Below are positions 1-64,000 of a stretch of DNA of 64,000 bases, in pieces (within the stretch, counting starts at the first letter, position 1; each line of letters begins with the position of its first letter). The DNA lies in NCBI RefSeq assembly GCF_028745735.1, contig NZ_JAQZSM010000002.1:124001-188000 (forward strand). Direction: 5' to 3'. The position numbers and the translations under genes are program-made. The notes beneath the pieces are model-generated. The model had not been told where the DNA came from. It was given only the letters and a program-made list of their open reading frames with translations, and ran no database searches. Origin of the DNA: Roseinatronobacter alkalisoli (GTDB taxonomy: Bacteria > Pseudomonadota > Alphaproteobacteria > Rhodobacterales > Rhodobacteraceae).

Positions 1-1129
1 AAAACTCGACCACCGCGCGAATGGATTTGCCTTCATGCATCAGATCAAACCCTTCATTGATCTGATCAAGTGTCAGCTTATGCGTGATCATCGGGTCAAT
101 CTCGATCTTGCCATTCATGTACCAGTCCACGAATTTCGGCACATCCGTGCGGCCCTTCGCGCCGCCGAAAGCAGTGCCTTTCCACACGCGCCCGGTGACC
201 AGATGGAAGGGCCGTGTCGAAATTTCAGCGCCGGCGGGTGCCACGCCAATGACCACTGACACGCCCCAACCCCGGTGGCTGCATTCCAGTGCGTCGCGCA
301 TCACTTTCACATTGCCGGTGGCATCAAAGCTGTAATCCACCCCGCCGATCAGGTCATCGCCGCGCTGTGTCAGCCTGACGATTTCCTGCACCACGGATCC
401 GTCAATCTTGGACGGGTTGATGAAATGCGTCATGCCGAATTTGCGCGCCATTTCTTCCTTGCCGTCATTCAGGTCCACCCCGATGATCATGTCCGCCCCG
501 GCCATGCGCAGGCCCTGAATGACGTTCAGGCCAATACCGCCCAGCCCGAACACCGCTGCGGTGGATCCGATTTCAACACCGGCCGTGTTGATCACCGCCC
601 CGATGCCCGTTGTCACCCCACAGCCGATATAGCAAATCTTGTCAAACGGTGCGTCCTGCCGCACCTTGGCCAGGGCAATTTCCGGCATGACTGTGTGATT
701 GGCGAAGGTGGAACAGCCCATGTAATGATAGATCGGCGTGCCATCGAGCATGGAAAACCGTGTGGTGCCATCAGGCATTAGCCCTTGTCCTTGCGTGTTG
801 CGGATGGCGGTGCACAGATTCGTCTTGCCCGACCGGCAGGAATAGCATTCGCGGCATTCGGGCGTGTAAAGCGGGATGACATGATCGCCCGGTTTCAGCG
901 TGGTTACCCCTTCGCCCACCTCGATGACGATGCCTGCGCCCTCATGGCCCAGAATGCTTGGGAACAACCCTTCCGGGTCCGCACCGGAACGGGTGAATTC
1001 ATCCGTGTGGCAAATGCCGGTGGCCTTGATCTCGATCAGAACTTCGCCAGCTTTGGGACCGTCAAGGTTTACTTCCATAATTTCAAGGGGTTTTCCGGCT
1101 TCAAGGGCGACAGCTGCACGGGTGCGCAT
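1..1129 (-). CDS. frmA: S-(hydroxymethyl)glutathione dehydrogenase / class III alcohol dehydrogenase (3' end at window edge)
   Basis: Zinc-dependent dehydrogenase that oxidises S-hydroxymethylglutathione, made from formaldehyde and glutathione, to S-formylglutathione in the cytoplasm. Reading leftwards from the ATG at 1129, the product begins [20 protein letters not shown] and reaches the catalytic-zinc region with GICHTDEF, followed by the usual class III fold. The window holds 376 codons, ending in ...SIRAVVEF, and the next codon starts with T. The stop is therefore probably immediately outside, which matches the roughly 375-residue length of alphaproteobacterial members. It is divergent from the DUF2794 gene, with about 145 bp between the starts. 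No formylglutathione hydrolase is visible here. Identity is secure; only the last codon is missing. Confidence 0.93.
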
Positions 1130-1275
1130 AGGGGTTTCTCCTGATTTCCTGCGATTTCCCCCAATGTGGCGCAGCACGGGGGCGCGCTGCAAGCGAAAGT
1201 GGCAGCCGGTTGTCAAAAAAGCGACGCGCGCAGCAAAGGCTTGATTTTCGCAGATGCGAGACCCAAGATCATGTG

Positions 1276-1611
1276 ATGAATATGCAAAACCCACGGCGCG
1301 CGACGGAACAACAGGTCAGCTTCGACCGGCGTGAACTTGCGGTGATCCTGTCGCTTTATGGCCGGATGGTGGCAGCGGGGGAATGGCGCGATTACGGCAT
1401 TTCATGTCTGCGGCATTCGGCGGTGTTTTCGGTGTTCAGGCGCACGGCGGAAAACCCGCTTTACCGGATTGAAAAGCACCCGCATCTGCGAAACCGTCAG
1501 GGTATGTATGCCGTGATTGCCATGGACGGACAGATCCTGAAACGCGGGTATGATCTGGCAATCGTCGTGAAAGTGCTGGAACGCCGGTTGCTGCGTGTCA
1601 TCGGCGAATAG
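1276..1611 (+). CDS. DUF2794 family protein
   Basis: A 111-residue cytoplasmic protein of unknown function that I recognise as the alphaproteobacterial DUF2794 family. The core reads [20 protein letters not shown], then [22 protein letters not shown] and [17 protein letters not shown], which is the family pattern along the whole length. I chose the ATG at 1276 (MNMQNPRR) because the family starts close to the FDRREL motif; a longer reading from 1210 adds 22 unlikely residues. The Shine-Dalgarno is weak. The gene stands alone between the divergent dehydrogenase and argD. No signal peptide or membrane segment is present, and nothing in the context gives a function. Confidence 0.8.
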
Positions 1612-1825
1612 GGATTTACAGCCTCGCAGGCAGGTGCTAATGGCCTGAATATGAACAGGACATGTGCAAATCACAGCTTCTTGCGACGCCGCTGACGCGG
1701 TGTGACTGTTCCTGCGCATTTGCTGCCACAGCATGTGCCATATTGACCCTTCCATCTGAAAACCGCCGTTGACTTGTCTGCAATGCTTTGGCAGGTCAAT
1801 GCTTTGCCTGAACGGGATGATGCAT

Positions 1826-3001
1826 ATGACTGCACAATTTCCAGCCGTCCTGCCCACCTATAACCGCACCGCGCTGGCGTTCAGCCGCGGTGAAGGGACA
1901 TGGCTGATCGAAGAAAACGGCGCGCGCTATCTGGATCTGACATCCGGGATCGCTGTCAATGCGCTGGGCCACGCTCACCCGGCGCTGGTGCAGACCCTGA
2001 CCGAACAGGCGCAGGCACTTTGGCATGTCTCCAATCTGTATAATATTCCGGCGCAGGCAAAACTGGCCGAAGCGCTGGTCGAACATACATTTGCCGATAC
2101 GGCATTCTTTACAAATTCCGGCACCGAAGCGGCTGAACTGGCCATCAAGATGGTGCGCAAATACTGGTATGAAAAAGGTGAAGACCGCCCCACCATCCTG
2201 ACGTTTGAGGGGGCGTTTCATGGCCGCTCCACCGGCGCGATCGCGGCTGCCGGGTCTGAGAAGATGACCAAGGGCTTCGGTCCACTGATGCCCGGCTTCA
2301 AGGTTCTGCCCTGGGGCGATCATGACGCGCTGCGCGACGCGCTGGACACCAGTGTCGCCGCCGTAATGATCGAACCGGTGCAGGGCGAAGGCGGTATCCG
2401 GTCATTGCCGGACCAAGATCTGAAAGCACTGCGCGATCTCTGCGATCAGACCGGGGCGCTTCTGCTTCTGGACGAGGTGCAATGCGGCATGGGCCGCACG
2501 GGGCGGCTTTTTGCCCATGAATGGGCCGGGATCGCGCCCGACATCATGATGGTCGCCAAAGGCATTGGCGGGGGCTTCCCGCTGGGGGCAGTGCTGGCAA
2601 CAGCAAATGCAGCATCGGGAATGACTGCGGGCACGCATGGGTCAACCTATGGCGGCAACCCGCTGGCCTGCGCGGTCGGTGCCAAAGTCATGGAAATCAT
2701 CACCGCCCCGGGCTTTCTGGATGGTGTGCGCCGCAAGGCCGGGTTTTTCCGCCAGCGCCTTGAATCCCTTGTCGCCTCCCATCCCGATGTCTTTGAGGAA
2801 GTGCGTGGCACGGGATTGATGCTGGGACTGAAATGCCGCGTGCCGAATCTGGATCTGGTCAAGGCCGCACAGGCCACCCATCTTCTGACCGTGCCCGCCG
2901 CCGATAATGTCGTGCGCCTGCTGCCGCCCCTGACAATCACTGAGGACGAGATCACCGAAGCCGTATCCCGGCTTGACCGCGCAGCCGCTGCGCTGCCCTG
3001 A
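1826..3001 (+). CDS. argD: Acetylornithine aminotransferase
   Basis: PLP-dependent class III aminotransferase that interconverts N-acetylglutamate semialdehyde and N-acetylornithine in arginine synthesis; many members also serve lysine synthesis as succinyl-diaminopimelate aminotransferase. The 391 residues match the family. Visible signatures are FTNSGTEAAELAIKMVRKYW (cofactor phosphate binding), TFEGAFHGRSTG, the acidic LLLLDEVQCGMGRTG motif and the PLP lysine in MMVAKGIGGGFPLG. I placed the start at 1826 (MTAQFPAVLPTYNR); in-frame ATGs at 1817 and 1820 would add two or three residues. argF follows 77 bp downstream on the same strand, so the two probably form a small arginine operon, although a hairpin-bearing intergenic repeat lies between them. 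Confidence 0.95.
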   Translation: MTAQFPAVLPTYNRTALAFSRGEGTWLIEENGARYLDLTSGIAVNALGHAHPALVQTLTEQAQALWHVSNLYNIPAQAKLAEALVEHTFADTAFFTNSGTEAAELAIKMVRKYWYEKGEDRPTILTFEGAFHGRSTGAIAAAGSEKMTKGFGPLMPGFKVLPWGDHDALRDALDTSVAAVMIEPVQGEGGIRSLPDQDLKALRDLCDQTGALLLLDEVQCGMGRTGRLFAHEWAGIAPDIMMVAKGIGGGFPLGAVLATANAASGMTAGTHGSTYGGNPLACAVGAKVMEIITAPGFLDGVRRKAGFFRQRLESLVASHPDVFEEVRGTGLMLGLKCRVPNLDLVKAAQATHLLTVPAADNVVRLLPPLTITEDEITEAVSRLDRAAAALP

Positions 3002-3049
3002 TTTCATTCTGGTAAAAATATCCCGGGAGCGCGAGGGCAGCGCCCTCGC
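3002..3049 (+). repeat. Dispersed intergenic element with hairpin (argD-argF)
   Basis: The argD-argF gap starts with TTTCATTCTGG, then AAAATATCCCGGG, and then a perfect 8-bp hairpin GCGAGGGC / GCCCTCGC (3031-3038 and 3042-3049, 3-nt loop). The TTCAT..T.G..AAAATA.CCCG pattern resembles two other places here (4031-4055 on the minus strand and 22964-22990). From memory, related elements are common between genes in Rhodobacteraceae. The hairpin may act as a 3'-end stabiliser or weak terminator. Confidence 0.5.
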
Positions 3050-3078
3050 ACCCCTCTCATCTGCAAAAGGTCCGTTCC

Positions 3079-4005
3079 ATGCCGCATTTCCTTGATATTC
3101 ACACGACCGGGGCGTCTGATCTGCGTGCCATGATCGACAACGCTCACACCATGAAGGCCGCGCGCAAGGGCAGGCCGATGGCCGCGCCCGATGATGAACA
3201 GCCGCTGAAGAACCGCATGGTCGCGCTGATCTTTGAAAAACCCTCTACCCGCACGCGCGTCAGCTTCGATGTGGGCGTGCGCCAGATGGGGGGGCAGACA
3301 ATGGTGCTGTCGGGGTCCGAAATGCAGCTTGGCCATGGCGAAACCATTGCCGACACCGCGCGCGTGCTGTCACGTTATGTCGATATGATCATGATCCGCA
3401 CATTTGAGGAATCAGTGCTGCAGGAACTGGCCGAATATGCGTCTGTGCCGGTTATCAATGGCCTGACCAACCGCACCCATCCGTGCCAGATCATGGCTGA
3501 TATCCAGACTTTTGAAGAACATCGCGGGCCTATTGCGGGGCGGCGCGTGGTCTGGTCCGGGGATGGCAACAATGTCTGCGCCTCCTTCTTGCATGCGGCG
3601 GGGCAATTCGGGTTTGATCTGGTCTTCACCGGCCCCGAGGCGCTGGACCCAGATCCGGAATTCGTTGCGCTTGCGCGCGCCAGCGGGGTGGAGGTGGAGA
3701 TTATCCGCGACCCGGTGCGCGCCGTTGCCGGGGCGGATCTGGTGGTGACAGATACCTGGGTCAGCATGCATGACAGCCAGTCCAACCGCGAACGCCGCCA
3801 TAACCTGCTGCGCCCCTATCAGGTCAATGATGCGCTGATGGCGCAGGCGAAACCTGATGCGCTGTTCATGCATTGCCTGCCCGCGCATCGCGAGGAAGAG
3901 GTGACAAATTCCGTCATGGACGGCCCGCAATCTGTTGTCTTTGACGAGGCAGAGAACCGTCTGCACGCACAAAAGGCCGTCCTGCGCTATTGCCTGGGGG
4001 TGTGA
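3079..4005 (+). CDS. argF: Ornithine carbamoyltransferase
   Basis: Catalyses carbamoyl phosphate + ornithine to citrulline + phosphate, the sixth step of arginine synthesis, in the cytoplasm. The 308-residue length is typical. The carbamoyl-phosphate loop [15 protein letters not shown], the [11 protein letters not shown] motif and the ornithine-binding [12 protein letters not shown] cysteine motif are all intact. The SMH-type loop appears as WVSMHDSQ rather than the SMG of the E. coli enzyme. The ATG at 3079 begins [15 protein letters not shown], a usual start. It lies downstream of argD on the same strand and is followed two bases after the stop by a strong hairpin, so transcription probably ends here. 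Confidence 0.96.
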
Positions 4006-4007
4006 CA

Positions 4008-4036
4008 CCCGCCTGCGCGACCGGCGCGCAGGCGGG
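4008..4036 (+). terminator. Hairpin terminator after argF
   Basis: Perfect 12-bp stem CCCGCCTGCGCG (4008-4019) / CGCGCAGGCGGG (4025-4036) with a 5-nt loop, starting two bases after the argF stop and followed by TATTTCC. It lies between convergent argF and the EamA gene, so it may serve both strands. The U-tract is poor, as is common in GC-rich alphaproteobacteria. Confidence 0.65.
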
Positions 4037-4055
4037 TATTTCCTGGCAAGATGAA
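4031..4055 (-). repeat. Dispersed intergenic element, second copy
   Basis: Read on the minus strand this gives TTCATCTTGCC, AGGAAATA, CCCGCC. It matches the element at 22964-22990 (TTCATCTTGCC, CTAAATTCT, CCCGCC) closely and the one at 3002 more loosely. Its right end forms one arm of the argF terminator stem. It sits between two convergent genes. Confidence 0.45.
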
Positions 4056-4080
4056 CGGCAAGCCGGGGTGAGAGCCGGTT

Positions 4081-4953
4081 CTAGGTTTTCACCTGCCTTG
4101 CCCGCCAGAGTGTGAACAGCCCGGCGCCGACCACGACCAGCGTGCCAAGGGCCACATTGTTGCGCAGGGTTTCACCGAACAGCAGCAACCCAAGCGCGGC
4201 GGCGAAGGGAAGTTGCAGATAGGCGAAGGGTTGCACCGCGCTGGCTTCGGCCACTTCATAGGCGCGGATCAGCAGGAAATGGCTGAAGGCTGATGTCATG
4301 CACAGCACCCCCATCCAGACCCAGTCGCCCGGCACCATCGGTTCCCAGAACCAGATGCCGATCAGCGTCATGGTGGCGGCCCCTGCCGTGCCGGTCCAGA
4401 AGAAGCTGACCGCAGCGCTGTCATGTCGCGCCGCATAGCGCGTCAACAACCCGTACAGCGCGAACATGAAGGCCGCCAGAAGGGGTATCAGGGCGGCGGG
4501 TTGGAACACCCCGAAACCCGGTTGCAGGATGATCAGCACCCCGCAGAACCCGATCCCGATGGCGCTCCAGCGTCGCCAGCCGACCTTTTCGCCCAGCACC
4601 GGCCCCGAGAGCGCTGCGATCAGCAACGGATAGACAGCAAATACCGCGTGGCTTTCGACCAGTCCCAGTATCACAAAGGCCGTGACCATGACGCAGACTT
4701 CCAGTGCCAGCAGTACGCCACGGAATATCTGCAATACGGGTTGGGTTGTGGCGGCGGCCTTGCGGATGCCGCCCGCCTGACGTGATGCAACCACTATGAC
4801 GAAACTGGCAAAGAACCAGTAGCGGATCATGATGATCATGAAGACATTGTATTCCCCCGCCAGATGCCGGGACATAGCGTCCTGCACTGCGAAGATGAAT
4901 GCTGTTGCGCACATCAGCCAGATGCCAAGGTAATTGTTCTGCGGCGCGCTCAT
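4081..4953 (-). CDS. DMT superfamily (EamA domain) transporter
   Basis: A 290-residue inner-membrane protein with about ten hydrophobic helices arranged as two EamA repeats. The first repeat begins around LGIWLMCATAFIFAVQDAMS and the second around LLAAFMFALYGLLTRYAARHDS. A loop with GPVLGEKVGWRRW and the late LPFAAALGLLLFGETL segment are typical of metabolite exporters of the RhaT/YdcZ-like DMT group. The substrate cannot be read from sequence. The ATG (4953-4951) overlaps the TGA of mnmD by four bases (ATGA), so the two are translationally coupled, but I see no reason to link the transporter to tRNA modification. Confidence 0.88.
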   Translation of the reverse strand: MSAPQNNYLGIWLMCATAFIFAVQDAMSRHLAGEYNVFMIIMIRYWFFASFVIVVASRQAGGIRKAAATTQPVLQIFRGVLLALEVCVMVTAFVILGLVESHAVFAVYPLLIAALSGPVLGEKVGWRRWSAIGIGFCGVLIILQPGFGVFQPAALIPLLAAFMFALYGLLTRYAARHDSAAVSFFWTGTAGAATMTLIGIWFWEPMVPGDWVWMGVLCMTSAFSHFLLIRAYEVAEASAVQPFAYLQLPFAAALGLLLFGETLRNNVALGTLVVVGAGLFTLWRARQVKT

Positions 4954-5609
4954 GACAGGGTTCCTGTCGTCATGTGGCGTTTATGGGCGAATCCGGGTTG
5001 GCGGATCACGTCGAAACCGGCCGTGGCAAGGGCGCGGCGCACAGCGCCTGCTGCGGTATAGGTCGCGAATGTGCCGCCCTTGCGGGTATGCGTTGCAACC
5101 TGCGCCATAAGGGTGTCGGTCCATAATTCGGGGTTCTTGGCAGGCGAAAACCCGTCCAGATACCATGCATCTGCCTTGCCCTGCCACAGCGGCAAGGTAT
5201 CGCGTGCATCGCCCATGACAATCTCGACCTGCAGCGAGCCAAGGGTGAACTGACGCAGCCCTTGTGACCAGGCGGCCAGCAAGGGGGCGGTGTCCAGTCC
5301 GGTAAATGGGGCCAGCGCGCGGGCCATGTCGGCGGCATGCATGGGATAGGCTTCGAAACTGGTGAAATATACCGGACCGGAACGCCCCGCCAGCGCCTGC
5401 GCGGTTGCCAGCAGGTTCAGCCCGGTGCCAAAGCCCAGTTCCGCGATATGAAAGCCCGGCGCGGCGCGCTGGGTAATGCGGTTGCCAGCCAGAAACACAT
5501 GCTGTGTTTCCGCCAGCCCGTCCGCAAGCGAGAAATAGGGGTCATCAAATCGCGTGGCCACCGGGGTCTGGTTGTCTTTCCAGGTGATATCTGCGTTCTG
5601 GTTGTTCAT
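4950..5609 (-). CDS. mnmD: tRNA 5-methylaminomethyl-2-thiouridine methyltransferase, MnmD (MnmC1-like)
   Basis: SAM-dependent methyltransferase expected to finish mnm5s2U at the tRNA wobble position. The 219-residue protein corresponds to the N-terminal half of bifunctional MnmC (DUF752). It has FDDPYFSLADGLAETQHVFLAGN, the SAM site HIAELGFGTGLNLLAT, and the diagnostic AWYLDGFSPAKNPELW. I chose the ATG at 5609 (MNNQNADITW); the upstream 24 residues of the longer frame have no family match. It is a free-standing MTase, while the oxidoreductase half is encoded by the divergent neighbour starting 57 bp away. Its stop overlaps the EamA gene. Confidence 0.9.
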   Translation of the reverse strand: MNNQNADITWKDNQTPVATRFDDPYFSLADGLAETQHVFLAGNRITQRAAPGFHIAELGFGTGLNLLATAQALAGRSGPVYFTSFEAYPMHAADMARALAPFTGLDTAPLLAAWSQGLRQFTLGSLQVEIVMGDARDTLPLWQGKADAWYLDGFSPAKNPELWTDTLMAQVATHTRKGGTFATYTAAGAVRRALATAGFDVIRQPGFAHKRHMTTGTLS

Positions 5610-5665
5610 GCGCTGCTGCTTTATGACACAAGTGAACTTCATGCAGGCGCGCGGGAGAAATGACA

Positions 5666-6691
5666 ATGGCTGATGTGACAATCATGGGGGCCGGTATCTT
5701 CGGGCTGGCGCTGGCCTATGTCTGTGCAAAGCGCGGGGCGCAGGTGCATCTTCTGGATGCGCGCGGCCTTGGGGCAGGATCCAGTGGCGGGCTTGTCGGG
5801 GCGCTGGCCCCGCATGTGCCTGAAAACTGGAATGCCAAGAAGGCATTTCAGTTTGATGCATTGATCAAAGCCACGGATTTCTGGCGCGTGGTGGCTGCAT
5901 GCGCGGGTGTTGATCCCGGCTATGCGCGTCTGGGTCGTGTGCAGCCAGTACCAGAGGGCAAGCTGGAACTTGCGCGCGCGCGCGAAGCTGGCGCGAATGC
6001 GTTGTGGCAGGGCGCAGCAGAGTGGCGCGTCTTGCGCAGCGACAGCGCGCCGGGGCTGGCAATCCACGCGCCGTCCGGCTGGGTGGTGCATGATACGCTG
6101 ACGGCGCGGTTGCACCCCCGCCAGGCGGGACGCGCGCTGTTTGGCGCGTTTCAGGCGCTGGGCGGGAAATTCAGCATTGGGGACCGGCCGCAGGCGGATG
6201 TACCGGTCGTCTGGGCGACAGGTTATGAAGGGCTGGCCGATCTGTCCCGTGACCTTGGTGTTGCGGTTGGCAGCGGGGTCAAGGGGCAGGCGGCCTTGCT
6301 GGGTCATGCAGCACCTGATGCCCCCCAGATATTTGCCGACGGTCTGCATATTGTCCCGCATGGGGATGGAACAATCGCTGTCGGGTCCACAAGCGAGCGG
6401 GAGTTTGAGGCACCCGATATAGTGGATGCCCAATGTGATGCGCTGATCGCGCGGGCGCGGGCCGTTTGTCCCGCCCTGGCACAGGCCCCGGTTCTGGAAC
6501 GCTGGGCGGGGGTGCGCCCGCGTGCCGGAACCCGCGCGCCCCTACTGGGGGCATGGCCCGGCAAGGCGGACACGTTCGTTTTCAACGGCGGTTTCAAGAT
6601 CGGGTTCGCAATGGCCCCGGTGCTGGCGGAGTTGATGGCCGATCTTGTTCTGGAGGGGGTGGATAATGTGCCCGCAGCGTTCCGTCTGTAA
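5666..6691 (+). CDS. FAD-dependent oxidoreductase, MnmC2-like (cmnm5U tRNA oxidase half)
   Basis: A 341-residue DAO-family flavoprotein. The dinucleotide-binding motif VTIMGAGIFGLALAYVCAKR is at the N-terminus, followed by GLGAGSSGGLVGALAPHVPE. The C-terminal ERWAGVRPRAGTRAPLLG and FNGGFKIGFAMAPVLAELMAD close the FAD fold. The MnmC2 domain removes the carboxymethyl group from cmnm5(s2)U so that the MTase can remethylate it. Divergence from mnmD supports that role, though a related amino-acid oxidase function cannot be excluded. I preferred the ATG at 5666 (MADVTIMG) because GGGAGAA at 5653-5659 sits correctly in front of it; the ATG at 5660 is too close. A strong hairpin follows. Confidence 0.82.
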   Translation: MADVTIMGAGIFGLALAYVCAKRGAQVHLLDARGLGAGSSGGLVGALAPHVPENWNAKKAFQFDALIKATDFWRVVAACAGVDPGYARLGRVQPVPEGKLELARAREAGANALWQGAAEWRVLRSDSAPGLAIHAPSGWVVHDTLTARLHPRQAGRALFGAFQALGGKFSIGDRPQADVPVVWATGYEGLADLSRDLGVAVGSGVKGQAALLGHAAPDAPQIFADGLHIVPHGDGTIAVGSTSEREFEAPDIVDAQCDALIARARAVCPALAQAPVLERWAGVRPRAGTRAPLLGAWPGKADTFVFNGGFKIGFAMAPVLAELMADLVLEGVDNVPAAFRL

Positions 6692-6717
6692 TCCGGGGCG
6701 CGTGGCAGGGGAGTGTC

Positions 6718-6756
6718 GCAAAACGCATTGCGCTGGGCGCAGGCATTGCGTTTTGC
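6718..6756 (+). terminator. Nested hairpin after the MnmC2-like gene
   Basis: Outer perfect arms GCAAAACGCA (6718-6727) and TGCGTTTTGC (6747-6756) enclose an inner stem TGCGC-TGG-GCGCA (6729-6741). It starts 26 bp after the oxidoreductase stop. The 3' arm holds TTTT, and the structure could also terminate in the opposite direction. The 280 bp from 6692 to 6971 hold no convincing gene, only this hairpin and the inverted repeat at 6917-6967. Confidence 0.5.
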
Positions 6757-6916
6757 GCAGGCTTTGCACTGGATACAGTTCCTGCGCGCGCATCAATGGG
6801 CAAAAGCTTCTTTGGACTGTTGCCTGACATATACGGAATTAACCTATTGCGAGGGCAGGTTTTTGCGTATCGCAAAAATAATCGCATTATGCCTGATTTG
6901 CGCCACATGTCCGGTG

Positions 6917-6967
6917 TTAACCTTCACGTATCAGACGCAACCTGTGTCGGTGCAAAGTGAAGGTTAA
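6917..6967 (+). promoter_or_regulatory. 11-bp inverted repeat masking the Shine-Dalgarno of the next ORF
   Basis: Perfect arms TTAACCTTCAC (6917-6927) and GTGAAGGTTAA (6957-6967) are separated by 29 nt. The right arm contains GAAGG, the only good Shine-Dalgarno for the ATG at 6972, so folding of an mRNA from upstream would hide it. As DNA, the two outward-facing TTAACC halves could also be a repressor or CtrA-like target. Which applies cannot be decided from sequence. Confidence 0.5.
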
Positions 6968-6971
6968 AAAA

Positions 6972-7142
6972 ATGACCCATGATATTGCGATCCTCCCCAA
7001 GCGCTTACCCGGGCGGGCAGTCCCCCAGGCGCTTCTGGCCGTTTATGACGGTATCACGAATGATGCTGTGCGCGCGCGCCTGACCAGTATGCAGCGGGAC
7101 TTGTCCATGGCACCGCCGCATATCCGCGTGTTCCGGCATTGA
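6972..7142 (+). CDS. Small hypothetical protein (56 aa)
   Basis: A possible 56-residue protein beginning MTHDIAILPKRLPGRAVPQA and ending PHIRVFRH. It is basic, with no membrane helix or signal peptide, and I recognise no family. Support comes from the well-placed GAAGG (6959-6963, 8 nt before the ATG) and from the inverted repeat whose arm covers that site. It lies between mnmC2 and the 3' end of metK and converges on metK. If it is not real, 6692-7281 is a 590-bp gene-free stretch with three hairpins. Confidence 0.4.
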   Translation: MTHDIAILPKRLPGRAVPQALLAVYDGITNDAVRARLTSMQRDLSMAPPHIRVFRH

Positions 7143-7239
7143 TGCCTGCGTCCTGAAGGTCGCGGTGCAGCGCTGGTGTTGCTTTGCGCCGGTCAGGGCC
7201 ATGCGGCGGGATACGGCCTGCCCGAATTATCCGTGGCTT

Positions 7240-7271
7240 CGCAACCGGTCCGACGCAAGGAACCGGTTGCG
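7240..7271 (-). terminator. Hairpin just past metK
   Basis: Perfect 10-bp arms CGCAACCGGT (7240-7249) and ACCGGTTGCG (7262-7271) with a 12-nt loop, 11 nt beyond the metK stop on the minus strand. No U-tract follows, so this is a terminator-like or 3'-stabilising hairpin rather than a textbook terminator. Confidence 0.45.
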
Positions 7272-7281
7272 CGCCAGTGTG

Positions 7282-8448
7282 TCAGACTGCTTTTTTCAAC
7301 GCATCGATCAGGTCGGTGCGTTCCCAGCTGAACCCGCCATCAGATTCAGGCGCGCGCCCGAAATGCCCGTAAGCGGCGGTGCGGGCATAGATGGGGCGGT
7401 TCAGGCCCAGATGTTCACGAATGCCGCGCGGCGTCAGGTCCATGACCTGTGCAATCGCGCGTTCGATCCCTTCATCGTCAACCTGGCCGGTGCCATGCGT
7501 GTCAACATAGATGGACAGCGGTTTGGCCACCCCGATGGCATAGGACAGCTGCAAGGTGCAGCGCTGCGCCAGACCGGCGGCCACGATATTCTTGGCCAGA
7601 TAGCGCGCGGCATAAGCTGCGGAGCGGTCAACCTTGGTCGGATCCTTGCCGGAAAATGCGCCGCCCCCATGCGGGGCCGCACCGCCATAAGTGTCGACGA
7701 TGATCTTGCGCCCTGTCAGACCCGCATCCCCGTCAGGGCCACCGATGACGAAGGTGCCGGTGGGGTTGACCCACCATTCGGTCTTTGGGGTAATCCAGTC
7801 GGACGGTAGCACTTCGCGGATATAGGGTTCGACAATCGCACGAATATCGTCAGATGTCTGGGTCTCGTCGGCGTGCTGCGTGGACAGCACGATTGATGTC
7901 ACCTCAACCGGTTTGCCATCTTCATAGCGGACCGAAAGCTGGCTTTTGGCGTCGGGGCGCAGGGACGGTTCCTGACCGGATTTGCGGACCTCGGCCAGAC
8001 GTTTCAGAATTTTATGGGCATACTGGATAGGTGCCGGCATCAATTCAGGGGTATCATCAACGGCATAGCCAAACATGATGCCCTGATCACCTGCACCATC
8101 GCGGTCCACACCCTGGGCGATATGCGCGGATTGTTCGTGCAGGAAATTCAGCACATGGCAGGTGTTCCAGTGGAACTTGTCCTGTTCATAGCCGATATCG
8201 CGGATGCAATCGCGCGCGATCTGGGGAATGCGCCCCATGTAATCTTTCAGGCGTTCCGGGTCTGTCAGCCCGACTTCACCACCGATCACGACCAGTGACG
8301 ATGTGGCGAAGGTTTCGCAGGCTACGCGCGCGGTTTCTTCTTCGGTCAGCAGCGCATCGAGAATCGCATCGGAAATGCGGTCACAAACCTTGTCGGGGTG
8401 CCCCTCTGAAACGGATTCCGATGTGAAGATGAAATTGTTCCTTGCCAT
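7282..8448 (-). CDS. metK: S-adenosylmethionine synthetase
   Basis: Forms S-adenosylmethionine from methionine and ATP with release of pyrophosphate and phosphate; cytoplasmic and essential. The 388 residues begin [20 protein letters not shown], the ATP and Mg site. The middle has [12 protein letters not shown], and the C-terminal third has the lid/phosphate motifs [20 protein letters not shown] and [19 protein letters not shown]. All are intact. The ATG at 8448 is the only sensible start. A 126-bp leader separates it from the esterase gene and holds a stable hairpin (8473-8495). I looked for the SAM/SAH riboswitch known upstream of metK in this order and did not find its conserved core. Confidence 0.97.
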
Positions 8449-8472
8449 ATGCGCGTCACCTGTTCCTGTATT

Positions 8473-8495
8473 GGGACAGCCCCACCGGGCTGCCC
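8473..8495 (-). promoter_or_regulatory. Stable hairpin in the metK leader
   Basis: On the minus strand GGGCAGCCC and GGGCTGTCCC pair over nine base pairs with one bulged U and a GGTG loop. The hairpin ends 24 nt before the metK ATG. It lies where transcriptional or translational control of SAM synthesis would act, but could also be the end of the upstream esterase transcript. There is no U-tract. Confidence 0.4.
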
Positions 8496-8574
8496 TGCCA
8501 AGCTGAATTCAGTTTGGTCTTAGCGCTTATCAACAAGTTTCGGGCTGCACAACTGTTTGCAACCGGCCCACAAC

Positions 8575-9303
8575 TTATGGTGTTGTGGTGGCGACAGTTT
8601 CCACGAATGTCGCGATCTGTGGTCCGATGCTGTCCACAATCAACGCGACCCCGTCAGCATTGGGGTGGATATGGTCGCCCTGCATCAGATCCGCGAAGCT
8701 GGCACCAGCGTCGGCCTTTTCGGTCATGGGTTGCATGAAATTGGGCACCAGCGGCACATCATATTCCTGTGCCAGATCAGTATACATCGCGTCGAACGCA
8801 TCGCGGAATTCAGGGCCATAATTGCCCGGCGCGGGCATGCCTGCCAGCATCACGGGAATGCTGTCCTGTTGCAGGCGGGCAAGGATGGCGTCCAGATTGG
8901 CGCGGCTGGCCGCCGGGTCAATGCCGCGCAACAGATCATTGCCGCCAAGGATCACCAGCATTGCATCCACCGGTTCTGCCAGTGTCCAGTCAAGCCGCGC
9001 CAGCCCGCCAGCAGTTGTGTCACCAGAAACACCTGCGTTTATCACGATCACGTCATGGCCCTGCGCCTGCAGCCAGTCCTGCAATTGCGGCACAAACCCG
9101 TCGTCAGCGGGCAGTCCGTAGCCCTGTGTCAGGGAATCCCCCAAGGCTACAAGGCGAAACGGTTCTGCACCCGCCGCCGCGACGGAAAGACCGAAGGCCA
9201 GCGTTACAGTGCCAAGCGCTGCACCGCAGCGCTTGCCGAACCGGCTGAAAACCCCATATGGATGCGATAGCGGCACGCAAAGGACGGATTTGATGACTGA
9301 CAT
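8575..9303 (-). CDS. Arylesterase / GDSL lysophospholipase-like, exported
   Basis: SGNH-hydrolase related to TesA. The catalytic serine block is LVALGDSLTQGYG, the oxyanion-hole Gly and Asn lie in GVSGDTTAGG and LGGND, and the Asp-His pair is in GDHIHPNADG. A signal sequence precedes the domain (GAALGTVTLAFGLSVAAAGAE), so the enzyme acts in the periplasm on acyl esters or thioesters. I chose the ATG at 9303 with GAGCGAGAG upstream, giving 242 residues. This makes its 5' end overlap that of the divergent ABC gene by 11 bp. The in-frame GTG at 9276 would avoid the overlap but lacks a Shine-Dalgarno. Pairing with an ABC ATPase and FtsX-type permease is common for this esterase. Confidence 0.85.
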   Translation of the reverse strand: MSVIKSVLCVPLSHPYGVFSRFGKRCGAALGTVTLAFGLSVAAAGAEPFRLVALGDSLTQGYGLPADDGFVPQLQDWLQAQGHDVIVINAGVSGDTTAGGLARLDWTLAEPVDAMLVILGGNDLLRGIDPAASRANLDAILARLQQDSIPVMLAGMPAPGNYGPEFRDAFDAMYTDLAQEYDVPLVPNFMQPMTEKADAGASFADLMQGDHIHPNADGVALIVDSIGPQIATFVETVATTTP

Positions 9304-9994
9304 TATACTCTCGCTCAAGGATACGGACCTGACCCTGCAAGGCAATGCCGGGCCGGTCGGGATTTTGCGCGCCATCACGCTGGATGTAACACGAGGGGAA
9401 ACACTTGGTCTGGTCGGGCCTTCCGGGTCTGGCAAATCGTCCCTCCTGATGCTTATGGGCGGGCTGGAACGTGCGACATCCGGTCAGGTTTCGGCACTTG
9501 GCCATGATCTGACCGCACTGAACGAAGACGCCCTTGCCCGGTTTCGCAGGTCACATATGGGGGTTGTGTTCCAGTCTTTCCACCTGATCCCGACAATGAC
9601 CGCGCTGGAAAATGTGGCGACCCCGCTGGAACTAGCGGGCAAACGCGATGCATTTGAACGCGCCGAAGAGGAATTGCGCGCCGTTGGTCTTGGCCACCGG
9701 ATGGACCATTACCCTGCACAGATGTCGGGCGGCGAACAGCAGCGCGTTGCCCTGGCGCGCGCTGCGGCCCCGCGCCCGCAGATATTGCTGGCCGATGAAC
9801 CGACCGGCAATCTGGACGGGGTGAACGGGCAGGCCATCATGGAACTGTTATTCGGACTGCGCGACCGGCATGGCGCGACGCTGATCCTTGTGACCCATGC
9901 CCCCGAACTTGCGGCGCGCTGCAACCGTGTTATCCGTCTGGCTGATGGCCGGATCGCGGGCGAAGACCATGCAACCGCACGGGCCGCCGAATGA
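9293..9994 (+). CDS. ABC transporter ATP-binding protein (YbbA/LolD type)
   Basis: A 233-residue ATPase that powers an FtsX-family permease. Walker A is LVGPSGSGKSSLLMLMGG and the Q-loop is VVFQSFHLIPTMTALEN. The signature is MSGGEQQRVALARA (M in place of the usual L), Walker B is ILLADEPTGNLD and the H-loop is LILVTHAPELAARC. It belongs to the lipoprotein-release/macrolide branch (LolD, MacB, YbbA). The ATG at 9293 follows AAGGACG. The stop overlaps the permease start by four bases (ATGA), so both chains are made together. Confidence 0.93.
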   Translation: MTDIILSLKDTDLTLQGNAGPVGILRAITLDVTRGETLGLVGPSGSGKSSLLMLMGGLERATSGQVSALGHDLTALNEDALARFRRSHMGVVFQSFHLIPTMTALENVATPLELAGKRDAFERAEEELRAVGLGHRMDHYPAQMSGGEQQRVALARAAAPRPQILLADEPTGNLDGVNGQAIMELLFGLRDRHGATLILVTHAPELAARCNRVIRLADGRIAGEDHATARAAE

Positions 9995-12522
9995 TGCGCG
10001 TGGCATGGGCGATTGCGCGGCGCGAATTGCGCGGTGGCTTGCGCGGTTTCTGGGTGTTTCTGGCCTGCCTGACGCTGGGGGTTGGCGCGATTGCGGCTGT
10101 GGGATCAGTGCGCGGTTCGATCGATGACGGACTGGCGCGTGAAGGGGCAACCCTTCTGGGGGGCGATGCGGAACTGCGCATGACCTACCGTTTCGCCACG
10201 CCTGATGAACGCGAGTGGATTGACGGGTTCGCCACGTCTGTGTCCGAAGCAGTTGATTTCCGGTCCATGGCTGTTGCCGGACAGGGTGACGATTCTGAAC
10301 GCTCGGTCACGCAGGTCAAGGGCGTGGACGCCACCTATCCGTTGCTGGGCAGCGTGGGGCTGGACCCCGAAATTCCGCTGGATCAGGCATTGGCCATGCA
10401 GGACGGCCTGCCCGGTGGCGTGATGGAACGCATTCTGGCCGAACGGCTGGGCCTGCAGATCGGCGATGTGTTCCGCCTTGGTGTGCAGGAATTCCGCCTG
10501 AGCGCGCATCTGACCCGCGAACCCGACGGAATGGGGGCGAATTTCGGCTTTGGCCCGCGCACGATTGTCAGATCGGATGCGTTGCAAAATGCAGGTCTGC
10601 TTGGCCCCGGCACGCTGTATGAAGTGAATTATCGTCTGCTGCTGGACGGGCGCGATCTGGATCAGGCGCGCAGGGCTGTGAACAGCCGGTTTGACGGCGC
10701 CGGGGTGCGCTGGCGCGACAGCCGCAATGCCGCGCCACAGGTCCAGCGGGTGATTGAACGTGTGTCGTCCTTCCTTGTGCTGGTGGGGCTGGCCGGGCTG
10801 GCCGTGGGCGGCGTGGGCGTGTCTGCGGCGGTGCGTTCCTATCTGGATGGCAAGACCAATGTGATTGCGACATTGAAAACCCTTGGTGCCGAAAGCCGCA
10901 CCATTCTGGCGGTATATCTGATGCAGATCGGCGTTCTGACCGCGCTTGGTATTGTGCTGGGTCTGGCGCTGGGGGCGATTGTGCCCTTTGCTGTGGCACC
11001 CCTGGTGGCCGACCAATTGCCTGTTGATCTGCATATCGGCCTGCACCCGGGCGCGCTGGTGGAGGCCGCGATTTATGGTGCGCTGACCGCGCTGATCTTC
11101 ACCCTATGGCCGCTTGCGCGCACGGAAAATGTCCGTGCGGCGGTTATTTTCCGTGGGATTGATGCAGATGCGCAGGGCTGGCCGCGCTGGCCCTATATCT
11201 TGATCACGCTGGCGCTGGTGGGCGGGCTTGTTGTGGTTGCGGCTGCGTTTGCGGCTGTGCCGATGCTGGCCTTCGCAACAGCGGGCGGCGTCATTGGCGC
11301 GTTGGGCGTGCTTGCGCTGGCGGCTTTGGGCGTGCGTGTCCTTGCGCGCCGCGCTGCGCGCGCACGTGGCTTGCGCGGGCATACGGCGTTGCGCATGGCC
11401 ATGGGGGCAATCAGCAACCCGCGTGAAGGGGCAGGGGCCGTTATCCTGTCGCTGGGGTTGGGGCTGACCGTGCTGGCGGCAGTGGGGCAGATCGACAACA
11501 ACCTGCGCCGCGCAATTTCATCAGACCTGCCGGACCGTGCGCCAAGCTATTTCTTTCTGGATATCCAGAACACCCAGCTTGACGGATTTCTGGCGCGGCT
11601 GGACGATGATGACAATGTGGACCGTGTTGAAACCGCGCCAATGTTGCGCGCAGTTGTCACTGCGCTGAATGGCATACCGTCGCGTGACCACCCGGCCGCG
11701 GGGCATTGGGTGCTGCGCGGGGATCGTGGCATAACCTATTCCGCCACCCAGCCCGAAGGCACGCGCCTGACCGCAGGCAGTTGGTGGGACGCGGATTATT
11801 CCGGCCCGCCCCTTGTCAGTTTCGGGGCTGAACAGGCCGCTGAAATGGGGCTGAGGGTCGGTGACAGCGTGACCATCAATGTTCTTGGCCGCGACATAAC
11901 TGCCGAAATCGCCAATCTGCGCGAGGTGGATTTCTCGACCGGTGGGATAGGGTTCGTTATGGTGATGACCCCTGATCCCATTCGCGCGGCACCGCATACA
12001 CATATTGCCACTGTCTACGCGCTGGAAGCGGCCGAAGGCGCGATTTTGCGCGATCTGTCCAATATGTATCCCAATATCACCGCGATCCGCGTGCGCGAAG
12101 CGGCGGAACGGGTGACAGAAGCGCTGTCTACCATGGCGACCGCGACCAGTTTCGCAGCGCTTGCGATATTGCTGACGGGCTTTGTTGTGCTGATAGGGGC
12201 CGCTGCGGCAGGTGAACGCGCCCGCGTGTTTGAAGCGGCGGTGATGAAAACCCTTGGGGCCACGCGCGCGGGCATTCTGACCAGTTTCGCGTTGCGGTCC
12301 GCGCTGATGGGGGCGGCGGCAGGCAGTGTGGCCCTTGGGGCCGGCGCGCTGGCCAGTTGGGCGGTGATGCGTTTCGTGATGGAGGCCAGCTATCAGTTTG
12401 AATGGCTGCCAGCGATCGCTGTCATTGTTGGCGGGGTTCTGGCAACATTGCTGGCGGGGCTTGTCTTTGCGCTGCGTCCGCTGGCTGTGCGGCCTGCGGG
12501 AATATTGCGCGCGCAGGACTGA
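9991..12522 (+). CDS. Large FtsX-like ABC permease (YbbP type)
   Basis: An 843-residue inner-membrane protein of the YbbP architecture. It has an N-terminal helix (RGFWVFLACLTLGVGAIAAVGS), a large periplasmic MacB-like domain, and an FtsX block around residues 255-375. Further helices follow (LALVGGLVVVAAAFAAVPML; the segment after LRGHTALRMAMGAISNPREG), then a second periplasmic domain and a final FtsX block (TSFAALAILLTGFVVLIGAAAAG to the C-terminus). Coupled to the upstream ATPase, and with an esterase next door, it probably acts on envelope lipids or lipoproteins. The substrate is not known. Translation starts at 9991 or 9994. Confidence 0.88.
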   Translation: MMRVAWAIARRELRGGLRGFWVFLACLTLGVGAIAAVGSVRGSIDDGLAREGATLLGGDAELRMTYRFATPDEREWIDGFATSVSEAVDFRSMAVAGQGDDSERSVTQVKGVDATYPLLGSVGLDPEIPLDQALAMQDGLPGGVMERILAERLGLQIGDVFRLGVQEFRLSAHLTREPDGMGANFGFGPRTIVRSDALQNAGLLGPGTLYEVNYRLLLDGRDLDQARRAVNSRFDGAGVRWRDSRNAAPQVQRVIERVSSFLVLVGLAGLAVGGVGVSAAVRSYLDGKTNVIATLKTLGAESRTILAVYLMQIGVLTALGIVLGLALGAIVPFAVAPLVADQLPVDLHIGLHPGALVEAAIYGALTALIFTLWPLARTENVRAAVIFRGIDADAQGWPRWPYILITLALVGGLVVVAAAFAAVPMLAFATAGGVIGALGVLALAALGVRVLARRAARARGLRGHTALRMAMGAISNPREGAGAVILSLGLGLTVLAAVGQIDNNLRRAISSDLPDRAPSYFFLDIQNTQLDGFLARLDDDDNVDRVETAPMLRAVVTALNGIPSRDHPAAGHWVLRGDRGITYSATQPEGTRLTAGSWWDADYSGPPLVSFGAEQAAEMGLRVGDSVTINVLGRDITAEIANLREVDFSTGGIGFVMVMTPDPIRAAPHTHIATVYALEAAEGAILRDLSNMYPNITAIRVREAAERVTEALSTMATATSFAALAILLTGFVVLIGAAAAGERARVFEAAVMKTLGATRAGILTSFALRSALMGAAAGSVALGAGALASWAVMRFVMEASYQFEWLPAIAVIVGGVLATLLAGLVFALRPLAVRPAGILRAQD

Positions 12523-12561
12523 CCGGACGCATTCACAAGTGGGGGCAGGCAGGCTATAGCA

Positions 12562-12987
12562 TTGCCCATGCAGGTGGATTTATTCTTTTTCATGGCGGTT
12601 TGTGCAGGTGGCGGGCTTGGGGCTATGGCACGCGCCGCACTGTCGTCATGGATCAGCCGCCATGCACATGTGGCTTGGGCCACGCTGGCGGTGAACCTGT
12701 CGGGCAGTGCTGCTCTGGGACTGGCATGCGGTGCATTGATGGCACAGTCCGGCGGGGTAGTGCTGTCAGGGATGATGGAGGCCGCGCCGCCTGCGCTGGC
12801 GGTTTTCGCCCTTGGTGTGCTGGGGGGCTACACGACCGTTTCAACGCTGGCGCTGCAAGTGCTGATGCAATGGCAGGCGGGGCGCAGGCGCGCTGCCTGC
12901 GCAAATGCTTTGGGGTCTGTGCTATCGGGGCCGGTCGTCACGGTATTAGGGCTGGCGATCGGGGTGGCATTGGTCCGGGGGGCATGA
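12562..12987 (+). CDS. crcB: CrcB/Fluc-family protein, first of a tandem pair (divergent)
   Basis: A 141-residue membrane protein with four hydrophobic helices. The Fluc signature is partly kept: GGGLGAMARAALS in helix 1 and TLAVNLSGSAALG with the conserved Asn in helix 2. The pore segment reads GGYTTVSTLALQ, so the phenylalanines of the usual GGFTTFSTFS are missing. Fluc channels export fluoride as dual-topology dimers. Here the partner is encoded directly downstream with a 4-bp overlap, so a heterodimer in which this chain is the degenerate half is likely. It follows the ABC permease by 39 bp. I see no fluoride riboswitch upstream. Confidence 0.82.
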   Translation: MPMQVDLFFFMAVCAGGGLGAMARAALSSWISRHAHVAWATLAVNLSGSAALGLACGALMAQSGGVVLSGMMEAAPPALAVFALGVLGGYTTVSTLALQVLMQWQAGRRRAACANALGSVLSGPVVTVLGLAIGVALVRGA

Positions 12988-13364
12988 ACATGCGGGGAAC
13001 ATTACTTGCTGTTGGCCTTGGCGGGGCTGTCGGGACGGGCGCGCGCGCAGGGCTAAGTCTGGCGGCGCTGCATATGCTGGCGGATGCGGCGTTTATTGCG
13101 ACACTGGCGGCAAATATCCTTGGTGCGGCGCTTATCGGCTATCTGGCGACCCGCGCGCTGCCACCTGTGCCCGCCGCGCTGCTGATGACCGGGTTTTGCG
13201 GCGGGTTCACGACCTTCTCCCTTTTTTCGCTTGAAGTGTTGGTCCTGATGGAAACCAGCGTATCTGCTGCGCTGGCCTATGGTGCGGTGTCGCTTGTTTT
13301 ATGGATCGCTGCGGTCAGCGCAGGATACCGCCTTGGCCGGGGGCAGATTTCCACCATAAGATGA
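12984..13364 (+). CDS. crcB: CrcB/Fluc fluoride channel, second of the pair
   Basis: A 126-residue four-helix protein with the full fluoride-channel motifs. GLGGAVGTGARAGLSL is in helix 1, TLAANILGAALIGYLATR with the pore-lining Asn in helix 2, and GFCGGFTTFSLFSLEVLVLM carries both Phe-box phenylalanines and the TFS sodium-site residues. The ATG at 12984 overlaps the stop of the first crcB (ATGA). It works in the inner membrane to relieve fluoride toxicity and probably pairs with the upstream subunit. It converges on fabI, with a terminator between them. Confidence 0.88.
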   Translation: MNMRGTLLAVGLGGAVGTGARAGLSLAALHMLADAAFIATLAANILGAALIGYLATRALPPVPAALLMTGFCGGFTTFSLFSLEVLVLMETSVSAALAYGAVSLVLWIAAVSAGYRLGRGQISTIR

Positions 13365-13390
13365 AGGCGGAAATTCTGAACGGCCCATGA

Positions 13391-13412
13391 AAAAAGGGGG
13401 CAGATTGCCCCC
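13391..13412 (-). terminator. Rho-independent terminator of the fab operon
   Basis: On the minus strand GGGGGCA-ATC-TGCCCCC (13412-13396) is followed directly by TTTTTT (positions 13396-13391 region). It lies about 30 bp past the fabI stop and is a textbook terminator for fabA-fabB-fabI. On the plus strand it could weakly end the crcB transcript. Confidence 0.8.
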
Positions 13413-13443
13413 TGTTCCCTGCGTGATATGGTCATGCACGCCG

Positions 13444-14232
13444 TCAGATATTGTCCACCTGCGGCATGCCCATGACGTGAAAGCCGCCATCGACATGGAT
13501 GATTTCACCGCTGGTAAAGGCCCCGTAATCCGACGCCAGATAGACAGCGGTGCCACCCACGCTTTCCAGTGTCGCATTGCTGCGCAGGGGCGCGTTGGTT
13601 TCGGTATGGCGATAGGTCTTGCGCGCGCCCCCGATGGCCGCCCCGGCAAGGGTTTTCATCGGGCCGGGGCTGATGGCATTCACGCGAATGCCTTCCGGCC
13701 CGAGATCATTGGCCAGATAGCGCACTGAGCTTTCCAGCGCCGCCTTGGCAACGCCCATGACATTGTAAAACGGCGTGACCTTGTTGGACCCCTGAAAGGT
13801 CAGTGTCAGAAGCGTGCCGCCATTGGGCATCATTTCCGCCGCGCGCCGCCCCAGATCAATGAAGCTGAAGCAACTGATTTCCAGAGAATGCTTGAAATTC
13901 GCACGGCTGGTATCGCGGAAACGGCCCGTCAGTTCGGATTTGTCGGAAAATGCGATGGCATGGACCAGAAAATCCATGGTTCCCCAGCGTGTTTTCAATG
14001 CGTCAAAGCAGGCATCAAGCGACGCTTCATCAGTGACATCCACATCCAGCAGAATGTCAGACCCGACAGAGGCCGCCAGCGGTTCCACCCGCTTGCCAAA
14101 TGCCTCTCCCTGATAGGTGAAGGCAAGTTCCGCGCCCTGATCAGCCATTGCCCTTGCAATGCCCCAGGCGATGGAGCGTTCATTGGCAACGCCCATCACC
14201 AGACCGCGTTTACCTGCCATCAATCCTGTCAT
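13444..14232 (-). CDS. fabI: Enoyl-[acyl-carrier-protein] reductase (NADH)
   Basis: Last reductive step of type II fatty acid elongation, a short-chain dehydrogenase fold of 262 residues. The NADH-binding start is GKRGLVMGVANERSIAWGIA. The active site Y-x6-K is in FYNVMGVAKAALE, and the C-terminal half shows RVNAISPGPMKTLA. The first conserved tyrosine of E. coli FabI (Tyr146, in SYLG) is Phe here (LTLTFQGSN), as in InhA (Phe149), while the essential second tyrosine is present. The start at 14232 gives MTGLMAGKRG, 10 nt behind fabB. It is the last gene of fabA-fabB-fabI and is followed by a terminator. Confidence 0.95.
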   Translation of the reverse strand: MTGLMAGKRGLVMGVANERSIAWGIARAMADQGAELAFTYQGEAFGKRVEPLAASVGSDILLDVDVTDEASLDACFDALKTRWGTMDFLVHAIAFSDKSELTGRFRDTSRANFKHSLEISCFSFIDLGRRAAEMMPNGGTLLTLTFQGSNKVTPFYNVMGVAKAALESSVRYLANDLGPEGIRVNAISPGPMKTLAGAAIGGARKTYRHTETNAPLRSNATLESVGGTAVYLASDYGAFTSGEIIHVDGGFHVMGMPQVDNI

Positions 14233-14242
14233 CGGATGTTCC

Positions 14243-15472
14243 TTAGTCACGCAGCGCACTCATCAGAAGTGTTGCGTTGGTTCCGCCAAAGCCGAAGCTG
14301 TTGGACAGGACAGAATCCAGTTCCACATCTTCGACCAGTTTCGTTGCAATCTCGCCTTCGCGAATGGCAGGATCAAGCTGGGTGACATTGGCAGATGCCG
14401 TGATGAACCGCCCCTGCATCATCAGCAGTGAATATATTGCCTCCTGAACGCCGGTTGCCCCAAGGCTGTGGCCGGTCAGTGATTTTGTTGATGAAATTGG
14501 CGGCACGTTTCCTTCGCCGTAAATACGGCGGATGGCTTCCACTTCGGTCACATCGCCTGCAGGGGTGGATGTGCCATGCGCGTTGATGTAACTGACCTTG
14601 CGCCCTTCCGGCAGGGTGCCGAGTGCCAGCCGCATGGACCGTTCCCCGCCTTCGCCGGATGGCGCCACCATGTCATACCCGTCCGACGTGGCGCCATAGC
14701 CCGTGACTTCGGCATAGATTTTCGCGCCGCGTGCTTTGGCATGTTCCAGTTCTTCCAGCACGACAACACCGCCGCCGCCGCCAATCACGAACCCGTCGCG
14801 AGTGGAGTCAAAGGCGCGCGCAGCGGTTTCGGGCGCGTCATTATATTTCGACGACATGGCCCCCATCGCGTCGAACAGGCATGAAAGTGTCCAGTCCAGT
14901 TCCTCGCCGCCACCGGCGAATACGATGTCCTGCTTGCCCATCTGGATCAATTCGGTGCCGTTGCCGATGCAATGCGCCGATGTCGAACAGGCAGACGTGA
15001 TGGAATAGTTCACACCCTTGATCTTGAACGGCGTCGCCAGACAGGCCGAATTCGACGATGACATGCAGCGCGTGACCATGAACGGCCCCATACGCTTGGG
15101 GCTACCCTTCTCGATGACGATCTTATGCGCCTGAAAGAAATTCGACGTGGACGGCCCGCCCGACCCCATGATCAGGCCGGTGCGTTCATTTGACACATCG
15201 CTGTCTTCCAGCCCGGCATCGGCAATCGCCTGTTCCATGGACAGGAAGTTATAGGCCGCGCCCGGACCCATGAAGCGCAGGTTGCGCTTGTCGATATGAT
15301 CTTCCAGCGTGATTTGCGGCATGCCGTGGATCTGGCTGCGGAACCCGTGTTCGGCATATTCAGGGGCAAAGACAATGCCCGAACGGCCTGCACGCAGGCT
15401 GGCCGTGACTTCATCCGCAGAATTTCCGATGGGCGAGATGATCCCCAGCCCGGTAATAACAACGCGACGCAT
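14243..15472 (-). CDS. fabB: 3-oxoacyl-[acyl-carrier-protein] synthase I
   Basis: Condensing enzyme that elongates acyl-ACP, including cis-3-decenoyl-ACP made by FabA, and so commits carbon to unsaturated fatty acids. The 409 residues show the Cys nucleophile in [13 protein letters not shown], the first His in [12 protein letters not shown], the second His with [12 protein letters not shown], and the C-terminal [11 protein letters not shown] glycine loop. The length is slightly above 400, as usual. The start at 15472 ([16 protein letters not shown]) is standard. It lies between fabA (30 bp upstream) and fabI (10 bp downstream) in one operon. Confidence 0.96.
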
Positions 15473-15502
15473 GGGCGTCCTCCCTGTTGTTGGATTGGCG
15501 CT

Positions 15503-16012
15503 TCAGCTTTCCGACAGCGCAACTTTCATGTCTTTGACCACATAGATGATATCGCCATCCGCTTCGACAATACCATCGGCAACACCCATGGTCAGGCGGC
15601 GTGTCTGCACGGCTTTGGTGAAATCCACCTTGTAGGTCAGCATTTTGCGGTCGGGGCGGACCATTCCGGTCAGTTTGACTTCGCCGACACCCAGCGCATA
15701 GCCGCGCCCTTGCCAGCCGCGCCAGCCCAGATTGAACCCGGTCAGTTGCCACAACCCGTCAAGGCCAAGGCAACCGGGCATGATCGGATTGCCGGGGAAG
15801 TGGCAGTCAAAGAACCACAGATCCGGCGTGATGTCGAATTCTGCCACCACATGGCCCTTGCCATGCGCGCCGCCATCGCCGGAAATTTCGGTGATCCGGT
15901 CCATCATCAGCATGGGGGGGGCTGGCAGTTGCGCGTTGCCGGGGCCGAATAATTCACCGCGGGCGCAGGCCAGCAGGCCCTCTTTGTCGAAGGATGTCGG
16001 AAACTGAGACAT
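15503..16012 (-). CDS. fabA: 3-hydroxydecanoyl-[acyl-carrier-protein] dehydratase/isomerase
   Basis: Dehydrates 3-hydroxydecanoyl-ACP and isomerises trans-2- to cis-3-decenoyl-ACP, the branch point for anaerobic unsaturated fatty acid synthesis. The 169-residue hot-dog-fold protein carries the catalytic His in [15 protein letters not shown] and the catalytic Asp in [12 protein letters not shown]. The ATG at 16012 ([12 protein letters not shown]) has GGAGAG in front; longer in-frame starts are not supported. First gene of fabA-fabB-fabI. It diverges from irr, and the 136-bp shared region holds a perfect-armed palindrome that could regulate either gene. Confidence 0.96.
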
Positions 16013-16102
16013 TAAACTCTCCTGCATGGCTTTCCTTCCTCTAGCACCGTGCCGCAAAGTCATGCAAGCCCGCGCATCACGACAGATTGCGGGCGGCCCC
16101 GG

Positions 16103-16122
16103 TGAATTTCATTTGAAATTCA
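16103..16122. promoter_or_regulatory. Palindromic operator candidate between fabA and irr
   Basis: Perfect 7-bp arms TGAATTT (16103-16109) and AAATTCA (16116-16122) around CATTTG, 26 bp before the irr ATG and 90 bp before the fabA ATG. It is an AT-rich island in a GC-rich region. Size and symmetry suit a dimeric repressor: Irr itself (autoregulation) or a fatty-acid regulator. It does not exactly match the published rhizobial ICE box. Confidence 0.45.
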
Positions 16123-16148
16123 TGTGCAACAAGCACTATATACAAGCC

Positions 16149-16586
16149 ATGGACACGGATTTTGCGCAACTTAATGATAATGCCCTGAATGCCGGGGCAG
16201 AATGGCTCGCCCGTGCAGGGGTGCGGCCCACGCGGCAGCGTCTGTCATTGGCGGGTCTGCTGGTGGGGGACGGGCATGACCGGCACGTCACCGCCGAAAG
16301 CCTGTTCCTTGCAGTCAAGGAAAGCGGGGAATCAGTGTCACTGGCGACCGTCTATAACACCTTGCGCGCCTTCTGCGATGCAGGGTTGATGAATGAAATC
16401 ACGGTTGATGCCACGCGGTCCTATTTCGACACCTGCGTCGAAGAGCATCCGCACTATTTCTGGGAAGACAGTCAGGAACTGACCGATGCGCCATCCGGCG
16501 AAGTTGCATTTTCCCGCTTGCCCACCGCGCCGGAAGGCGCTGAAATTTCGCGTGTAGATGTAGTTATCCGGCTGCGGCGTAAATAG
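16149..16586 (+). CDS. irr: Iron response regulator Irr (Fur family)
   Basis: A 145-residue Fur-family DNA-binding protein. The winged-helix part has AGVRPTRQRLSLAGLLVGDG, HVTAESLF and SVSLATVYNTLRAFCDAGLM. The dimerisation part carries the histidine cluster EEHPHYFWED, a variant of the Irr heme-binding HHH region. In alphaproteobacteria Irr represses or activates iron and heme genes under iron limitation and is degraded on heme binding. Identity as Irr rather than Fur, PerR or Mur rests on the short C-terminus without the CxxC zinc motifs and on the divergent fabA neighbour. The ATG at 16149 (MDTDFAQLN) is preferred over upstream in-frame codons. Confidence 0.88.
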   Translation: MDTDFAQLNDNALNAGAEWLARAGVRPTRQRLSLAGLLVGDGHDRHVTAESLFLAVKESGESVSLATVYNTLRAFCDAGLMNEITVDATRSYFDTCVEEHPHYFWEDSQELTDAPSGEVAFSRLPTAPEGAEISRVDVVIRLRRK

Positions 16587-16694
16587 GTGCTTTGCCGGTT
16601 ATCAGGGCTTGCAGGTCTTGTGAACTTATATATTCGTTTACGGGTAGTGACATGGATCAGTCCGGTGCAGGTCCTTTATCGCGTGGGGGGACCA

Positions 16695-17165
16695 ATGCGT
16701 TTCATATTTGTGGCTTCAGTTGCGTTTGCATTTCCTGCTTTTGGCGCCGCCGCCATGGAATGTCCCGATTTTACCCTCCCGGCCACAAGTGAACTCAGCT
16801 ACAGCGAAGATGACCTGTGGTCCGAGCGCACGCATGGCGTCGCGGCGGGCGGGGCGCTGGATTTGTGGAATTGTTCATTGTTTGACGGGGCGGGTCATGT
16901 GTCTCTGCGACCGGATTTCAATGTCCAGCTGACCCGAAATATCAAGGATCGGATGATCCGTTTCATGATCACCGGGGATGACGATTGCGATACGGTTCTG
17001 TTGATCAATACGCCCGACGGGTCATGGTTGTTCAACGATGATTATGACGGGGTTGATCCTGCTGTCCATGTGCATTCGGCGCCGCCTGGCCGCTATGATG
17101 TCTGGGCGGGAACGTTCGGCCCCGACCTTTGCATCGGGACGTTGCATATCGAAGCCTTTCCCTGA
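16695..17165 (+). CDS. Secreted protein of unknown function (pre-peptidase-C-terminal-like)
   Basis: A 156-residue protein with a clear signal peptide (MRFIFVASVAFAFPAFGAAA) and then MECPDF. The rest is beta-rich. The stretch with GDDDCDTVLLINTPDGSW, FNDDYDG, PAVHVHSAPPGRYDVWAGTF and DLCIGTLHIE resembles the C-terminal domain seen after many alphaproteobacterial secreted peptidases, but no catalytic domain precedes it. Four cysteines could form disulfides. The ATG at 16695 has a G-rich Shine-Dalgarno (GTGGGGGG). The 108 bp after irr contain no other gene. Probably periplasmic or secreted, monocistronic and converging on the DUF1643 gene. Confidence 0.75.
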   Translation: MRFIFVASVAFAFPAFGAAAMECPDFTLPATSELSYSEDDLWSERTHGVAAGGALDLWNCSLFDGAGHVSLRPDFNVQLTRNIKDRMIRFMITGDDDCDTVLLINTPDGSWLFNDDYDGVDPAVHVHSAPPGRYDVWAGTFGPDLCIGTLHIEAFP

Positions 17166-17175
17166 AATGCATGCG

Positions 17176-17718
17176 CTATGTCGCGGGCAACCACCGCGTC
17201 GGCTGCACGTTGTAGCCAATGTAAAGCGGGTGTTTGGGATGGCCCGCCTTGCTAAGGCCCAGATGCCATAAATCCCGCCCGGTGTCGCGCAGCAGGGCTT
17301 CGACCTGCGCGCCACGGTTGACATGCGCACCATGCGTGCCCCATGCACATATGATCTGGTCGGCCCATAGCGCGCTTTGCGCAATCGCTGCGTCATTCAA
17401 TGGCCCTGTGGGGTCCGGGGCCGCGCGCATGACGCGCGGGTCTGTTGCGCGAAAGGCAAAGATATTGCACACCCTGAATGCGCCGAAACCCAGCGCGCGC
17501 GCGCGGCGTTCACAGCGTTCCACAGTCGGGTCGTTCTGCACCTCTGTTGCGGTCGAAGGGTTCAGCATGACAAACAGCGCCCGCCCGGCACTTGCATCCC
17601 ATTCGCGCGTCAGCAGGTAGCGGAATGCCTCGCAAGGGGAATAGACGGCCACGGACGGCGCGTCCCCCTTCACATGGCTGCGGGTAATGGTGTCGCCTGG
17701 TATTGTCATTCCTGCCAC
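17176..17718 (-). CDS. DUF1643 domain-containing protein
   Basis: A roughly 180-residue cytoplasmic protein that I recognise as DUF1643. It has the YSPCEAFRYLLTREW opening, LFVMLNPSTATEVQNDPTVERCERRARALG, FRVCNIFAFRATDP and the C-terminal HLGLSKAGHPKHPLYIGY. The family is of unknown function. The start is either the GTG at 17718, with AGGA nine bases ahead, or the ATG at 17709, whose nearest GGCAGGA is too close; I list the longer form. It lies 5 bp after truB on the same strand and is probably the last gene of the rbfA-truB transcript, converging on the secreted-protein gene. Confidence 0.82.
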   Translation of the reverse strand: MAGMTIPGDTITRSHVKGDAPSVAVYSPCEAFRYLLTREWDASAGRALFVMLNPSTATEVQNDPTVERCERRARALGFGAFRVCNIFAFRATDPRVMRAAPDPTGPLNDAAIAQSALWADQIICAWGTHGAHVNRGAQVEALLRDTGRDLWHLGLSKAGHPKHPLYIGYNVQPTRWLPAT

Positions 17719-17723
17719 CCCCG

Positions 17724-18632
17724 TTATTCCTGATTGAACACGCGGCTGGGGTGCAATTCACCTGCCTTGTAAATGCCGACCGCAACTGCGCGCCCCTGAT
17801 AGCTGGCCCAGGCTTCATCGCCATATTCGACCGAGGCGCTTATAACCATACCGGGATTGCCGTTGCGCAGCCGCGCGGCCCCTTCCGGGGTGGCAGGCAG
17901 TTCGGGCAGATCGGCAAGCCCTTCTTCCAGCGGGCGCAGATGGCTGTCCAGTTCGGGGCTGTGGGCCATGGCCTCGATCTGGTCCATGCTCAGCCCGTCA
18001 CCTGCATCAAATGGCCCCGACCACGTGCGCCGCAACCACGCGACATGCCCCAGACAGCCAAGCGCCACGCCCAGATCGCGCGCAATGGCGCGCACATATC
18101 CGCCTTTGCCGCAGACCATTTCCAGTTCGACATGATCGGGGTCGGGGCGCGCGATGATTTCCAGCTTCTCCACCCACAGGGGCCGGGCGGCCAGATCCAT
18201 TTCATCACCGGCACGGGCGATGTCATAGGCACGTTCACCATCAACTTTCACCGCGGAAAATTGCGGGGGCACTTGCTGAATTTCGCCACGAAACGCGCTT
18301 AACGCATCCGCGATCTGTGCGTCATCAGGGCGTTGCTCACGGCTGCTGATGATTTCGCCTTCTGCGTCATCGGTCGTCGTTGCCTGCCCGAGCCGCACCA
18401 TGAAGCGGTAACATTTCAGCGCATCGGTGATGTAGGGCACAGTCTTGGTTGCTTCGCCCAGTGCAATGGCCAGAACACCGGTCGCGGCCGGATCCAGCGT
18501 GCCCGCATGGCCCGCCTTTTGTGCCTGCAAGGCCCAGCGCACCTTGTTGACAACGGCGGTCGATGTGATGCCAGCGGGTTTATCCACCACCAGCCAGCCA
18601 GAAATAGCCCGCCCCTTGCGCTTGCGTCCCAT
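17724..18632 (-). CDS. truB: tRNA pseudouridine(55) synthase
   Basis: Makes pseudouridine 55 in the T-loop of nearly all tRNAs. The 302-residue protein has the KP motif [14 protein letters not shown], the catalytic Asp in [13 protein letters not shown], the [18 protein letters not shown] segment, and [20 protein letters not shown]. The C-terminal PUA-like tail reads GNPGMVI... to HPSRVFNQE. The ATG at 18632 ([10 protein letters not shown]) was chosen because the upstream 19 residues are outside the family. The order rbfA-glycosidase-truB is the usual rbfA-truB neighbourhood with one gene inserted. Confidence 0.95.
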
Positions 18633-18664
18633 GGTTTGCCCTTTGCCTGTTACGAGCGCGTTGC

Positions 18665-18681
18665 GCTGAACTGCGTTCAGC
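18665..18681 (-). other. Hairpin in the truB leader
   Basis: Perfect 7-bp arms GCTGAAC (18665-18671) and GTTCAGC (18675-18681) with a 3-nt loop, in the 126-bp gap between the glycosidase gene and truB. No U-tract. It may end part of the upstream transcript or act in the truB leader. Confidence 0.35.
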
Positions 18682-18758
18682 TTACCCACTCAAACGCCTT
18701 GTTTCCGCTTGTCCGGGAAGTTCAAGACCGCTGCGCACTTCCCCGCGACATGCGCCTG

Positions 18759-19520
18759 CTACTGGGCAGGACCGCGCGCGTCAATCACCTTCCCGATGAC
18801 CGGCCCCAGCAAGCCCCCCCAATCCGAACGCCGGATTGCCGGTGCATGCAGCCGCGACACGTTGCCGTCAATATAAAGTGCCTGTGGCATGTCCAGATGG
18901 TCACGGAAAAACCGCGCGAATTCGAACAGGTTGACCGGCGTATTGGTGATGACAAACGCGGCCTGTCTGCCGTCAGATGAAACGCCCACCCCGTTGCGTA
19001 TCAACCGGGAGTCGCTGTCGGCCAGAAATTTTGGATGAAACTGTCCGTCGATGACAAGCATCGGGCCGGACTGGGTGGCGTGGCGACAAGCGGGCGGCGA
19101 TTGCGCAAAGGCACGGCTTTCGACAAGGGTGAATCCTGTATCGTCAACGCAAAACACGCCATTGGGCAGCATGCCGAAATTTCCCGGCCCCGCAGAGGTG
19201 ACAATGCGCGCCAGTTCATTGCCATCTTCGATATACAGGCCGACAGGGCGGCGGTCGGGATGATACATCCCCCCGTTCATGGCGAAAGCCAGCTTCTTGC
19301 CGTCGCGCGCAAGTGCGTCATCTATGGCGGTGAAATTTCCGTAGACCTTTGCCTCGTCCATATACAGGAAAAGGCGCAGATCATCGCCTGCACGCGCGGT
19401 ACATGTTGTGAAACTATGCCCCAGATAATCGCTGCGGGCGCAATCCGCCAGCGCGGGTGCCGACAGCACAGCCCAGAAGGCCAGCGCGCCAAGACCTGCC
19501 TTAATCGCGTTCCGCATCAT
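18759..19520 (-). CDS. Phosphodiester glycosidase family protein (NAGPA/DUF2233), exported
   Basis: A roughly 253-residue protein with an N-terminal signal sequence ([19 protein letters not shown]) and the DUF2233/NAGPA fold. Family marks are [60 protein letters not shown] and [11 protein letters not shown]. Members hydrolyse sugar phosphodiesters, for example uncovering phospho-GlcNAc; the substrate here is unknown and it would act in the periplasm. The start overlaps the end of rbfA; ATGs at 19517, 19520 and 19526 are all in frame and I chose the middle one. It sits inside the rbfA-truB pair, an odd place for an envelope enzyme. Confidence 0.8.
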
Positions 19521-19935
19521 CGTCATGCCCGTCGGCTGCAACGTCGCGCCGGACGCGGTCCTGCCCCAACAGGCGGCGCGTGTCATCCATACGGTCAAAG
19601 GTTTCATCCAGCTTGAAGCGCAGATCAGGGGCGAATTTCAACGTCAGTTCCCGCCCGACCATATGGCGCAACTCTGCCTTGTTGCGCGCAAGTGCCTTCA
19701 GCGCGACCTGCTGGTCCTTGCCGCCCAACGGCATGACATAGGCGGTTGCAATCTTCAGGTCCGATGATGTGCGCACTTCGCTGACGGTTATCGGCATGCG
19801 CGTCAGATCCGGGTCATGCACATCCCCACGCGCCAGAACATCCGCCAGCGTGCGGCGGATAAGTTCGGCCACGCGAAGCTGGCGTTGGGACGGGCCTGTG
19901 CCCTGCTGATAGCGTTTTGCGTTCATAGTGTTCAT
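19501..19935 (-). CDS. rbfA: 30S ribosome-binding factor
   Basis: Cold-shock and 16S-maturation factor that binds the 5' helix of 16S rRNA during 30S assembly. The 144-residue KH-like protein shows [21 protein letters not shown] near the start, [24 protein letters not shown] in the middle, and [30 protein letters not shown] at the C-terminal end of the domain. An acidic/His tail ([10 protein letters not shown]) follows. It heads the minus-strand run rbfA, glycosidase, truB, DUF1643 and diverges from dapB with a 97-bp spacer. The first codon is the ATG at 19935; the ATG at 19926 is an alternative. Confidence 0.93.
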
Positions 19936-20032
19936 TTAGGTCAATCCGCGCCCGCGCGCAACGAGGCTTTGCCAAATTCCGTATCAGCCGCTAGGAAGGC
20001 ACGGAACCGTGATCTAGGCAGGAGTGGGGCGA

Positions 20033-20833
20033 ATGGTCCGCATTGCGATAATGGGTGTCTCCGGGCGCATGGGGCAGATGTTGCTGCGGCTGGTGGATGA
20101 AAGTGATCTTGCAGTTCTTTCAGCGGCTGTCGAACGTCAGGGACATGACTGGATAGGCCAGGATCTGGGTAGCGTTCAGGGCGGTGCCGCGCGTGGGATC
20201 ATTGTGACCGATGATCTGGCACAGGCGCTGGAATGCTCAGATGCAATTGTGGATTTCACGGCACCTGCTGTTTCTGTGCCATTGGCGGAACAGGCCGCTG
20301 CGGCAGGGGTTGCGCATGTCATCGGCACCACCGGGTTTGATGATGACGACCTGGCGGCCATTGCGCAGGCCGGCAAAACTGGCCGTATCGTGCGTGCGGG
20401 CAACATGAGCCTTGGGGTCAATCTGCTGGTGAAACTGACGCAGCAGATCGCGCAGGCGCTGGACACCGAATATGACATCGAAATCATTGAGGCCCACCAC
20501 CGCCACAAGGTGGACGCGCCATCTGGCACCGCGCTGATGCTGGGTGAAGCGGCAGCGCGCGGGCGCGGGGTGTTATTGCCGGAAGTGGCGGATCGTGGGC
20601 GCGATGGCATAACCGGCCCGCGCGATGCGGGGGCCATCGGGTTTCATGCCATTCGCGGCGGGGATTATATTGGCGAACATGACGTGGTTTTCGCCGGTCC
20701 GGGTGAGCGGATCGTGCTGCGTCATGTTGCGTCTGACAGGGCGCTGTTTGCACGTGGGGCCATTCGGGCGGCTATCTGGCTACAGACCCAGGATGTCGGC
20801 GAATATTCCATGTTTGACGTGCTGGGCCTGTAG
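20033..20833 (+). CDS. dapB: 4-hydroxy-tetrahydrodipicolinate reductase
   Basis: Second committed step of the diaminopimelate/lysine pathway: NAD(P)H reduction to tetrahydrodipicolinate. The 266-residue product has the nucleotide-binding [42 protein letters not shown], and the catalytic [21 protein letters not shown] with His and Lys intact. The C-terminal [23 protein letters not shown] is typical. The ATG at 20033 is preceded by AGGAG at 20020-20024. It is a single gene divergent from rbfA; the 118 bp after it contain only a weak GGCGG/CCGCC hairpin. Confidence 0.96.
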
Positions 20834-20951
20834 CAGGGCTTAGGCGGGTTTTTGCTGAACCGCCCCCGCAGTTGCCCCCTGATCTGAAACTGGCGTGATC
20901 CGGCCTGCGTATCCTTGCGTAACACCCCTGCAAGGAACCCGGAGGACCGCC

Positions 20952-21308
20952 ATGAAAGCCCTGATCATTCCGCTTGTCGCAATGCTGGCCGCAGCACCGC
21001 TTCCCGCCATGGCGGATTTCGAACCGGTGCGCGATGAAACCACCTTCCGTAGCCTTGTGGAAGGGCGTGAACTGGCGCGTTTCGGCGTGCGGCTGCAAGT
21101 GCTGCCACAGGGCCAGATCACGGGGCGCGGGTTCGGCATGCGCGTGGGCGGCATGTGGGAATGGCGCGATGGGTATTTCTGCCGCACACTGGAATTCGGC
21201 AATTCGGGCGATCCGTATAATTGCCAGCTGGTGCTGCGCGACGGGAATACACTGCGCTTCATCTCGGATCAGGGGCAGGGCGATCACGCCGACCTGCGCC
21301 TGCGCTAG
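20952..21308 (+). CDS. Small secreted protein of unknown function
   Basis: A 118-residue protein with a signal peptide (MKALIIPLVAMLAAAPLPAMA) and a mature part beginning DFEPVRDETTFRSLV. The mature chain has two cysteines within YFCRTLEFGNSGDPYNCQLVL, placed to form a disulfide. Glycine and tryptophan turns in GRGFGMRVGGMWEWRDGYF suggest a small lipocalin-like beta barrel. I recognise no named family. A perfect GGAGG (20941-20945) precedes the ATG. It follows dapB by 118 bp and may have its own promoter. Probably periplasmic. Confidence 0.7.
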   Translation: MKALIIPLVAMLAAAPLPAMADFEPVRDETTFRSLVEGRELARFGVRLQVLPQGQITGRGFGMRVGGMWEWRDGYFCRTLEFGNSGDPYNCQLVLRDGNTLRFISDQGQGDHADLRLR

Positions 21309-21422
21309 GGCCGCTGGACGCCGCTGGACAAGGCGCGCAGCCGCACGCTATGAATTGCGCATGCCCGCCGTCCGATGTGCCACATTCCGCGTTGATTTAG
21401 ACCCGTTTCGGGGGCCGTGCTG

Positions 21423-22940
21423 ATGGACTCCGCGCAGATCAAAGACCGCGAGAGCCTGCAAGCATGGCTGGAGGCTTTGCCGCAGGGAACCGAGGCGGAG
21501 CGGGAGCAGGCACGGCGCTGGGCAGTGGCGATTGCGCATCGCGCTATCATGCGAACTTTACCATACTATTGGAAGGAAACCGTTCAGCGCGCGAACTTTA
21601 TGGGGGGGACTGACACGAGTGAATTCTCGAATCCACTACCTACGCTTCACCTGTGTATTATTCTTTCTATTGCGGCTTTTGGTGATCTAGAGGCAGTGCT
21701 TTCTCTAGCTACGTCGCAGCGGGAAAGATATAAGTCTCTCGCGGCGCATGCCGACGCGCATTTTATCGACGGTTATGCAAGTTTATCGAATGCCTATTCA
21801 ATTCTGACTAAGAGGCCATTTTTACTATACACTATATCTGTAACTGATTTTGCAATAGATTCTGTTGTTGATGATCCAACATCTAAGCTTGATCCAACAT
21901 CTAACCTTGATCTTTTCTTTTGGAACGAGGCGTATCTCGATACCAAAGTGCTAGAGCATGGTTCTGATCTGTGGGCCGTGAAACTATGGAAGGGCGAAAA
22001 CCCGCTCTCCCAACTCTGGGCCGAGGCAAGCCTCAAAATCCGCGCCCAAGGCGACGGCTGGCAATTCTGGGTGGAGTGGTACGAAAATGCCCTTTATGGC
22101 CGCCAGCAGGACTGGGCGCTTCTTACCAAAATCGCCCTTATCTCCCCCGAAGACTGGGACAAGGGCGCCGATCACGTCAATGCGCTGATCGCGGAAATAC
22201 GCCTGCAACATGTCGCCGAAACACGCCCCTTGGGTGAAGATGCCATAGAAAAAGGCGCGGATGGGCTTTGGCGCCGCGTGGGTCGGTCCGACATTGACCG
22301 CGACATTCTGCAAGACGCGATTGACTCGGTTCGAGACGAAATCCGTCATCTGCGCGGCAAGCTGCAAGGGCCGCAGGGCAACATGTTCACAGCGCTTGTC
22401 ACTGGTCTGGACCTGCTCGAAGATCGCATCGCGCGCCATCCCGACCGCCCCTTGCGGCTGCACGATGTGTTTCTGCGCGTGCAGGGCCACATCACCCGCA
22501 ATCTGGCCAGTGGCGAATTGCCCGATGATGATTGCGTGCGAGACCTTTCATCGGTGCTGGGCAATGCTGCGCTTGACATGTGCAATGCCTGTCCCAAGAC
22601 GCAATCGGTTGTGCAGGCGCGGATGACTGTGCGCTTGACTGACGCAGATCCGCAAACCCGCGCCGATCTGGAACTTATCGCTGAAGGGGCCGCGCATCTG
22701 TCGGACGCCACACTTGCAACAGAATTGCGCGCAGACGCACAAGACGCCGCCGATACGTCCATCCCGTTGAATGAAAAGGCCAGCACGCTTTATCGCCTGC
22801 AAACACGTTTGGCGAAGATTGTGACCCAGGATGGCAACAATCTGGTCGATGCCCTAGTGCGTGTGGGCGCGTTGACGGCGGGCGTGGAAGCCTATTTCTG
22901 GCTGATCACAACGCTCTTGCGTTTTGTCATTGGCATCTGA
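21423..22940 (+). CDS. Hypothetical protein, 505 aa, with AT-rich central segment
   Basis: No function recognised. The soluble, alpha-helical-looking N-terminus (SLQAWLEALPQGTEAEREQARRWAVAIAHRAIMRTLPYYW) resembles the start of large unnamed proteins I recall from Rhodobacteraceae. The middle has WFWV-rich segments and a two-unit DPTSKL/DPTSNL repeat. The C-terminal third is helical, ending in the hydrophobic VEAYFWLITTLLRFVIGI, a possible membrane anchor. Two 60-base lines at 21781-21900 are 33 percent GC by count, against roughly 60 percent around them, so part of the gene looks acquired or recombined. I chose the ATG at 21423 over the GTG at 21417. It lies directly before murB, where murC/murG would be expected. 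Confidence 0.7.
   Translation: MDSAQIKDRESLQAWLEALPQGTEAEREQARRWAVAIAHRAIMRTLPYYWKETVQRANFMGGTDTSEFSNPLPTLHLCIILSIAAFGDLEAVLSLATSQRERYKSLAAHADAHFIDGYASLSNAYSILTKRPFLLYTISVTDFAIDSVVDDPTSKLDPTSNLDLFFWNEAYLDTKVLEHGSDLWAVKLWKGENPLSQLWAEASLKIRAQGDGWQFWVEWYENALYGRQQDWALLTKIALISPEDWDKGADHVNALIAEIRLQHVAETRPLGEDAIEKGADGLWRRVGRSDIDRDILQDAIDSVRDEIRHLRGKLQGPQGNMFTALVTGLDLLEDRIARHPDRPLRLHDVFLRVQGHITRNLASGELPDDDCVRDLSSVLGNAALDMCNACPKTQSVVQARMTVRLTDADPQTRADLELIAEGAAHLSDATLATELRADAQDAADTSIPLNEKASTLYRLQTRLAKIVTQDGNNLVDALVRVGALTAGVEAYFWLITTLLRFVIGI
21873..21908 (+). repeat. 18-bp tandem duplication inside the 505-aa gene
   Basis: Two adjacent copies of GATCCAACATCTAAGCTT (21873-21890 and 21891-21908) differ at one base (G/C). 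They encode DPTSKL and DPTSNL in frame. The duplication lies in the AT-rich part of the gene. Confidence 0.85.
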
Positions 22941-22963
22941 AGCCATCAGGATCAAGCGACCCC

Positions 22964-22990
22964 TTCATCTTGCCCTAAATTCTCCCGCCC
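22964..22990 (+). repeat. Dispersed intergenic element, third copy
   Basis: TTCATCTTGCC, CTAAATTCT, CCCGCC in the 137-bp gap between the 505-aa gene and murB. It matches the minus-strand element at 4031-4055. Nothing else is recognisable in the gap. Confidence 0.45.
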
Positions 22991-23077
22991 GAGGCACCCA
23001 CAGAACGGCAATGGGTGGCTTCAGCCATAAATTCCCTACATCTGGACAAACCCCTCATTCCTGCCTAATTCAACGCC

Positions 23078-24052
23078 ATGACACCTGACATGATCCCCGT
23101 GCGCGGCACGTTGACTGCGCAAAAACCGCTGGACTCGCTGACATGGCTGCGCGTGGGCGGGCCTGCCGACTGGTTGTTCCAGCCCGCTGATGAAGATGAT
23201 CTTTGCGCCTTCTTGCGCCAGCTTGACCCGGCCATCCCGGTATTCCCCATGGGTGTCGGGTCCAACCTGATTGTGCGCGATGGCGGTATCCGGGCGGTGG
23301 TCATCCGGCTGGGGCGCGGGTTCAACAGCATAGACGCTGCCGACACCATCACTGCAGGGGCCGCCGCGCTGGATGCGCATGTCGCCCGCAAATCGGCCGA
23401 TGCAGGGCGTGATCTGACCTTTCTGCGCACCATTCCCGGCAGTATCGGGGGGGCGGTGCGTATGAATGCGGGCTGCTATGGCACCTATGTTGCCGATCAC
23501 CTGATTGATGTCACAGCCATTGACCGCGCGGGCCAGCGCCATGTTCTGCCCGCTGATGCGCTGAAGCTGGGCTACCGCCAATCCGTGTTGCCCGATGGCA
23601 TGGTCATCACGCAGGCGCGGTTTCACGCCCCCGCCGGCGAGCCCGACACGCTGCATGCGCGCATGGCTGACCAGCTTGCCCGACGCGACGCGACCCAACC
23701 CACCAAGGACCGCAGCGCAGGGTCCACATTCCGCAACCCCGCTGGTTTCAGTTCCACCGGGCGGACCGATGACACCCATGATCTGAAGGCGTGGAAGGTT
23801 ATCGAGGACGCCGGATTGCGCGGCGCGCGCCTTGGCGGGGCGCAGATGTCGCCCAAACATCCCAACTTCCTGATCAATACCGGCGGGGCCAATGCTGCCG
23901 AATTGGAAGGCCTTGGCGAAGAAGTGAGAAAAAGGGTTTTGCAAGCACGCGGTATTTCGCTACACTGGGAAATCATGCGGGTCGGTGACAGCCTGCCCGA
24001 CATGGACCTGCCGCAGCTTGAACTGGCTTCTGGCGCGGCGCAAACAGAATAA
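23078..24052 (+). CDS. murB: UDP-N-acetylenolpyruvoylglucosamine reductase
   Basis: FAD- and NADPH-dependent reduction of UDP-GlcNAc-enolpyruvate to UDP-MurNAc, second step of peptidoglycan precursor synthesis. The 324-residue protein shows [32 protein letters not shown], the FAD-binding [21 protein letters not shown], the active-site AGSTFRNP serine segment and [15 protein letters not shown]. It is the first gene of the murB-ddl-ftsQ-ftsA-ftsZ run. In most relatives murG and murC precede it; here an unrelated 505-aa gene does. The ATG at 23078 is the natural start. Confidence 0.96.
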
Positions 24053-24055
24053 ACA

Positions 24056-24090
24056 CCCCGAAAACGGGGCAACAAGGGCCATAAAGGCCC
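24056..24090 (+). other. Two small hairpins before ddl
   Basis: CCCCG-AAAA-CGGGG (24056-24069) and GGGCC-ATAAA-GGCCC (24076-24090) stand side by side in the 51-bp murB-ddl gap, just before the ddl Shine-Dalgarno. They could attenuate or protect the mRNA inside the operon. There is no U-tract. Confidence 0.5.
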
Positions 24091-24103
24091 AGAGGCAGTG
24101 GGA

Positions 24104-25024
24104 ATGGGCATGTCGAGCAGGGCAGCCCCCCGGATATGTGTACTGAAGGGCGGACTCTCGGCTGAGCGCGAGGTGTCGCTTTCGACAGGACATGAATGCG
24201 CGCAGGCGCTGCGGGTGGCGGGATATGAAGTGGTCGAACTGGATGCGCGCGGCGATGTGGCGCAGCGTCTGGTCGATATTGCACCCGATGTTGTTTTCAA
24301 TGCGCTGCATGGCCGCTTCGGTGAAGATGGCTGCGTGCAGGGCGTTCTTGAATGGCTGCGTATTCCGTATACGCATTCCGGTGTGCTGGCGTCGGCGCTG
24401 GCAATGGACAAGGACCGCGCGAAGGCGGCGTTTGCGTCTGCGGGCCTGCCGGTTCTGCCCAGCCTGATTGCCCCGAAAGCAGATGTGATGGCGCGGCACC
24501 TGATGGAACCGCCCTATGTGGTCAAACCCAATAATGAAGGGTCCAGCGTCGGCGTCTATCTGGTGAATGAAGGCGCCAATACCCCACCGCAGCTTGGCGC
24601 GGAAATGCCCGCGCATGTCATGGTCGAAGCCTTTGCGCCGGGGCGCGAGTTGACGACGACCGTGATGGGGGACCGGGCGCTGACGGTCACTGATATCGTG
24701 ACGGATGGCTGGTATGACTACGACGCGAAATACCGCCCCGGCGGGTCGCGTCATGTACTGCCCGCTGATATTCCCGCCGAAATTCATGCGGCCTGTCTGG
24801 ATTATGCGCTGCGCGCCCATCAGGTGCTGGGCTGTCGCGGGCTGAGCCGCACTGATTTCCGCTGGGATGAGGCGCGCGGGCTGGACGGGCTGATCCTGCT
24901 GGAACTGAACACCCAGCCGGGCATGACGCCGACATCGCTGTCGCCCGAACAGGCCGCGCATTGCGGTATCAGCTTTCCGGAACTGTGTCACTGGATGGTC
25001 GGGGATGCATCATGCGGCCGCTAG
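24104..25024 (+). CDS. ddl: D-alanine--D-alanine ligase
   Basis: ATP-grasp ligase that makes D-Ala-D-Ala for the peptidoglycan stem peptide. The roughly 306-residue protein shows [17 protein letters not shown], the [31 protein letters not shown]-Ala-binding region, the ATP lid [16 protein letters not shown], and the C-terminal [22 protein letters not shown] with metal-binding Glu and Asn. The start is ambiguous: ATG at 24104 (MGMSSRAAP), ATG at 24110, or GTG at 24098; AGAGG at 24091 fits 24104. The 3' end overlaps ftsQ by 13 bp. Confidence 0.94.
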
Positions 25025-26319
25025 ACCAGTTTGATCAAAGCCATGATGACTGCCTGGTCGACAACCATGATGACGGGCATGACAGCGACGCCCCGGTTTC
25101 GGCCCTGACACCTGAACTGAGCTTCTGGGACCATCTGGGCGCGACACGCGCAGATGAATATGCGCAGGATGACATTCTGACCGGCATTCCGCTGCCGGAT
25201 GTGCCGGTGCCGGAACCGACACTGTTGTCGCGCGTGGACATGGCCCCGCCGCAATCCATGCCGCAGCATGGCTTTACCCGCCTTGACGAGACGTTGCGCG
25301 CGCAGGAAGCTACTGCTGACCCTGCCCGCCCCGCCCCGCCGCAAATTCCGCTGCGTGCCGATATGCGCGGTCCGGGCGGCCCTGCCGGATTGCCCCCAGC
25401 GCAGCCGACCGCAAGGCGCGAACCCCATGCGCCGCCCCGTGGCCCCGCCGCGAAAAACCGTCGCAAAGCAGCGCGCCAGCCAAGCCGCTTTTCCTACCGT
25501 ATTCAGCGGTTATGGCTGACGCCGCTTTATCGCCGCGCAATCAAGATCGGCCTGCCGGTTGCCGCCAGCGTGGTGGCCATCGTGGCAACGCTGGCCAGCG
25601 AAGACCGGCGCATGGCCATCGTTGCGCAGGGTGATGCGGTCTATTCCGCCTTTGTGGACCGGCCTGATTTCATGGTCACCGAACTGCGCTTGCCCGATCT
25701 GGCCCCGGAACTGGAAGATGCCATCCGCACGGCCATCAGCCCCGAATTGCCGAAATCATCCTGGCGGCTGGATCTGGAAGATCTGCGCGCCCGGATAGAG
25801 GTTCTGGATGCCATTCGCGTGGCTGACCTGCGGCTGTTGCCCGATGGGGTGCTTGCCGTCGCGGTGACTGAACGTGTGCCTGCCATTCTCTGGCGGTCTT
25901 CTGACGGGCTGGAGGTTCTGGACATCGAAGGCAAGCGCATCGGTTTTGCACCTGATCGCCATATTCTGCCGGACCTTCCTGTCATCGCGGGTGAAGGCGG
26001 GGGCGCGCATGTGATCGAAGCGCTGGACCTGTTTGAAGCGGCATCGCCACTTGGCGCGCGCGTGCGGGGCCTTGTGCGCGTTGGTGAACGTCGCTGGGAT
26101 GTGGTGCTGGACCGCGAACAGCGGATCAAATTACCCGAAACCGGCGCAATTGCTGCGCTGGAACACGTTATCGCGCTGGAACAGGCGCAGGATTTGCTGT
26201 CGCGCGACCTGATCGCGGCCGACATGCGTAATCCTGGCCGACCAATATTACAAATAAGTGAGGGTGCGATGGAGACAATCCGCGCCATCCGCTCTCAGAA
26301 CACGGAGGCATTGCAGTAA
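25012..26319 (+). CDS. ftsQ: Cell division protein FtsQ, with long N-terminal extension
   Basis: Bitopic divisome protein that links early FtsZ-ring proteins to FtsL, FtsB and the septal synthase. The 435 residues have a long cytoplasmic part (1-175, Asp/His-rich, then Pro- and Arg-rich) and one transmembrane helix at about 177-196 ([18 protein letters not shown]). The periplasmic part then gives the POTRA domain ([27 protein letters not shown]) and the beta domain to the C-terminus. Typical FtsQ is near 280-310 residues, so the cytoplasmic tail is about 100 residues longer than usual. The ATG at 25012 lies inside the end of ddl. The TAA overlaps the ftsA ATG by one base (TAATG). Confidence 0.92.
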
Positions 26320-27653
26320 TGATTGATCCCTACTCATCGCAACGGGCTATGCGCCAGATGCGCCGTGCGGCCATGCAGCGCGGGGTTATCGCGGTGCTGG
26401 ATATCGGCACCTACAAGGTTGCTGCACTGGTTCTGAAGATTGACCCGACAAGTCCCGAACCCAAGGCTGCCACGATTGGCAATCTGGGCGGGCAGGCGGG
26501 GTTCCGTGTTATCGGTGCGGGCACGACCCGCTCGCGCGGGGTGCGTCTGGGCGAAATTTCTGCGATGACCGAAACCGAAACCGCGCTGCGTACAGCCCTG
26601 CAGGCCGCGCAGAAAATGGCGCAGACCCGCGTTGACCATGTGATTGTCTGTGTGTCCGGCGGGGCGATCCGGTCTTATGGACTTGCCGGAGAGGTCGATG
26701 TGGAAGGCAGCACTGTCGCCGAAAACGATATTTCGCGCGTGATGGCCGCATGTGATGTGCCCGATTTCGGGATCGGGCGGGATGTGCTGCATGCGCAACC
26801 CATCAATTTCGCGTTGGACCATCGCACCGGCCTGTCGGACCCACGCGGGCAGATCGGCCAGCAACTGGCCTGTGACATGCATATGGTGACGGTGGACAAT
26901 TCGCTTGTGCAAAATATCTGCAACTGTTTGAAGCGCTGCGATGTGGAACTCGCCGGGATTGCGGCCAGTGGCTATGCAAGCGGCATGGCCGCGCTGGTTG
27001 AGGATGAAAAGGAACTGGGCGCGGCCTGTATCGATCTGGGTGCGGGTACATCGGGGGTGTCCATCTTCATCAAGAAACACATGATATTTGCCGACACTGT
27101 CCGGTTGGGCGGCGCGCATGTGACGCTTGATATCGCCAAGGGGCTGCAGGTGGACATGACCACTGCGGAACGGATCAAGACCGTACATGGCGGGGTGCAG
27201 GCCACATCCATGGATGACCGCGAAATGATAGAGATCGGCGGCAATTCGGGGGATTGGGAAAAAGACCGCCGCACTGTTAGCCGCGCCGAACTGATCGGCA
27301 TCATGCGCCCCCGGATAGAGGAAATTCTGGAAGATGTGCGCGCGCGGCTTGATGCGGCGGGGTTTGGATATCTGCCCAGCCAACAGGTCGTTCTGACAGG
27401 CGGCGGCGCACAGGTTCCGGGCATCGACGGGCTGGCCGCGCGTATCTTCGGGCAACAGGTGCGCCTTGGCCGTCCGGTGCGTGTGCGGGGGCTGCCACAG
27501 GCGGCGTCCGGCCCGGCGTTTTCGGGGTCTGTCGGGCTAAGCCTGCTGGCCACAAGCCCGCAGGATGAATGGTGGGATTTCGAATTGCCGACCCAAAGCT
27601 ACCCAGCGCGGTCGTTGCGGCGTGCGGTAAAATGGTTCAGGGACAACTGGTAA
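26319..27653 (+). CDS. ftsA: Cell division protein FtsA
   Basis: Actin-like ATPase that tethers FtsZ to the membrane and recruits later divisome proteins. The 444-residue chain shows the phosphate-1 motif IAVLDIGTYKVAALVLKI, the SHS2/1C region, phosphate-2 CIDLGAGTSGVSIFIK, the adenosine motif VVLTGGGAQVPGIDGLA, and a C-terminal amphipathic tail (SLRRAVKWFRDNW) that would bind the membrane. GGAGG lies about ten bases before the ATG. It overlaps ftsQ by one base, and a 184-bp gap follows before ftsZ. Confidence 0.96.
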   Translation: MIDPYSSQRAMRQMRRAAMQRGVIAVLDIGTYKVAALVLKIDPTSPEPKAATIGNLGGQAGFRVIGAGTTRSRGVRLGEISAMTETETALRTALQAAQKMAQTRVDHVIVCVSGGAIRSYGLAGEVDVEGSTVAENDISRVMAACDVPDFGIGRDVLHAQPINFALDHRTGLSDPRGQIGQQLACDMHMVTVDNSLVQNICNCLKRCDVELAGIAASGYASGMAALVEDEKELGAACIDLGAGTSGVSIFIKKHMIFADTVRLGGAHVTLDIAKGLQVDMTTAERIKTVHGGVQATSMDDREMIEIGGNSGDWEKDRRTVSRAELIGIMRPRIEEILEDVRARLDAAGFGYLPSQQVVLTGGGAQVPGIDGLAARIFGQQVRLGRPVRVRGLPQAASGPAFSGSVGLSLLATSPQDEWWDFELPTQSYPARSLRRAVKWFRDNW

Positions 27654-27837
27654 CCGCTATATGTGTCGCATTAGTGGAAATCCGCCTATTGCAGGTGAAA
27701 AAGTTGCCATATTTGGTGCGGAAAAGTGACTTTTTTGATGACCTTGGGGGCGAAGCACTGTAGGATTCAACCAAAACCAGCACCCTGACGCGGGAAATTG
27801 GCGGGCAGGGTTCGGCAAAAAACGAGGCGGAGTGATC

Positions 27838-29610
27838 ATGGCATTGAATTTCGTAGAAACTGATACGCATCAGGAACTGGCCCCCAGAATAACCGTGTTC
27901 GGTGTGGGCGGCGCAGGTGGCAATGCGGTCAATAACATGATCGACAAGCAGTTGGAGGGGGTCGATTTCGTCGTCGCCAACACCGACGCGCAAGCCCTGC
28001 AGCAGAGCAAGGCACCGGGCCGCATCCAGATGGGTGTGAAGATCACCGAAGGGCTGGGCGCAGGCGCGCGGCCTTCGGTCGGTTGTGCTGCGGCTGAAGA
28101 AACCATCGAAGAAATCATCGATCATCTGGCCGGGTCGCATATGTGCTTCATCACTGCGGGCATGGGTGGCGGCACCGGCACCGGCGCGGCACCGATCATT
28201 GCACAGGCAGCGCGCGAACTGGGTGTCCTGACTGTAGGCGTCGTGACCAAGCCGTTTCAGTTCGAAGGTGCCAAGCGCATGCGTCAGGCCGAAGAAGGCG
28301 TTGATGCGCTGCAAAAGGTCGTCGATACGCTGATTATCATTCCCAACCAGAACCTGTTCCGGCTGGCGAATGAGAAAACCACCTTCACCGAAGCCTTCGC
28401 CATGGCGGATGACGTGCTGTATCAGGGCGTCAAGGGCGTGACGGATCTGATGGTGCGCCCCGGCCTGATCAACCTTGATTTCGCCGATGTCCGCGCCGTG
28501 ATGGATGAAATGGGCAAGGCGATGATGGGAACCGGCGAAGCGACCGGCGAAGACCGCGCCGTTCAGGCCGCCGAAAAGGCGATTGCCAACCCGCTTCTGG
28601 ACGAAATCAGCCTGCATGGCGCACGCGGTGTCCTGATCAACATCACCGGTGGCTATGACCTGACCCTGTTCGAGTTGGACGAAGCTGCGAACCGCATTCG
28701 CGAAAAGGTCGACCCCGAGGCGAATATCATCGTCGGTTCCACGCTGGACCCAGCCATGGAAGGCGCGTTGCGCGTGTCGGTTGTGGCAACTGGTATTGAC
28801 GCTGTTCAGAACACTCAGGCCGAAGACCTGCCCCGCCGCAGCCTTTCGACGCCCGTGCCTGCGCCCGAACGTGCCGAGCGTCCGGCCCCTGCCGCACCGC
28901 AGCCGGTTGAACAACCTGCACCGGCTGTCGCGCAGACTGCCCCGGCGCAGCAGCCGCAACATCAGCAGCATTATCAGCCGCAGCAGCAGGCCCCCCAGCG
29001 CCAGGAACAGCCTGTTGCCTATGCGGAAGAACAGCAGCCAAATCTGTTCTCGCGGGAAATGCCGCAGCGTCCGGAACGCCATGAACCTGCGCCGCGGTAT
29101 GAACAACAGCATCCCGGATCATTCCAGCAGCGGGAGATGCCTGCACAGCAGCCACGCCCGACGGCGCATGACCGGTATGACGCCCCGGCCTATGATGATA
29201 TGCCGGATGACGGTTTTGATATCGATGCCGTGATCGACAATGGCGGGCGTGGGCAGCAACCGCACCCTTCTGCGCAATTTACGGCACCGCGCCGTCAAGC
29301 ACCCGGCGCCCCGTCGCCTGAGACACTGGCGCGTTTGCAGCGTGCTGTTCAGAAGGCACCGGAACATGGCGCCCCCACACGTGCGCACCCCGCAGCGCCT
29401 GCACCGTCTGCTGAAGCAGAGCGTGGCGCATCGCGCTTTGGTATCGGATCGCTGATCAGCCGGATGGCTGGTCACGGGCATGACAGCGCCCCGGCCAGTG
29501 CGCAGCGCCGTGTAGCGCCGCCGATGCATCAATATGACGAAGAGCACGCGCCTGCGGCATCTGATGACAGAATTGAAATTCCTGCCTTCCTGCGGCGTCA
29601 GGCCAACTAA
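27838..29610 (+). CDS. ftsZ: Cell division GTPase FtsZ
   Basis: Tubulin-like GTPase that forms the Z-ring. Residues 1-320 are the conserved GTPase: [18 protein letters not shown], the signature [16 protein letters not shown], the synergy-loop region with [11 protein letters not shown], and GATGEDRA-type contacts. Residues 330-570 are a very long Gln/Pro/Ala linker with runs of Q and H. The chain ends in the FtsA/ZipA-binding peptide [15 protein letters not shown]. At 590 residues it is far longer than E. coli FtsZ (383), as in other Rhodobacteraceae. The ATG at 27838 follows GAGGCGGAG. The 184-bp gap after ftsA contains a 13-bp palindrome AAAAGT-G-ACTTTT (27722-27734) and probably a promoter. 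Confidence 0.97.
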
Positions 29611-29638
29611 CCCGGGAAAGCGCAGTTTCAGGAACTTG

Positions 29639-29667
29639 AAAAAGACCGGCGATGCCGGTCTTTTTTT
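29639..29667 (+). terminator. Rho-independent terminator of the dcw run
   Basis: AAAAAGACCGGC (29639-29650), GAT loop, GCCGGTC then seven Ts. A textbook intrinsic terminator starting 28 bp after the ftsZ stop. The A-run on the 5' side would let it work in both directions. Confidence 0.92.
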
Positions 29668-29943
29668 ATGCTGTAAAAACAAACTGATAAGCGCTGCGAG
29701 TCAGTGGGGTGACTGCCTGCTTTCGTGGGTCGGCAATTGCCGAAAACGTGGGGGCGGGCCGTGACGACATTTCGATTGCAAACCGGGAATCCGCGACACA
29801 CGGAATGTGCGGTAACCCGCCGAATGCAGGCGGGGATTGTTACAGAAGGTCACAATCTGTGAATTGCACCTTTGGACCCGGACGCGTTAGGTAAGCGCAA
29901 GCATCGCACAAGATGCAGGAAAAAGCGGATAGGCCGGCGGAAA
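29668..29943 (+). promoter_or_regulatory. Gene-free stretch upstream of lpxC
   Basis: Together with the terminator this makes 333 bp without a gene. It holds a hairpin CCCGCC (29816-29821) / GGCGGG (29829-29834) and a small palindrome TCACA-ATC-TGTGA (29850-29862), which is the reverse arrangement of a CRP site. It probably contains the lpxC promoter, but I cannot place -35/-10 boxes with confidence. Confidence 0.4.
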
Positions 29944-30867
29944 ATGAAGCAGCAAACCATAGCGCAACCCATTAGCATTGCAGGAACAGGGCTTCATAGC
30001 GGGGCACCTGTGCGTCTGCGTCTGTGCCCTGCGGCTGCCGATCATGGGATAAGCTTCGTGCGCCTGGACTATATGCAAGGTGATCAGGTGATCGCAGTCC
30101 ATCCTGGAAACTGGATGGAAGCAAACCTTTGCACTGTGTTGCGCAACAGCGACGGTGCCAGTGTCAGCACAATCGAACATTTGCTGGCCGCGTTGCATGG
30201 TTGCGGTATCCATAATCTGCGCATTGAAATTGACGGTCCGGAAGTGCCGATCCTTGATGGCAGCGCCGCACCTTTCGTGACGCGCATTCTGGCAGCAGGC
30301 CTGAAATCCTGCGATGCGCCGGTTCGTGTGCTGCGTGTGCTGCGCCCTGTCAGTGTGGAACGTGATGGCGCGCGGGCCAGCCTGTCGCCCGCGCCGGTTC
30401 TGGAACTGGCGTTTGAGATCGACTTCGCTGACAAGGCCATCGGCCACCAAAGCCGGGCACTGGAAATGTGCAACGGAACCTTTCTGCGCGAACTGAGCGA
30501 TTGCCGTACATTCTGCATGCGCGCCGATGTCGAAATGATGCAGGCCAACGGACTGGCCCTTGGTGGCACGTTGGACAATGCTGTGGTGTTTGATCAGGGC
30601 AATGTCCTGACGCCGGGTGGCTTGCGCCGTGCGGATGAACCGGTGCGCCACAAGATGCTGGACGCAATGGGCGATCTGTATGTTGCGGGATATCCGGTTA
30701 TTGGTCGCTATGAGGGAATCAAGGCAGGGCATGCCCTGACCGGCCAGTTGCTGCAGGCGCTGTTTGCCGATCCGCAGAATTACGAAATCACCCCTTGTGA
30801 TGCGCAGAACATAGCGCGTTTGCCGGGCGCAAATCTAAGCAAGAAGGATATGCCGCTATCTGCATGA
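29944..30867 (+). CDS. lpxC: UDP-3-O-acyl-N-acetylglucosamine deacetylase
   Basis: Zinc hydrolase for the first committed step of lipid A synthesis. The 307-residue protein shows GTGLHSGAPVRLRL, the catalytic STIEHLLAALHGCGIHNLRIEIDGPEVPILDGSA with the zinc His, RTFCMRADVEMM, and the second metal site VRHKMLDAMGDLYVAGYPVIGRYEG with GHALTG. The start at 29944 (MKQQTIAQPI) is preferred; the 24 residues before it in the open frame are highly basic and outside the family. It follows the ftsZ terminator, so it is transcribed separately from ftsZ. Confidence 0.96.
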   Translation: MKQQTIAQPISIAGTGLHSGAPVRLRLCPAAADHGISFVRLDYMQGDQVIAVHPGNWMEANLCTVLRNSDGASVSTIEHLLAALHGCGIHNLRIEIDGPEVPILDGSAAPFVTRILAAGLKSCDAPVRVLRVLRPVSVERDGARASLSPAPVLELAFEIDFADKAIGHQSRALEMCNGTFLRELSDCRTFCMRADVEMMQANGLALGGTLDNAVVFDQGNVLTPGGLRRADEPVRHKMLDAMGDLYVAGYPVIGRYEGIKAGHALTGQLLQALFADPQNYEITPCDAQNIARLPGANLSKKDMPLSA

Positions 30868-30973
30868 CGCTTTGTGGCGATGCAGGTGGGACAGTGGCAA
30901 AAAGGCGTTTTGCGCCCCGGTTTTTTATGTGCTAGGACAAAGGCACTCTTTGATGGGATGGGGTAGTGCCAAG

Positions 30974-31816
30974 ATGATTTCGCGCGCAGGCTTTCGGGGT
31001 TTCGCAATAGGGATTGCTGTTCTGGCGGCGCTGGGGGCTTGTAACCGCAACACCGGCCCGGACGAATCATTGTCCGGATTCACCGCCGAAGAGATTTTCC
31101 AGCGCGGTGAGTATGAACTGGAAACATCCCGGCGGGTGACCGGATCGCTGCGCTATTTCAAGGAAATAGAACGGCTTTATCCATACACCGAATGGGCACG
31201 TCGTTCCCTGATCATGCAGGCCTATGGTCACCACCGCGCGCGTGAATATGAAGAAAGCCGTGGCGCGGCGCAGCGCTTCCTTGACACCTATCCGAATGAT
31301 GAAGAAGCGCCCTATGCTGCTTATCTGCTGGCGCTGTCATTCTATGATCAGGTTGATGAAGTTGGCCGTGACCAGGGCATCACCTTTCAGGCGTTGCAGC
31401 ATTTGCGCCGCGTAATCGAGGATTACCCCGATACGGACTATGCCCGTTCCGCAGTTCTGAAGTTTGAACTGGCCTTTGACCATCTGGCGGCCAAGGAAAT
31501 GGAAATCGGGCGCTACTATCTGAAGCGTGGCAATTACAATGCGGCCATCAACCGGTTCCGTGTCGTGGTCGAGGATTTCCAGACATCGACCCACACGCCG
31601 GAAGCACTGCATCGTCTGGTGGAATCCTATCTGTCGCTTGGCCTGCGCGGCGAAGCACAGACTGCGGCGGCGATTCTGGGGTATAACTTCGAAGCGAACC
31701 CCTTCTATCAGGACAGTTTCAACCTGCTGACAAGGCAGGGGCTGCAACCTGCGGATAGTGGCGAAGGCTGGCTAAGCCGCATTTACCGTCAGGCTGTGCG
31801 CGGGGAATGGATCTGA
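30974..31816 (+). CDS. bamD: Outer-membrane assembly lipoprotein BamD
   Basis: Essential lipoprotein of the beta-barrel assembly machine, anchored to the inner leaflet of the outer membrane. The 280-residue chain has a signal peptide with lipobox LGAC (Cys about residue 21), then five TPR units. These include TAEEIFQRGEYELETSRRV, SLRYFKEIERLYPYTEWARRSLIMQAYGHHRAREYEES, FLDTYPNDEEAPYAAYLLALSFYDQ and GRYYLKRGNYNAAINRFRVVVEDFQTS. The ATG at 30974 gives a correct signal peptide. It lies 106 bp after lpxC and 34 bp before recN on the same strand. The partner bamA is elsewhere in the window (56998). Confidence 0.95.
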   Translation: MISRAGFRGFAIGIAVLAALGACNRNTGPDESLSGFTAEEIFQRGEYELETSRRVTGSLRYFKEIERLYPYTEWARRSLIMQAYGHHRAREYEESRGAAQRFLDTYPNDEEAPYAAYLLALSFYDQVDEVGRDQGITFQALQHLRRVIEDYPDTDYARSAVLKFELAFDHLAAKEMEIGRYYLKRGNYNAAINRFRVVVEDFQTSTHTPEALHRLVESYLSLGLRGEAQTAAAILGYNFEANPFYQDSFNLLTRQGLQPADSGEGWLSRIYRQAVRGEWI

Positions 31817-31850
31817 TACCGCCCATGTCAGTTCAGGACTAGGGGCGCGT

Positions 31851-33506
31851 ATGCTGCTGTCGCTTGATATTCGGGACATGTTGATCATTGACCGGCTGGA
31901 ACTTGCGTTTCAGCCGGGTCTGAATGTGCTGACCGGGGAAACCGGTGCGGGAAAATCCATCCTGCTGGACAGTTTGGGTTTTGTTCTTGGCTGGCGCGGG
32001 CGTGCCGATCTGGTGCGTCAGGGGGCGGATCAGGGCGAAGTGGTGGCCGAATTCGCGCTTGCGCCCGACCACCCGGCGCAGGCGGTTCTGGCTGAGGCGG
32101 GTTTTGCGCAGTCCGATACGCTGTTGCTGCGGCGGATAAATACGCGCGACGGGCGCAAAACTGCATGGGTGAATGATCGCCGCGCGTCGGGAGAGGTGTT
32201 GCGCGCGCTGTCGGAAACGCTGGTCGAACTGCATGGCCAGCAGGATGATCGCGGGCTGTTGAACCCGCGCGGCCATCGCGATTTGCTGGATGCCTATGCC
32301 GGTGTTGCAGATCAGATTGTGGCCACGCGCAGCGCATGGACGGCATTGCGCAAGGCTCGCAAGGCGCGTGAAAGCGAAGCTGCGCGTCTGGCCGAAGTCA
32401 AGGCCGAAGAAGATTTCCTGCGCCATGCGGTTGCGGAACTGGACGCGCTGGGGCCTGAACCGGGCGAAGAAGCCACGCTCGATTCCCGTCGCCGCCTGAT
32501 GCAGGCCGCGCAAAAGCTGAAGGGCGATGTGGCGCGCGCTTTCGTGGCGCTGTCAGATGATGGTGCGGAACGCCTGCTGATGGATGCGACGCGCTGGCTT
32601 GAAGGGGCTGCAGACGCGGTTGAAGGGCGGCTTGATGCCCCGCTGGAAGCGCTTGGCCGCGCGATGGATGCCCTGGGCGATGCCCAGAACGGCGTTGAAG
32701 CCTGTCTTGACGCGCTGGATATTAACCCGATGGAGCTGGAAGCCGTTGAAGAGCGATTATTCGCCTTGCGCGGTCTGGCGCGCAAGCATTCCGTTCTGGC
32801 GGACGATCTGGGGGATTTTGCCGCCACACTGCGCCAGCGACTGGAGGTTTTGGACAATGGTGCGCGGCATATGGCGGATCTGGCCGCCGTCGAAGCAGAC
32901 GCGCGGGCCAGCTATGATGCCGCTGCGCGTGACCTGAGTGCCGCGCGCGCGGGTGCCGCATTGCGCCTAGATGCGGATATGGCGCGCGAACTCGCCCCGC
33001 TGAAATTGGACCGTGCGGTGTTCACCACCGTCCTGAGCGCGGACGCCCCCGGCCCTGACGGCGTTGACGCCGTGACATTTGAAGTGGCAACCAACCCCGG
33101 CGCCCCGGCAGGCCCATTGTCGCGGATTGCATCGGGCGGTGAATTATCGCGCTTCCTGCTGGCGCTGAAGGTCTGTCTGGCACGCGGGGCGTCTGGTGTG
33201 ACCATGATCTTTGATGAAATCGACCGGGGCGTGGGCGGGGCCACCGCCGATGCTGTCGGGCGCAGGTTACGCGCACTGGCGGATGGGGCGCAGGTTCTGG
33301 TGGTCACGCATTCCCCACAGGTTGCGGCCCTTGGTGCCCATCACTGGCGGGTCGAAAAGCGCATTCACAATGACATCACGTTATCGCGCGTTGTGCCGCT
33401 TTCCGCCGATGACCGGGTGCAGGAGATTGCAAGAATGCTGTCGGGTGATACCATTACCGAAGCAGCCCGCGCCGCAGCAGAAGATCTGTTGCAGGCGGGA
33501 ACCTGA
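31851..33506 (+). CDS. recN: DNA repair protein RecN
   Basis: SMC-like ATPase that acts early in double-strand-break repair. The 551 residues have Walker A LNVLTGETGAGKSILLDSL near the start and ELHGQQDDRGLLNP. Long alpha-helical coiled-coil arms run from about residues 160 to 380 (rich in A, E and R). The C-terminal half gives the ABC signature RIASGGELSRFLLALK, Walker B VTMIFDEIDRGVGGATADAVG and the H-loop VLVVTHSPQVAALG. The ATG at 31851 is standard. It follows bamD, as is common in this order. Confidence 0.96.
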   Translation: MLLSLDIRDMLIIDRLELAFQPGLNVLTGETGAGKSILLDSLGFVLGWRGRADLVRQGADQGEVVAEFALAPDHPAQAVLAEAGFAQSDTLLLRRINTRDGRKTAWVNDRRASGEVLRALSETLVELHGQQDDRGLLNPRGHRDLLDAYAGVADQIVATRSAWTALRKARKARESEAARLAEVKAEEDFLRHAVAELDALGPEPGEEATLDSRRRLMQAAQKLKGDVARAFVALSDDGAERLLMDATRWLEGAADAVEGRLDAPLEALGRAMDALGDAQNGVEACLDALDINPMELEAVEERLFALRGLARKHSVLADDLGDFAATLRQRLEVLDNGARHMADLAAVEADARASYDAAARDLSAARAGAALRLDADMARELAPLKLDRAVFTTVLSADAPGPDGVDAVTFEVATNPGAPAGPLSRIASGGELSRFLLALKVCLARGASGVTMIFDEIDRGVGGATADAVGRRLRALADGAQVLVVTHSPQVAALGAHHWRVEKRIHNDITLSRVVPLSADDRVQEIARMLSGDTITEAARAAAEDLLQAGT

Positions 33507-33525
33507 CAGAATTTGGAGCAGTACA

Positions 33526-33888
33526 ATGACACAAGCAAGGTTTCAGCGGATATTCCGGCCTACAGCGGCACTTGCCCTGGCTTTGGGTCTGGCCGGATGC
33601 ATGGCCGCACCGATGGCAACCGGCCCAAGGGTTATTCCGGCCCCGTCATCTGCGCCGCAATCAGATGTCCAGCCCTCGGGAGCCACTGGCGCGGAACAAG
33701 CCTGTATCGCAGCGGGTCGGGACCGTGGCCTTGATGTTCAGGGCGTGGCAGGGTCGCGCAGTGTGACGGGCCCGGATGGGCAGGACGCGCGCGACGTCAT
33801 GCTGCGCGTCAGCCGCAGCGGATCACAGATCGAAGTGCGCTGCAATTACCAGACGGCGACGGGCATGGCGCGGATCATGCTGATCTGA
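33526..33888 (+). CDS. Small putative lipoprotein
   Basis: A 120-residue protein with a lipoprotein signal: positively charged start (MTQARFQRIFRPTAA), hydrophobic core LALALGLAGC with the acyl-accepting Cys, then a Pro/Ser-rich spacer. The mature domain (EQACIAAGRDRGLDVQGVAGSR to CNYQTATGMARIMLI) has two cysteines and looks like a small alpha/beta domain found on its own in Rhodobacteraceae. I do not know its function. GGAGCA lies correctly before the ATG at 33526. It is 19 bp after recN and is followed by a strong hairpin. Confidence 0.7.
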   Translation: MTQARFQRIFRPTAALALALGLAGCMAAPMATGPRVIPAPSSAPQSDVQPSGATGAEQACIAAGRDRGLDVQGVAGSRSVTGPDGQDARDVMLRVSRSGSQIEVRCNYQTATGMARIMLI

Positions 33889-33902
33889 CCTGTATAGCCC
33901 GG

Positions 33903-33938
33903 CCGACAGGACAGGCCGAAGCAAGCCTGCCCTGTCGG
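33903..33938 (+). terminator. Bidirectional hairpin between converging genes
   Basis: CCGACAGG-A-CAGGC (33903-33916) pairs with GCCTG-C-CCTGTCGG (33925-33938), 13 pairs with one A/C mismatch and an 8-nt loop. It lies between the lipoprotein gene (end 33888) and the DUF6324 gene (end 33971), followed by TGTTT. Confidence 0.7.
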
Positions 33939-33970
33939 TGTTTCCTGCACCGGCGTGATATTACGCGGCG

Positions 33971-34180
33971 TTACTTTTTCTTCGACTTTGCGGATTCCGC
34001 CATCTTGCGTGCGCCTGCGGCTGCGGTGCGCAATTCCTGGGCTATTTCTTCGGCCTCGTCCGGGTCGAAATCCAGCGGCAGGTCAATGCCGTCCCCGGCG
34101 ACATAGATGCGGACCATGCCTAATGTAGTCGGCCCGATCTGAAGATTAGCGGAAATTTCGCTTTCCGAATTGATTCCCAT
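33971..34180 (-). CDS. DUF6324 family small protein
   Basis: A 69-residue soluble protein. The N-terminal part MGINSESEISANLQIGPTTL, then GMVRIYVAGDGIDLPLDFDP, DEAEEIAQELRTAAAGARKM and a lysine tail (AKSKKK), matches a small family I recall from Rhodobacterales as DUF6324. Function unknown. It resembles a small beta-hairpin plus helix. It is divergent from tRNA-His, about 210 bp apart, and ends at a shared terminator hairpin. The high conservation I recall suggests a real, expressed gene. Confidence 0.75.
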   Translation of the reverse strand: MGINSESEISANLQIGPTTLGMVRIYVAGDGIDLPLDFDPDEAEEIAQELRTAAAGARKMAESAKSKKK

Positions 34181-34393
34181 GTTACATACCCCTTGGTTTT
34201 GCCCCGGTCCCGAAGGTGGGGGCTAGGTTACAGTTACAGAACTGCCCCGGTTCTGCGTTGTGCGTCAATTCATATAAATCCGCTTTGGTGGTCACAGGAA
34301 GCGGCCCAGATGATGCGATACGCTCAGTGTATGGGTTTTTCAAGCACATGCCCTATTGCATTCACGCGCCAGCAACGCTAAATCGCCCGCAGT

Positions 34394-34470
34394 GCCGCCT
34401 TAGCTCAGTTGGTTAGAGCGCTGGATTGTGGATCCAGAGGTCCCCCGTTCAAGCCGGGGAGGCGGTACCA
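34394..34470 (+). tRNA. tRNA-His (GTG anticodon)
   Basis: A 77-nt cloverleaf. Acceptor stem is 34394-34400 (GCCGCCT) paired with AGGCGGT before A73 and an encoded CCA (34468-34470). D-arm is GCTC..GAGC, anticodon stem CTGGA/TCCAG with loop TTGTGGA and anticodon GTG at 34428-34430, T-arm CCCCG-TTCAAGC-CGGGG. The base before G1 is T, so the G-1 universal elsewhere is not encoded, the discriminator is A73, and pair 1-72 is G-U. This is the known alphaproteobacterial variant, read by an adapted HisRS. Confidence 0.96.
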
Positions 34471-34582
34471 CCATTCCCACAGTCCGCAGCATATTCGGCC
34501 GCAAGCTACCGCGATGCTTGTATTCGCGGCGTGCGGGGCGTATGTCGCAAAGCTGTTGTTTCTGAACGATAAGGTTCACACC

Positions 34583-35194
34583 TTGCCCATTGTCGCCCGC
34601 CATGTTTTGCCACATGCACCCACAGGGACCGCAGTTGGTCTGTTTGGTGGGTCATTCGATCCGGCGCATGACGGGCACGCGCATGTGACACGACACGCCT
34701 TGCGGGCCTTCGCGCTGGACCGGCTGTGGTGGCTGGTATCGCCCGGCAACCCGCTGAAGGCCAATGGCCCCGCACCAATGGCGCAACGGGTGGCGCGCGC
34801 CGAAGCGCTGATGTCGCATCCACGTGTGGATGTCACCACCGCAGAGGCGCAACTGGGAACCCGCTATACCGCTGACACGCTGCGTCGCCTGATGCAGCTT
34901 TATCCGGGCCGCCGGTTCGTCTGGATCATGGGTGCGGATAATCTGGCAGGGTTTCACCATTGGGAAAACTGGCGCTGGATTATGGAAACAGTGCCTGTCG
35001 CGGTGATAGCCCGTCCCGGCCAGCAACGCCGGGCCTTGTCATCGGTTGCGGCGCGGGCGTATGCGGATCGTCGTGTTTTACCGATACGCGCGCAACAGCT
35101 TGCCAGCATGCAGGCACCGGCATGGTGCTATATCACGATTCCCATGCGCGATATTTCTTCGACACAGTTGCGCGCTGCGGGAGGATGGGGGTAG
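34583..35194 (+). CDS. nadD: Nicotinate-nucleotide adenylyltransferase
   Basis: Adenylates nicotinate mononucleotide in NAD synthesis. The protein has the nucleotidyltransferase motif [51 protein letters not shown] and the C-terminal ISSTQLR. The start is uncertain. A TTG at 34583 (203 aa, AAGG ahead) gives the family length. An ATG at 34514 adds 23 residues ([20 protein letters not shown]) that look unrelated and lacks a Shine-Dalgarno. It lies just downstream of tRNA-His. The usual neighbours rsfS and rlmH are not present. Confidence 0.9.
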
Positions 35195-35354
35195 CTGATC
35201 GTTTTGGTGTCGGAAACACTTTGTTTTGTGGCTCAAGGTGCAGGGAAGTTCTTTATTCTGCGCGCAAGTATTGATTAATATATCAAAATGCTTGCCATCA
35301 TATGTGTTGGCGCAGAAAGCGCGTCGCGTAGAATCGGTTACAGGGAAAAGCGTG

Positions 35355-36839
35355 ATGGATAAGGGCCCAGGGGGGGATCGGCGCAGTGTCTTGCGTCTGC
35401 TGGTCGGAGGGGGTGCGTTGTGCGCGGTTCCGGCATGTGCCGAAGCGCCGGAGCGGTCCCTGCGCCCGCAACAACGCCCCGCACAACCTGCGGACAGAAT
35501 TGTGTCGCGTGCTGGGCTTGGCGGGGATCTGTCCTATGCGGTTATGGACATGGCCAGTGGCAACCTGCTGGAGGGGCGGGGCGGAAATACGCCCCTGCCC
35601 CCGGCGAGCGTGGCCAAAACCTTGACCGGGCTGTATGCGCTGGAAATACTGGGCGGGGCTTATCAGTTCCGCACGCGCCTGATGACGACCGGCACCGTTG
35701 CGGATGGCGTGTTGCGCGGCGATCTGGTGTTGGCGGGTGGGGGTGACCCGCTGCTGGACACCGATAATCTGGCCCGTATGGCCGCTGATTTGCGCAGTGC
35801 GGGTGTCCAGCGGATTGACGGGCGCTTCCATGTCTGGGGGGGGGCTTTGCCATTTGTCGAACAGATCGCGAATGATCAGGCGGTGCAGGCGGGGTATAAT
35901 GCCACTGTTTCGGGACTGAACCTGAACTTCAACCGGGTGCATTTCGGCTGGACACGCGCGGGCAGTGATTACACGGTCACCATGGACGGGCGATCTGACA
36001 GGCACCGGCCAGCGGTGCAGATGGCCCGTATGCAGGTCGCGAACCGCGCCAGCCCGCTTTATACCTATACCCGCGGGCAGTCGCAGGATGTGTGGACCGT
36101 TGCGCGCGGGGCATTGGGCAACAACGGGTCGCGCTGGTTGCCCGTGCGCCATCCCGAACTTTACGCAGGCGAGGTGTTTCGCGCCCTTGGTGCCGCGCAG
36201 GGCGTGACACTGCCCGCACCGCAGGTAACCCAGTCGCCGCCGGGCGGGCAGGTTCTGGCCGAACACCGGTCCAAGGTGCTGACCGAAGTGTTGCGCGACG
36301 CTTTGCGTTTTTCGACGAACATCACCGCGGAAGCGATTGGTCTGATGGCCAGCAGCGTGCAGGCGGGGACGTCGCCGCGCAGTCTGGCGGCCTCGGCGGG
36401 GCAGATGTCGGACTGGGCGCGGGCGCGCTATGGCATGTCCAGTGCCCGTCTGGTGGACCATTCCGGCCTTGGGGCCGCATCGCGCGTGTCGATGATTGAT
36501 CTGTGCAACATGTTCCGGCGGGCCGGACAGGAAGGGGTGCTGCGCGGGTTGCTGCGTGAACACCCGTTGCGTGACGGGAACGGCAATATCCTGTCAAACC
36601 CCGGCATCGATGTGCGCGCCAAGACAGGGACGCTTTATTTCGTATCAGCGCTTGGCGGTTATGTTGCGGCACCGGGCGGGCGGGATCTGGCATTCGCTAT
36701 GTGTTCGGCGGACCTGACACGGCGGTCCAGCGTGGCGGGCGGGCAGACGGACCGCCCTGATGGAACGGCCGCCTGGGCACGCAACGCGCGAAACATGCAG
36801 CAGGATTTGCTGTTCCGCTGGGCGCAGGCCCATTCCTGA
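35355..36839 (+). CDS. dacB: D-alanyl-D-alanine carboxypeptidase/endopeptidase, PBP4 (peptidase S13)
   Basis: Periplasmic penicillin-binding protein that trims or cleaves peptidoglycan cross-bridges. The 494 residues carry all three active-site motifs: SVAK (Ser85, Lys88, in PPASVAKTLTGL), STN in FSTNITAEAIGLM, and KTG in RAKTGTLYFVSALGG. A large inserted domain lies between the first two motifs, typical of S13. The N-terminus has twin arginines (GDRRSVLRLLVGGG), suggesting Tat export, and VPACAE could be a cleavage or lipobox site. The ATG at 35355 is chosen; AGGGAAAA precedes it. It converges on accC, with only 22 bp between the stops. Confidence 0.92.
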   Translation: MDKGPGGDRRSVLRLLVGGGALCAVPACAEAPERSLRPQQRPAQPADRIVSRAGLGGDLSYAVMDMASGNLLEGRGGNTPLPPASVAKTLTGLYALEILGGAYQFRTRLMTTGTVADGVLRGDLVLAGGGDPLLDTDNLARMAADLRSAGVQRIDGRFHVWGGALPFVEQIANDQAVQAGYNATVSGLNLNFNRVHFGWTRAGSDYTVTMDGRSDRHRPAVQMARMQVANRASPLYTYTRGQSQDVWTVARGALGNNGSRWLPVRHPELYAGEVFRALGAAQGVTLPAPQVTQSPPGGQVLAEHRSKVLTEVLRDALRFSTNITAEAIGLMASSVQAGTSPRSLAASAGQMSDWARARYGMSSARLVDHSGLGAASRVSMIDLCNMFRRAGQEGVLRGLLREHPLRDGNGNILSNPGIDVRAKTGTLYFVSALGGYVAAPGGRDLAFAMCSADLTRRSSVAGGQTDRPDGTAAWARNARNMQQDLLFRWAQAHS

Positions 36840-36861
36840 CGGAATGGCCTGCGTCTGCGGG

Positions 36862-38214
36862 TTATTTCGGGTCCAGCGTGCTTGCCAGAAATTTTTCCAG
36901 CCAATGGATGTTATACGCGCCCGTCAGCACGTCTTCCTGTTCCAGCAATGCGCGGAACAGCGGCACTGAACTGTCAACACCATCGATGATAAGTTCGCCC
37001 AAAGCACGGTTCAGCCGCGCCAGTGCTTCTGGCCGGTCACGGCCATGCACGATCAGTTTTGCAATCAGGCTGTCGTAATAGGGCGGGATTGAATAGCCCG
37101 AATAGAGCGCCGAATCCATCCGCACACCCAGCCCGCCGGGCGCATGATAGGTGTTCACCCGACCGGGACAGGGCGTGAAATTCGGCAGCTTTTCAGCATT
37201 GATGCGCACTTCGATCGCATGACCCAGAACCTTCAGGTCATCCTGCGAAAAGGACAAATCAGCCCCCGCAGCAACGCGAATCTGTTCGCGCACCAGGTCG
37301 ACACCGAAAATTGCCTCGGTCACCGGGTGTTCGACCTGCAGGCGGGTATTCATTTCGATGAAATAGAATTCATCATTTTCATACAGGAATTCAATTGTCC
37401 CTGCGCCGCGATATCCGATGCGGGCCACCGCTTCGGCGCAGGTCTGGCCGATACGGGCGCGGGTTTCGGCGTCAATGGCGGGGCTGGGGGCTTCTTCCAG
37501 AACCTTCTGGTGGCGGCGTTGCAGTGAACAGTCACGTTCGCCCAGATGCACGGCATTTCCCTTGCCATCGCCGAAAACCTGCACTTCGATATGGCGTGGG
37601 GTGCTCAGGTATTTTTCGATATAGACTTCGTCATTACCGAAAGCGGCCTTTGCTTCGGACCGGGCGGTGCGGAAAGCACTTTCCAGCTCTGATGCGTTGA
37701 GGGCCTGTTTCATGCCACGCCCGCCGCCGCCTGCCGTTGCCTTGATGATGACGGGATATCCGATTTCGGCTGCGACGGTCTTTGCAGTTTCAAAATCCTT
37801 CACACCGCCATCGGACCCCGGAACACAGGGCACACCAAGTGCCTTCATGGTTTCCTTGGCGGTGATCTTGTCGCCCATCATGCGGATATGTTCGGCAGAG
37901 GGGCCGATGAAGGTGATGTCGTGATCTTCGACCACCTGCACGAAAGCTGCGTTTTCCGACAGAAACCCATAGCCGGGGTGAATTGCTTCTGCGCCGGAAA
38001 TTTCACAGGCGGAAATGATGGCGGGCACAGACAGATAGCTTTGGCCGGATGGGGGTGGGCCGATGCAGATGGCTTCATCTGCCATGCGCACATGCATTGC
38101 ATCGGAATCCGCGGTGGAATGCACTGCAACGGATGCGATACCCATTTCACGACAGGCCCGGATGACGCGCAGCGCGATTTCACCGCGATTTGCAATGAGG
38201 ATCTTCTGAAACAT
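36862..38214 (-). CDS. accC: Acetyl-CoA carboxylase, biotin carboxylase subunit
   Basis: ATP-grasp enzyme that carboxylates the biotin on AccB, the first half-reaction of malonyl-CoA synthesis. The 450-residue chain shows [21 protein letters not shown], the glycine-rich ATP lid [35 protein letters not shown], the catalytic [14 protein letters not shown], and [11 protein letters not shown]. All are intact. The start at 38214 is 10 nt past the accB stop, so the two are cotranscribed and coupled. No aroQ lies upstream, unlike in many bacteria. Confidence 0.97.
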
Positions 38215-38224
38215 CACATGTGCC

Positions 38225-38719
38225 TTATTCAATGATCATCAGCGGCGCGCCGAATTCGACCGGGCTGCCATCTGCGACCACGATGCGCTTGACGATACCT
38301 GCGCGCGGGGCGGGAATATGGTTCATGGTTTTCATCGCCTCGATGATCAGCAGCGTGTCGCCTTCGTTGACCTGATCACCGATATTGACGAAATTCGCGC
38401 TTCCGGGTTCGGGGGCCAGATAGGCGGTGCCGACCATCGGGCTGGTAACCGCGCCGGGTTGCTGGGCAGGGTCGGCGTTTGCGGGCGCTTCGGCTGCGGC
38501 GGGCGCTTGCGGCATGGCGGCAGGTGCGGCCATCTGCTGGTATTGCGGAGCAGGGGCGGCAACGAATTGCTGCGCCGTCATCTTGGAAACGCGCACATTC
38601 AGGCTGTCATTTTCGCCATATTCGCGCTTGACGCTGAGTTCGGACAATTCATTGTCGTTCAGAAGTTCCGCAAGGGCTTTGATAAAGGCGACATCGGCGT
38701 CATTGCGGGTCTGATTCAT
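38225..38719 (-). CDS. accB: Biotin carboxyl carrier protein of acetyl-CoA carboxylase
   Basis: Carries CO2 as carboxybiotin between AccC and the carboxyltransferase AccAD. The 164-residue protein has an N-terminal helical domain, an Ala/Pro/Gln linker (residues 52-90) and the biotinyl domain with the attachment motif EAMK (Lys130, in [14 protein letters not shown]). [23 protein letters not shown] is the characteristic thumb region. It is the first gene of accB-accC. The 203-bp region to the divergent HTH regulator has room for promoters of both. Confidence 0.96.
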
Positions 38720-38884
38720 CTGGTCCTCGATATGCTGACATAGCTTACAAGGGCACTGCTGCGCCCCCTTATTCGGCCTGACTTATACGGGAGTGTTGCC
38801 CAAGTGTGAAGCGGGGTTTTCCCGATTGGTCGTGATAAGGGCGCAAGGCACGGGCGGATATTGCGCATTTTATGTTCACATCAC

Positions 38885-38922
38885 TGTAAAGTTTTGTAAA
38901 CTGCGCCAGCGGGGAGTGTAAA
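38885..38922 (+). promoter_or_regulatory. Three phased TGTAAA hexamers upstream of the HTH regulator
   Basis: TGTAAA occurs at 38885-38890, 38895-38900 and 38917-38922, start-to-start distances 10 and 22, close to one and two helical turns. The first two form AAAGTTTTGTAAA, which matches ten of thirteen positions of the corynebacterial RamB motif. The last copy touches the TTG start and overlaps the space after the GGGGAG Shine-Dalgarno. A likely autoregulatory site, by inference. Confidence 0.5.
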
Positions 38923-40251
38923 TTGTCGAAATCCAGTCTGACCGGAACTCGTATTCGTGCAAGGCGCAACCTGCGCGGGTTGCGCCAGTCCGATCTGGCG
39001 CAAATGGTGGGCGTATCACCGTCCTATATGAACCTTATCGAACACAACCGCCGCAAGGTCAGCGCACCCTTGTTGCAGGCGGTGGCGCAGGCACTTGGCG
39101 TGTCCGAGGACGCGCTGGTGCAGGATGGCGATATCCGCTTTGTCGAAGGGGCGCGCGCGGCGGCTTTGCGTACCGATGCAAATCTGGCTGATCTGGAGCG
39201 TGTGGATGAATTTGCAGGGCGGTTTCCGGGCTGGGCGAAAGTGCTGGCCGATACACAGGCGCGCGTGGAACGTCTGGAACGCGTGGTCGAGCATTTAAGC
39301 GACCGCATGACCCATGACCCATATCTGGGGGCCGCGCTGCATGAAATCATTTCTGCGGTAACATCTGTGCAGTCAACAGCCGCAATCCTTAACGACAGCG
39401 ACGATATTGCGCCGGAATGGCAAGCCCGTTTTCACGAAAACATCCTGAATGATTCCAAACGTCTGGCTGAAGGGGCTGTGGCGCTGGTCAATTACCTTGA
39501 TACGGCGGATGACACTGAAAGCGGTCTTGCTGCGCCCCAGGAAGAAGTTGAAGCATGGCTTGCGCGCATGGGGTTTCATTACCCCGCGCTTGAAACCATG
39601 CCGCTTGCGGATTTGTCGCGTCTGGTGGAAGGGCAGGTTGAACTGTCATCAGATGCATCCCGTGTACTGGCGTTGCAATGGCTGGTGCGGTTGCAGGAAG
39701 ATACGCGCGCGCTGCCGCTTGACCCGTTCGTTGATGCCATGATGGAACTTGGCGCTGCCCCTGATCAGTTGGCGCAGCATTTCGGGGTGCCCTTGCCGCA
39801 GGTGCTGCGGCGTCTGGCGATGCTGCCTGCTGATGATGATCGCCTGACGGCCCATGCCATGCCCGGTCTGGTGGTCTGCGACGGGTCCGGTACGTTGGTT
39901 CTGCGCCGCGCCGTTGACGGATTTCCGATGCCGCGCTTCGGGGGCGGGTGTCCGCTGTGGCCGCTTTATCAGGCGCTGCACTGCCCCGGACGGCCCCTGC
40001 GCGTTACGCTGCTTACCGATGGCCGGATGGGGCGGCGTTTCACGGCCTATGCGATCTGCGCGCCGGAGATGGCACCGGGTTTCGACATACCGCCTGTCAT
40101 GCAGTCCACGATGCTGGTTGTCCCCGACAGCGGCCCGACGAACCTGCCTGCGGGGCAGCAGCCATTGGTGGTCGGTGGCAGTTGCCGGACCTGCGCCCAA
40201 CAGGACTGTCCGGCACGGCGCGAGCCGTCCATTCTGGTGACATTCGCATAG
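38923..40251 (+). CDS. HTH (XRE) regulator with central DHp-like segment and C-terminal DUF2083-type cysteine tail
   Basis: A 442-residue DNA-binding protein. Residues 8-60 are an XRE helix-turn-helix (LRQSDLAQMVGVSPSYMNLIEHNRR). The C-terminal half resembles the short-chain acyl-CoA regulator (ScfR/RamB) domain DUF2083, including a late Cys motif (Cys421, Cys424, Cys429). The ImmA/IrrE HEXXH metalloprotease-like domain usual between them is absent. Instead residues 132-192 look like histidine-kinase DHp helices: LHEIISAVTSVQ keeps the His-Glu (His140), followed by a second helix with FHENILNDSKRLAEG. The start is TTG at 38923 with GGGGAG six bases before; no ATG is nearby. It leads a cluster with a response regulator and a transporter-linked kinase, 195 bp upstream of the former. 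Probably controls acetate/short-chain fatty acid genes. Confidence 0.85.
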   Translation: MSKSSLTGTRIRARRNLRGLRQSDLAQMVGVSPSYMNLIEHNRRKVSAPLLQAVAQALGVSEDALVQDGDIRFVEGARAAALRTDANLADLERVDEFAGRFPGWAKVLADTQARVERLERVVEHLSDRMTHDPYLGAALHEIISAVTSVQSTAAILNDSDDIAPEWQARFHENILNDSKRLAEGAVALVNYLDTADDTESGLAAPQEEVEAWLARMGFHYPALETMPLADLSRLVEGQVELSSDASRVLALQWLVRLQEDTRALPLDPFVDAMMELGAAPDQLAQHFGVPLPQVLRRLAMLPADDDRLTAHAMPGLVVCDGSGTLVLRRAVDGFPMPRFGGGCPLWPLYQALHCPGRPLRVTLLTDGRMGRRFTAYAICAPEMAPGFDIPPVMQSTMLVVPDSGPTNLPAGQQPLVVGGSCRTCAQQDCPARREPSILVTFA

Positions 40252-40446
40252 CTGGCGCAATATGGGACTTTGACAGACTGCGCGGAATGCTGGATAAAAC
40301 TCTCAGTCGGCACCGCAGAGGAGGGCATGCCGGACAGGATCGGCGCAACGGTAAATGCGGCGCGGCCCGGCACGCGACGGGGGATCAGGCGGCAGGATTG
40401 CGCAGCACCGCTGCAAAACCGCCGCCGATGATGGAGGGATACCGAA

Positions 40447-40815
40447 TTGGATAAGCGCGTTCTGGTTATAGAAGACGAACCCAATATTTCGGAAGCGATA
40501 CGCTTTATCCTGACGCGAGATGGCTGGCATGTGGATGTCACAGCCGACGGCGTCGCGGCGGTTGGCGCCTTACAGACCAATCCCCCTGACGTGCTGATAC
40601 TGGACCTTATGCTGCCGGGGTTCAGCGGGTTTGACATTCTGAAGACATTGCGCGCGAACCCGGCCACACAGGCGATGCCCGTTCTGATGCTGACCGCAAA
40701 AGGGCAGGCCGCTGACCGCGAAGAAGCAGAGCGGCTGGGGGTTACCCGGTTCATGACCAAGCCCTTTGCCAATGCAGAAGTGGTGGCAGCCGTTCAGGAA
40801 ATGACAGGGACATGA
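40447..40815 (+). CDS. Receiver-only response regulator
   Basis: A 122-residue single-domain CheY-like protein without an output domain. The acidic pocket is Glu9-Asp10-Glu11 (VIEDEPNISEA), the phospho-acceptor Asp53 lies in LILDLMLPGFSGFD, the switch Thr82 in LMLTAKGQ, and Lys104 in FMTKPFANAE. It would pass or receive phosphate rather than bind DNA. The start is TTG at 40447 with GGAGG nine bases before. The stop overlaps the next gene (ATGA), and the SSS-kinase follows. The 195 bp between the HTH gene and this one hold no convincing ORF. A phosphotransfer link to the HTH protein is suggested by context. Confidence 0.92.
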   Translation: MDKRVLVIEDEPNISEAIRFILTRDGWHVDVTADGVAAVGALQTNPPDVLILDLMLPGFSGFDILKTLRANPATQAMPVLMLTAKGQAADREEAERLGVTRFMTKPFANAEVVAAVQEMTGT

Positions 40816-41144
40816 AACTGCCATCCCGCAATACGCAATTTCTGGCCCGCGACAGTTACCGCATGCGCCGGTTGATGGATGCCGCGCGCATTTTGCCGGT
40901 TCTGGGACTGATCTTGCTGGTACTGCCGTTGATGCGGCTGGATTCCGGGGCAGAAAGCCCGCCCACCGCAGCAGAAGCGGTGTATCTGTTTCTGGTGTGG
41001 ATCGGGTTGATATTGGCGGCGTTTGTCATGTCCCTCTGGTTGCGGCGTAGTCTGGGCCCGCCGCGTCCGCTGGTTACGCCGGTTTCCGGGCGTCAGGGCA
41101 TGGCAGCGCCCAGTATGCCCCCTGTCGCGCCCAAGGACGACTAA
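40812..41144 (+). CDS. Small two-helix membrane protein in the sensor-kinase operon
   Basis: A 110-residue inner-membrane protein. There is a basic N-terminus (RDSYRMRRLMDAARI), helix 1 (LPVLGLILLVLPLMRL), a short periplasmic loop (DSGAESPPTAAEA), helix 2 (VYLFLVWIGLILAAFVMSLWL) and a basic/proline-rich tail. I recognise no named family. It resembles small accessory subunits of sodium:solute symporters (DUF485/DUF4212-like) in size and topology, but the match is not diagnostic. It starts inside the response-regulator stop codon and ends two bases before the kinase ATG, so it is made in step with both. A role as partner of the symporter half of the kinase is an inference. Confidence 0.75.
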   Translation: MKLPSRNTQFLARDSYRMRRLMDAARILPVLGLILLVLPLMRLDSGAESPPTAAEAVYLFLVWIGLILAAFVMSLWLRRSLGPPRPLVTPVSGRQGMAAPSMPPVAPKDD

Positions 41145-41146
41145 GG

Positions 41147-43882
41147 ATGTCGTTCAATCTGCTTGTCCTGACCTGCATCGCTTATGTGATATTGCTGTTC
41201 TTCGTGGCATCCGCGGCCGAACGCAGTGCGCAGCAGGGGCGGGCGAAATGGCTGCGTTCGCCACTGGTCTATACATTGTCGCTGTCGGTCTATTGCACGG
41301 CCTGGACCTTTTACGGCGCGGTTGGGTATGCCGCGCGTTCCGGTCTGGAATTCATGACCATCTATCTGGGGCCGACGCTGGTTTTCGTGGGCTGGTGGGT
41401 GTTGCTGCGCAAACTTGTCCGCATTGGACGGGAACATCGTGTCACGTCCATTGCGGACCTGATTTCGGCGCGCTATGGCAAATCGAACCTGCTGGGCGTG
41501 ATAGTCACACTGCTATGCGTGGCGGCGGGAACGCCTTATATTGCGCTTCAGCTGCAGTCCATTGCGCTTTCATTCACGGTTTTCGTTTCAGATCCCGGAC
41601 GGGTGCCGCTGGCTGCGGACAAGAACATTATTGCCTTCTGGGTGGCGGCGGGTCTGACCTTTTTTACCATCGCATTCGGCACCCGCAATCTGGACGCGAA
41701 TGAACAGCATCACGGTGTGGTCACGGCCATCGCAGTAGAAGCGGTCGTCAAGCTGATCGCGCTGATTGCGGTGGGCATTTTCGTCGTGTGGTTTGTGGCA
41801 AGCGGGCCAAGCGACATTCTGGCCCGGATCGACGCGCAGGCCCTGCCGGAATGGACCATTCAGCCGGGGCGCTGGACCGGCCTTATTCTGTTGTCGGCCA
41901 TTGCGATCATTTGTCTGCCGCGCATGTTTCAGGTGACTGTTGTCGAAAATATCGATGACAAGCATCTTGCCACGGCCAGCTGGGCTTTTCCGCTGTATCT
42001 GTTCCTGATTTCGCTGTTTGTCCTACCCATTGCCGTTATCGGTATGGAACTGATGCCGGAAGGCGCCAATCCAGACATGTTCGTTCTGACACTGCCCTTG
42101 CATCTGGGGCAGGACGGGTTGGCGCTGCTGTCTTTTCTCGGGGGGTTTTCGGCGGCAACATCCATGGTGATTGTGGCGTCGCTGGCATTGGCGACAATGG
42201 TGTCCAATCATATTGTGGTGCCGCTCTGGCTGAAACTGCGCGCGGCGCGGAACCTTGACAGCGGCAATATGCGCCTGCTGGTTCTGAGTGTGCGGCGCTT
42301 GTCGATCAGTCTGATCCTGGCGCTGGGCTATATCTATTACATCATTTCCGGCGGGTCAGAGGCCCTGGCAGCCATTGGTCTTGTGGCCTTTGTGGGCGTA
42401 GCGCAGGCATTGCCCGCGCTGATGGGTGCATTGTTCTGGCGCGGGGCCAGTCGCAATGGCGCGGCGCTTGGACTAAGTATCGGCGCGTGTCTGTGGTTCT
42501 ATTCGCTGTTTCTGCCCAGTTTCGGCCCCGATGTCATGATATCGGCGCAGGTTCTGGAACACGGGCTTTGGGGGCAGTCATGGTTGCGGCCCTACAGTCT
42601 GTTTGGCCTGACGACGCTGGACCCGTTATTGCATGCGCTGTTCTGGTCGCTGTTGCTGAACACGCTTGCGTTCTGTCTTGGTTCGCTACTCAGCTTTCCC
42701 AGCCCGATCGAACGGGTGCAAGGCGCGCTGTTCGTGAATATCTTTGACCGGCCCGGCCCCACGCGAAGCTGGACAAACCCTGTCGCCCAGGCCGAAGATC
42801 TGTTGCCCATGGCGCAGCGCATTCTTGGTGCCAGCGAAGGGCAGGCATTTTTCCGCGCGCAGGCCGAATTGCAGGGAAAATCCGGTTTTCTGCCTGATAT
42901 CACACCGGAATTCCTGCAGGGGCTGGAACTGAAAATGTCCGGCTCGGTCGGGGCCGCTACGGCGCATGCGATGATTTCGCAGACTGTCGGCACCGCCGTT
43001 GTCTCAGTCGAGGATCTGATGGCGGTGGCGTCGGAAACCGCGCAGATCATTGAATATTCCAGCCAGCTTGAAGCCAAGTCCGAAGAACTGACCCGCACCG
43101 CCCGCAAGCTGCGTGATGCCAATGAAAAACTGCGCACCCTGTCGGACCAGAAGGATGCCTTCCTCAGTCAGATCAGTCATGAATTGCGCACGCCCATGAC
43201 ATCGATCCGGGCATTTTCCGAAATCATGATGGATGCGGGTGACATGAGCGTGCAGGAGCAGGCACATTTCGCCCGTATCATTCATGACGAATCCATCCGC
43301 CTGACACGGTTGCTTGATGATCTGCTGGACCTGAGTGTGCTGGAACACGGGCAGGTGTCGCTGGATATCCGCGCGGTCAACCTGCGCGACCTGATCGACA
43401 AGGCCATTTCTGCGTCGAAATCCGTGCAGGCCCAGCGTAATTTCCGCATTCTGCGTAGCCGTGACCCGGAAGACGTGGAAATTGTGACGGATTCCGGCCG
43501 CCTGACGCAGGTTTTCATCAATATCCTGTCGAATGCGCGCAAGTATTGTGACGCGACGGATCCGCAGATGAAGATCATCGTGCGCCAGCGCAAAACCATG
43601 CTGGAAGTGGATTTCATTGATAACGGTTCGGGTATTCCGCGCGACAAGCAGGCGCTGATATTCGAAAAATTCTCGCGACTGACAGATTCGCTTCAGGCGG
43701 GCGGAGCGGGGCTTGGACTGGCCATCTGCCGCGAAATCATGAACAATCTTGGCGGTGATATCGACTATGTGCCGGGGCAGGGTGGGGCCGCATTCCGGGT
43801 CAGCCTGCCACTGGTTCTGGAACGCAAACCGATGGCGGCACAGCCGCCTGCGGCCCTGGCCCGTGCAGAAGATGCGGATTAG
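41147..43882 (+). CDS. Sodium:solute symporter-linked sensor histidine kinase (SSS-STAC-HisKA-HATPase)
   Basis: A 911-residue membrane kinase of the CbrA type. Residues 1 to about 530 are a sodium:solute symporter domain with some 13 helices (TAWTFYGAVGYAARSGLEFM; VTSIADLISARYGKS; FSAATSMVIVASLALATM). Residues about 550-625 match the STAC linker (LLPMAQRILGASEGQAFF). A coiled coil follows (EAKSEELTRTARKLRDANEKL), then HisKA with phospho-acceptor His678 (SHELRTPMTSI), N-box ILSNARKYC, G1 DNGSGIP, F-box FEKFSR and G2 GGAGLGLAIC. No PAS domain is visible. It is probably a transporter-like sensor of a small carboxylate or amino acid. It is the last gene of the cassette, followed by 189 bp and the convergent pepN. 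Confidence 0.93.
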   Translation: MSFNLLVLTCIAYVILLFFVASAAERSAQQGRAKWLRSPLVYTLSLSVYCTAWTFYGAVGYAARSGLEFMTIYLGPTLVFVGWWVLLRKLVRIGREHRVTSIADLISARYGKSNLLGVIVTLLCVAAGTPYIALQLQSIALSFTVFVSDPGRVPLAADKNIIAFWVAAGLTFFTIAFGTRNLDANEQHHGVVTAIAVEAVVKLIALIAVGIFVVWFVASGPSDILARIDAQALPEWTIQPGRWTGLILLSAIAIICLPRMFQVTVVENIDDKHLATASWAFPLYLFLISLFVLPIAVIGMELMPEGANPDMFVLTLPLHLGQDGLALLSFLGGFSAATSMVIVASLALATMVSNHIVVPLWLKLRAARNLDSGNMRLLVLSVRRLSISLILALGYIYYIISGGSEALAAIGLVAFVGVAQALPALMGALFWRGASRNGAALGLSIGACLWFYSLFLPSFGPDVMISAQVLEHGLWGQSWLRPYSLFGLTTLDPLLHALFWSLLLNTLAFCLGSLLSFPSPIERVQGALFVNIFDRPGPTRSWTNPVAQAEDLLPMAQRILGASEGQAFFRAQAELQGKSGFLPDITPEFLQGLELKMSGSVGAATAHAMISQTVGTAVVSVEDLMAVASETAQIIEYSSQLEAKSEELTRTARKLRDANEKLRTLSDQKDAFLSQISHELRTPMTSIRAFSEIMMDAGDMSVQEQAHFARIIHDESIRLTRLLDDLLDLSVLEHGQVSLDIRAVNLRDLIDKAISASKSVQAQRNFRILRSRDPEDVEIVTDSGRLTQVFINILSNARKYCDATDPQMKIIVRQRKTMLEVDFIDNGSGIPRDKQALIFEKFSRLTDSLQAGGAGLGLAICREIMNNLGGDIDYVPGQGGAAFRVSLPLVLERKPMAAQPPAALARAEDAD

Positions 43883-44071
43883 GGCATACGCAGATCAGGT
43901 CGGACCATTGCGCGTCGGTGCTGGTTCCGACCAGTTGCGTGTGTTGGGCCACCTGCGGCCTTGATTTCGTGCCTTTGGGCGCCCCCTTCAGGCTGAAATC
44001 GACCAGCCTGCCGGTCCATCCGACATGACAATGCTATCCGCAGGCGGCGCATCATGTGTTGTCTACAAAAT

Positions 44072-46639
44072 TCAATCCCCAAGCATCCGCGCGACCATTT
44101 CTGCCATGTCGCGGCTTAGTCCGGGATTGCCCGCAATCCGCTGCAATTCGGCCCGGATCAGGGATTGGCGGTTCGTATCAAGGCGTCGCCATGTTTCAAA
44201 TACCGCCGAGTTGCGCGCCGCAGCCTGTGGGTTGACCCCGTCCAGCCGCAGCAGCCAGTCAGCGACCAGTTGGTAACCTGTCCCATTGCTGCGGTGAAAG
44301 CCAGCCGGATTGGCCCCCAGTGCCCCGATGACCGCGCGGAACCTGTTGGGGTTTTTCCAGTCGAACCGGGCATGGCGGGACAGTTCGTCTGTCAGCGGGA
44401 CCGCATGATCCGGGCTAGCATGCAGGATTTGCGCCATGAACCACTTGTCTAGAACCAGACGATCCTGCGCCCAGTGACGGTAGAATTCCGCCCCTTCCTG
44501 TTCGCCCGCGCCAATGGCCAGCAGCGCTGCCCATGCCCCCATCTGTTCGGTCATGTTGTAGGCGCTTTGAAACAGCGCGGCTGCTGCGGTGCCGCCATCG
44601 GCATGAGCCAGAATCGTCACTGCCTGCACCCGAAGCGCCCGGCGTCCGGCATCGCGGGCGGCGGGATCATACGGGCCGGGGGTTTCCATCTGCTGCGCAA
44701 TTCGCGCCAGATCCGGTTCAAGCGCCCGTGCGATGGCTGTTTGCGCGGCGCGGCGCATGTCATATATCATATCCGGATCGGGGGTGTGGCCTGCCTCATG
44801 CAGGGACGCGGCCAGATCATCCTGTTCAGGCAGGCGTAATACCAGTGCGCGAAATGCGGGATCAAGCGTGTCATCGCGCAGCAAGACACGCAGCGCATCG
44901 ATGAAGTTCTGGTCCGGTGCTGTGGTTTGTTGCAGGACCATCGCGTGCAGGTTTTCGCGCGCAAGGCTGCGCCCCGCTTCGAACCTGTTGAACGGGTCGG
45001 TGTCATGGGCCAGCAGCAGCGCGCGTTCATCTGACTGCAGCTTGTGGTGCAGTATTACCGGTGCCGAAAACCCCCGCAGAACAGACGCGACAGGCCGTTC
45101 CGGCAAGTCGTCGAATGTCACCCGCAGGGTCGGGCTGTCCAGTTCCAGAACCTGTGTCGGCAGAATTTCACGGCCATCAGTGCCCATCAGCCCCAGCGCC
45201 ACCGGAATAAGCAACGGCTCCTTCAGGGGTTGGCCGGGGGTTGGTGCCGTATGCTGGCGCAGGGTCAGCGTATAACGCCCGTCCTGCCAGTCTTCGGTGA
45301 CGTCAATGCGCGGGGTGCCTGCCTGCCCATACCAGCGCTTAAACTGCGACAGATCGCGCCCGCCCGCTTCCTCGAAAACCGAAATCCAGTCTTCGATCGT
45401 GCAGGCCTGCCCGTCATGGCGTATGAAATACAGATCCAGGGCTGCGCGATAACGGTCTTCGCCCACCAGAAGGCGCAACATCCGGATCAGTTCCGCGCCC
45501 TTTTCATAGACAGTGGCCGTGTAGAAATTGTTGATCTCCACATAGCTTTCAGGCCGGACCGGGTGGGCAAGCGGGCCTGCATCCTCTCGGAACTGGCGCG
45601 CGCGCAGTGTCAGCACATCCTCGATCCGCTTGACGGCGTGGCTGCGCATGTCGCCCATGAATTGCTGGTCGCGGAAAACGGTCAGCCCCTCTTTCAGGGA
45701 AAGCTGGAACCAGTCGCGGCAGGTGATGCGGTTACCGGTCCAGTTGTGGAAATATTCATGTGCGATGATGCGTTCGATACTGGCGAAATCCGCGTCAGTC
45801 GCCGTTTCGGGGGTCGCCAGAACATATCTGGAATTGAAAATGTTCAGGCCCTTGTTTTCCATCGCGCCCATATTGAAATCATCAACAGCGACAATGTTGA
45901 AAATGTCCAGATCATAGGCGCGGCCATAGACCTGTTCATCCCATGCCATCGACCGTTTCAACGCATCCATGGCATAGGCAGTTTTGCCTTCATCACCGTG
46001 CCGTACCCAGATATTCAGCGTGACGTTGCGCCCGTCCATTGTTGTAAAACTGTCAGTTGTCGCAACCAGATCGCCGCCCACCAATGCAAACAGATAGGCG
46101 GGTTTGGGGTGCGGGTCGTCCCATTCGGCCCAACCGGGACCAGAGTCCACAGGATTGCCATTTGACAGCAACACCGGCAGGTCGCTTTCAATACGAACAC
46201 GGAAACGCGCCATCACATCGGGGCGGTCGGGATAATAGGTGATCTTGCGGAAGCCTTCTGCCTCGCATTGGGTGCAATACATGCCGCCTGACATATACAG
46301 GCCTTCCAGCGCGGTGTTGCCTTCGGGCGCAATCTCTACCTCGGCCTGCCACAGAAACCCGTCCTCCGGCAGGTCAGCGGCAGGTATGGTCAGGCCAGTC
46401 GCGTCCGGTTGTGCCATCAACGACTTGCCATCAATGCTGGCGGAAAGCAGGCGCAGCCCTTCACCATCCAGCCGCAGGTCATGGCCCGGTGTCGCCGCCG
46501 GGTTCGGACGAAAGCGGATTTCGGACAGAACCTGCGTCCTGCCTGGGTGCAGTCGGAACGTCAGCGCGACCGTATCTACCAGAAAGGGGGGCGGCTGATA
46601 ATCGGCCAGAAAAACAGGCTGGGGTGTCGTTTCGCGCAT
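44072..46639 (-). CDS. pepN: Aminopeptidase N (M1 family)
   Basis: Zinc aminopeptidase that removes N-terminal residues from peptides in the cytoplasm. The 855-residue protein has the exopeptidase motif GAMEN in FNMGAMENKGLNIFNSRYVL and the zinc site HEYFHNWTGNR (His294, His298) with the third ligand Glu in LSLKEGLTVFRDQQF. The C-terminal alpha-solenoid extends to MVARMLGD. The ATG at 46639 (MRETTPQPVFLADY) is preferred to the longer open frame. Its neighbour upstream on the same strand is a CAP-domain protein 92 bp away. The 189-bp gap to the convergent kinase holds a small CTGGT-TCCG-ACCAG hairpin (43921-43934). Confidence 0.96.
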   Translation of the reverse strand: MRETTPQPVFLADYQPPPFLVDTVALTFRLHPGRTQVLSEIRFRPNPAATPGHDLRLDGEGLRLLSASIDGKSLMAQPDATGLTIPAADLPEDGFLWQAEVEIAPEGNTALEGLYMSGGMYCTQCEAEGFRKITYYPDRPDVMARFRVRIESDLPVLLSNGNPVDSGPGWAEWDDPHPKPAYLFALVGGDLVATTDSFTTMDGRNVTLNIWVRHGDEGKTAYAMDALKRSMAWDEQVYGRAYDLDIFNIVAVDDFNMGAMENKGLNIFNSRYVLATPETATDADFASIERIIAHEYFHNWTGNRITCRDWFQLSLKEGLTVFRDQQFMGDMRSHAVKRIEDVLTLRARQFREDAGPLAHPVRPESYVEINNFYTATVYEKGAELIRMLRLLVGEDRYRAALDLYFIRHDGQACTIEDWISVFEEAGGRDLSQFKRWYGQAGTPRIDVTEDWQDGRYTLTLRQHTAPTPGQPLKEPLLIPVALGLMGTDGREILPTQVLELDSPTLRVTFDDLPERPVASVLRGFSAPVILHHKLQSDERALLLAHDTDPFNRFEAGRSLARENLHAMVLQQTTAPDQNFIDALRVLLRDDTLDPAFRALVLRLPEQDDLAASLHEAGHTPDPDMIYDMRRAAQTAIARALEPDLARIAQQMETPGPYDPAARDAGRRALRVQAVTILAHADGGTAAAALFQSAYNMTEQMGAWAALLAIGAGEQEGAEFYRHWAQDRLVLDKWFMAQILHASPDHAVPLTDELSRHARFDWKNPNRFRAVIGALGANPAGFHRSNGTGYQLVADWLLRLDGVNPQAAARNSAVFETWRRLDTNRQSLIRAELQRIAGNPGLSRDMAEMVARMLGD

Positions 46640-46731
46640 GCGTTTTCTCCGGCAAGGTGACGGACCGGGTGTAGCCCAGTCGGCAGCTGACAGCAAACAC
46701 CGCTTGGGTCACGCCGCGCGATTGCACAATG

Positions 46732-47178
46732 TCAGCATTCTGCGGCGAATAACTGCACCCAATGGGGGCCAGCGGCGCGCCCGATTCCGACCAGTGTCAG
46801 GCGTCGGTCAAGCATGTTACGCCTGTGTCCGTCCGAACGAAGCCAGGTGCGCATAACCTGAGGTATATCGCGTTGTCCCCTGGCGATATTCTCGGCGGCG
46901 CGACAGATCCCCTGCAACTGCGCGGCGGCGAGCCGGTCCATCATGTCGGCCCCTTCCGGGCTGGCATGGCTGAAATATCCGCGCCGTGCCATGTCGCAGG
47001 CGTGGTCCTGCGCGATGCGTGTCAATTCCGGTGACAGCGCAAGTTTTCCGCGCCCCGCCGCTTCGCGCGCCTGGTTAATTGCGTCCAGATGAATGGCAAG
47101 TTCGTCTTTCACCGGGACGGGGCATGCGAATACTGGCACCGCCCATAGGCTAAGCCAGATGATGAGAATCAGTTTCAT
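46732..47178 (-). CDS. CAP/SCP (PR-1-like) domain protein, exported
   Basis: A 148-residue protein with a signal peptide (MKLILIIWLSLWAVPVFA) and a CAP domain. The family marks are LDAINQAREAAGRGKLAL, AQDHACDMARRGYFSHASPEG with the conserved His and Glu, AENIARGQ in place of GENIA, and MRTWLRSDGHRRNML. Bacterial CAP proteins are secreted; their activity is generally unknown, and some bind sterols, lipids or peptidoglycan. The ATG at 47178 gives a proper signal peptide, whereas the longer frame does not. It is divergent from the photolyase gene (126 bp). Confidence 0.85.
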   Translation of the reverse strand: MKLILIIWLSLWAVPVFACPVPVKDELAIHLDAINQAREAAGRGKLALSPELTRIAQDHACDMARRGYFSHASPEGADMMDRLAAAQLQGICRAAENIARGQRDIPQVMRTWLRSDGHRRNMLDRRLTLVGIGRAAGPHWVQLFAAEC

Positions 47179-47304
47179 TCTGCGCACATGTATATACCCC
47201 TTCCCCAGTTCTTTCACATAGTTGGCCAAGGTAGATCAAGGGTGTGAACATTAAGTGAACAAATTGCCTTGACCCGCGCTTTCCCTGCGATATGTGATGG
47301 CGTC

Positions 47305-48834
47305 ATGAACAGCCCTGTCCTTGTCTGGTTCAAGCGCGATCTGCGCCTTCATGATCATCCTGCGCTGGTGGCTGCGGGGGCGTATGTGCTGCCTGTCTAT
47401 ATTATCGAACCTGACTATTGGGCATTGCCCGACACATCGGGGCGGCAATGGGCGTTCACGGCCCAATGCCTGCAGTCACTGCGCGTGGGGTTGGCGGAAC
47501 GCGGCCAGCCGTTGGTCATCCGCATGGGCGATGCGGTGCAGGAACTGGCGCGGTTGTGCCGGCGCCATCATGTGACGCGCATGATCAGCCATGAAGAAAC
47601 AGGCAATGGCTGGACTTATGCGCGCGATCGTCAGGTCGGGGAATGGGCGCGCAGCGCGGGGGTCGATTGGGTGGAACTGCCACAATCGGGCGTGGTGCGC
47701 CGCCTGCGGTCACGCAATGGCTGGCAAGGGCTGCGGGACGGGTTCATGTCCCTGCCGCTGCTGGACGCCCCACAGGCATTGGCCCCGGTCCTGCCGGAAA
47801 TCACCACATTGCAGCATTTGCCCGATGCGAAGGCCCTGCGCCTGAAACCCGACACCTGCCCGAACCGTCAACGTGGCGGGTATCAGGCCGCGGTGCATAC
47901 ATTACAGACATTTCTGGAAACACGCGGGCAGGGGTACAGGGCGCAAATGTCATCGCCCCTGACGGCGGAACGCGCCTGTTCGCGCCTGTCGCCCCATCTG
48001 GCGTTGGGGGTTCTGTCCCTGCGCGCGGTGGAGCACGCCCGCAAACAGGCGCGGGCCGATCACGCGGGGCAGGGCGGGTGGAATGGCGCACTGAGCAGTT
48101 TCGGCAAACGTCTGGCATGGCATGATCATTTCATCCAGAAACTGGAAGATGCGCCGCAACTGGAAACCCGGTGCCTGCATGCGGCGCATGAAACCCTGCG
48201 TCCACGCGGGCAAAAACGTGATCTGTTGCAGGCGTGGCAGCGGGGCGAAACCGGTGTCCCTTTTGTTGATGCCTGCATGCGCTATCTGAATGCGACCGGC
48301 TGGCTGAATTTCCGCATGCGGGCGATGCTGATGTCCTTTGCCAGCTATCACCTCTGGCTGGATTGGCGCGATTCCGGTCCGCATCTGGCACGGATGTTCA
48401 CCGACTATGAACCGGGGATCCACTGGTCGCAATGCCAGATGCAATCGGGGACCACTGGAATAAACACGATACGGATTTATAACCCGATCAAGCAAGGGCT
48501 GGACCATGACCCTGACGGGCGCTTCATCCGCGCCTGGGTGCCTGAACTGGCCCATGTGCCGCAACAGCATATCCATACCCCCTGGACCTGGTGTGAGGGG
48601 CGGCGTGGATTGGGGCAGCGATACCCCGCGCCGGTTGTTGATCTGGCGCAGGCGGGGAAATTTGCGCGCGAAATGCTGTGGGGGCTGCGCAAACAGGCGG
48701 GATTTCAGGATGTGGCGCAGCTGGTTGCGGCAAGGCATGCCTCGCGGGCAGGACGCAGCGGTGCGGGCGCGCATGGTCAGGGTGTCGCGCGCCGCCGCAA
48801 GGAAGATCCTGCGCAATTGCACCTGGACCTGTGA
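47305..48834 (+). CDS. Cryptochrome/deoxyribodipyrimidine photolyase family protein
   Basis: A 509-residue flavoprotein with the alpha/beta photolyase domain (VLVWFKRDLRLHDHPALVAA) and the helical FAD-binding domain. The latter contains FGKRLAWHDHFIQKLED, FVDACMRYLNATGWLNFRMRAMLMSFA and MFTDYEPGIHWSQCQMQSGTTGINTIRIYNP, including the Asn/Asp near FAD N5 and two conserved tryptophans. It repairs UV dimers with blue light or senses light; the family cannot be split further by eye. The ATG at 47305 is chosen. A degraded DUF2256 gene follows directly, a usual companion of photolyase genes. Confidence 0.9.
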   Translation: MNSPVLVWFKRDLRLHDHPALVAAGAYVLPVYIIEPDYWALPDTSGRQWAFTAQCLQSLRVGLAERGQPLVIRMGDAVQELARLCRRHHVTRMISHEETGNGWTYARDRQVGEWARSAGVDWVELPQSGVVRRLRSRNGWQGLRDGFMSLPLLDAPQALAPVLPEITTLQHLPDAKALRLKPDTCPNRQRGGYQAAVHTLQTFLETRGQGYRAQMSSPLTAERACSRLSPHLALGVLSLRAVEHARKQARADHAGQGGWNGALSSFGKRLAWHDHFIQKLEDAPQLETRCLHAAHETLRPRGQKRDLLQAWQRGETGVPFVDACMRYLNATGWLNFRMRAMLMSFASYHLWLDWRDSGPHLARMFTDYEPGIHWSQCQMQSGTTGINTIRIYNPIKQGLDHDPDGRFIRAWVPELAHVPQQHIHTPWTWCEGRRGLGQRYPAPVVDLAQAGKFAREMLWGLRKQAGFQDVAQLVAARHASRAGRSGAGAHGQGVARRRKEDPAQLHLDL

Positions 48835-48835
48835 C

Positions 48836-48986
48836 ATGGCCCGCATGCGCCGGAAAGCCGACCTGCCGTGGAAAGATTGCGCCGACAGTGCGCGACCTTT
48901 CCACGGCGGGGGAAACCGGGGTGGGACTGGCAGGACATGCGCTGCTTATTGTTCTGGCGGGTGCCGCGCGAAGCAGGTCACACTAA
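48836..48986 (+). pseudogene. Degraded DUF2256-like gene
   Basis: Starting two bases after the photolyase stop, the first frame reads MARMRRKADLPWKDC and RPF. This matches the opening of the short zinc-ribbon family DUF2256 (KxDLPxKxCxxCGRPF), but the second Cys-Gly has become Ser-Ala. The next family block (WDWQDMR) is found two frames on (48922-48942), and the last block (YCS..CRAKQ) returns to the first frame (48947-48975). At least two compensating indels are needed. It is either a true pseudogene or a sequencing artefact; the family assignment is from memory. Confidence 0.5.
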
Positions 48987-48997
48987 GCCCTGCCGGA

Positions 48998-49825
48998 TCA
49001 GTGACGCGCCATGCTTGTATGTGCCTTGCGCCAGACGGTCGGCGGCTGACCTGTTTGCTGCGCGAAGGCGCGTGCAAAATATCCGGGGGTGGAAAACCCC
49101 AGCCCGCGGGCGATCTCCTGCACCGGGACCATGGTTTCCGACAACATGCGCCGTGCTTCATACAGGCGCCGGTCCTGCAGCAGGGCCAGTGCGGTGCGTC
49201 CGCAACTTGCACGGCAGGCGCGGGTCAGATGCGTGGGCGTAACGCCCAGAGCTGCCGCGTAATCCGAAATATTGAATGCGGAACCGAATTCGCGTTCCAG
49301 AAGGGCAGTGTAGCGTGCCGTCAGCCGTTCATTGGCGTTGCGCGGTCCGGCCTGGGTAGTGTCTTTCGCCTGTGCGGCGCGGTGGCGGTCCAGCCAGACC
49401 GACAACAGCCCCAGCTGGCACAGCGCCGCGCGTTCTGCCAGCCGGCGCCCTCCGTCCAGTTCGCGCTGGACGGCATCGACGATCTGGCCAACCTCGGACT
49501 GGGATGTGCCGTCACGCAGGCGTAGATGCAAAGGTGTATCCGGCAGCGTAAGGCCATGGTCGCTACCGAAATAGATGGCCATTCCCTGTACGCGGGTCAT
49601 CGCCTGAAAGCTGAACATGACACCTGCGGGTATGAAGATTGCGTTATGCGGGTGAAATCCCCGCGCGCTGCCCGCGACAGTGATGCGCCCTTGTCCGTGG
49701 GTGAACCACAAAAACAGCGGCTCGTTCAGGGCGCGCAATGTTTCCAGTTGCCATTTCGGGCTATTCGCCAGTTTCGTCAACGGCTGCATGCGCAGGCGCG
49801 ACCGATGTTCAGGTATCTGCATCAT
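48998..49825 (-). CDS. AraC family transcriptional regulator
   Basis: A 275-residue regulator with an N-terminal cupin-like sensor half (PHNAIFIPAGVMFSFQAMTRVQGMAIYFGSD) and a C-terminal AraC double helix-turn-helix. The first HTH includes FNISDYAAALGVTPTHLTRACRASCGRTALALL, and the second ends with VQEIARGLGFSTPGYFARAFAQQTGQPPTVWR. The ligand is not known. It lies downstream of miaA on the same strand (146-bp gap) and converges on the photolyase/DUF2256 end. The start may be the ATG at 49825 or 49822; GGGGGA lies upstream. Confidence 0.9.
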   Translation of the reverse strand: MMQIPEHRSRLRMQPLTKLANSPKWQLETLRALNEPLFLWFTHGQGRITVAGSARGFHPHNAIFIPAGVMFSFQAMTRVQGMAIYFGSDHGLTLPDTPLHLRLRDGTSQSEVGQIVDAVQRELDGGRRLAERAALCQLGLLSVWLDRHRAAQAKDTTQAGPRNANERLTARYTALLEREFGSAFNISDYAAALGVTPTHLTRACRASCGRTALALLQDRRLYEARRMLSETMVPVQEIARGLGFSTPGYFARAFAQQTGQPPTVWRKAHTSMARH

Positions 49826-49971
49826 TTGTCACATGTCCCCCAAGACCTTGGCGAGAGTAAGACCATCGCGGCGCAGAAAAAGACAAATCCCTTCCGGGTA
49901 TGTGTGAATTGGCTCAGTTTCCTGACGGACGTGGCATATCTGTGACTCTGACTTTGGTGGGAAACGGGCCC

Positions 49972-50871
49972 TCAGGGAAGCAAAATCCAGCCCTGCATGC
50001 GGTTGCGAAACCATGTCCGCTGGCGCTTGGCGTATTGGCGCGTGGCAAGTTTAGCGGCATCGATGGCATCAGGTAACGATATGTGGCCCTGAAGGTGGGC
50101 AATCAGTTCCGGTGCGCCGATGGCTTTGGTCCAGGGGGCACCCGGTTGCCAGTGCGGCAGTGCTGCGCGCGCTTCATCCAGCGCCCCTGCCGCAATCATC
50201 TGCTCAAAGCGCGAATCGATTCGCGCGTTCAGCCAGTCTTTGGGCGGGCGCAGCACATAGGGCGTGGTGTCCCTTTGCGCCAGCAATGGCGGTGGCGTAT
50301 CATCCTGCCAGCTTGCCAGCCCGCGCCCGGTGGTGCGCAGCACTTCCCAGGCGCGCTGAATACGGGCGGGATTGGCGGTGTCGATCCTTGCAGCCGTTGC
50401 CGCGTCCAGTTCCGCCAGAAGTGCTGCCGCGCCCTGATCCGCCATGCGCTGGTCTGCGTCAGCGCGGATTGCGGCGGGGGTCGGCGGGATTTCGACCAAT
50501 CCTTCGGTCAGCGCACGAAAATAAAGTCCGGTTCCGCCCACAATGACCGCGTTGGGGTATTGCGCCAGCAGTGGCCGCAAGGCGCGCAGCCAGTGCCCCA
50601 CGGACCAGTCCTGTCCACGCGCGACGCAGCCATACAGGAAATGCCGCGCCTGTGCGGTATCATGGTCATCCGGGCGCGCGCTCAGGACACGCCACATGTC
50701 ATAGACCTGCAACGCATCTGCGTTGATGATGACCCGCCCCTGCGCGCGTGCAAGCCAAAGCGCCAGCGCTGATTTGCCGCTTGCGGTCGGCCCGGCCAGC
50801 AGGACCGGCCGTTTCGTATCCGGTGGCTGCTTTTGCACCTGTTGCAGCGCCCGTTCCGAAGGGTCGGTCAT
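49972..50871 (-). CDS. miaA: tRNA dimethylallyltransferase
   Basis: Adds the dimethylallyl group to A37 of tRNAs reading codons that start with U. The roughly 299-residue protein shows the P-loop LLAGPTASGKSALALWLA, INADALQVYDMW, the conserved PDDHDTAQARHFLYG, VIVGGTGLYFRALTEGL and the C-terminal RQYAKRQRTWFRNRM. The start is ATG 50871 (AGGA at correct distance) or ATG 50880 three codons earlier. It is divergent from pyrH with a 118-bp spacer. Isoprenoid supply for this reaction comes from dxr further along. Confidence 0.95.
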   Translation of the reverse strand: MTDPSERALQQVQKQPPDTKRPVLLAGPTASGKSALALWLARAQGRVIINADALQVYDMWRVLSARPDDHDTAQARHFLYGCVARGQDWSVGHWLRALRPLLAQYPNAVIVGGTGLYFRALTEGLVEIPPTPAAIRADADQRMADQGAAALLAELDAATAARIDTANPARIQRAWEVLRTTGRGLASWQDDTPPPLLAQRDTTPYVLRPPKDWLNARIDSRFEQMIAAGALDEARAALPHWQPGAPWTKAIGAPELIAHLQGHISLPDAIDAAKLATRQYAKRQRTWFRNRMQGWILLP

Positions 50872-50989
50872 TTCCTGCATTCCTGCCCGCTTTCACATTG
50901 AACCTGCGCCCGTTTTCCGACATTTTGCAGCGTGACGAAAGTGCCCTGCCGGAAGATATGCCGCGCCAGCCATGAAAAAGGATTGCCCC

Positions 50990-51721
50990 ATGAGCGAAGC
51001 CACTGAAACCCGCACGACATACAAGCGTGTGATGCTGAAAATTTCGGGCGAGGCGCTGATGGGGGATCAGGGTTATGGGCTGCACCCGCCAACCGTCGCG
51101 CGTATCGCGCAGGAAGTCAAATCCGTGCATGATATGGGGGTTGAAATCTGCATGGTGATCGGGGGCGGGAATATCTTTCGCGGGTTGCAAGGTTCGGCGC
51201 AGGGGATGGAACGCACCACGGCTGATTACATGGGCATGCTGGCCACGGTGATGAACGCGCTGGCCATGCAGGCCGCGCTGGAAGACCTGGGTGTGTTCAC
51301 CCGCGTTATCAGCGCCATTCCGATGGATCAGGTCTGTGAACCCTATATCCGCCGCCGCGCGGTGCGCCATCTGGAGAAGAAGCGCGTGTGCATTTTTGCT
51401 GCGGGCACCGGCAACCCTTATTTTACCACTGATACCGCCGCCACGTTGCGCGCCAATGAAATGGCCTGCGAAGCCATTTTCAAGGGCACCAAGGTGGATG
51501 GCGTCTATGACAAGGATCCCAAGAAGCATGCCGATGCGCGGCGCTTCGACACCATCAGCTTTGATGATGTTCTGGTAAAGCACCTGCAGGTCATGGATGC
51601 GTCTGCCATTGCGCTGGCGCGCGACAATCATCTGCCGATCATTGTGTTTTCGCTGGATGAACCCGGCGGGTTCAGCGGAATTCTGCGCGGCGAAGGCACA
51701 TATACCCGCGTTTCGGACTAA
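50990..51721 (+). CDS. pyrH: Uridylate kinase
   Basis: Phosphorylates UMP to UDP and is allosterically controlled in most bacteria. The 243-residue amino-acid-kinase-fold protein has the nucleotide-binding [48 protein letters not shown], and [19 protein letters not shown] with the UMP-binding Thr and Asp, then [12 protein letters not shown]. The ATG at 50990 follows AAGGA. It begins the pyrH-frr-uppS-cdsA-dxr-rseP run. A short hairpin TAAGCC/GGCTTA (51719-51741) spans its stop codon. Confidence 0.96.
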
Positions 51722-51821
51722 GCCGGGGCAACGCGGGCTTACAAAGCTGCAGCGTTGGCGCTAGAAGACGGAATAGCATGCTGCATCACGCGATGCTGGC
51801 CCAGTGACAGGGAAAAGAAAG

Positions 51822-52385
51822 ATGTCAGAAGAGATTGAGATTGATCTGGATGATCTGAAACGCCGCATGGACGGGGCGATGGCGGCATTGAAAACCGAAT
51901 TCGGATCGTTGCGCACGGGGCGGGGTTCGGCTTCGATGCTGGAACCGATCATGGTGGACGCATATGGCCAGATGACCCCCATCAACCAGGTCGGTACCGT
52001 CAACGTGCCGGAACCCCGCATGGTGACAATCAATGTCTGGGACAAGGGGCTTGTGGGCAAGGTGGAACGCGCAATCCGCGAGTCGGGCCTTGGCATCAAC
52101 CCGCAACTGAACGGCACCATCATCATGTTGCCGATCCCCGAACTGAACGAAGAACGCCGCCGTGACCTGACTCGTGTGGCCGCGCAATATGCCGAACACG
52201 CGCGCGTGGCGATCCGCAACCTGCGTCGTGACGGCATGGACCAGATCAAGAAGGCCAAGGCCGCGGGCATGTCCGAAGACGAACAGAAGCTGTGGTCCGA
52301 GGAAATTCAGGATCTGACTGACAGCTATATTTCGCAGGTCGACAAGGCCCTTGATGGCAAGCAGGAAGAAATCATGCAGGTCTGA
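51822..52385 (+). CDS. frr: Ribosome-recycling factor
   Basis: Dissociates post-termination ribosomes together with EF-G. The 187-residue protein has [28 protein letters not shown] near the N-terminus, and the hinge and helical domain with [26 protein letters not shown]. The C-terminal helix shows [25 protein letters not shown] and [19 protein letters not shown]. The ATG at 51822 has GGGAAAAGAAAG before it. It sits between pyrH and uppS, a conserved position. All family residues appear present. Confidence 0.97.
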
Positions 52386-52431
52386 CTCAGGTCGCGCGTT
52401 CCGCCACGTACCTGATTGGAGGGTCCTTTGA

Positions 52432-53181
52432 ATGATGTTTGACAAGTCCGCCCAGCCGGGCCGCGAAGACCCCGCCACGCCCGGTGCCCTGCATGTTGCT
52501 GTCATCATGGACGGGAACGGGCGCTGGGCGCAGAACAGGGGCTGGCCGCGTCTGGTCGGGCATCGCAAAGGGGCGGAACGGGTACGCAAACTGGTCGAGG
52601 CCTGCCCCGACCTTGGCATCCGCTACCTGACGCTTTATGCGTTTTCGACGGAAAACTGGAAGCGCTCCACCGAAGAAGTTCTGGGGCTGATGACGCTGTT
52701 TGCCCGCTATATCCGGCGCGAAGCGGACCGCATGAAGCGTGAAGGCGTGCGCCTGCGCTTCATCGGGGACAGAACGCGGCTGGATGATGATCTGCAGGCG
52801 CTGATCCGCTGGATCGAAGCAGAAACCGCAGAAAATGACAGGGTGCATCTGTCGGTTGCACTGAATTATGGCGGGCGCGATGAAATTGTGCGTGCGACGC
52901 GCGCCATGGTGCAGGATGTGGCCGCAGGCACGCTGTCGGCAGAGCAGATCAGCGACGCCACCATATCGCGCTACCTGGACACGCGCGATCTGCCCGATCC
53001 TGACCTGGTGGTGCGCACATCGGGGGAAACACGGGTATCGAACTTCCTGCTGTGGCAGGCGGCCTATGCAGAGTATGTCTTTACACCGACTCTCTGGCCG
53101 GATTTTACCCCGGCGACCATGGGAACCATTCTGAAGGACTTTGCCGTCCGTGAGCGCCGCTTCGGCGGGGTCAAAACGTGA
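52432..53181 (+). CDS. uppS: Isoprenyl transferase (undecaprenyl diphosphate synthase)
   Basis: cis-Prenyltransferase that makes the C55 lipid carrier for peptidoglycan and O-antigen. The 249-residue chain has the catalytic HVAVIMDGNGRWAQNRG, GHRKGAERVRKLVEACPDLGI, LYAFSTENWKRS, ALNYGGRDEIVRA, and DPDLVVRTSGETRVSNFLLWQAAYAEY with the substrate-binding Arg and Glu. Start ATG 52432 or 52435 behind GGAGGG. The TGA overlaps the cdsA GTG start. The following dxr belongs to the same isoprenoid supply. Confidence 0.96.
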   Translation: MMFDKSAQPGREDPATPGALHVAVIMDGNGRWAQNRGWPRLVGHRKGAERVRKLVEACPDLGIRYLTLYAFSTENWKRSTEEVLGLMTLFARYIRREADRMKREGVRLRFIGDRTRLDDDLQALIRWIEAETAENDRVHLSVALNYGGRDEIVRATRAMVQDVAAGTLSAEQISDATISRYLDTRDLPDPDLVVRTSGETRVSNFLLWQAAYAEYVFTPTLWPDFTPATMGTILKDFAVRERRFGGVKT

Positions 53182-53987
53182 GCGGGGCCAGTTTTACTGA
53201 TCTGCGCGCGCGCGCGTTGTCGGGGCTGGCGATGGCCCTGATCGGAATCGGGGCCGTGTGGGCGGGCGGATTGCCGTTTGAATTGCTGGTCTGTGCCCTG
53301 ACCGGGTTGATGATCTGGGAACTGACCCGCATGCTGGACCCCGCTGCGCCCTTTGGCAAGGCTGAAGGCGCAGGGTTTACGGCTGCTGTCGCGCTGTGGG
53401 TGTTTTCCGCGAAGCTGTCAGGGGGCCTGCTTCTGGGGGCGTTGGTGCTGGCCGTGCTGTTGCTGGCATGGCGTTTCCCGAAGGACCGGGGAATTGCCGC
53501 AGCCTATCTGGCACTGATCCTGTTCGCGGGGTTGGGGCTGATTGTGCTGCGCAATGTCTATGGCTGGGAATGGGTGCTGTGGCTGGTACTTCTGGTCATA
53601 GGGTCTGATGTGGCAGGGTATTTTGCGGGCCGTATCATGGGCGGGCCGAAGCTGTGGCCGCGTGTCAGCCCGAAGAAAACATGGTCGGGCACTGTTGCGG
53701 GCTGGGTCGTCGCGGTCGCTGTCGGCTGGGCCTTCATGGGGGTGCTGGGTGGCGGTGCCGGATTGGTGATTATCTCCGTTCTGGTGGCGATGGCCGGGCA
53801 GGCGGGGGATATCGCCGAAAGCGCGATCAAGCGCCATAGCGGGGTCAAGGATAGTTCGAACCTGATTCCCGGCCATGGCGGTGTCATGGATCGGTTTGAT
53901 GCCATGATAGCTGCTGCGCTGATGGTCCTTTTGCTGATCGAAACCGGCCTGATGGGGTTGGCGCTGGCGCAACCGGCCGGGATATAG
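53178..53987 (+). CDS. cdsA: Phosphatidate cytidylyltransferase
   Basis: Converts phosphatidic acid and CTP to CDP-diacylglycerol, the precursor of all membrane phospholipids. The 269-residue protein has eight or so hydrophobic helices. The C-terminal CDP-OH signature runs from SDVAGYFAGRIMGGPKLWPRVSPKKTWSG through QAGDIAESAIKRHSGVKDSSNLIPGHGGVMDRFD, with all charged residues. The start is GTG at 53178, overlapping the uppS stop (GTGA), so translation is coupled. It is followed 3 bp later by dxr. Confidence 0.95.
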   Translation: MSGASFTDLRARALSGLAMALIGIGAVWAGGLPFELLVCALTGLMIWELTRMLDPAAPFGKAEGAGFTAAVALWVFSAKLSGGLLLGALVLAVLLLAWRFPKDRGIAAAYLALILFAGLGLIVLRNVYGWEWVLWLVLLVIGSDVAGYFAGRIMGGPKLWPRVSPKKTWSGTVAGWVVAVAVGWAFMGVLGGGAGLVIISVLVAMAGQAGDIAESAIKRHSGVKDSSNLIPGHGGVMDRFDAMIAAALMVLLLIETGLMGLALAQPAGI

Positions 53988-53990
53988 TCG

Positions 53991-55163
53991 ATGATGCGGG
54001 TTTCTGTATTCGGGGCCACCGGTTCTGTCGGGGAAAGCACGTTTGACCTGCTGGCCCGCCGCGATGACATCCGGACTGTTGCGCTGACCGGCGGGCGCAA
54101 TATTGCGCGACTTGCCCGGCAGGCACGTGAATTGCAGGCGGAAATCGCAGTCACCGCGCATGACGATTGCTATTTCGCGCTGAAAGAGGCGTTGGCCGGA
54201 ACCGAAATCAAGGTGGCCGCGGGTACGCAGGCCCTGATTGACGCGGCTGACCGCCCCGCCGATTGGGTGATGTCCGCGATTGTGGGGGCTGCGGGACTGG
54301 TGCCTGGGTTTCGCGCGCTGTCCCAGGGCGCCACACTGGCGTTGGCGAACAAGGAATCGCTGGTATCGGCAGGCCCATTGATGATGGCCTGCGCCGCACA
54401 GCATGGCGGGCGGATCCTGCCTGTGGACAGTGAACATTCGGCCGTGTTTCAGGCGTTGACCGGCGAAGATATTGCCGCGGTGGAACGTGTGGTGATCACA
54501 GCGTCCGGCGGGCCGTTCCGGAACTGGAGCAAGGCGCAGCTTGAACTGGCAACACTGGCGCAGGCGATGGTTCACCCCAACTGGTCAATGGGCCAGCGCA
54601 TCACCATTGATTCGGCCAGCATGTTCAACAAGGCGCTGGAACTGATCGAAACGCGCGAGTTCTTCGGCCTTGACCCCGCGCAGATTGAAACTGTCGTGCA
54701 TCCGCAATCCATTGTGCATGCGCTGGTGGGGTTCCGCGACGGGGCGATGATGGCGCATATGGGCATGCCCGACATGCGACATGCCATCGGATATGCCCTG
54801 AACTGGCCCGACCGCGCCGCGTTACCGGTGCCAAGGCTGGATCTGTCGGTCCTTGGTCGGCTGGATTTCGAAGCGCCTGATCCGGACCGTTTTCCCGCCC
54901 TGCAAATCGCACGTCATGTGATGGATCTGCGCGGGCATGCGGGCACTGCGTTCAACGCCGCCAAGGAAGTGGCGCTGGATGAATTCATTGCCGGGCATAT
55001 CGGTTTCATGGACATGGCCCGGCTGGTGGACAGGACATTGGACCAGCTTGTAGCGGACAGCGGGTTGACAGCGCCGGTGCGGGCGCTTGAATCCGTGCAG
55101 GCAATGGACCAAATGGCAAGAAGGGTCGCGCGTGAACTGGCGCGACAATTGCTTAAGAATTAG
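53991..55163 (+). CDS. dxr: 1-deoxy-D-xylulose 5-phosphate reductoisomerase
   Basis: First committed step of the MEP isoprenoid pathway, NADPH-dependent; the target of fosmidomycin. The 390-residue chain has the nucleotide-binding VSVFGATGSVGESTFDLL, LALANKESLVSAGPLM, and the metal site PVDSEHSAVFQAL. ITASGGPFRNWSKAQLELATLAQAMVHPNWSMGQRITIDSASMFNKALELIE carries the active-site loop. Start ATG 53991 or 53994. It lies between cdsA and rseP in the envelope block. Confidence 0.96.
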   Translation: MMRVSVFGATGSVGESTFDLLARRDDIRTVALTGGRNIARLARQARELQAEIAVTAHDDCYFALKEALAGTEIKVAAGTQALIDAADRPADWVMSAIVGAAGLVPGFRALSQGATLALANKESLVSAGPLMMACAAQHGGRILPVDSEHSAVFQALTGEDIAAVERVVITASGGPFRNWSKAQLELATLAQAMVHPNWSMGQRITIDSASMFNKALELIETREFFGLDPAQIETVVHPQSIVHALVGFRDGAMMAHMGMPDMRHAIGYALNWPDRAALPVPRLDLSVLGRLDFEAPDPDRFPALQIARHVMDLRGHAGTAFNAAKEVALDEFIAGHIGFMDMARLVDRTLDQLVADSGLTAPVRALESVQAMDQMARRVARELARQLLKN

Positions 55164-55202
55164 AAAGCGCGGTCAATTCCGGCGCGACAAAGGGGAACAC
55201 AG

Positions 55203-56537
55203 TTGGATCTTATCGGGTTTCTGCCCAGTTTTGGCAATTTTTTCTATACGATTGCTGCGTTTGTGGTTGTGCTTTCGGTCATCGTGGCGGTCCATGAATA
55301 CGGGCATTATATCGTCGGGCGTTGGTCGGGTATTCATGCGGATGTGTTTTCCATCGGGTTTGGTCCGGTTCTGGCCAGCCGCAAGGACCGGCGTGGAACC
55401 GTCTGGCAGGTCGCTGCGATCCCGCTGGGGGGCTATGTGAAATTCGCGGGCGACGCGGATGCGGCATCCGGCAAGGATGCAGGTGCGCTGTCTGCGATGG
55501 ATGAGGGGGCACGCCGCCGCACCATGCATGGTGCGCCCCTCTGGGCGCGTTCGGCAACTGTCGCGGCGGGACCGATTTTCAATTTCGTTTTCTCGTTCTT
55601 TGTTTTTGCCGCGCTGATGTTGGTGCAGGGCGTCGCTGTGGATGAACCCGTTGTGGGAGAAATCACATCGCTGCCCGCCCAGCCGTTCGACCTGGCGCAG
55701 GGTGACCGCATTCTGGCGATTGAAGGTATTGAAACCGCCACGCTGGGTGATTTCCTGTCTGCCGCCGAATCCCTGCCAGCTGAACCTGTGCTGAATTACC
55801 GTGTGGAACGTGACGGGCGCGTCATGCAGGTGTCAGGCCCCCATCCGCAGCCGCCGCTGGCGGGGTCCGTGGCGATGCAATCCGCCGCGCGTGAGGCGCG
55901 CATGCAAGCCGGCGATGTGATCACCGCTATCAACGGCACCCCCATCGCAACCTTCCGTGAGTTGCGCGAACTTGTCGCGCAATCAGGCGGGGCAGCGCTG
56001 GACCTGACTGTGTGGCGCGACGGCAATCTTCTGGATCTGACGCTGGTGCCGCGCAGCACCGACCTGCCTTTGCCCGATGGCGGCTTTGAAACCCGCTATC
56101 TGATCGGCCTGACATCGGGCGTGGTGTTTGCCTATGACACCCGGACGCCGGGCGTGGGCGAAGTTGCGGGTATGGCCGCAACCCAGATATGGCGCGTTCT
56201 GCGCACCTCTGTCGAGGGGCTGTATTATATGATTCTGGGCCAGATCAGCACATGCAACCTGTCCAGCCCCATCGGAATTGCCGAAGCTTCAGCCGCAATG
56301 GCCAGCGACGGGCTGTTCGAACTGGTTTGGTTCATTGCCGTTCTGTCCGTGGCCATTGGTTTTCTGAACCTGTTTCCCATACCGCCGCTGGATGGGGGAC
56401 ATCTGGTCTTCTATGCCTATGAAGCCGTGATGCGGCGCCCCGCAGGTGACGGGGCTGTGCGTATTCTTATGGCGATCGGGCTGTCGCTGGTGCTGACGCT
56501 GTTTGCGTTTGCGCTGTTCACTGATCTTACCTGCTGA
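55203..56537 (+). CDS. rseP: RIP metalloprotease RseP (site-2 protease)
   Basis: Inner-membrane zinc protease that cleaves anti-sigma factors and signal-peptide remnants within the membrane. The 444 residues carry HEYGH in helix 1 (His31, Glu32, His35; VIVAVHEYGHYIVGRWSGI), the LGGYVKFAGD turn, and two PDZ domains in the periplasmic loop (RILAIEGIETATLGDFLSAAES; ARMQAGDVITAINGTPIATFRELREL). The late metal ligand is in FPIPPLDGGHLVFYAYE. The start is TTG at 55203 with GGGGA ahead; no ATG is suitable. Downstream are a 53-aa membrane protein and bamA. Confidence 0.95.
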   Translation: MDLIGFLPSFGNFFYTIAAFVVVLSVIVAVHEYGHYIVGRWSGIHADVFSIGFGPVLASRKDRRGTVWQVAAIPLGGYVKFAGDADAASGKDAGALSAMDEGARRRTMHGAPLWARSATVAAGPIFNFVFSFFVFAALMLVQGVAVDEPVVGEITSLPAQPFDLAQGDRILAIEGIETATLGDFLSAAESLPAEPVLNYRVERDGRVMQVSGPHPQPPLAGSVAMQSAAREARMQAGDVITAINGTPIATFRELRELVAQSGGAALDLTVWRDGNLLDLTLVPRSTDLPLPDGGFETRYLIGLTSGVVFAYDTRTPGVGEVAGMAATQIWRVLRTSVEGLYYMILGQISTCNLSSPIGIAEASAAMASDGLFELVWFIAVLSVAIGFLNLFPIPPLDGGHLVFYAYEAVMRRPAGDGAVRILMAIGLSLVLTLFAFALFTDLTC

Positions 56538-56644
56538 GTTGGTGTTTCCGGACGGCGCATGACGGGATCGCGCCGCCGATGTGACACGGCTTTGCCCCAT
56601 TCATGCCCTGTTTTCCTGCAAGATATACCCTGCAGGAGGCATGA

Positions 56645-56806
56645 ATGGCTTATATCGACAGTGAACTACGCAATGTCCGTATTGTCTGGGATACAATCGC
56701 AGACCGGCTTTTTATCATCGCGCTGATTGCTGCGGGTATGGCGGTGGCGGGAGTGTTATCGGCGTATCTGGGCTATGTGCCCCATGAAATAGTACCGCCG
56801 CGCTGA
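56645..56806 (+). CDS. Small single-helix membrane protein (53 aa) between rseP and bamA
   Basis: A 53-residue protein beginning MAYIDSELRNVRIVWDTIAD, with one strong transmembrane helix (LFIIALIAAGMAVAGVLSAYLGY) and a short tail VPHEIVPPR. An excellent AGGAGG stands at the right distance before the ATG at 56645. It would be an inner-membrane miniprotein with the N-terminus on one side of the bilayer and the short tail on the other. No family is recognised. Its place between rseP and bamA, before a long hairpin, suggests a role in the envelope, but this is guilt by association only. It is too short for ordinary gene callers. Confidence 0.62.
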   Translation: MAYIDSELRNVRIVWDTIADRLFIIALIAAGMAVAGVLSAYLGYVPHEIVPPR

Positions 56807-56841
56807 AAGTCGCCCGCCGATACTCCTTGATTCCAGCAGAT

Positions 56842-56870
56842 CAAAATGCGCGCCCGTCGCGCGCATTTTG
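56842..56870 (+). terminator. 12-bp hairpin upstream of bamA
   Basis: Perfect arms CAAAATGCGCGC (56842-56853) and GCGCGCATTTTG (56859-56870) with loop CCGTC, 36 bp after the small membrane gene. It probably ends the rseP transcript and separates bamA, which then needs its own promoter in the following 127 bp. Confidence 0.65.
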
Positions 56871-56997
56871 CTGTATCTCGCTGCCTGACAGGCAACACCT
56901 GCGCGCCAAGATGAATTCGCGCCGCGATTGCTTTGACTCTTTTGTCTGAACTCGCTAGGCAGTGTGATAACAATAAAGCGGAAATACGGGGCCGGAT

Positions 56998-59361
56998 ATG
57001 CGCGGAATTCTTGGGATGCTGCCGTCGCGCGCAAAGGGTAAGGGCGCGTCTGCGCACCTCTTTGCTGCGGCAATCTTTTGTTTTGTTTCATTGGTGAATG
57101 TTGCGTTTGTTGCACCTGCACAAGCGCAGAATTTCCAGTTCACGACCATTTCGATTGATGGCAATGTGCGGGTGGACGATTCCACCATCATCGGGCTTGC
57201 GGGAATCAGGCCGGGACAATCTGCAAGTGCGGCGCAGGTCAATCGCGCCCTGACACAATTATCCGGTTCGGGTCTGTTCGAAGATGTATCGGTCGAACCG
57301 CGCGGGAACACGCTGCTGATAACTGTCAGGGAATACCCCGTTATCGGGGTGGTGAATTTCGAAGGAAACCGCCGCCTTGACGATGATGTCATTGCCGAAG
57401 TGGTGCAGACCACCGCCGGGCGCGTCCTGTCGCCGTCCCAGGTCGAAGCAGATGCGCGCGCGATCGCAGAACTGTATAGCCGCCGTGGCCGCACTGCTGC
57501 CGAAGTGACACCCGAAGTATTGCCGCGCGGCAACAACCGCGTCGATCTGGCCTTTGTCATCCGCGAAGGGAACGTGGTTGAGATCGAGCGCATTTCCTTC
57601 GTCGGCAACCGCGCGTTTTCCAACTATCGCCTGCGTCAGGTGCTCAGCACCAAACAGGCGGGTATCCTGCGCCTGATTATCCAAAGCGATACATTTATTG
57701 CCGAACGCATCGCGCTGGATCGTCAGCTTCTGACTGATTTCTACCTGTCGCGTGGGTATGTCGATTTCGAAATCCTGTCGGTAACCCCGGAAATCGCGCG
57801 CGAACGCGACAGATTCTTCCTGACGTTCAATCTGCGCGAGGGCCAGCAATACCGCTTCGGCAATGTTACCGTCGTCAGCGAGGTGGAGGGAATCAACGCT
57901 GCTGATTACGAAGGCGAAGTCCAGAATCCTGCGGGCGCGCTTTTCACCCCCAACACGCTGGATCTTAACATCGCGCGGCTTGAACAACGGGCCGAACGCC
58001 AAGGTCTGCGCTTCATCCGTGCGGAACCGCGCTTTACCCGCAACAACCGCACGCAGACGATTGATGTTGAATTCGCAATCGTGCGCGGTGAACGTATTCT
58101 GGTTGAACGTATCGATATTCAGGGCAACACCACCACGCAGGACCGTGTGGTCCGCCGTCAGTTCCGGTCCGCCGAAGGCGACTCGCTGAACCCACGTGAG
58201 ATCCGCGAAGCGGCTGAACGTATCCGCGCGCTTGACTATTTCACGGATGTGAATGTCGAACCGCGAGCGGGCAGTGCCCCTGATCAGGCAATTCTGGATG
58301 TCGAGGTTGAGGAAACGACCACGGGTTCGCTGGGCTTTTCAGTCAGCTATTCAGCAAATGACGGGATTGGGTTCGGCATCAGCTTTTCGGAACTGAACTT
58401 TCTTGGTCGCGGGCAGGAAGTCGCTGTCGCGTTCAACGTGATCAAAGGGTCGCGCGACATTTCGCTGTTCTTCACGGAACCGGCGCTGTTTGACCGTGAC
58501 CTGTCCTATACGCTGGGAATCGGGTATCAGGAAACATCGTCGCTGAATTCCCGCTTTGACACTCGCGAAGCCTTTCTGAACAATTCGATCAGTTTCCCGA
58601 TCAGCGAATTCGGGCGTCTGCAATTGCGTCAGGGTCTGGTGATGGACAGGCTGAAGGGGTTGGATGCGGCATCGTCTGAACGCATTCGTCTGGATGAAAC
58701 CGCAGGCACCGCAGTCACCGGTTCACTTGGCTATACCTATAGCTACGACACGCGCAATGTCGGCATTGACCCGACACGCGGGATGATCCTGAGCTTCTCG
58801 CAGGATTTCGGGGTCGGTAACCAAAGCCGGCGCTATGTCCGGTCGGAAGCGCGTGCGGGCTATGAAATGGCGATCTTCAATGAAGATGTGACCCTTACGG
58901 GGGATGTGCGCGCCGGGATGCTGCATATGATCAACGGGTCATCGCGTTTCCGCGAACGTTTCCAGTTGGCCAGTGTGATGCGTGGTTTCCGTGCAGGTGA
59001 TTCCGGTCCGCGTGATTTCGGTGCCGGAAATGACGATGTACTTGGCGGTAACCGGTATTTTGCAGCTACCGCCGAAGCGCGCTTTCCACTGGGCACGCCC
59101 GAAGAATACGGGCTGTCAGGCGGTATATTTGCCGATGTCGGGTCCGTCTGGGGTGTGGATAACGTTGGAATTGCTGGTGTGGACATGACCAGTCCTGCTG
59201 GTGAGAATTCCAACAAGATGCACCTTCGCGCCACCCTGGGGGTCTCGCTGTTCTGGGACAGCCCGCTGGGTACGCTGCGCTTCGACTTCTCGCGGCCAAT
59301 CCGCAAGCGCCCCTATGACCGCACGCAGAATTTCGACTTCACGATTGTTTCGAATTTCTGA
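56998..59361 (+). CDS. bamA: Outer-membrane protein assembly factor BamA
   Basis: Omp85 protein that folds and inserts beta-barrel proteins into the outer membrane. The 787 residues have a signal peptide (ending APAQAQ), then five POTRA domains (FTTISIDGNVRVDDSTI; VIGVVNFEGNRRLDDDVI; IERISFVGNRAFSNYRL; and two more to about residue 440). The barrel includes the conserved GTAVTGSLGYTYSYDTRN region and a C-terminal strand ending in Phe (FDFTIVSNF). The RGF-type lid motif appears as VMRGFRAGDSGPRD. The ATG at 56998 is standard. The stop overlaps the next gene by one base. The partner BamD is at 30974. Confidence 0.97.
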   Translation: MRGILGMLPSRAKGKGASAHLFAAAIFCFVSLVNVAFVAPAQAQNFQFTTISIDGNVRVDDSTIIGLAGIRPGQSASAAQVNRALTQLSGSGLFEDVSVEPRGNTLLITVREYPVIGVVNFEGNRRLDDDVIAEVVQTTAGRVLSPSQVEADARAIAELYSRRGRTAAEVTPEVLPRGNNRVDLAFVIREGNVVEIERISFVGNRAFSNYRLRQVLSTKQAGILRLIIQSDTFIAERIALDRQLLTDFYLSRGYVDFEILSVTPEIARERDRFFLTFNLREGQQYRFGNVTVVSEVEGINAADYEGEVQNPAGALFTPNTLDLNIARLEQRAERQGLRFIRAEPRFTRNNRTQTIDVEFAIVRGERILVERIDIQGNTTTQDRVVRRQFRSAEGDSLNPREIREAAERIRALDYFTDVNVEPRAGSAPDQAILDVEVEETTTGSLGFSVSYSANDGIGFGISFSELNFLGRGQEVAVAFNVIKGSRDISLFFTEPALFDRDLSYTLGIGYQETSSLNSRFDTREAFLNNSISFPISEFGRLQLRQGLVMDRLKGLDAASSERIRLDETAGTAVTGSLGYTYSYDTRNVGIDPTRGMILSFSQDFGVGNQSRRYVRSEARAGYEMAIFNEDVTLTGDVRAGMLHMINGSSRFRERFQLASVMRGFRAGDSGPRDFGAGNDDVLGGNRYFAATAEARFPLGTPEEYGLSGGIFADVGSVWGVDNVGIAGVDMTSPAGENSNKMHLRATLGVSLFWDSPLGTLRFDFSRPIRKRPYDRTQNFDFTIVSNF

Positions 59362-59963
59362 TGATGCGGCCTGATTGGGTCTTGGCATGGATCGGGGCGG
59401 CAGGCATTCAGCTTGCCGCCCCTGGCTTTGCGCAAGGCACGCAGGGGTTTCCCCTTGGGCAGAGTTTTGATGAAGCCGCCCCGACGCTTCAACTGCGCAC
59501 ATTGAACGAAGAACGCCTGTTTCGCGATTCCGCCTTCGGGCAGCGGGTCGCGGCGGAAATTGATGCGGCTTCGCGCGCGCTGGAACTCGAAAATGAAGAA
59601 TTGCTGGAGCAGTTGACCACGCGCGAACTGGAACTGACCGAAGCGCGCGCCACCATGCCGCCCGTGCAGTTTCGCGCCGCAGCCGAAGCTTTTGACCGCG
59701 AAGCAGAGGCCATCCGGCGGTCACAGGCGGAAAAACGGCAACGCCTGAGTATGTATGAAGATGCCGAGCAGCGCCGCTTCTTTCAACTGGCCGCCCCGGT
59801 TTTACAGCAAGTGCTGGTGTCCGAAGGCGCGCAGGTGCTGATCGATTCGCGCGCTGTCATCATCGGGGTTTCCGGCATGGACATGACCGACCCCTCCATC
59901 GCCGCGTTGAATGAGGGGATCGGTGATGGCGCCCCCTCTCCCACCCCGCTGCGCGTGCCTTGA
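59361..59963 (+). CDS. skp: OmpH/Skp family periplasmic chaperone
   Basis: A 200-residue protein with an N-terminal signal (WVLAWIGAAGIQLAAPGFAQ) and a long alpha-helical region rich in Glu, Arg and Ala (residues 50-160). This forms the tentacles of Skp-like trimers that carry unfolded outer-membrane proteins to BamA. The C-terminal QVLVSEGAQVLIDSRAVIIG is the OmpH-family core. It starts in the bamA stop (TGATG), so it is made with BamA. Start ATG 59361 or 59364. It is followed by fabZ after about 120 bp; in E. coli lpxD would lie between them and is absent here. Confidence 0.88.
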   Translation: MMRPDWVLAWIGAAGIQLAAPGFAQGTQGFPLGQSFDEAAPTLQLRTLNEERLFRDSAFGQRVAAEIDAASRALELENEELLEQLTTRELELTEARATMPPVQFRAAAEAFDREAEAIRRSQAEKRQRLSMYEDAEQRRFFQLAAPVLQQVLVSEGAQVLIDSRAVIIGVSGMDMTDPSIAALNEGIGDGAPSPTPLRVP

Positions 59964-60083
59964 GGATGGGTGCGCCGGGCCGCTTGTCACGCGGGCCGCA
60001 GCTTGGTAAATCAGCGCGAATTGGGCTGCATCCCGCTGTTGTGGGGCGTTCAGGCCGTGACCAACAGTGAAGGAAGCCTTTAT

Positions 60084-60575
60084 ATGACCGCTCAGGCGCA
60101 CCCGCAGGACCATATTGTCCCGACAGACGCAGACCTTACCACGATCATGAAGATCATTCCGCACCGGTATCCGTTCCTGCTGGTTGACAAGGTGCGCGAT
60201 GTTGTGGCGCGCCAATCCGCCGTCGGCATCAAGAATGTTACCTTCAATGAGCCGCATTTTCAGGGCCATTTCCCCGGTGCGCCCATCATGCCCGGCGTTA
60301 CAATCGTCGAGGCAATGGCCCAGACCGCGGCCGTTCTGGTGGGCCTGTCGGTGGGTTTCGGCGACAAGGCCCCGCTAGTTTACTTCATGTCCATCGACAA
60401 GGCCAAGTTCCGGCGCAAAGTTGTGCCCGGAGACGTGCTGGAACTGCATGTGCAGGTCAAGCGCGGGTCCACCAAGATATGGAAATTCGAAGGTGTGGCC
60501 AAGGTGAATGGCCAGATCGCGGCGGAAGCGGAATTCGCCGCCATGATCGATGCCAGTGCAACGACCGCTGAATGA
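60084..60575 (+). CDS. fabZ: 3-hydroxyacyl-[acyl-carrier-protein] dehydratase FabZ
   Basis: Dehydrates 3-hydroxyacyl-ACPs of all chain lengths in fatty acid and lipid A acyl synthesis. The 163-residue hot-dog protein shows [20 protein letters not shown], the catalytic His in [22 protein letters not shown] with the catalytic Glu, and [19 protein letters not shown]. The ATG at 60084 follows AAGGAAG; the longer frame is rejected. It is coupled to lpxA by an ATGA overlap. FabZ competes with LpxA for 3-hydroxyacyl-ACP, which explains the coupling. Confidence 0.96.
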
Positions 60576-61378
60576 GTGCGGGCATGATTGACCCCAGCGC
60601 AGAAATTCACCCGATGGCGGTTGTTGAACCCGGCGCAACCATCGGGCCGGATTGCAGTATCGGCCCCTTCGCCATTATCGGCGCAGAGGTGACACTGGGG
60701 CGGGGCGTGACGGTCAAACCGCACGCGCTGGTCACCGGCTGGACCGATATCGGCGATGAATGCACCATTTTTTCCTTCGCATCCGTGGGCGAAATCCCAC
60801 AGGATCTGAAATACGCGGGCGAACATACGCGGCTGATTGTGGGCAAAAAATGCCGCATCCGCGAAAATGCTACGCTGCATATCGGCACAGATGGCGGCGG
60901 CGGCGTTACCCGCATCGGTGATAGCTGCCTTATCATGGCGGGCGCGCATGTGGGTCATGACGCGCAGATTGGTGACAATGTTATCCTGGCAAATTATGTG
61001 GGTGTTGCGGGCCATGCTGTCATTGAAACCAATGTCATCATCGGTGCGCTGGCAGGCGTGCATCAGTTCGTGCGCGTGGGCGAAGGCGCGATGATCGGCG
61101 GGCTGACGCGCGTTACCCATGATGTCATGCCGTTCGGGCTGGTATCCGGGCCTGATGGTACGCTGGAAGGGTTGAACCTGATCGGCCTGAAACGGCGCGG
61201 CATGGCGCGCGATGACATTTCCGCGTTGCGTGCGGCCTATAAGCGGCTGGCCAATGGTGACGGTTCACTTGCTGACATGGCACAGGCCTTGCTGCAAGAC
61301 AGCAGTTCCGATGCTGTGCAGCAAGTGGCGCGTTTCTTCACCGACCACAGCAGCCGCAGCTTTCTGCGTCCGAAATGA
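60572..61378 (+). CDS. lpxA: Acyl-[ACP]--UDP-N-acetylglucosamine O-acyltransferase
   Basis: First acylation of UDP-GlcNAc for lipid A. The 268-residue left-handed beta-helix protein has hexapeptide repeats from [22 protein letters not shown] on. Also visible are the catalytic His region [29 protein letters not shown], the substrate motif [21 protein letters not shown], and the helical C-terminus [24 protein letters not shown]. The start overlaps the fabZ stop (ATGA), and its own stop overlaps lpxI the same way. Met5 at 60584 is an alternative start. Confidence 0.96.
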
Positions 61379-62202
61379 GCCGTACCGCGCTGATATCCGG
61401 CAAGGGCCGTTTGCCACAATTGTTGGCGGAACGCCTGCAATCAGCGGGTGAAAGCCCGCTATTGGCCGAGATGGAGGGTTTTGAAAGTCAATGCGCCGGA
61501 TTTGGCCCGGTTGAACGCTTCCGGCTGGAACGGCTGGTTCCCTTTCTGGACCGCTTGCAGGATCAGGGGGTAACCCGTGCAGTGTTTGCAGGGGCAGTGC
61601 ATCGCCCGCGGCTGGACCCGTCCTTGATTGACCCCGCCACCGTGCAGCTTTTGCCGCGGATCATGGCCGCGATGCAGCAGGGCGACGATGGCACACTGCG
61701 CGAAGTGATTGCCCTGATGGGGGAATGGGGGATTGATGTTGTGGGTGCGCAGGACATCTGTCCTGAATTGCTGGCCGATGCGGGTGTTCTGGGGGATGTG
61801 CAGCCATCGTCGCAGGACAAACAGGATGCCATGCGCGGGTTTCGCGTGTTGCAGGTGATGGGTGCGGCCGATGTGGGGCAGGGCTGCGTCGTTGCGCGCG
61901 GCCAGTGTCTGGCGATGGAGGCGCTGCCGGGAACAGATGTCATGCTGGCCCACCTGGCCGATCTGCGCGCGCAGGGCGTGGAACTGCCTGCGGGCGGGGT
62001 ATTCTGCAAGGCCCCGAAACCGGATCAGGACCGCCGGATTGACCTGCCTGCGCTGGGGCCGGATACAGTGGATGCTGTTCACCGCGCCGGGCTGCGCGGC
62101 ATTGCCTTTGATGCGGGTGGGGTGTTGTTGATTGACCGCGACCAGATGTTGGCGCAGGCCAATGCGCTTGGGGTATTCCTGTGGGCCATGGACGCGCCTT
62201 GA
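61375..62202 (+). CDS. lpxI: UDP-2,3-diacylglucosamine pyrophosphatase LpxI
   Basis: Releases lipid X and UMP from UDP-2,3-diacylglucosamine in lipid A synthesis. LpxI replaces the unrelated LpxH in most alphaproteobacteria. The 275 residues match DUF1009: TALISGKGRLPQLLAERLQ, GVTRAVFAGAVHRPRLD, a QGDDGTLREVIALMGEWGIDVVGA segment, and the C-terminal VFCKAPKPDQDRRIDLPALGPDTVDAVHRAGLRGIAFDAGGVLLID with the catalytic-domain acidic residues. It overlaps lpxA by four bases and the start of lpxB by four. Confidence 0.95.
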   Translation: MSRTALISGKGRLPQLLAERLQSAGESPLLAEMEGFESQCAGFGPVERFRLERLVPFLDRLQDQGVTRAVFAGAVHRPRLDPSLIDPATVQLLPRIMAAMQQGDDGTLREVIALMGEWGIDVVGAQDICPELLADAGVLGDVQPSSQDKQDAMRGFRVLQVMGAADVGQGCVVARGQCLAMEALPGTDVMLAHLADLRAQGVELPAGGVFCKAPKPDQDRRIDLPALGPDTVDAVHRAGLRGIAFDAGGVLLIDRDQMLAQANALGVFLWAMDAP

Positions 62203-63359
62203 AGATCTTTGTCATCGCGGGTGAACCCTCGGGTGACAAGCTGGGCGGTGCGCTGATGGCGGGACTGCGCCAATTGGCACCGGATGTGGAATTTTCCGGT
62301 GTTGGCGGTGATGACATGGCGGCGCAGGGGTTGGCGTCCTTGTTTCCGATGTCGGATTTGTCGGTGATGGGGCTGGCAGAGGTGTTGCCGCGCATCCGAC
62401 TGTTACGTGCGCGTATCCGTGAAACCGCAGCGGCGATTGCTGTTGCCGCGCCGGATCTGGTTATCACCATCGATAGCCCCGATTTTTGTCTGCGTGTGCT
62501 GAAGCTGGCCCGCGCTGCATCCCCCCGCTTGCCGGTGGTGCATTATGTGGCGCCATCGGTCTGGGCGTGGCGGCCAAAGCGGGCAGCGCGCATGGCCCCG
62601 CTGGTGGATCATGTGCTTGCCCTGCTGCCGTTTGAACCGCCCTATATGACGGCGGCTGGCATGAGTTGCGATTTTGTTGGTCATCCGGTAGTGGCCGAAC
62701 CACGCGCGCCTGCGTCAGACGTTGCGCAGTTGCGTGCCGGGCATGACGGCCCGCTGGTGCTGGCATTGCCGGGGTCGCGGCGTGGTGAAATCGCGCGTCT
62801 TGCACCGCGTTTCGGGCAGGCATTGGCGCAGGCACTGCCGGAAAATGCCCGCGTTCTGGTGCCCACGGTGCGTGCGCAGGCTGATTTCATGCGCGCACAG
62901 GTCGCGCAATGGCCGGTACATGCTGCGGTGCTGGAGGACAGCGCCGCCAGACGGGCGGCCTTCGCCGCCGCTGATGTGGCGCTGGCGGCATCTGGCACAG
63001 TGTCGCTGGAACTGGCCGCGAATGAAACCCCCATGGTTATCGCTTATGATCTGGCCCTGTTGACCAGATTTCTGGCGCAACGCCTGATCCGGCTGGATAC
63101 GGTCACACTGGTCAATCTGGTGTCTGAAACACGCGCCATCCCCGAATTTCTGGGGCGCGATTGCCAGCCTGACCGGATTGCTGTGGCGTTGAAAAACCTG
63201 CTGGATGATGCGGGTACCCGCGCCGCGCAGCTGGACGCAATGGCCCTGACAATGGCGCGGCTTGGGCAGGGGGGCACGCCACCGGGACAGCGCGCCGCAC
63301 AATCCGTGCTGGATTTCATGGCTTCGCAAGCGGGTGATGGTCCAGTACCAGCGTTTTAA
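62199..63359 (+). CDS. lpxB: Lipid-A-disaccharide synthase
   Basis: GT-B glycosyltransferase that joins UDP-2,3-diacylglucosamine and lipid X. The 386-residue product shows IFVIAGEPSGDKLGGALMAGLRQL, FSGVGGDDMAAQGL, HYVAPSVWAWRPKRAARM, LALLPFEPPYM, FVGHPVVAE, LALPGSRRGEIARLAP and SGTVSLELAANETPMVIAYD. The most likely start is TTG at 62199, in the lpxI stop (TTGA), giving MKIFVIAG; a GTG at 62181 is the alternative. The C-terminus overlaps the convergent xerD by 44 bp. Confidence 0.95.
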   Translation: MKIFVIAGEPSGDKLGGALMAGLRQLAPDVEFSGVGGDDMAAQGLASLFPMSDLSVMGLAEVLPRIRLLRARIRETAAAIAVAAPDLVITIDSPDFCLRVLKLARAASPRLPVVHYVAPSVWAWRPKRAARMAPLVDHVLALLPFEPPYMTAAGMSCDFVGHPVVAEPRAPASDVAQLRAGHDGPLVLALPGSRRGEIARLAPRFGQALAQALPENARVLVPTVRAQADFMRAQVAQWPVHAAVLEDSAARRAAFAAADVALAASGTVSLELAANETPMVIAYDLALLTRFLAQRLIRLDTVTLVNLVSETRAIPEFLGRDCQPDRIAVALKNLLDDAGTRAAQLDAMALTMARLGQGGTPPGQRAAQSVLDFMASQAGDGPVPAF

Positions 63360-64000
63360 GCCGTTCTTCCAAAACATGCGTGTAGATTTCGGTCGTCGAC
63401 ACATCCGCATGGCCCAGAAGTGTCTGGATCGCGCGCAAATCCGCCCCGCCCGCCAGCAGATGCGTGGCAAAGGCATGGCGCAGCACATGCGGGCTGATAC
63501 GCGCAGGGTCCAGCCCCGCTTTAAGGGCGATTTCCTTCAGCACAAGGTAGAAACCGACACGGCTGAAATGCCCCTCGCGCCCGTTTGACGGGAACAGAAA
63601 GCGCGGCTCCGGCAGGCGTTTCGTGCGTAATTCTGCCGCCTGCCTGTCCCATTGCGCCAGCCATGCGGTCAGGGCAGTGCGCGCCGGCTGGGACAGCGGC
63701 ACCATACGTTCGCGCCCGCCCTTGCCGCGCACAAGGATCATGCGCGGATCACCACGCACCGCAGCCACCGGCAGCCCGACCAGTTCCGTTACACGCAGCC
63801 CGGTGGCATACAGCAGTTCCATCAGGCAGGTGTTGCGCAGCCTGTCAGCTTCGGTCCGGCCGGTGGTGCGTGCCGTGTCCAGAAGGGCCGATATGTCGTC
63901 ATGTGACAGTGTGTCGGGCAGTTTCTTTGACTTGCCGGGGCCACGAATGCGGCTGGCAGGGTCATCATCGCGCCAGCCCTCTGCATAGGCAAAGCGATAC
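63316..64000 (-). CDS. xerD: Tyrosine recombinase XerD (N-terminus beyond window)
   Basis: Site-specific recombinase that resolves chromosome dimers at dif with XerC and FtsK. The window holds the C-terminal 227 codons before the stop. The catalytic residues are present: Arg in YATGLRVTEL, Lys in GKGGRERMVPL, His-x-x-Arg in HVLRHAFATHLLAGG, His in LGHADVSTTEIYTHV with the Tyr nucleophile. The upstream part includes SRIRGPGKSKKLPDTLSHDDISALL, the end of the core-binding domain linker. XerD rather than XerC is inferred from IQTLLGHADVSTTEIYTHV. The gene runs off the right edge, and its 3' end overlaps lpxB. Confidence 0.9.
   Translation of the reverse strand, partial: YRFAYAEGWRDDDPASRIRGPGKSKKLPDTLSHDDISALLDTARTTGRTEADRLRNTCLMELLYATGLRVTELVGLPVAAVRGDPRMILVRGKGGRERMVPLSQPARTALTAWLAQWDRQAAELRTKRLPEPRFLFPSNGREGHFSRVGFYLVLKEIALKAGLDPARISPHVLRHAFATHLLAGGADLRAIQTLLGHADVSTTEIYTHVLEERLKTLVLDHHPLAKP

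Follow-up and report, generated by a model that had tools for sequence, protein, structure and literature searches.

The window analysed here, a 64,000-nucleotide stretch of DNA from Roseinatronobacter alkalisoli, carries on its forward strand a gene for an XRE/ScfR-type regulator (38923..40251, +), which encodes 442 aa from a TTG start; orthologues align with the product from residue 1-5 on. It is followed by genes for a receiver-only response regulator of 122 aa (40447..40815, +; Pfam Response_reg E 2.4e-27), with phospho-acceptor Asp53 at 40603-40605; for a small membrane protein of 110 aa in a CbrX-like position (40812..41144, +), which overlaps the response regulator gene and has two hydrophobic stretches by eye; and for an SLC5-type sensor kinase of 911 aa (41147..43882, +), in which Pfam recognises HisKA (43151-43351) and HATPase_c domains and the codon of His678 lies at 43178-43180. 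In the available text of PMC13022988, cbrX precedes cbrA in Pseudomonas, and the product of 40812-41144 is similar to CbrX in size class and place. Residues 3-460 of the kinase match PDB entry 10ed ('histidine kinase', 606 aa; E 4.4e-71), which we infer to be the CbrA SLC5-STAC structure of that paper. Asp10, Asp53 and Lys105 of the response regulator are present in 109/109 aligned sequences, an alignment that excludes, among distant genomes, frames above 340 aa.

At 36862-38719 (-) lie genes which we take, from their sequence, to encode two parts of acetyl-CoA carboxylase, its biotin carboxylase and its biotin carrier protein. They diverge from the regulator gene, with a 203-bp upstream region common to both, and the same neighbours recur in many close relatives. 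A candidate operator upstream of the regulator start codon consists of a tandem TGTAAA repeat with a 10-bp step, TGTAAAgtttTGTAAA (38885..38900, +), and a third TGTAAA (38917-38922) stands directly before the TTG start. The hexamer occurs in 66 of 78 orthologue upstream regions, against 24 for the best 6-mer in simple shuffles; the 10-bp pair, with one mismatch permitted in one copy, occurs in 20 of the 78, and the exact pair is found a single time in the 4.8-Mb genome.

The regulator begins with a Cro/C1-type HTH domain (residues 8-64; 38944..39114, +; Pfam HTH_3 E 2.3e-12, match 11-64). A predicted helix leads from there into a segment resembling the dimerisation and phosphotransfer (DHp) hairpin of histidine kinases (residues 112-131; 39256..39315, +; helix 102-131 in the AF2 model, the coiled coil being a reading of the sequence). 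Helix 1 of the hairpin (residues 132-157; 39316..39393, +), assigned from alignment, model and profiles, contains His140 (codon 39340-39342); helix 2 (residues 164-193; 39412..39501, +) is assigned from the model and the family alignment. A reduced helical part, equivalent to the IrrE-like/DIII region (residues 204-300; 39532..39822, +), has no M78 match, its assignment resting on the likeness of the full-length model to MtPrpR and on the presence of M78 in distant orthologues. The protein ends with a GAF-like and C-terminal ScfR part (residues 313-438; 39859..40236, +; Pfam ScfRs E 8.2e-11, match 316-437). HTH and ScfRs both exceed their Pfam cut-offs, which is the architecture of the ScfR family. 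No HATPase domain, as would follow a DHp in a kinase, was detected in the window regulator at E up to 10, nor in 19 scanned orthologues at the thresholds used.

In structure comparison, MtPrpR (6cyy, 6cz6) was a match for the full-length model at E ~1e-8. According to the available text of PMC6765138, MtPrpR binds acyl-CoA and a [4Fe4S] cluster, whose ligands are a C-x2-C-x4-C motif and one cysteine of the GAF domain. Cys343, Cys421, Cys424 and Cys429 of the regulator, constant in 57/57 sequences, reproduce this ligand pattern. By analogy the regulator probably senses fuel molecules, and the divergent biotin carboxylase and carrier genes are possible targets of such an acyl-CoA-sensing protein.

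The initial annotation had pointed out that the segment at 39316-39498 (residues 132-192) aligns without a gap to residues 670-730 of the linked kinase. This alignment was reproduced, with 17 identities in 61 positions and His140 opposite His678. BLASTP of the whole regulator against the whole kinase paired residues 89-181 with 629-719 (22/93 identical, two gap positions) at E 7e-6, a value that applies to a single comparison and to a stretch that is partly predicted coiled coil. Over all diagonals, the top ungapped window of 61 residues scored 66, against a maximum of 40 among 60 shuffles. A profile of 86 orthologues compared by HHalign with the 21 HisKA domains of the same genome gave P 3.9e-4 with His on His, at an HHalign probability of only 35%. 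A smaller orthologue profile scored 20.3 against 17.8 for the best of 100 column-permuted controls, a weak control because permuting also removes the helical periodicity. In HMMER searches with the segment profile, the linked kinase was clearly the best among 24 HisKA loci of the genome (32.6 bits, E 1.7e-8 for 5000 sequences; runner-up 11.2 bits).

The window regulator itself is not reached by the Pfam HisKA model (PF00512; curated cut-off 26.9 bits), and the segment is absent from the 24 places found by the HisKA search of the genome; searching PDB sequences with the segment profile returned nothing relevant. Among the 19 scanned orthologues, however, four exceed the HisKA cut-off (L237, L244, L245 and L246; 31.9 to 38.7 bits), with HisKA below the cut-off in seven of the remaining 15 and unlisted in eight. 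The NCBIfam CreC model touches the window regulator at residues 116-183 (E 9.7e-4). Chance similarity is ruled out by the shuffles, the profile ranking within the genome and the HisKA matches in orthologues. Judged from the sequences, residues 132-193 are a DHp module of HisKA type, which shares its ancestry with the partner kinase's DHp and lacks an ATP-binding domain.

It had also been claimed that the usual ImmA/IrrE-like domain is absent from the place of the segment, which holds in part. The domain is indeed reduced in the window's own family, where a Pfam scan gave no recognisable M78 match in the window regulator or in two divergent members; the DHp, however, precedes the domain, and M78 lies above its cut-off, after the DHp position, in 17/17 scanned orthologues from outside the family. 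The four orthologues that pass the HisKA cut-off carry HTH, HisKA, M78 and ScfRs in this order, so the DHp is an insertion between the HTH and the IrrE-like domain, which the own family has reduced, and no replacement of that domain. Since HisKA and M78 are each above cut-off in the same four proteins, the segment is also not a decayed HExxH helix of an ImmA/IrrE domain, and we rejected that reading.

Structure prediction with AF2 for residues 92-205 gave helices at 102-131, 133-157 and 164-200 (mean pLDDT 79, pTM 0.50). The last two form the helical hairpin expected of a DHp, with His140 in the first of them and pLDDT of ~80-90, and the full-length model (pLDDT 88) agrees with that of the segment. 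In a Foldseek search with the segment, kinases came out on top, and LvrB, HK853, SrrB and DivL were within the first eleven matches. This is supportive only, because the E-values ran from 0.11 for the best match to 0.5 for the listed kinases, with DivL at 0.51, and none was below 0.001.

Of 292 genomes sampled from the order, 283 have the regulator. In the class sample of 385 genomes, 44 contain a frame of regulator length (418-599 aa) that the DHp profile matches with E no higher than 1.2e-5; five of the 44 belong to the window's own family, and 42 were read. Matches outside the class, in a phylum sample of 398 genomes, were frames of ~900-980 aa and eight frames of 478-553 aa. Six of these eight, together with three frames from inside the class, are by eye ordinary-looking kinases with an H-box, and no XRE-DHp protein was seen outside the class in the 398 genomes, among the six of eight regulator-length frames read. 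The ordinary-looking kinases of other classes that match the segment profile (L270-L275) have the H-box HExKSPLAAIRGAAELL.

Conservation was read in 86 own-family sequences, part of more than 280 matching genomes, which comprise the window, the 56 best-scoring loci and 29 sequences from genomes chosen mainly for low scores; identity of the regulator to the window protein goes down to ~32%. His140 is His in 86/86, and Ile155, Leu156, Phe170 and Leu181 are likewise constant (each 86/86), while position 141 varies, with Glu in 69 sequences, Asp in four and another residue in 13. A count of 81/81 for His140 in loci of named organisms was discounted as circular, because one of the two scan patterns included this residue. 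Mean conservation of helix 1 (0.621) is similar to that of the HTH (0.617) and higher than that of the GAF-like region (0.473). The long helix and hairpin of the model would also be expected if the module were a leftover dimerisation hairpin from a fusion, devoid of any signalling part. The HTH-like conservation of helix 1, the persistence of His and of the receiver-facing positions described below, and the co-occurrence of regulator and kinase make such a relic very improbable.

Outside the family, His140 is kept in 23 of 28 distant genomes with an XRE-DHp protein. Phe takes its place in three genomes of one genus (G585, G363, G661) and Gln in two of another (G543, G439). Nine further distant genomes all keep His (9/9), giving 32/37 overall; two more with matches (G386, G489) stand outside this count. 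A compact cluster, with regulator, response regulator and kinase within ~5 kb, is present in 20 of the 28 genomes, and His is kept in 20/20 of these. In the other eight the cluster is broken or spread; they include all five Phe or Gln genomes, and three keep His. The association of His loss with cluster break is only suggestive, because two lineages amount to two events. His140 is thus conserved wherever the cluster is kept among the orthologues read, and together with the predicted hairpin this leaves the initial annotation unrefuted on both of the conditions it had named; a phosphorylatable His is nevertheless not universal, since natural Phe and Gln forms exist in two lineages.

Of 70 named loci with at least 4 kb of downstream sequence, 66 have both the response regulator and the kinase after the regulator. 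Of the four exceptions, L114 has the kinase without a detected response regulator, and L130, L131 and L137 have neither; these four genomes, and that of L111, whose contig was too short, all possess the kinase (5/5). Among 38 own-family genomes selected because their regulator score was low or missing, all 29 that bear the regulator have the kinase. Six of the nine regulator-less ones lack it at E 1e-120, and two have a kinase of 41-42% identity. Genome G177 (L256) keeps a kinase of 62% identity, the response regulator and the small membrane protein, with no regulator match at E 1e-20. At L158 (G064), the regulator gene is split across two frames, either by pseudogene formation or by assembly error, and the kinase of this genome is intact. 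In distant genomes with XRE-DHp, the kinase is present in 28/28, including the five with Phe or Gln.

The residues around His140 differ from those of the partner in a characteristic way. In kinases, Glu after His is the catalytic base and Pro kinks the helix for autophosphorylation; known DHp phosphotransferases keep an acidic residue at this place. The partner-type kinases of the same loci have all three of Glu, Arg and Pro in 31/31, whereas among 35 regulators (28 distant, seven own-family) Glu+1 is kept in 6, Arg+3 in 4 and Pro+5 in none. By contrast, the same 35 regulators retain His in 30, Thr/Ser/Asn+4 in 35, Arg+10 in 30, Ser+11 in 32 and Ile+15 in 35. Positions +8, +11 and +15 correspond to residues 268, 271 and 275 of HK853, which by the PDB titles were altered to rewire the choice of receiver. 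This decay of Glu, Arg and Pro with persistence of the receiver-facing positions fits a DHp that departed from a kinase and still meets a receiver.

Two further readings bear on these positions. The module might pair with the DHp of the kinase and so tether the transcription factor at the membrane until the kinase is activated; DHp domains dimerise, and the nearest relative in the genome is the DHp of the linked kinase. The positions kept, however, include receiver-facing ones beyond those of the core alone, and we regard tethering as highly unlikely. Alternatively, the module could act on the receiver, removing or buffering its phosphate, which would give the regulator feedback control over the kinase pathway. 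Thr/Ser/Asn+4, the position of the HisKA phosphatase residue, is kept in 35/35. Such feedback is nonetheless improbable: outside the own family the phosphatase motif has mostly lost its acidic residue at +1, and in the window no output domain is attached to the receiver, which makes the transcription factor the natural output.

The preferred explanation is that the DHp receives the signal of the receiver. A CbrA-like kinase, as its family suggests, would respond to an external solute and autophosphorylate on His678, and the phosphate would pass to Asp53 of the bare receiver. The phosphorylated receiver would then dock on the DHp of the regulator through the surface with which it faces the kinase, as the retained residues indicate. 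Transfer to His140 in most lineages, the present one included, would follow as the least certain step. DNA binding would finally shift, in combination with what the C-terminal part senses of acyl-CoA and of the [4Fe4S] state, if the regulator behaves like MtPrpR. Docking is favoured because the receiver-facing residues are retained and the kinase co-occurs, and we consider it likely that the first three steps take place together and that the receiver docks on this DHp, by whichever route. Phosphotransfer to His140 in addition is plausible, at about even odds: it is favoured because intact clusters leave few residues invariant and His is one of them, and disfavoured because of the natural Phe and Gln forms and the frequent loss of the acidic +1 residue.

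It is possible, though we would not expect it, that docking is all that occurs, the DHp reading the phosphorylation of the response regulator in the manner of DivL, with His140 in contact and unphosphorylated. The Phe and Gln forms and the loss of Glu+1 and Pro+5 agree with this, and DivL, itself among the Foldseek matches (E 0.51), binds DivK~P via a docking surface for response regulators and has Tyr at the His position, according to the available text of PMC4211667. Against it, His is invariant in 86/86 own-family sequences and 20/20 distant compact clusters while the next residue varies freely. The preferred explanation has its own difficulties: five of 28 distant genomes have Phe or Gln and still the kinase, G177 has response regulator and kinase with the regulator missing, the window regulator falls under Pfam HisKA detection, and the E-values of the structure matches are not significant. 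There is good support for the basic proposal of the initial annotation, in which an XRE regulator encoded next to a receiver-only response regulator contains a DHp-like segment with a conserved His. That this DHp serves as the receiver-docking input of an ScfR-type transcription factor is likely from sequence comparison; the whole chain, with the step to His140 included, stands at about even odds. A relay from His of the SLC5 kinase through Asp of the receiver to His140 of the XRE/ScfR regulator, ending on a phosphohistidine of a transcription factor and combined with acyl-CoA and iron-sulphur sensing, we put forward tentatively, at a little under even chances.

The regulator resembles the ScfR regulators (MtPrpR/MccR, RamB, PccR) in its HTH, its ScfRs C-terminal domain, the four-cysteine MtPrpR pattern and the model match, but differs from them in the DHp between HTH and effector part, in the missing recognisable M78 of the own family and in the linkage to a kinase and a bare receiver. 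In DivL-DivK of Caulobacter, too, a DHp reads a single-domain receiver, as far as the accessible text of PMC4211667 goes; DivL, however, is kinase-like over its whole length and has Tyr in place of His, whereas here the DHp stands alone in a putative DNA-binding protein and keeps His. The small membrane protein gene just upstream of an SLC5-type kinase gene recalls CbrX-CbrA/CbrB, and CrbS/R likewise has an SLC5-type kinase, as described in the material available; CbrB, however, unites receiver, AAA+ and HTH in one chain, whereas here the receiver is separate and DNA binding falls to the XRE protein. XrpA is a different XRE protein of 120 aa, judging from the available part of PMC11999139, and was rejected as the same protein. 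In the accessible open-licence literature, no paper was found that describes an XRE or ScfR regulator with a DHp. What comes nearest is Pden_1785 of Paracoccus denitrificans, possibly the orthologue of the window regulator, which the accessible text of PMC10370305 presents as a protein of the ScfR network whose gene clusters with a two-component system.

The DHp-type phosphotransferases ChpT and Spo0B still have an ATPase-like domain in degenerate form and are not known to bind DNA. The window regulator shares with them a DHp hairpin with His, the lack of an active kinase and a (here putative) receiver partner, but it has no ATPase-like domain and is predicted to bind DNA via its HTH. The design is the inverse of the usual one, in which a receiver is fused to the DNA-binding part: here the transcription factor bears the docking domain of a kinase. 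The evidence suggests that the regulator is under the control of the kinase's messenger protein, which would bind, and perhaps phosphorylate, this copy of the kinase DHp. Receiver-only response regulators frequently lack a known output, and the DHp of the regulator would offer a concrete route. If this is true, a sensor of external solutes and a regulator responding to internal acyl-CoA would be joined in one protein; if the relay is true as well, the output of a two-component system would run through a kinase-type DHp on a DNA-binding protein.
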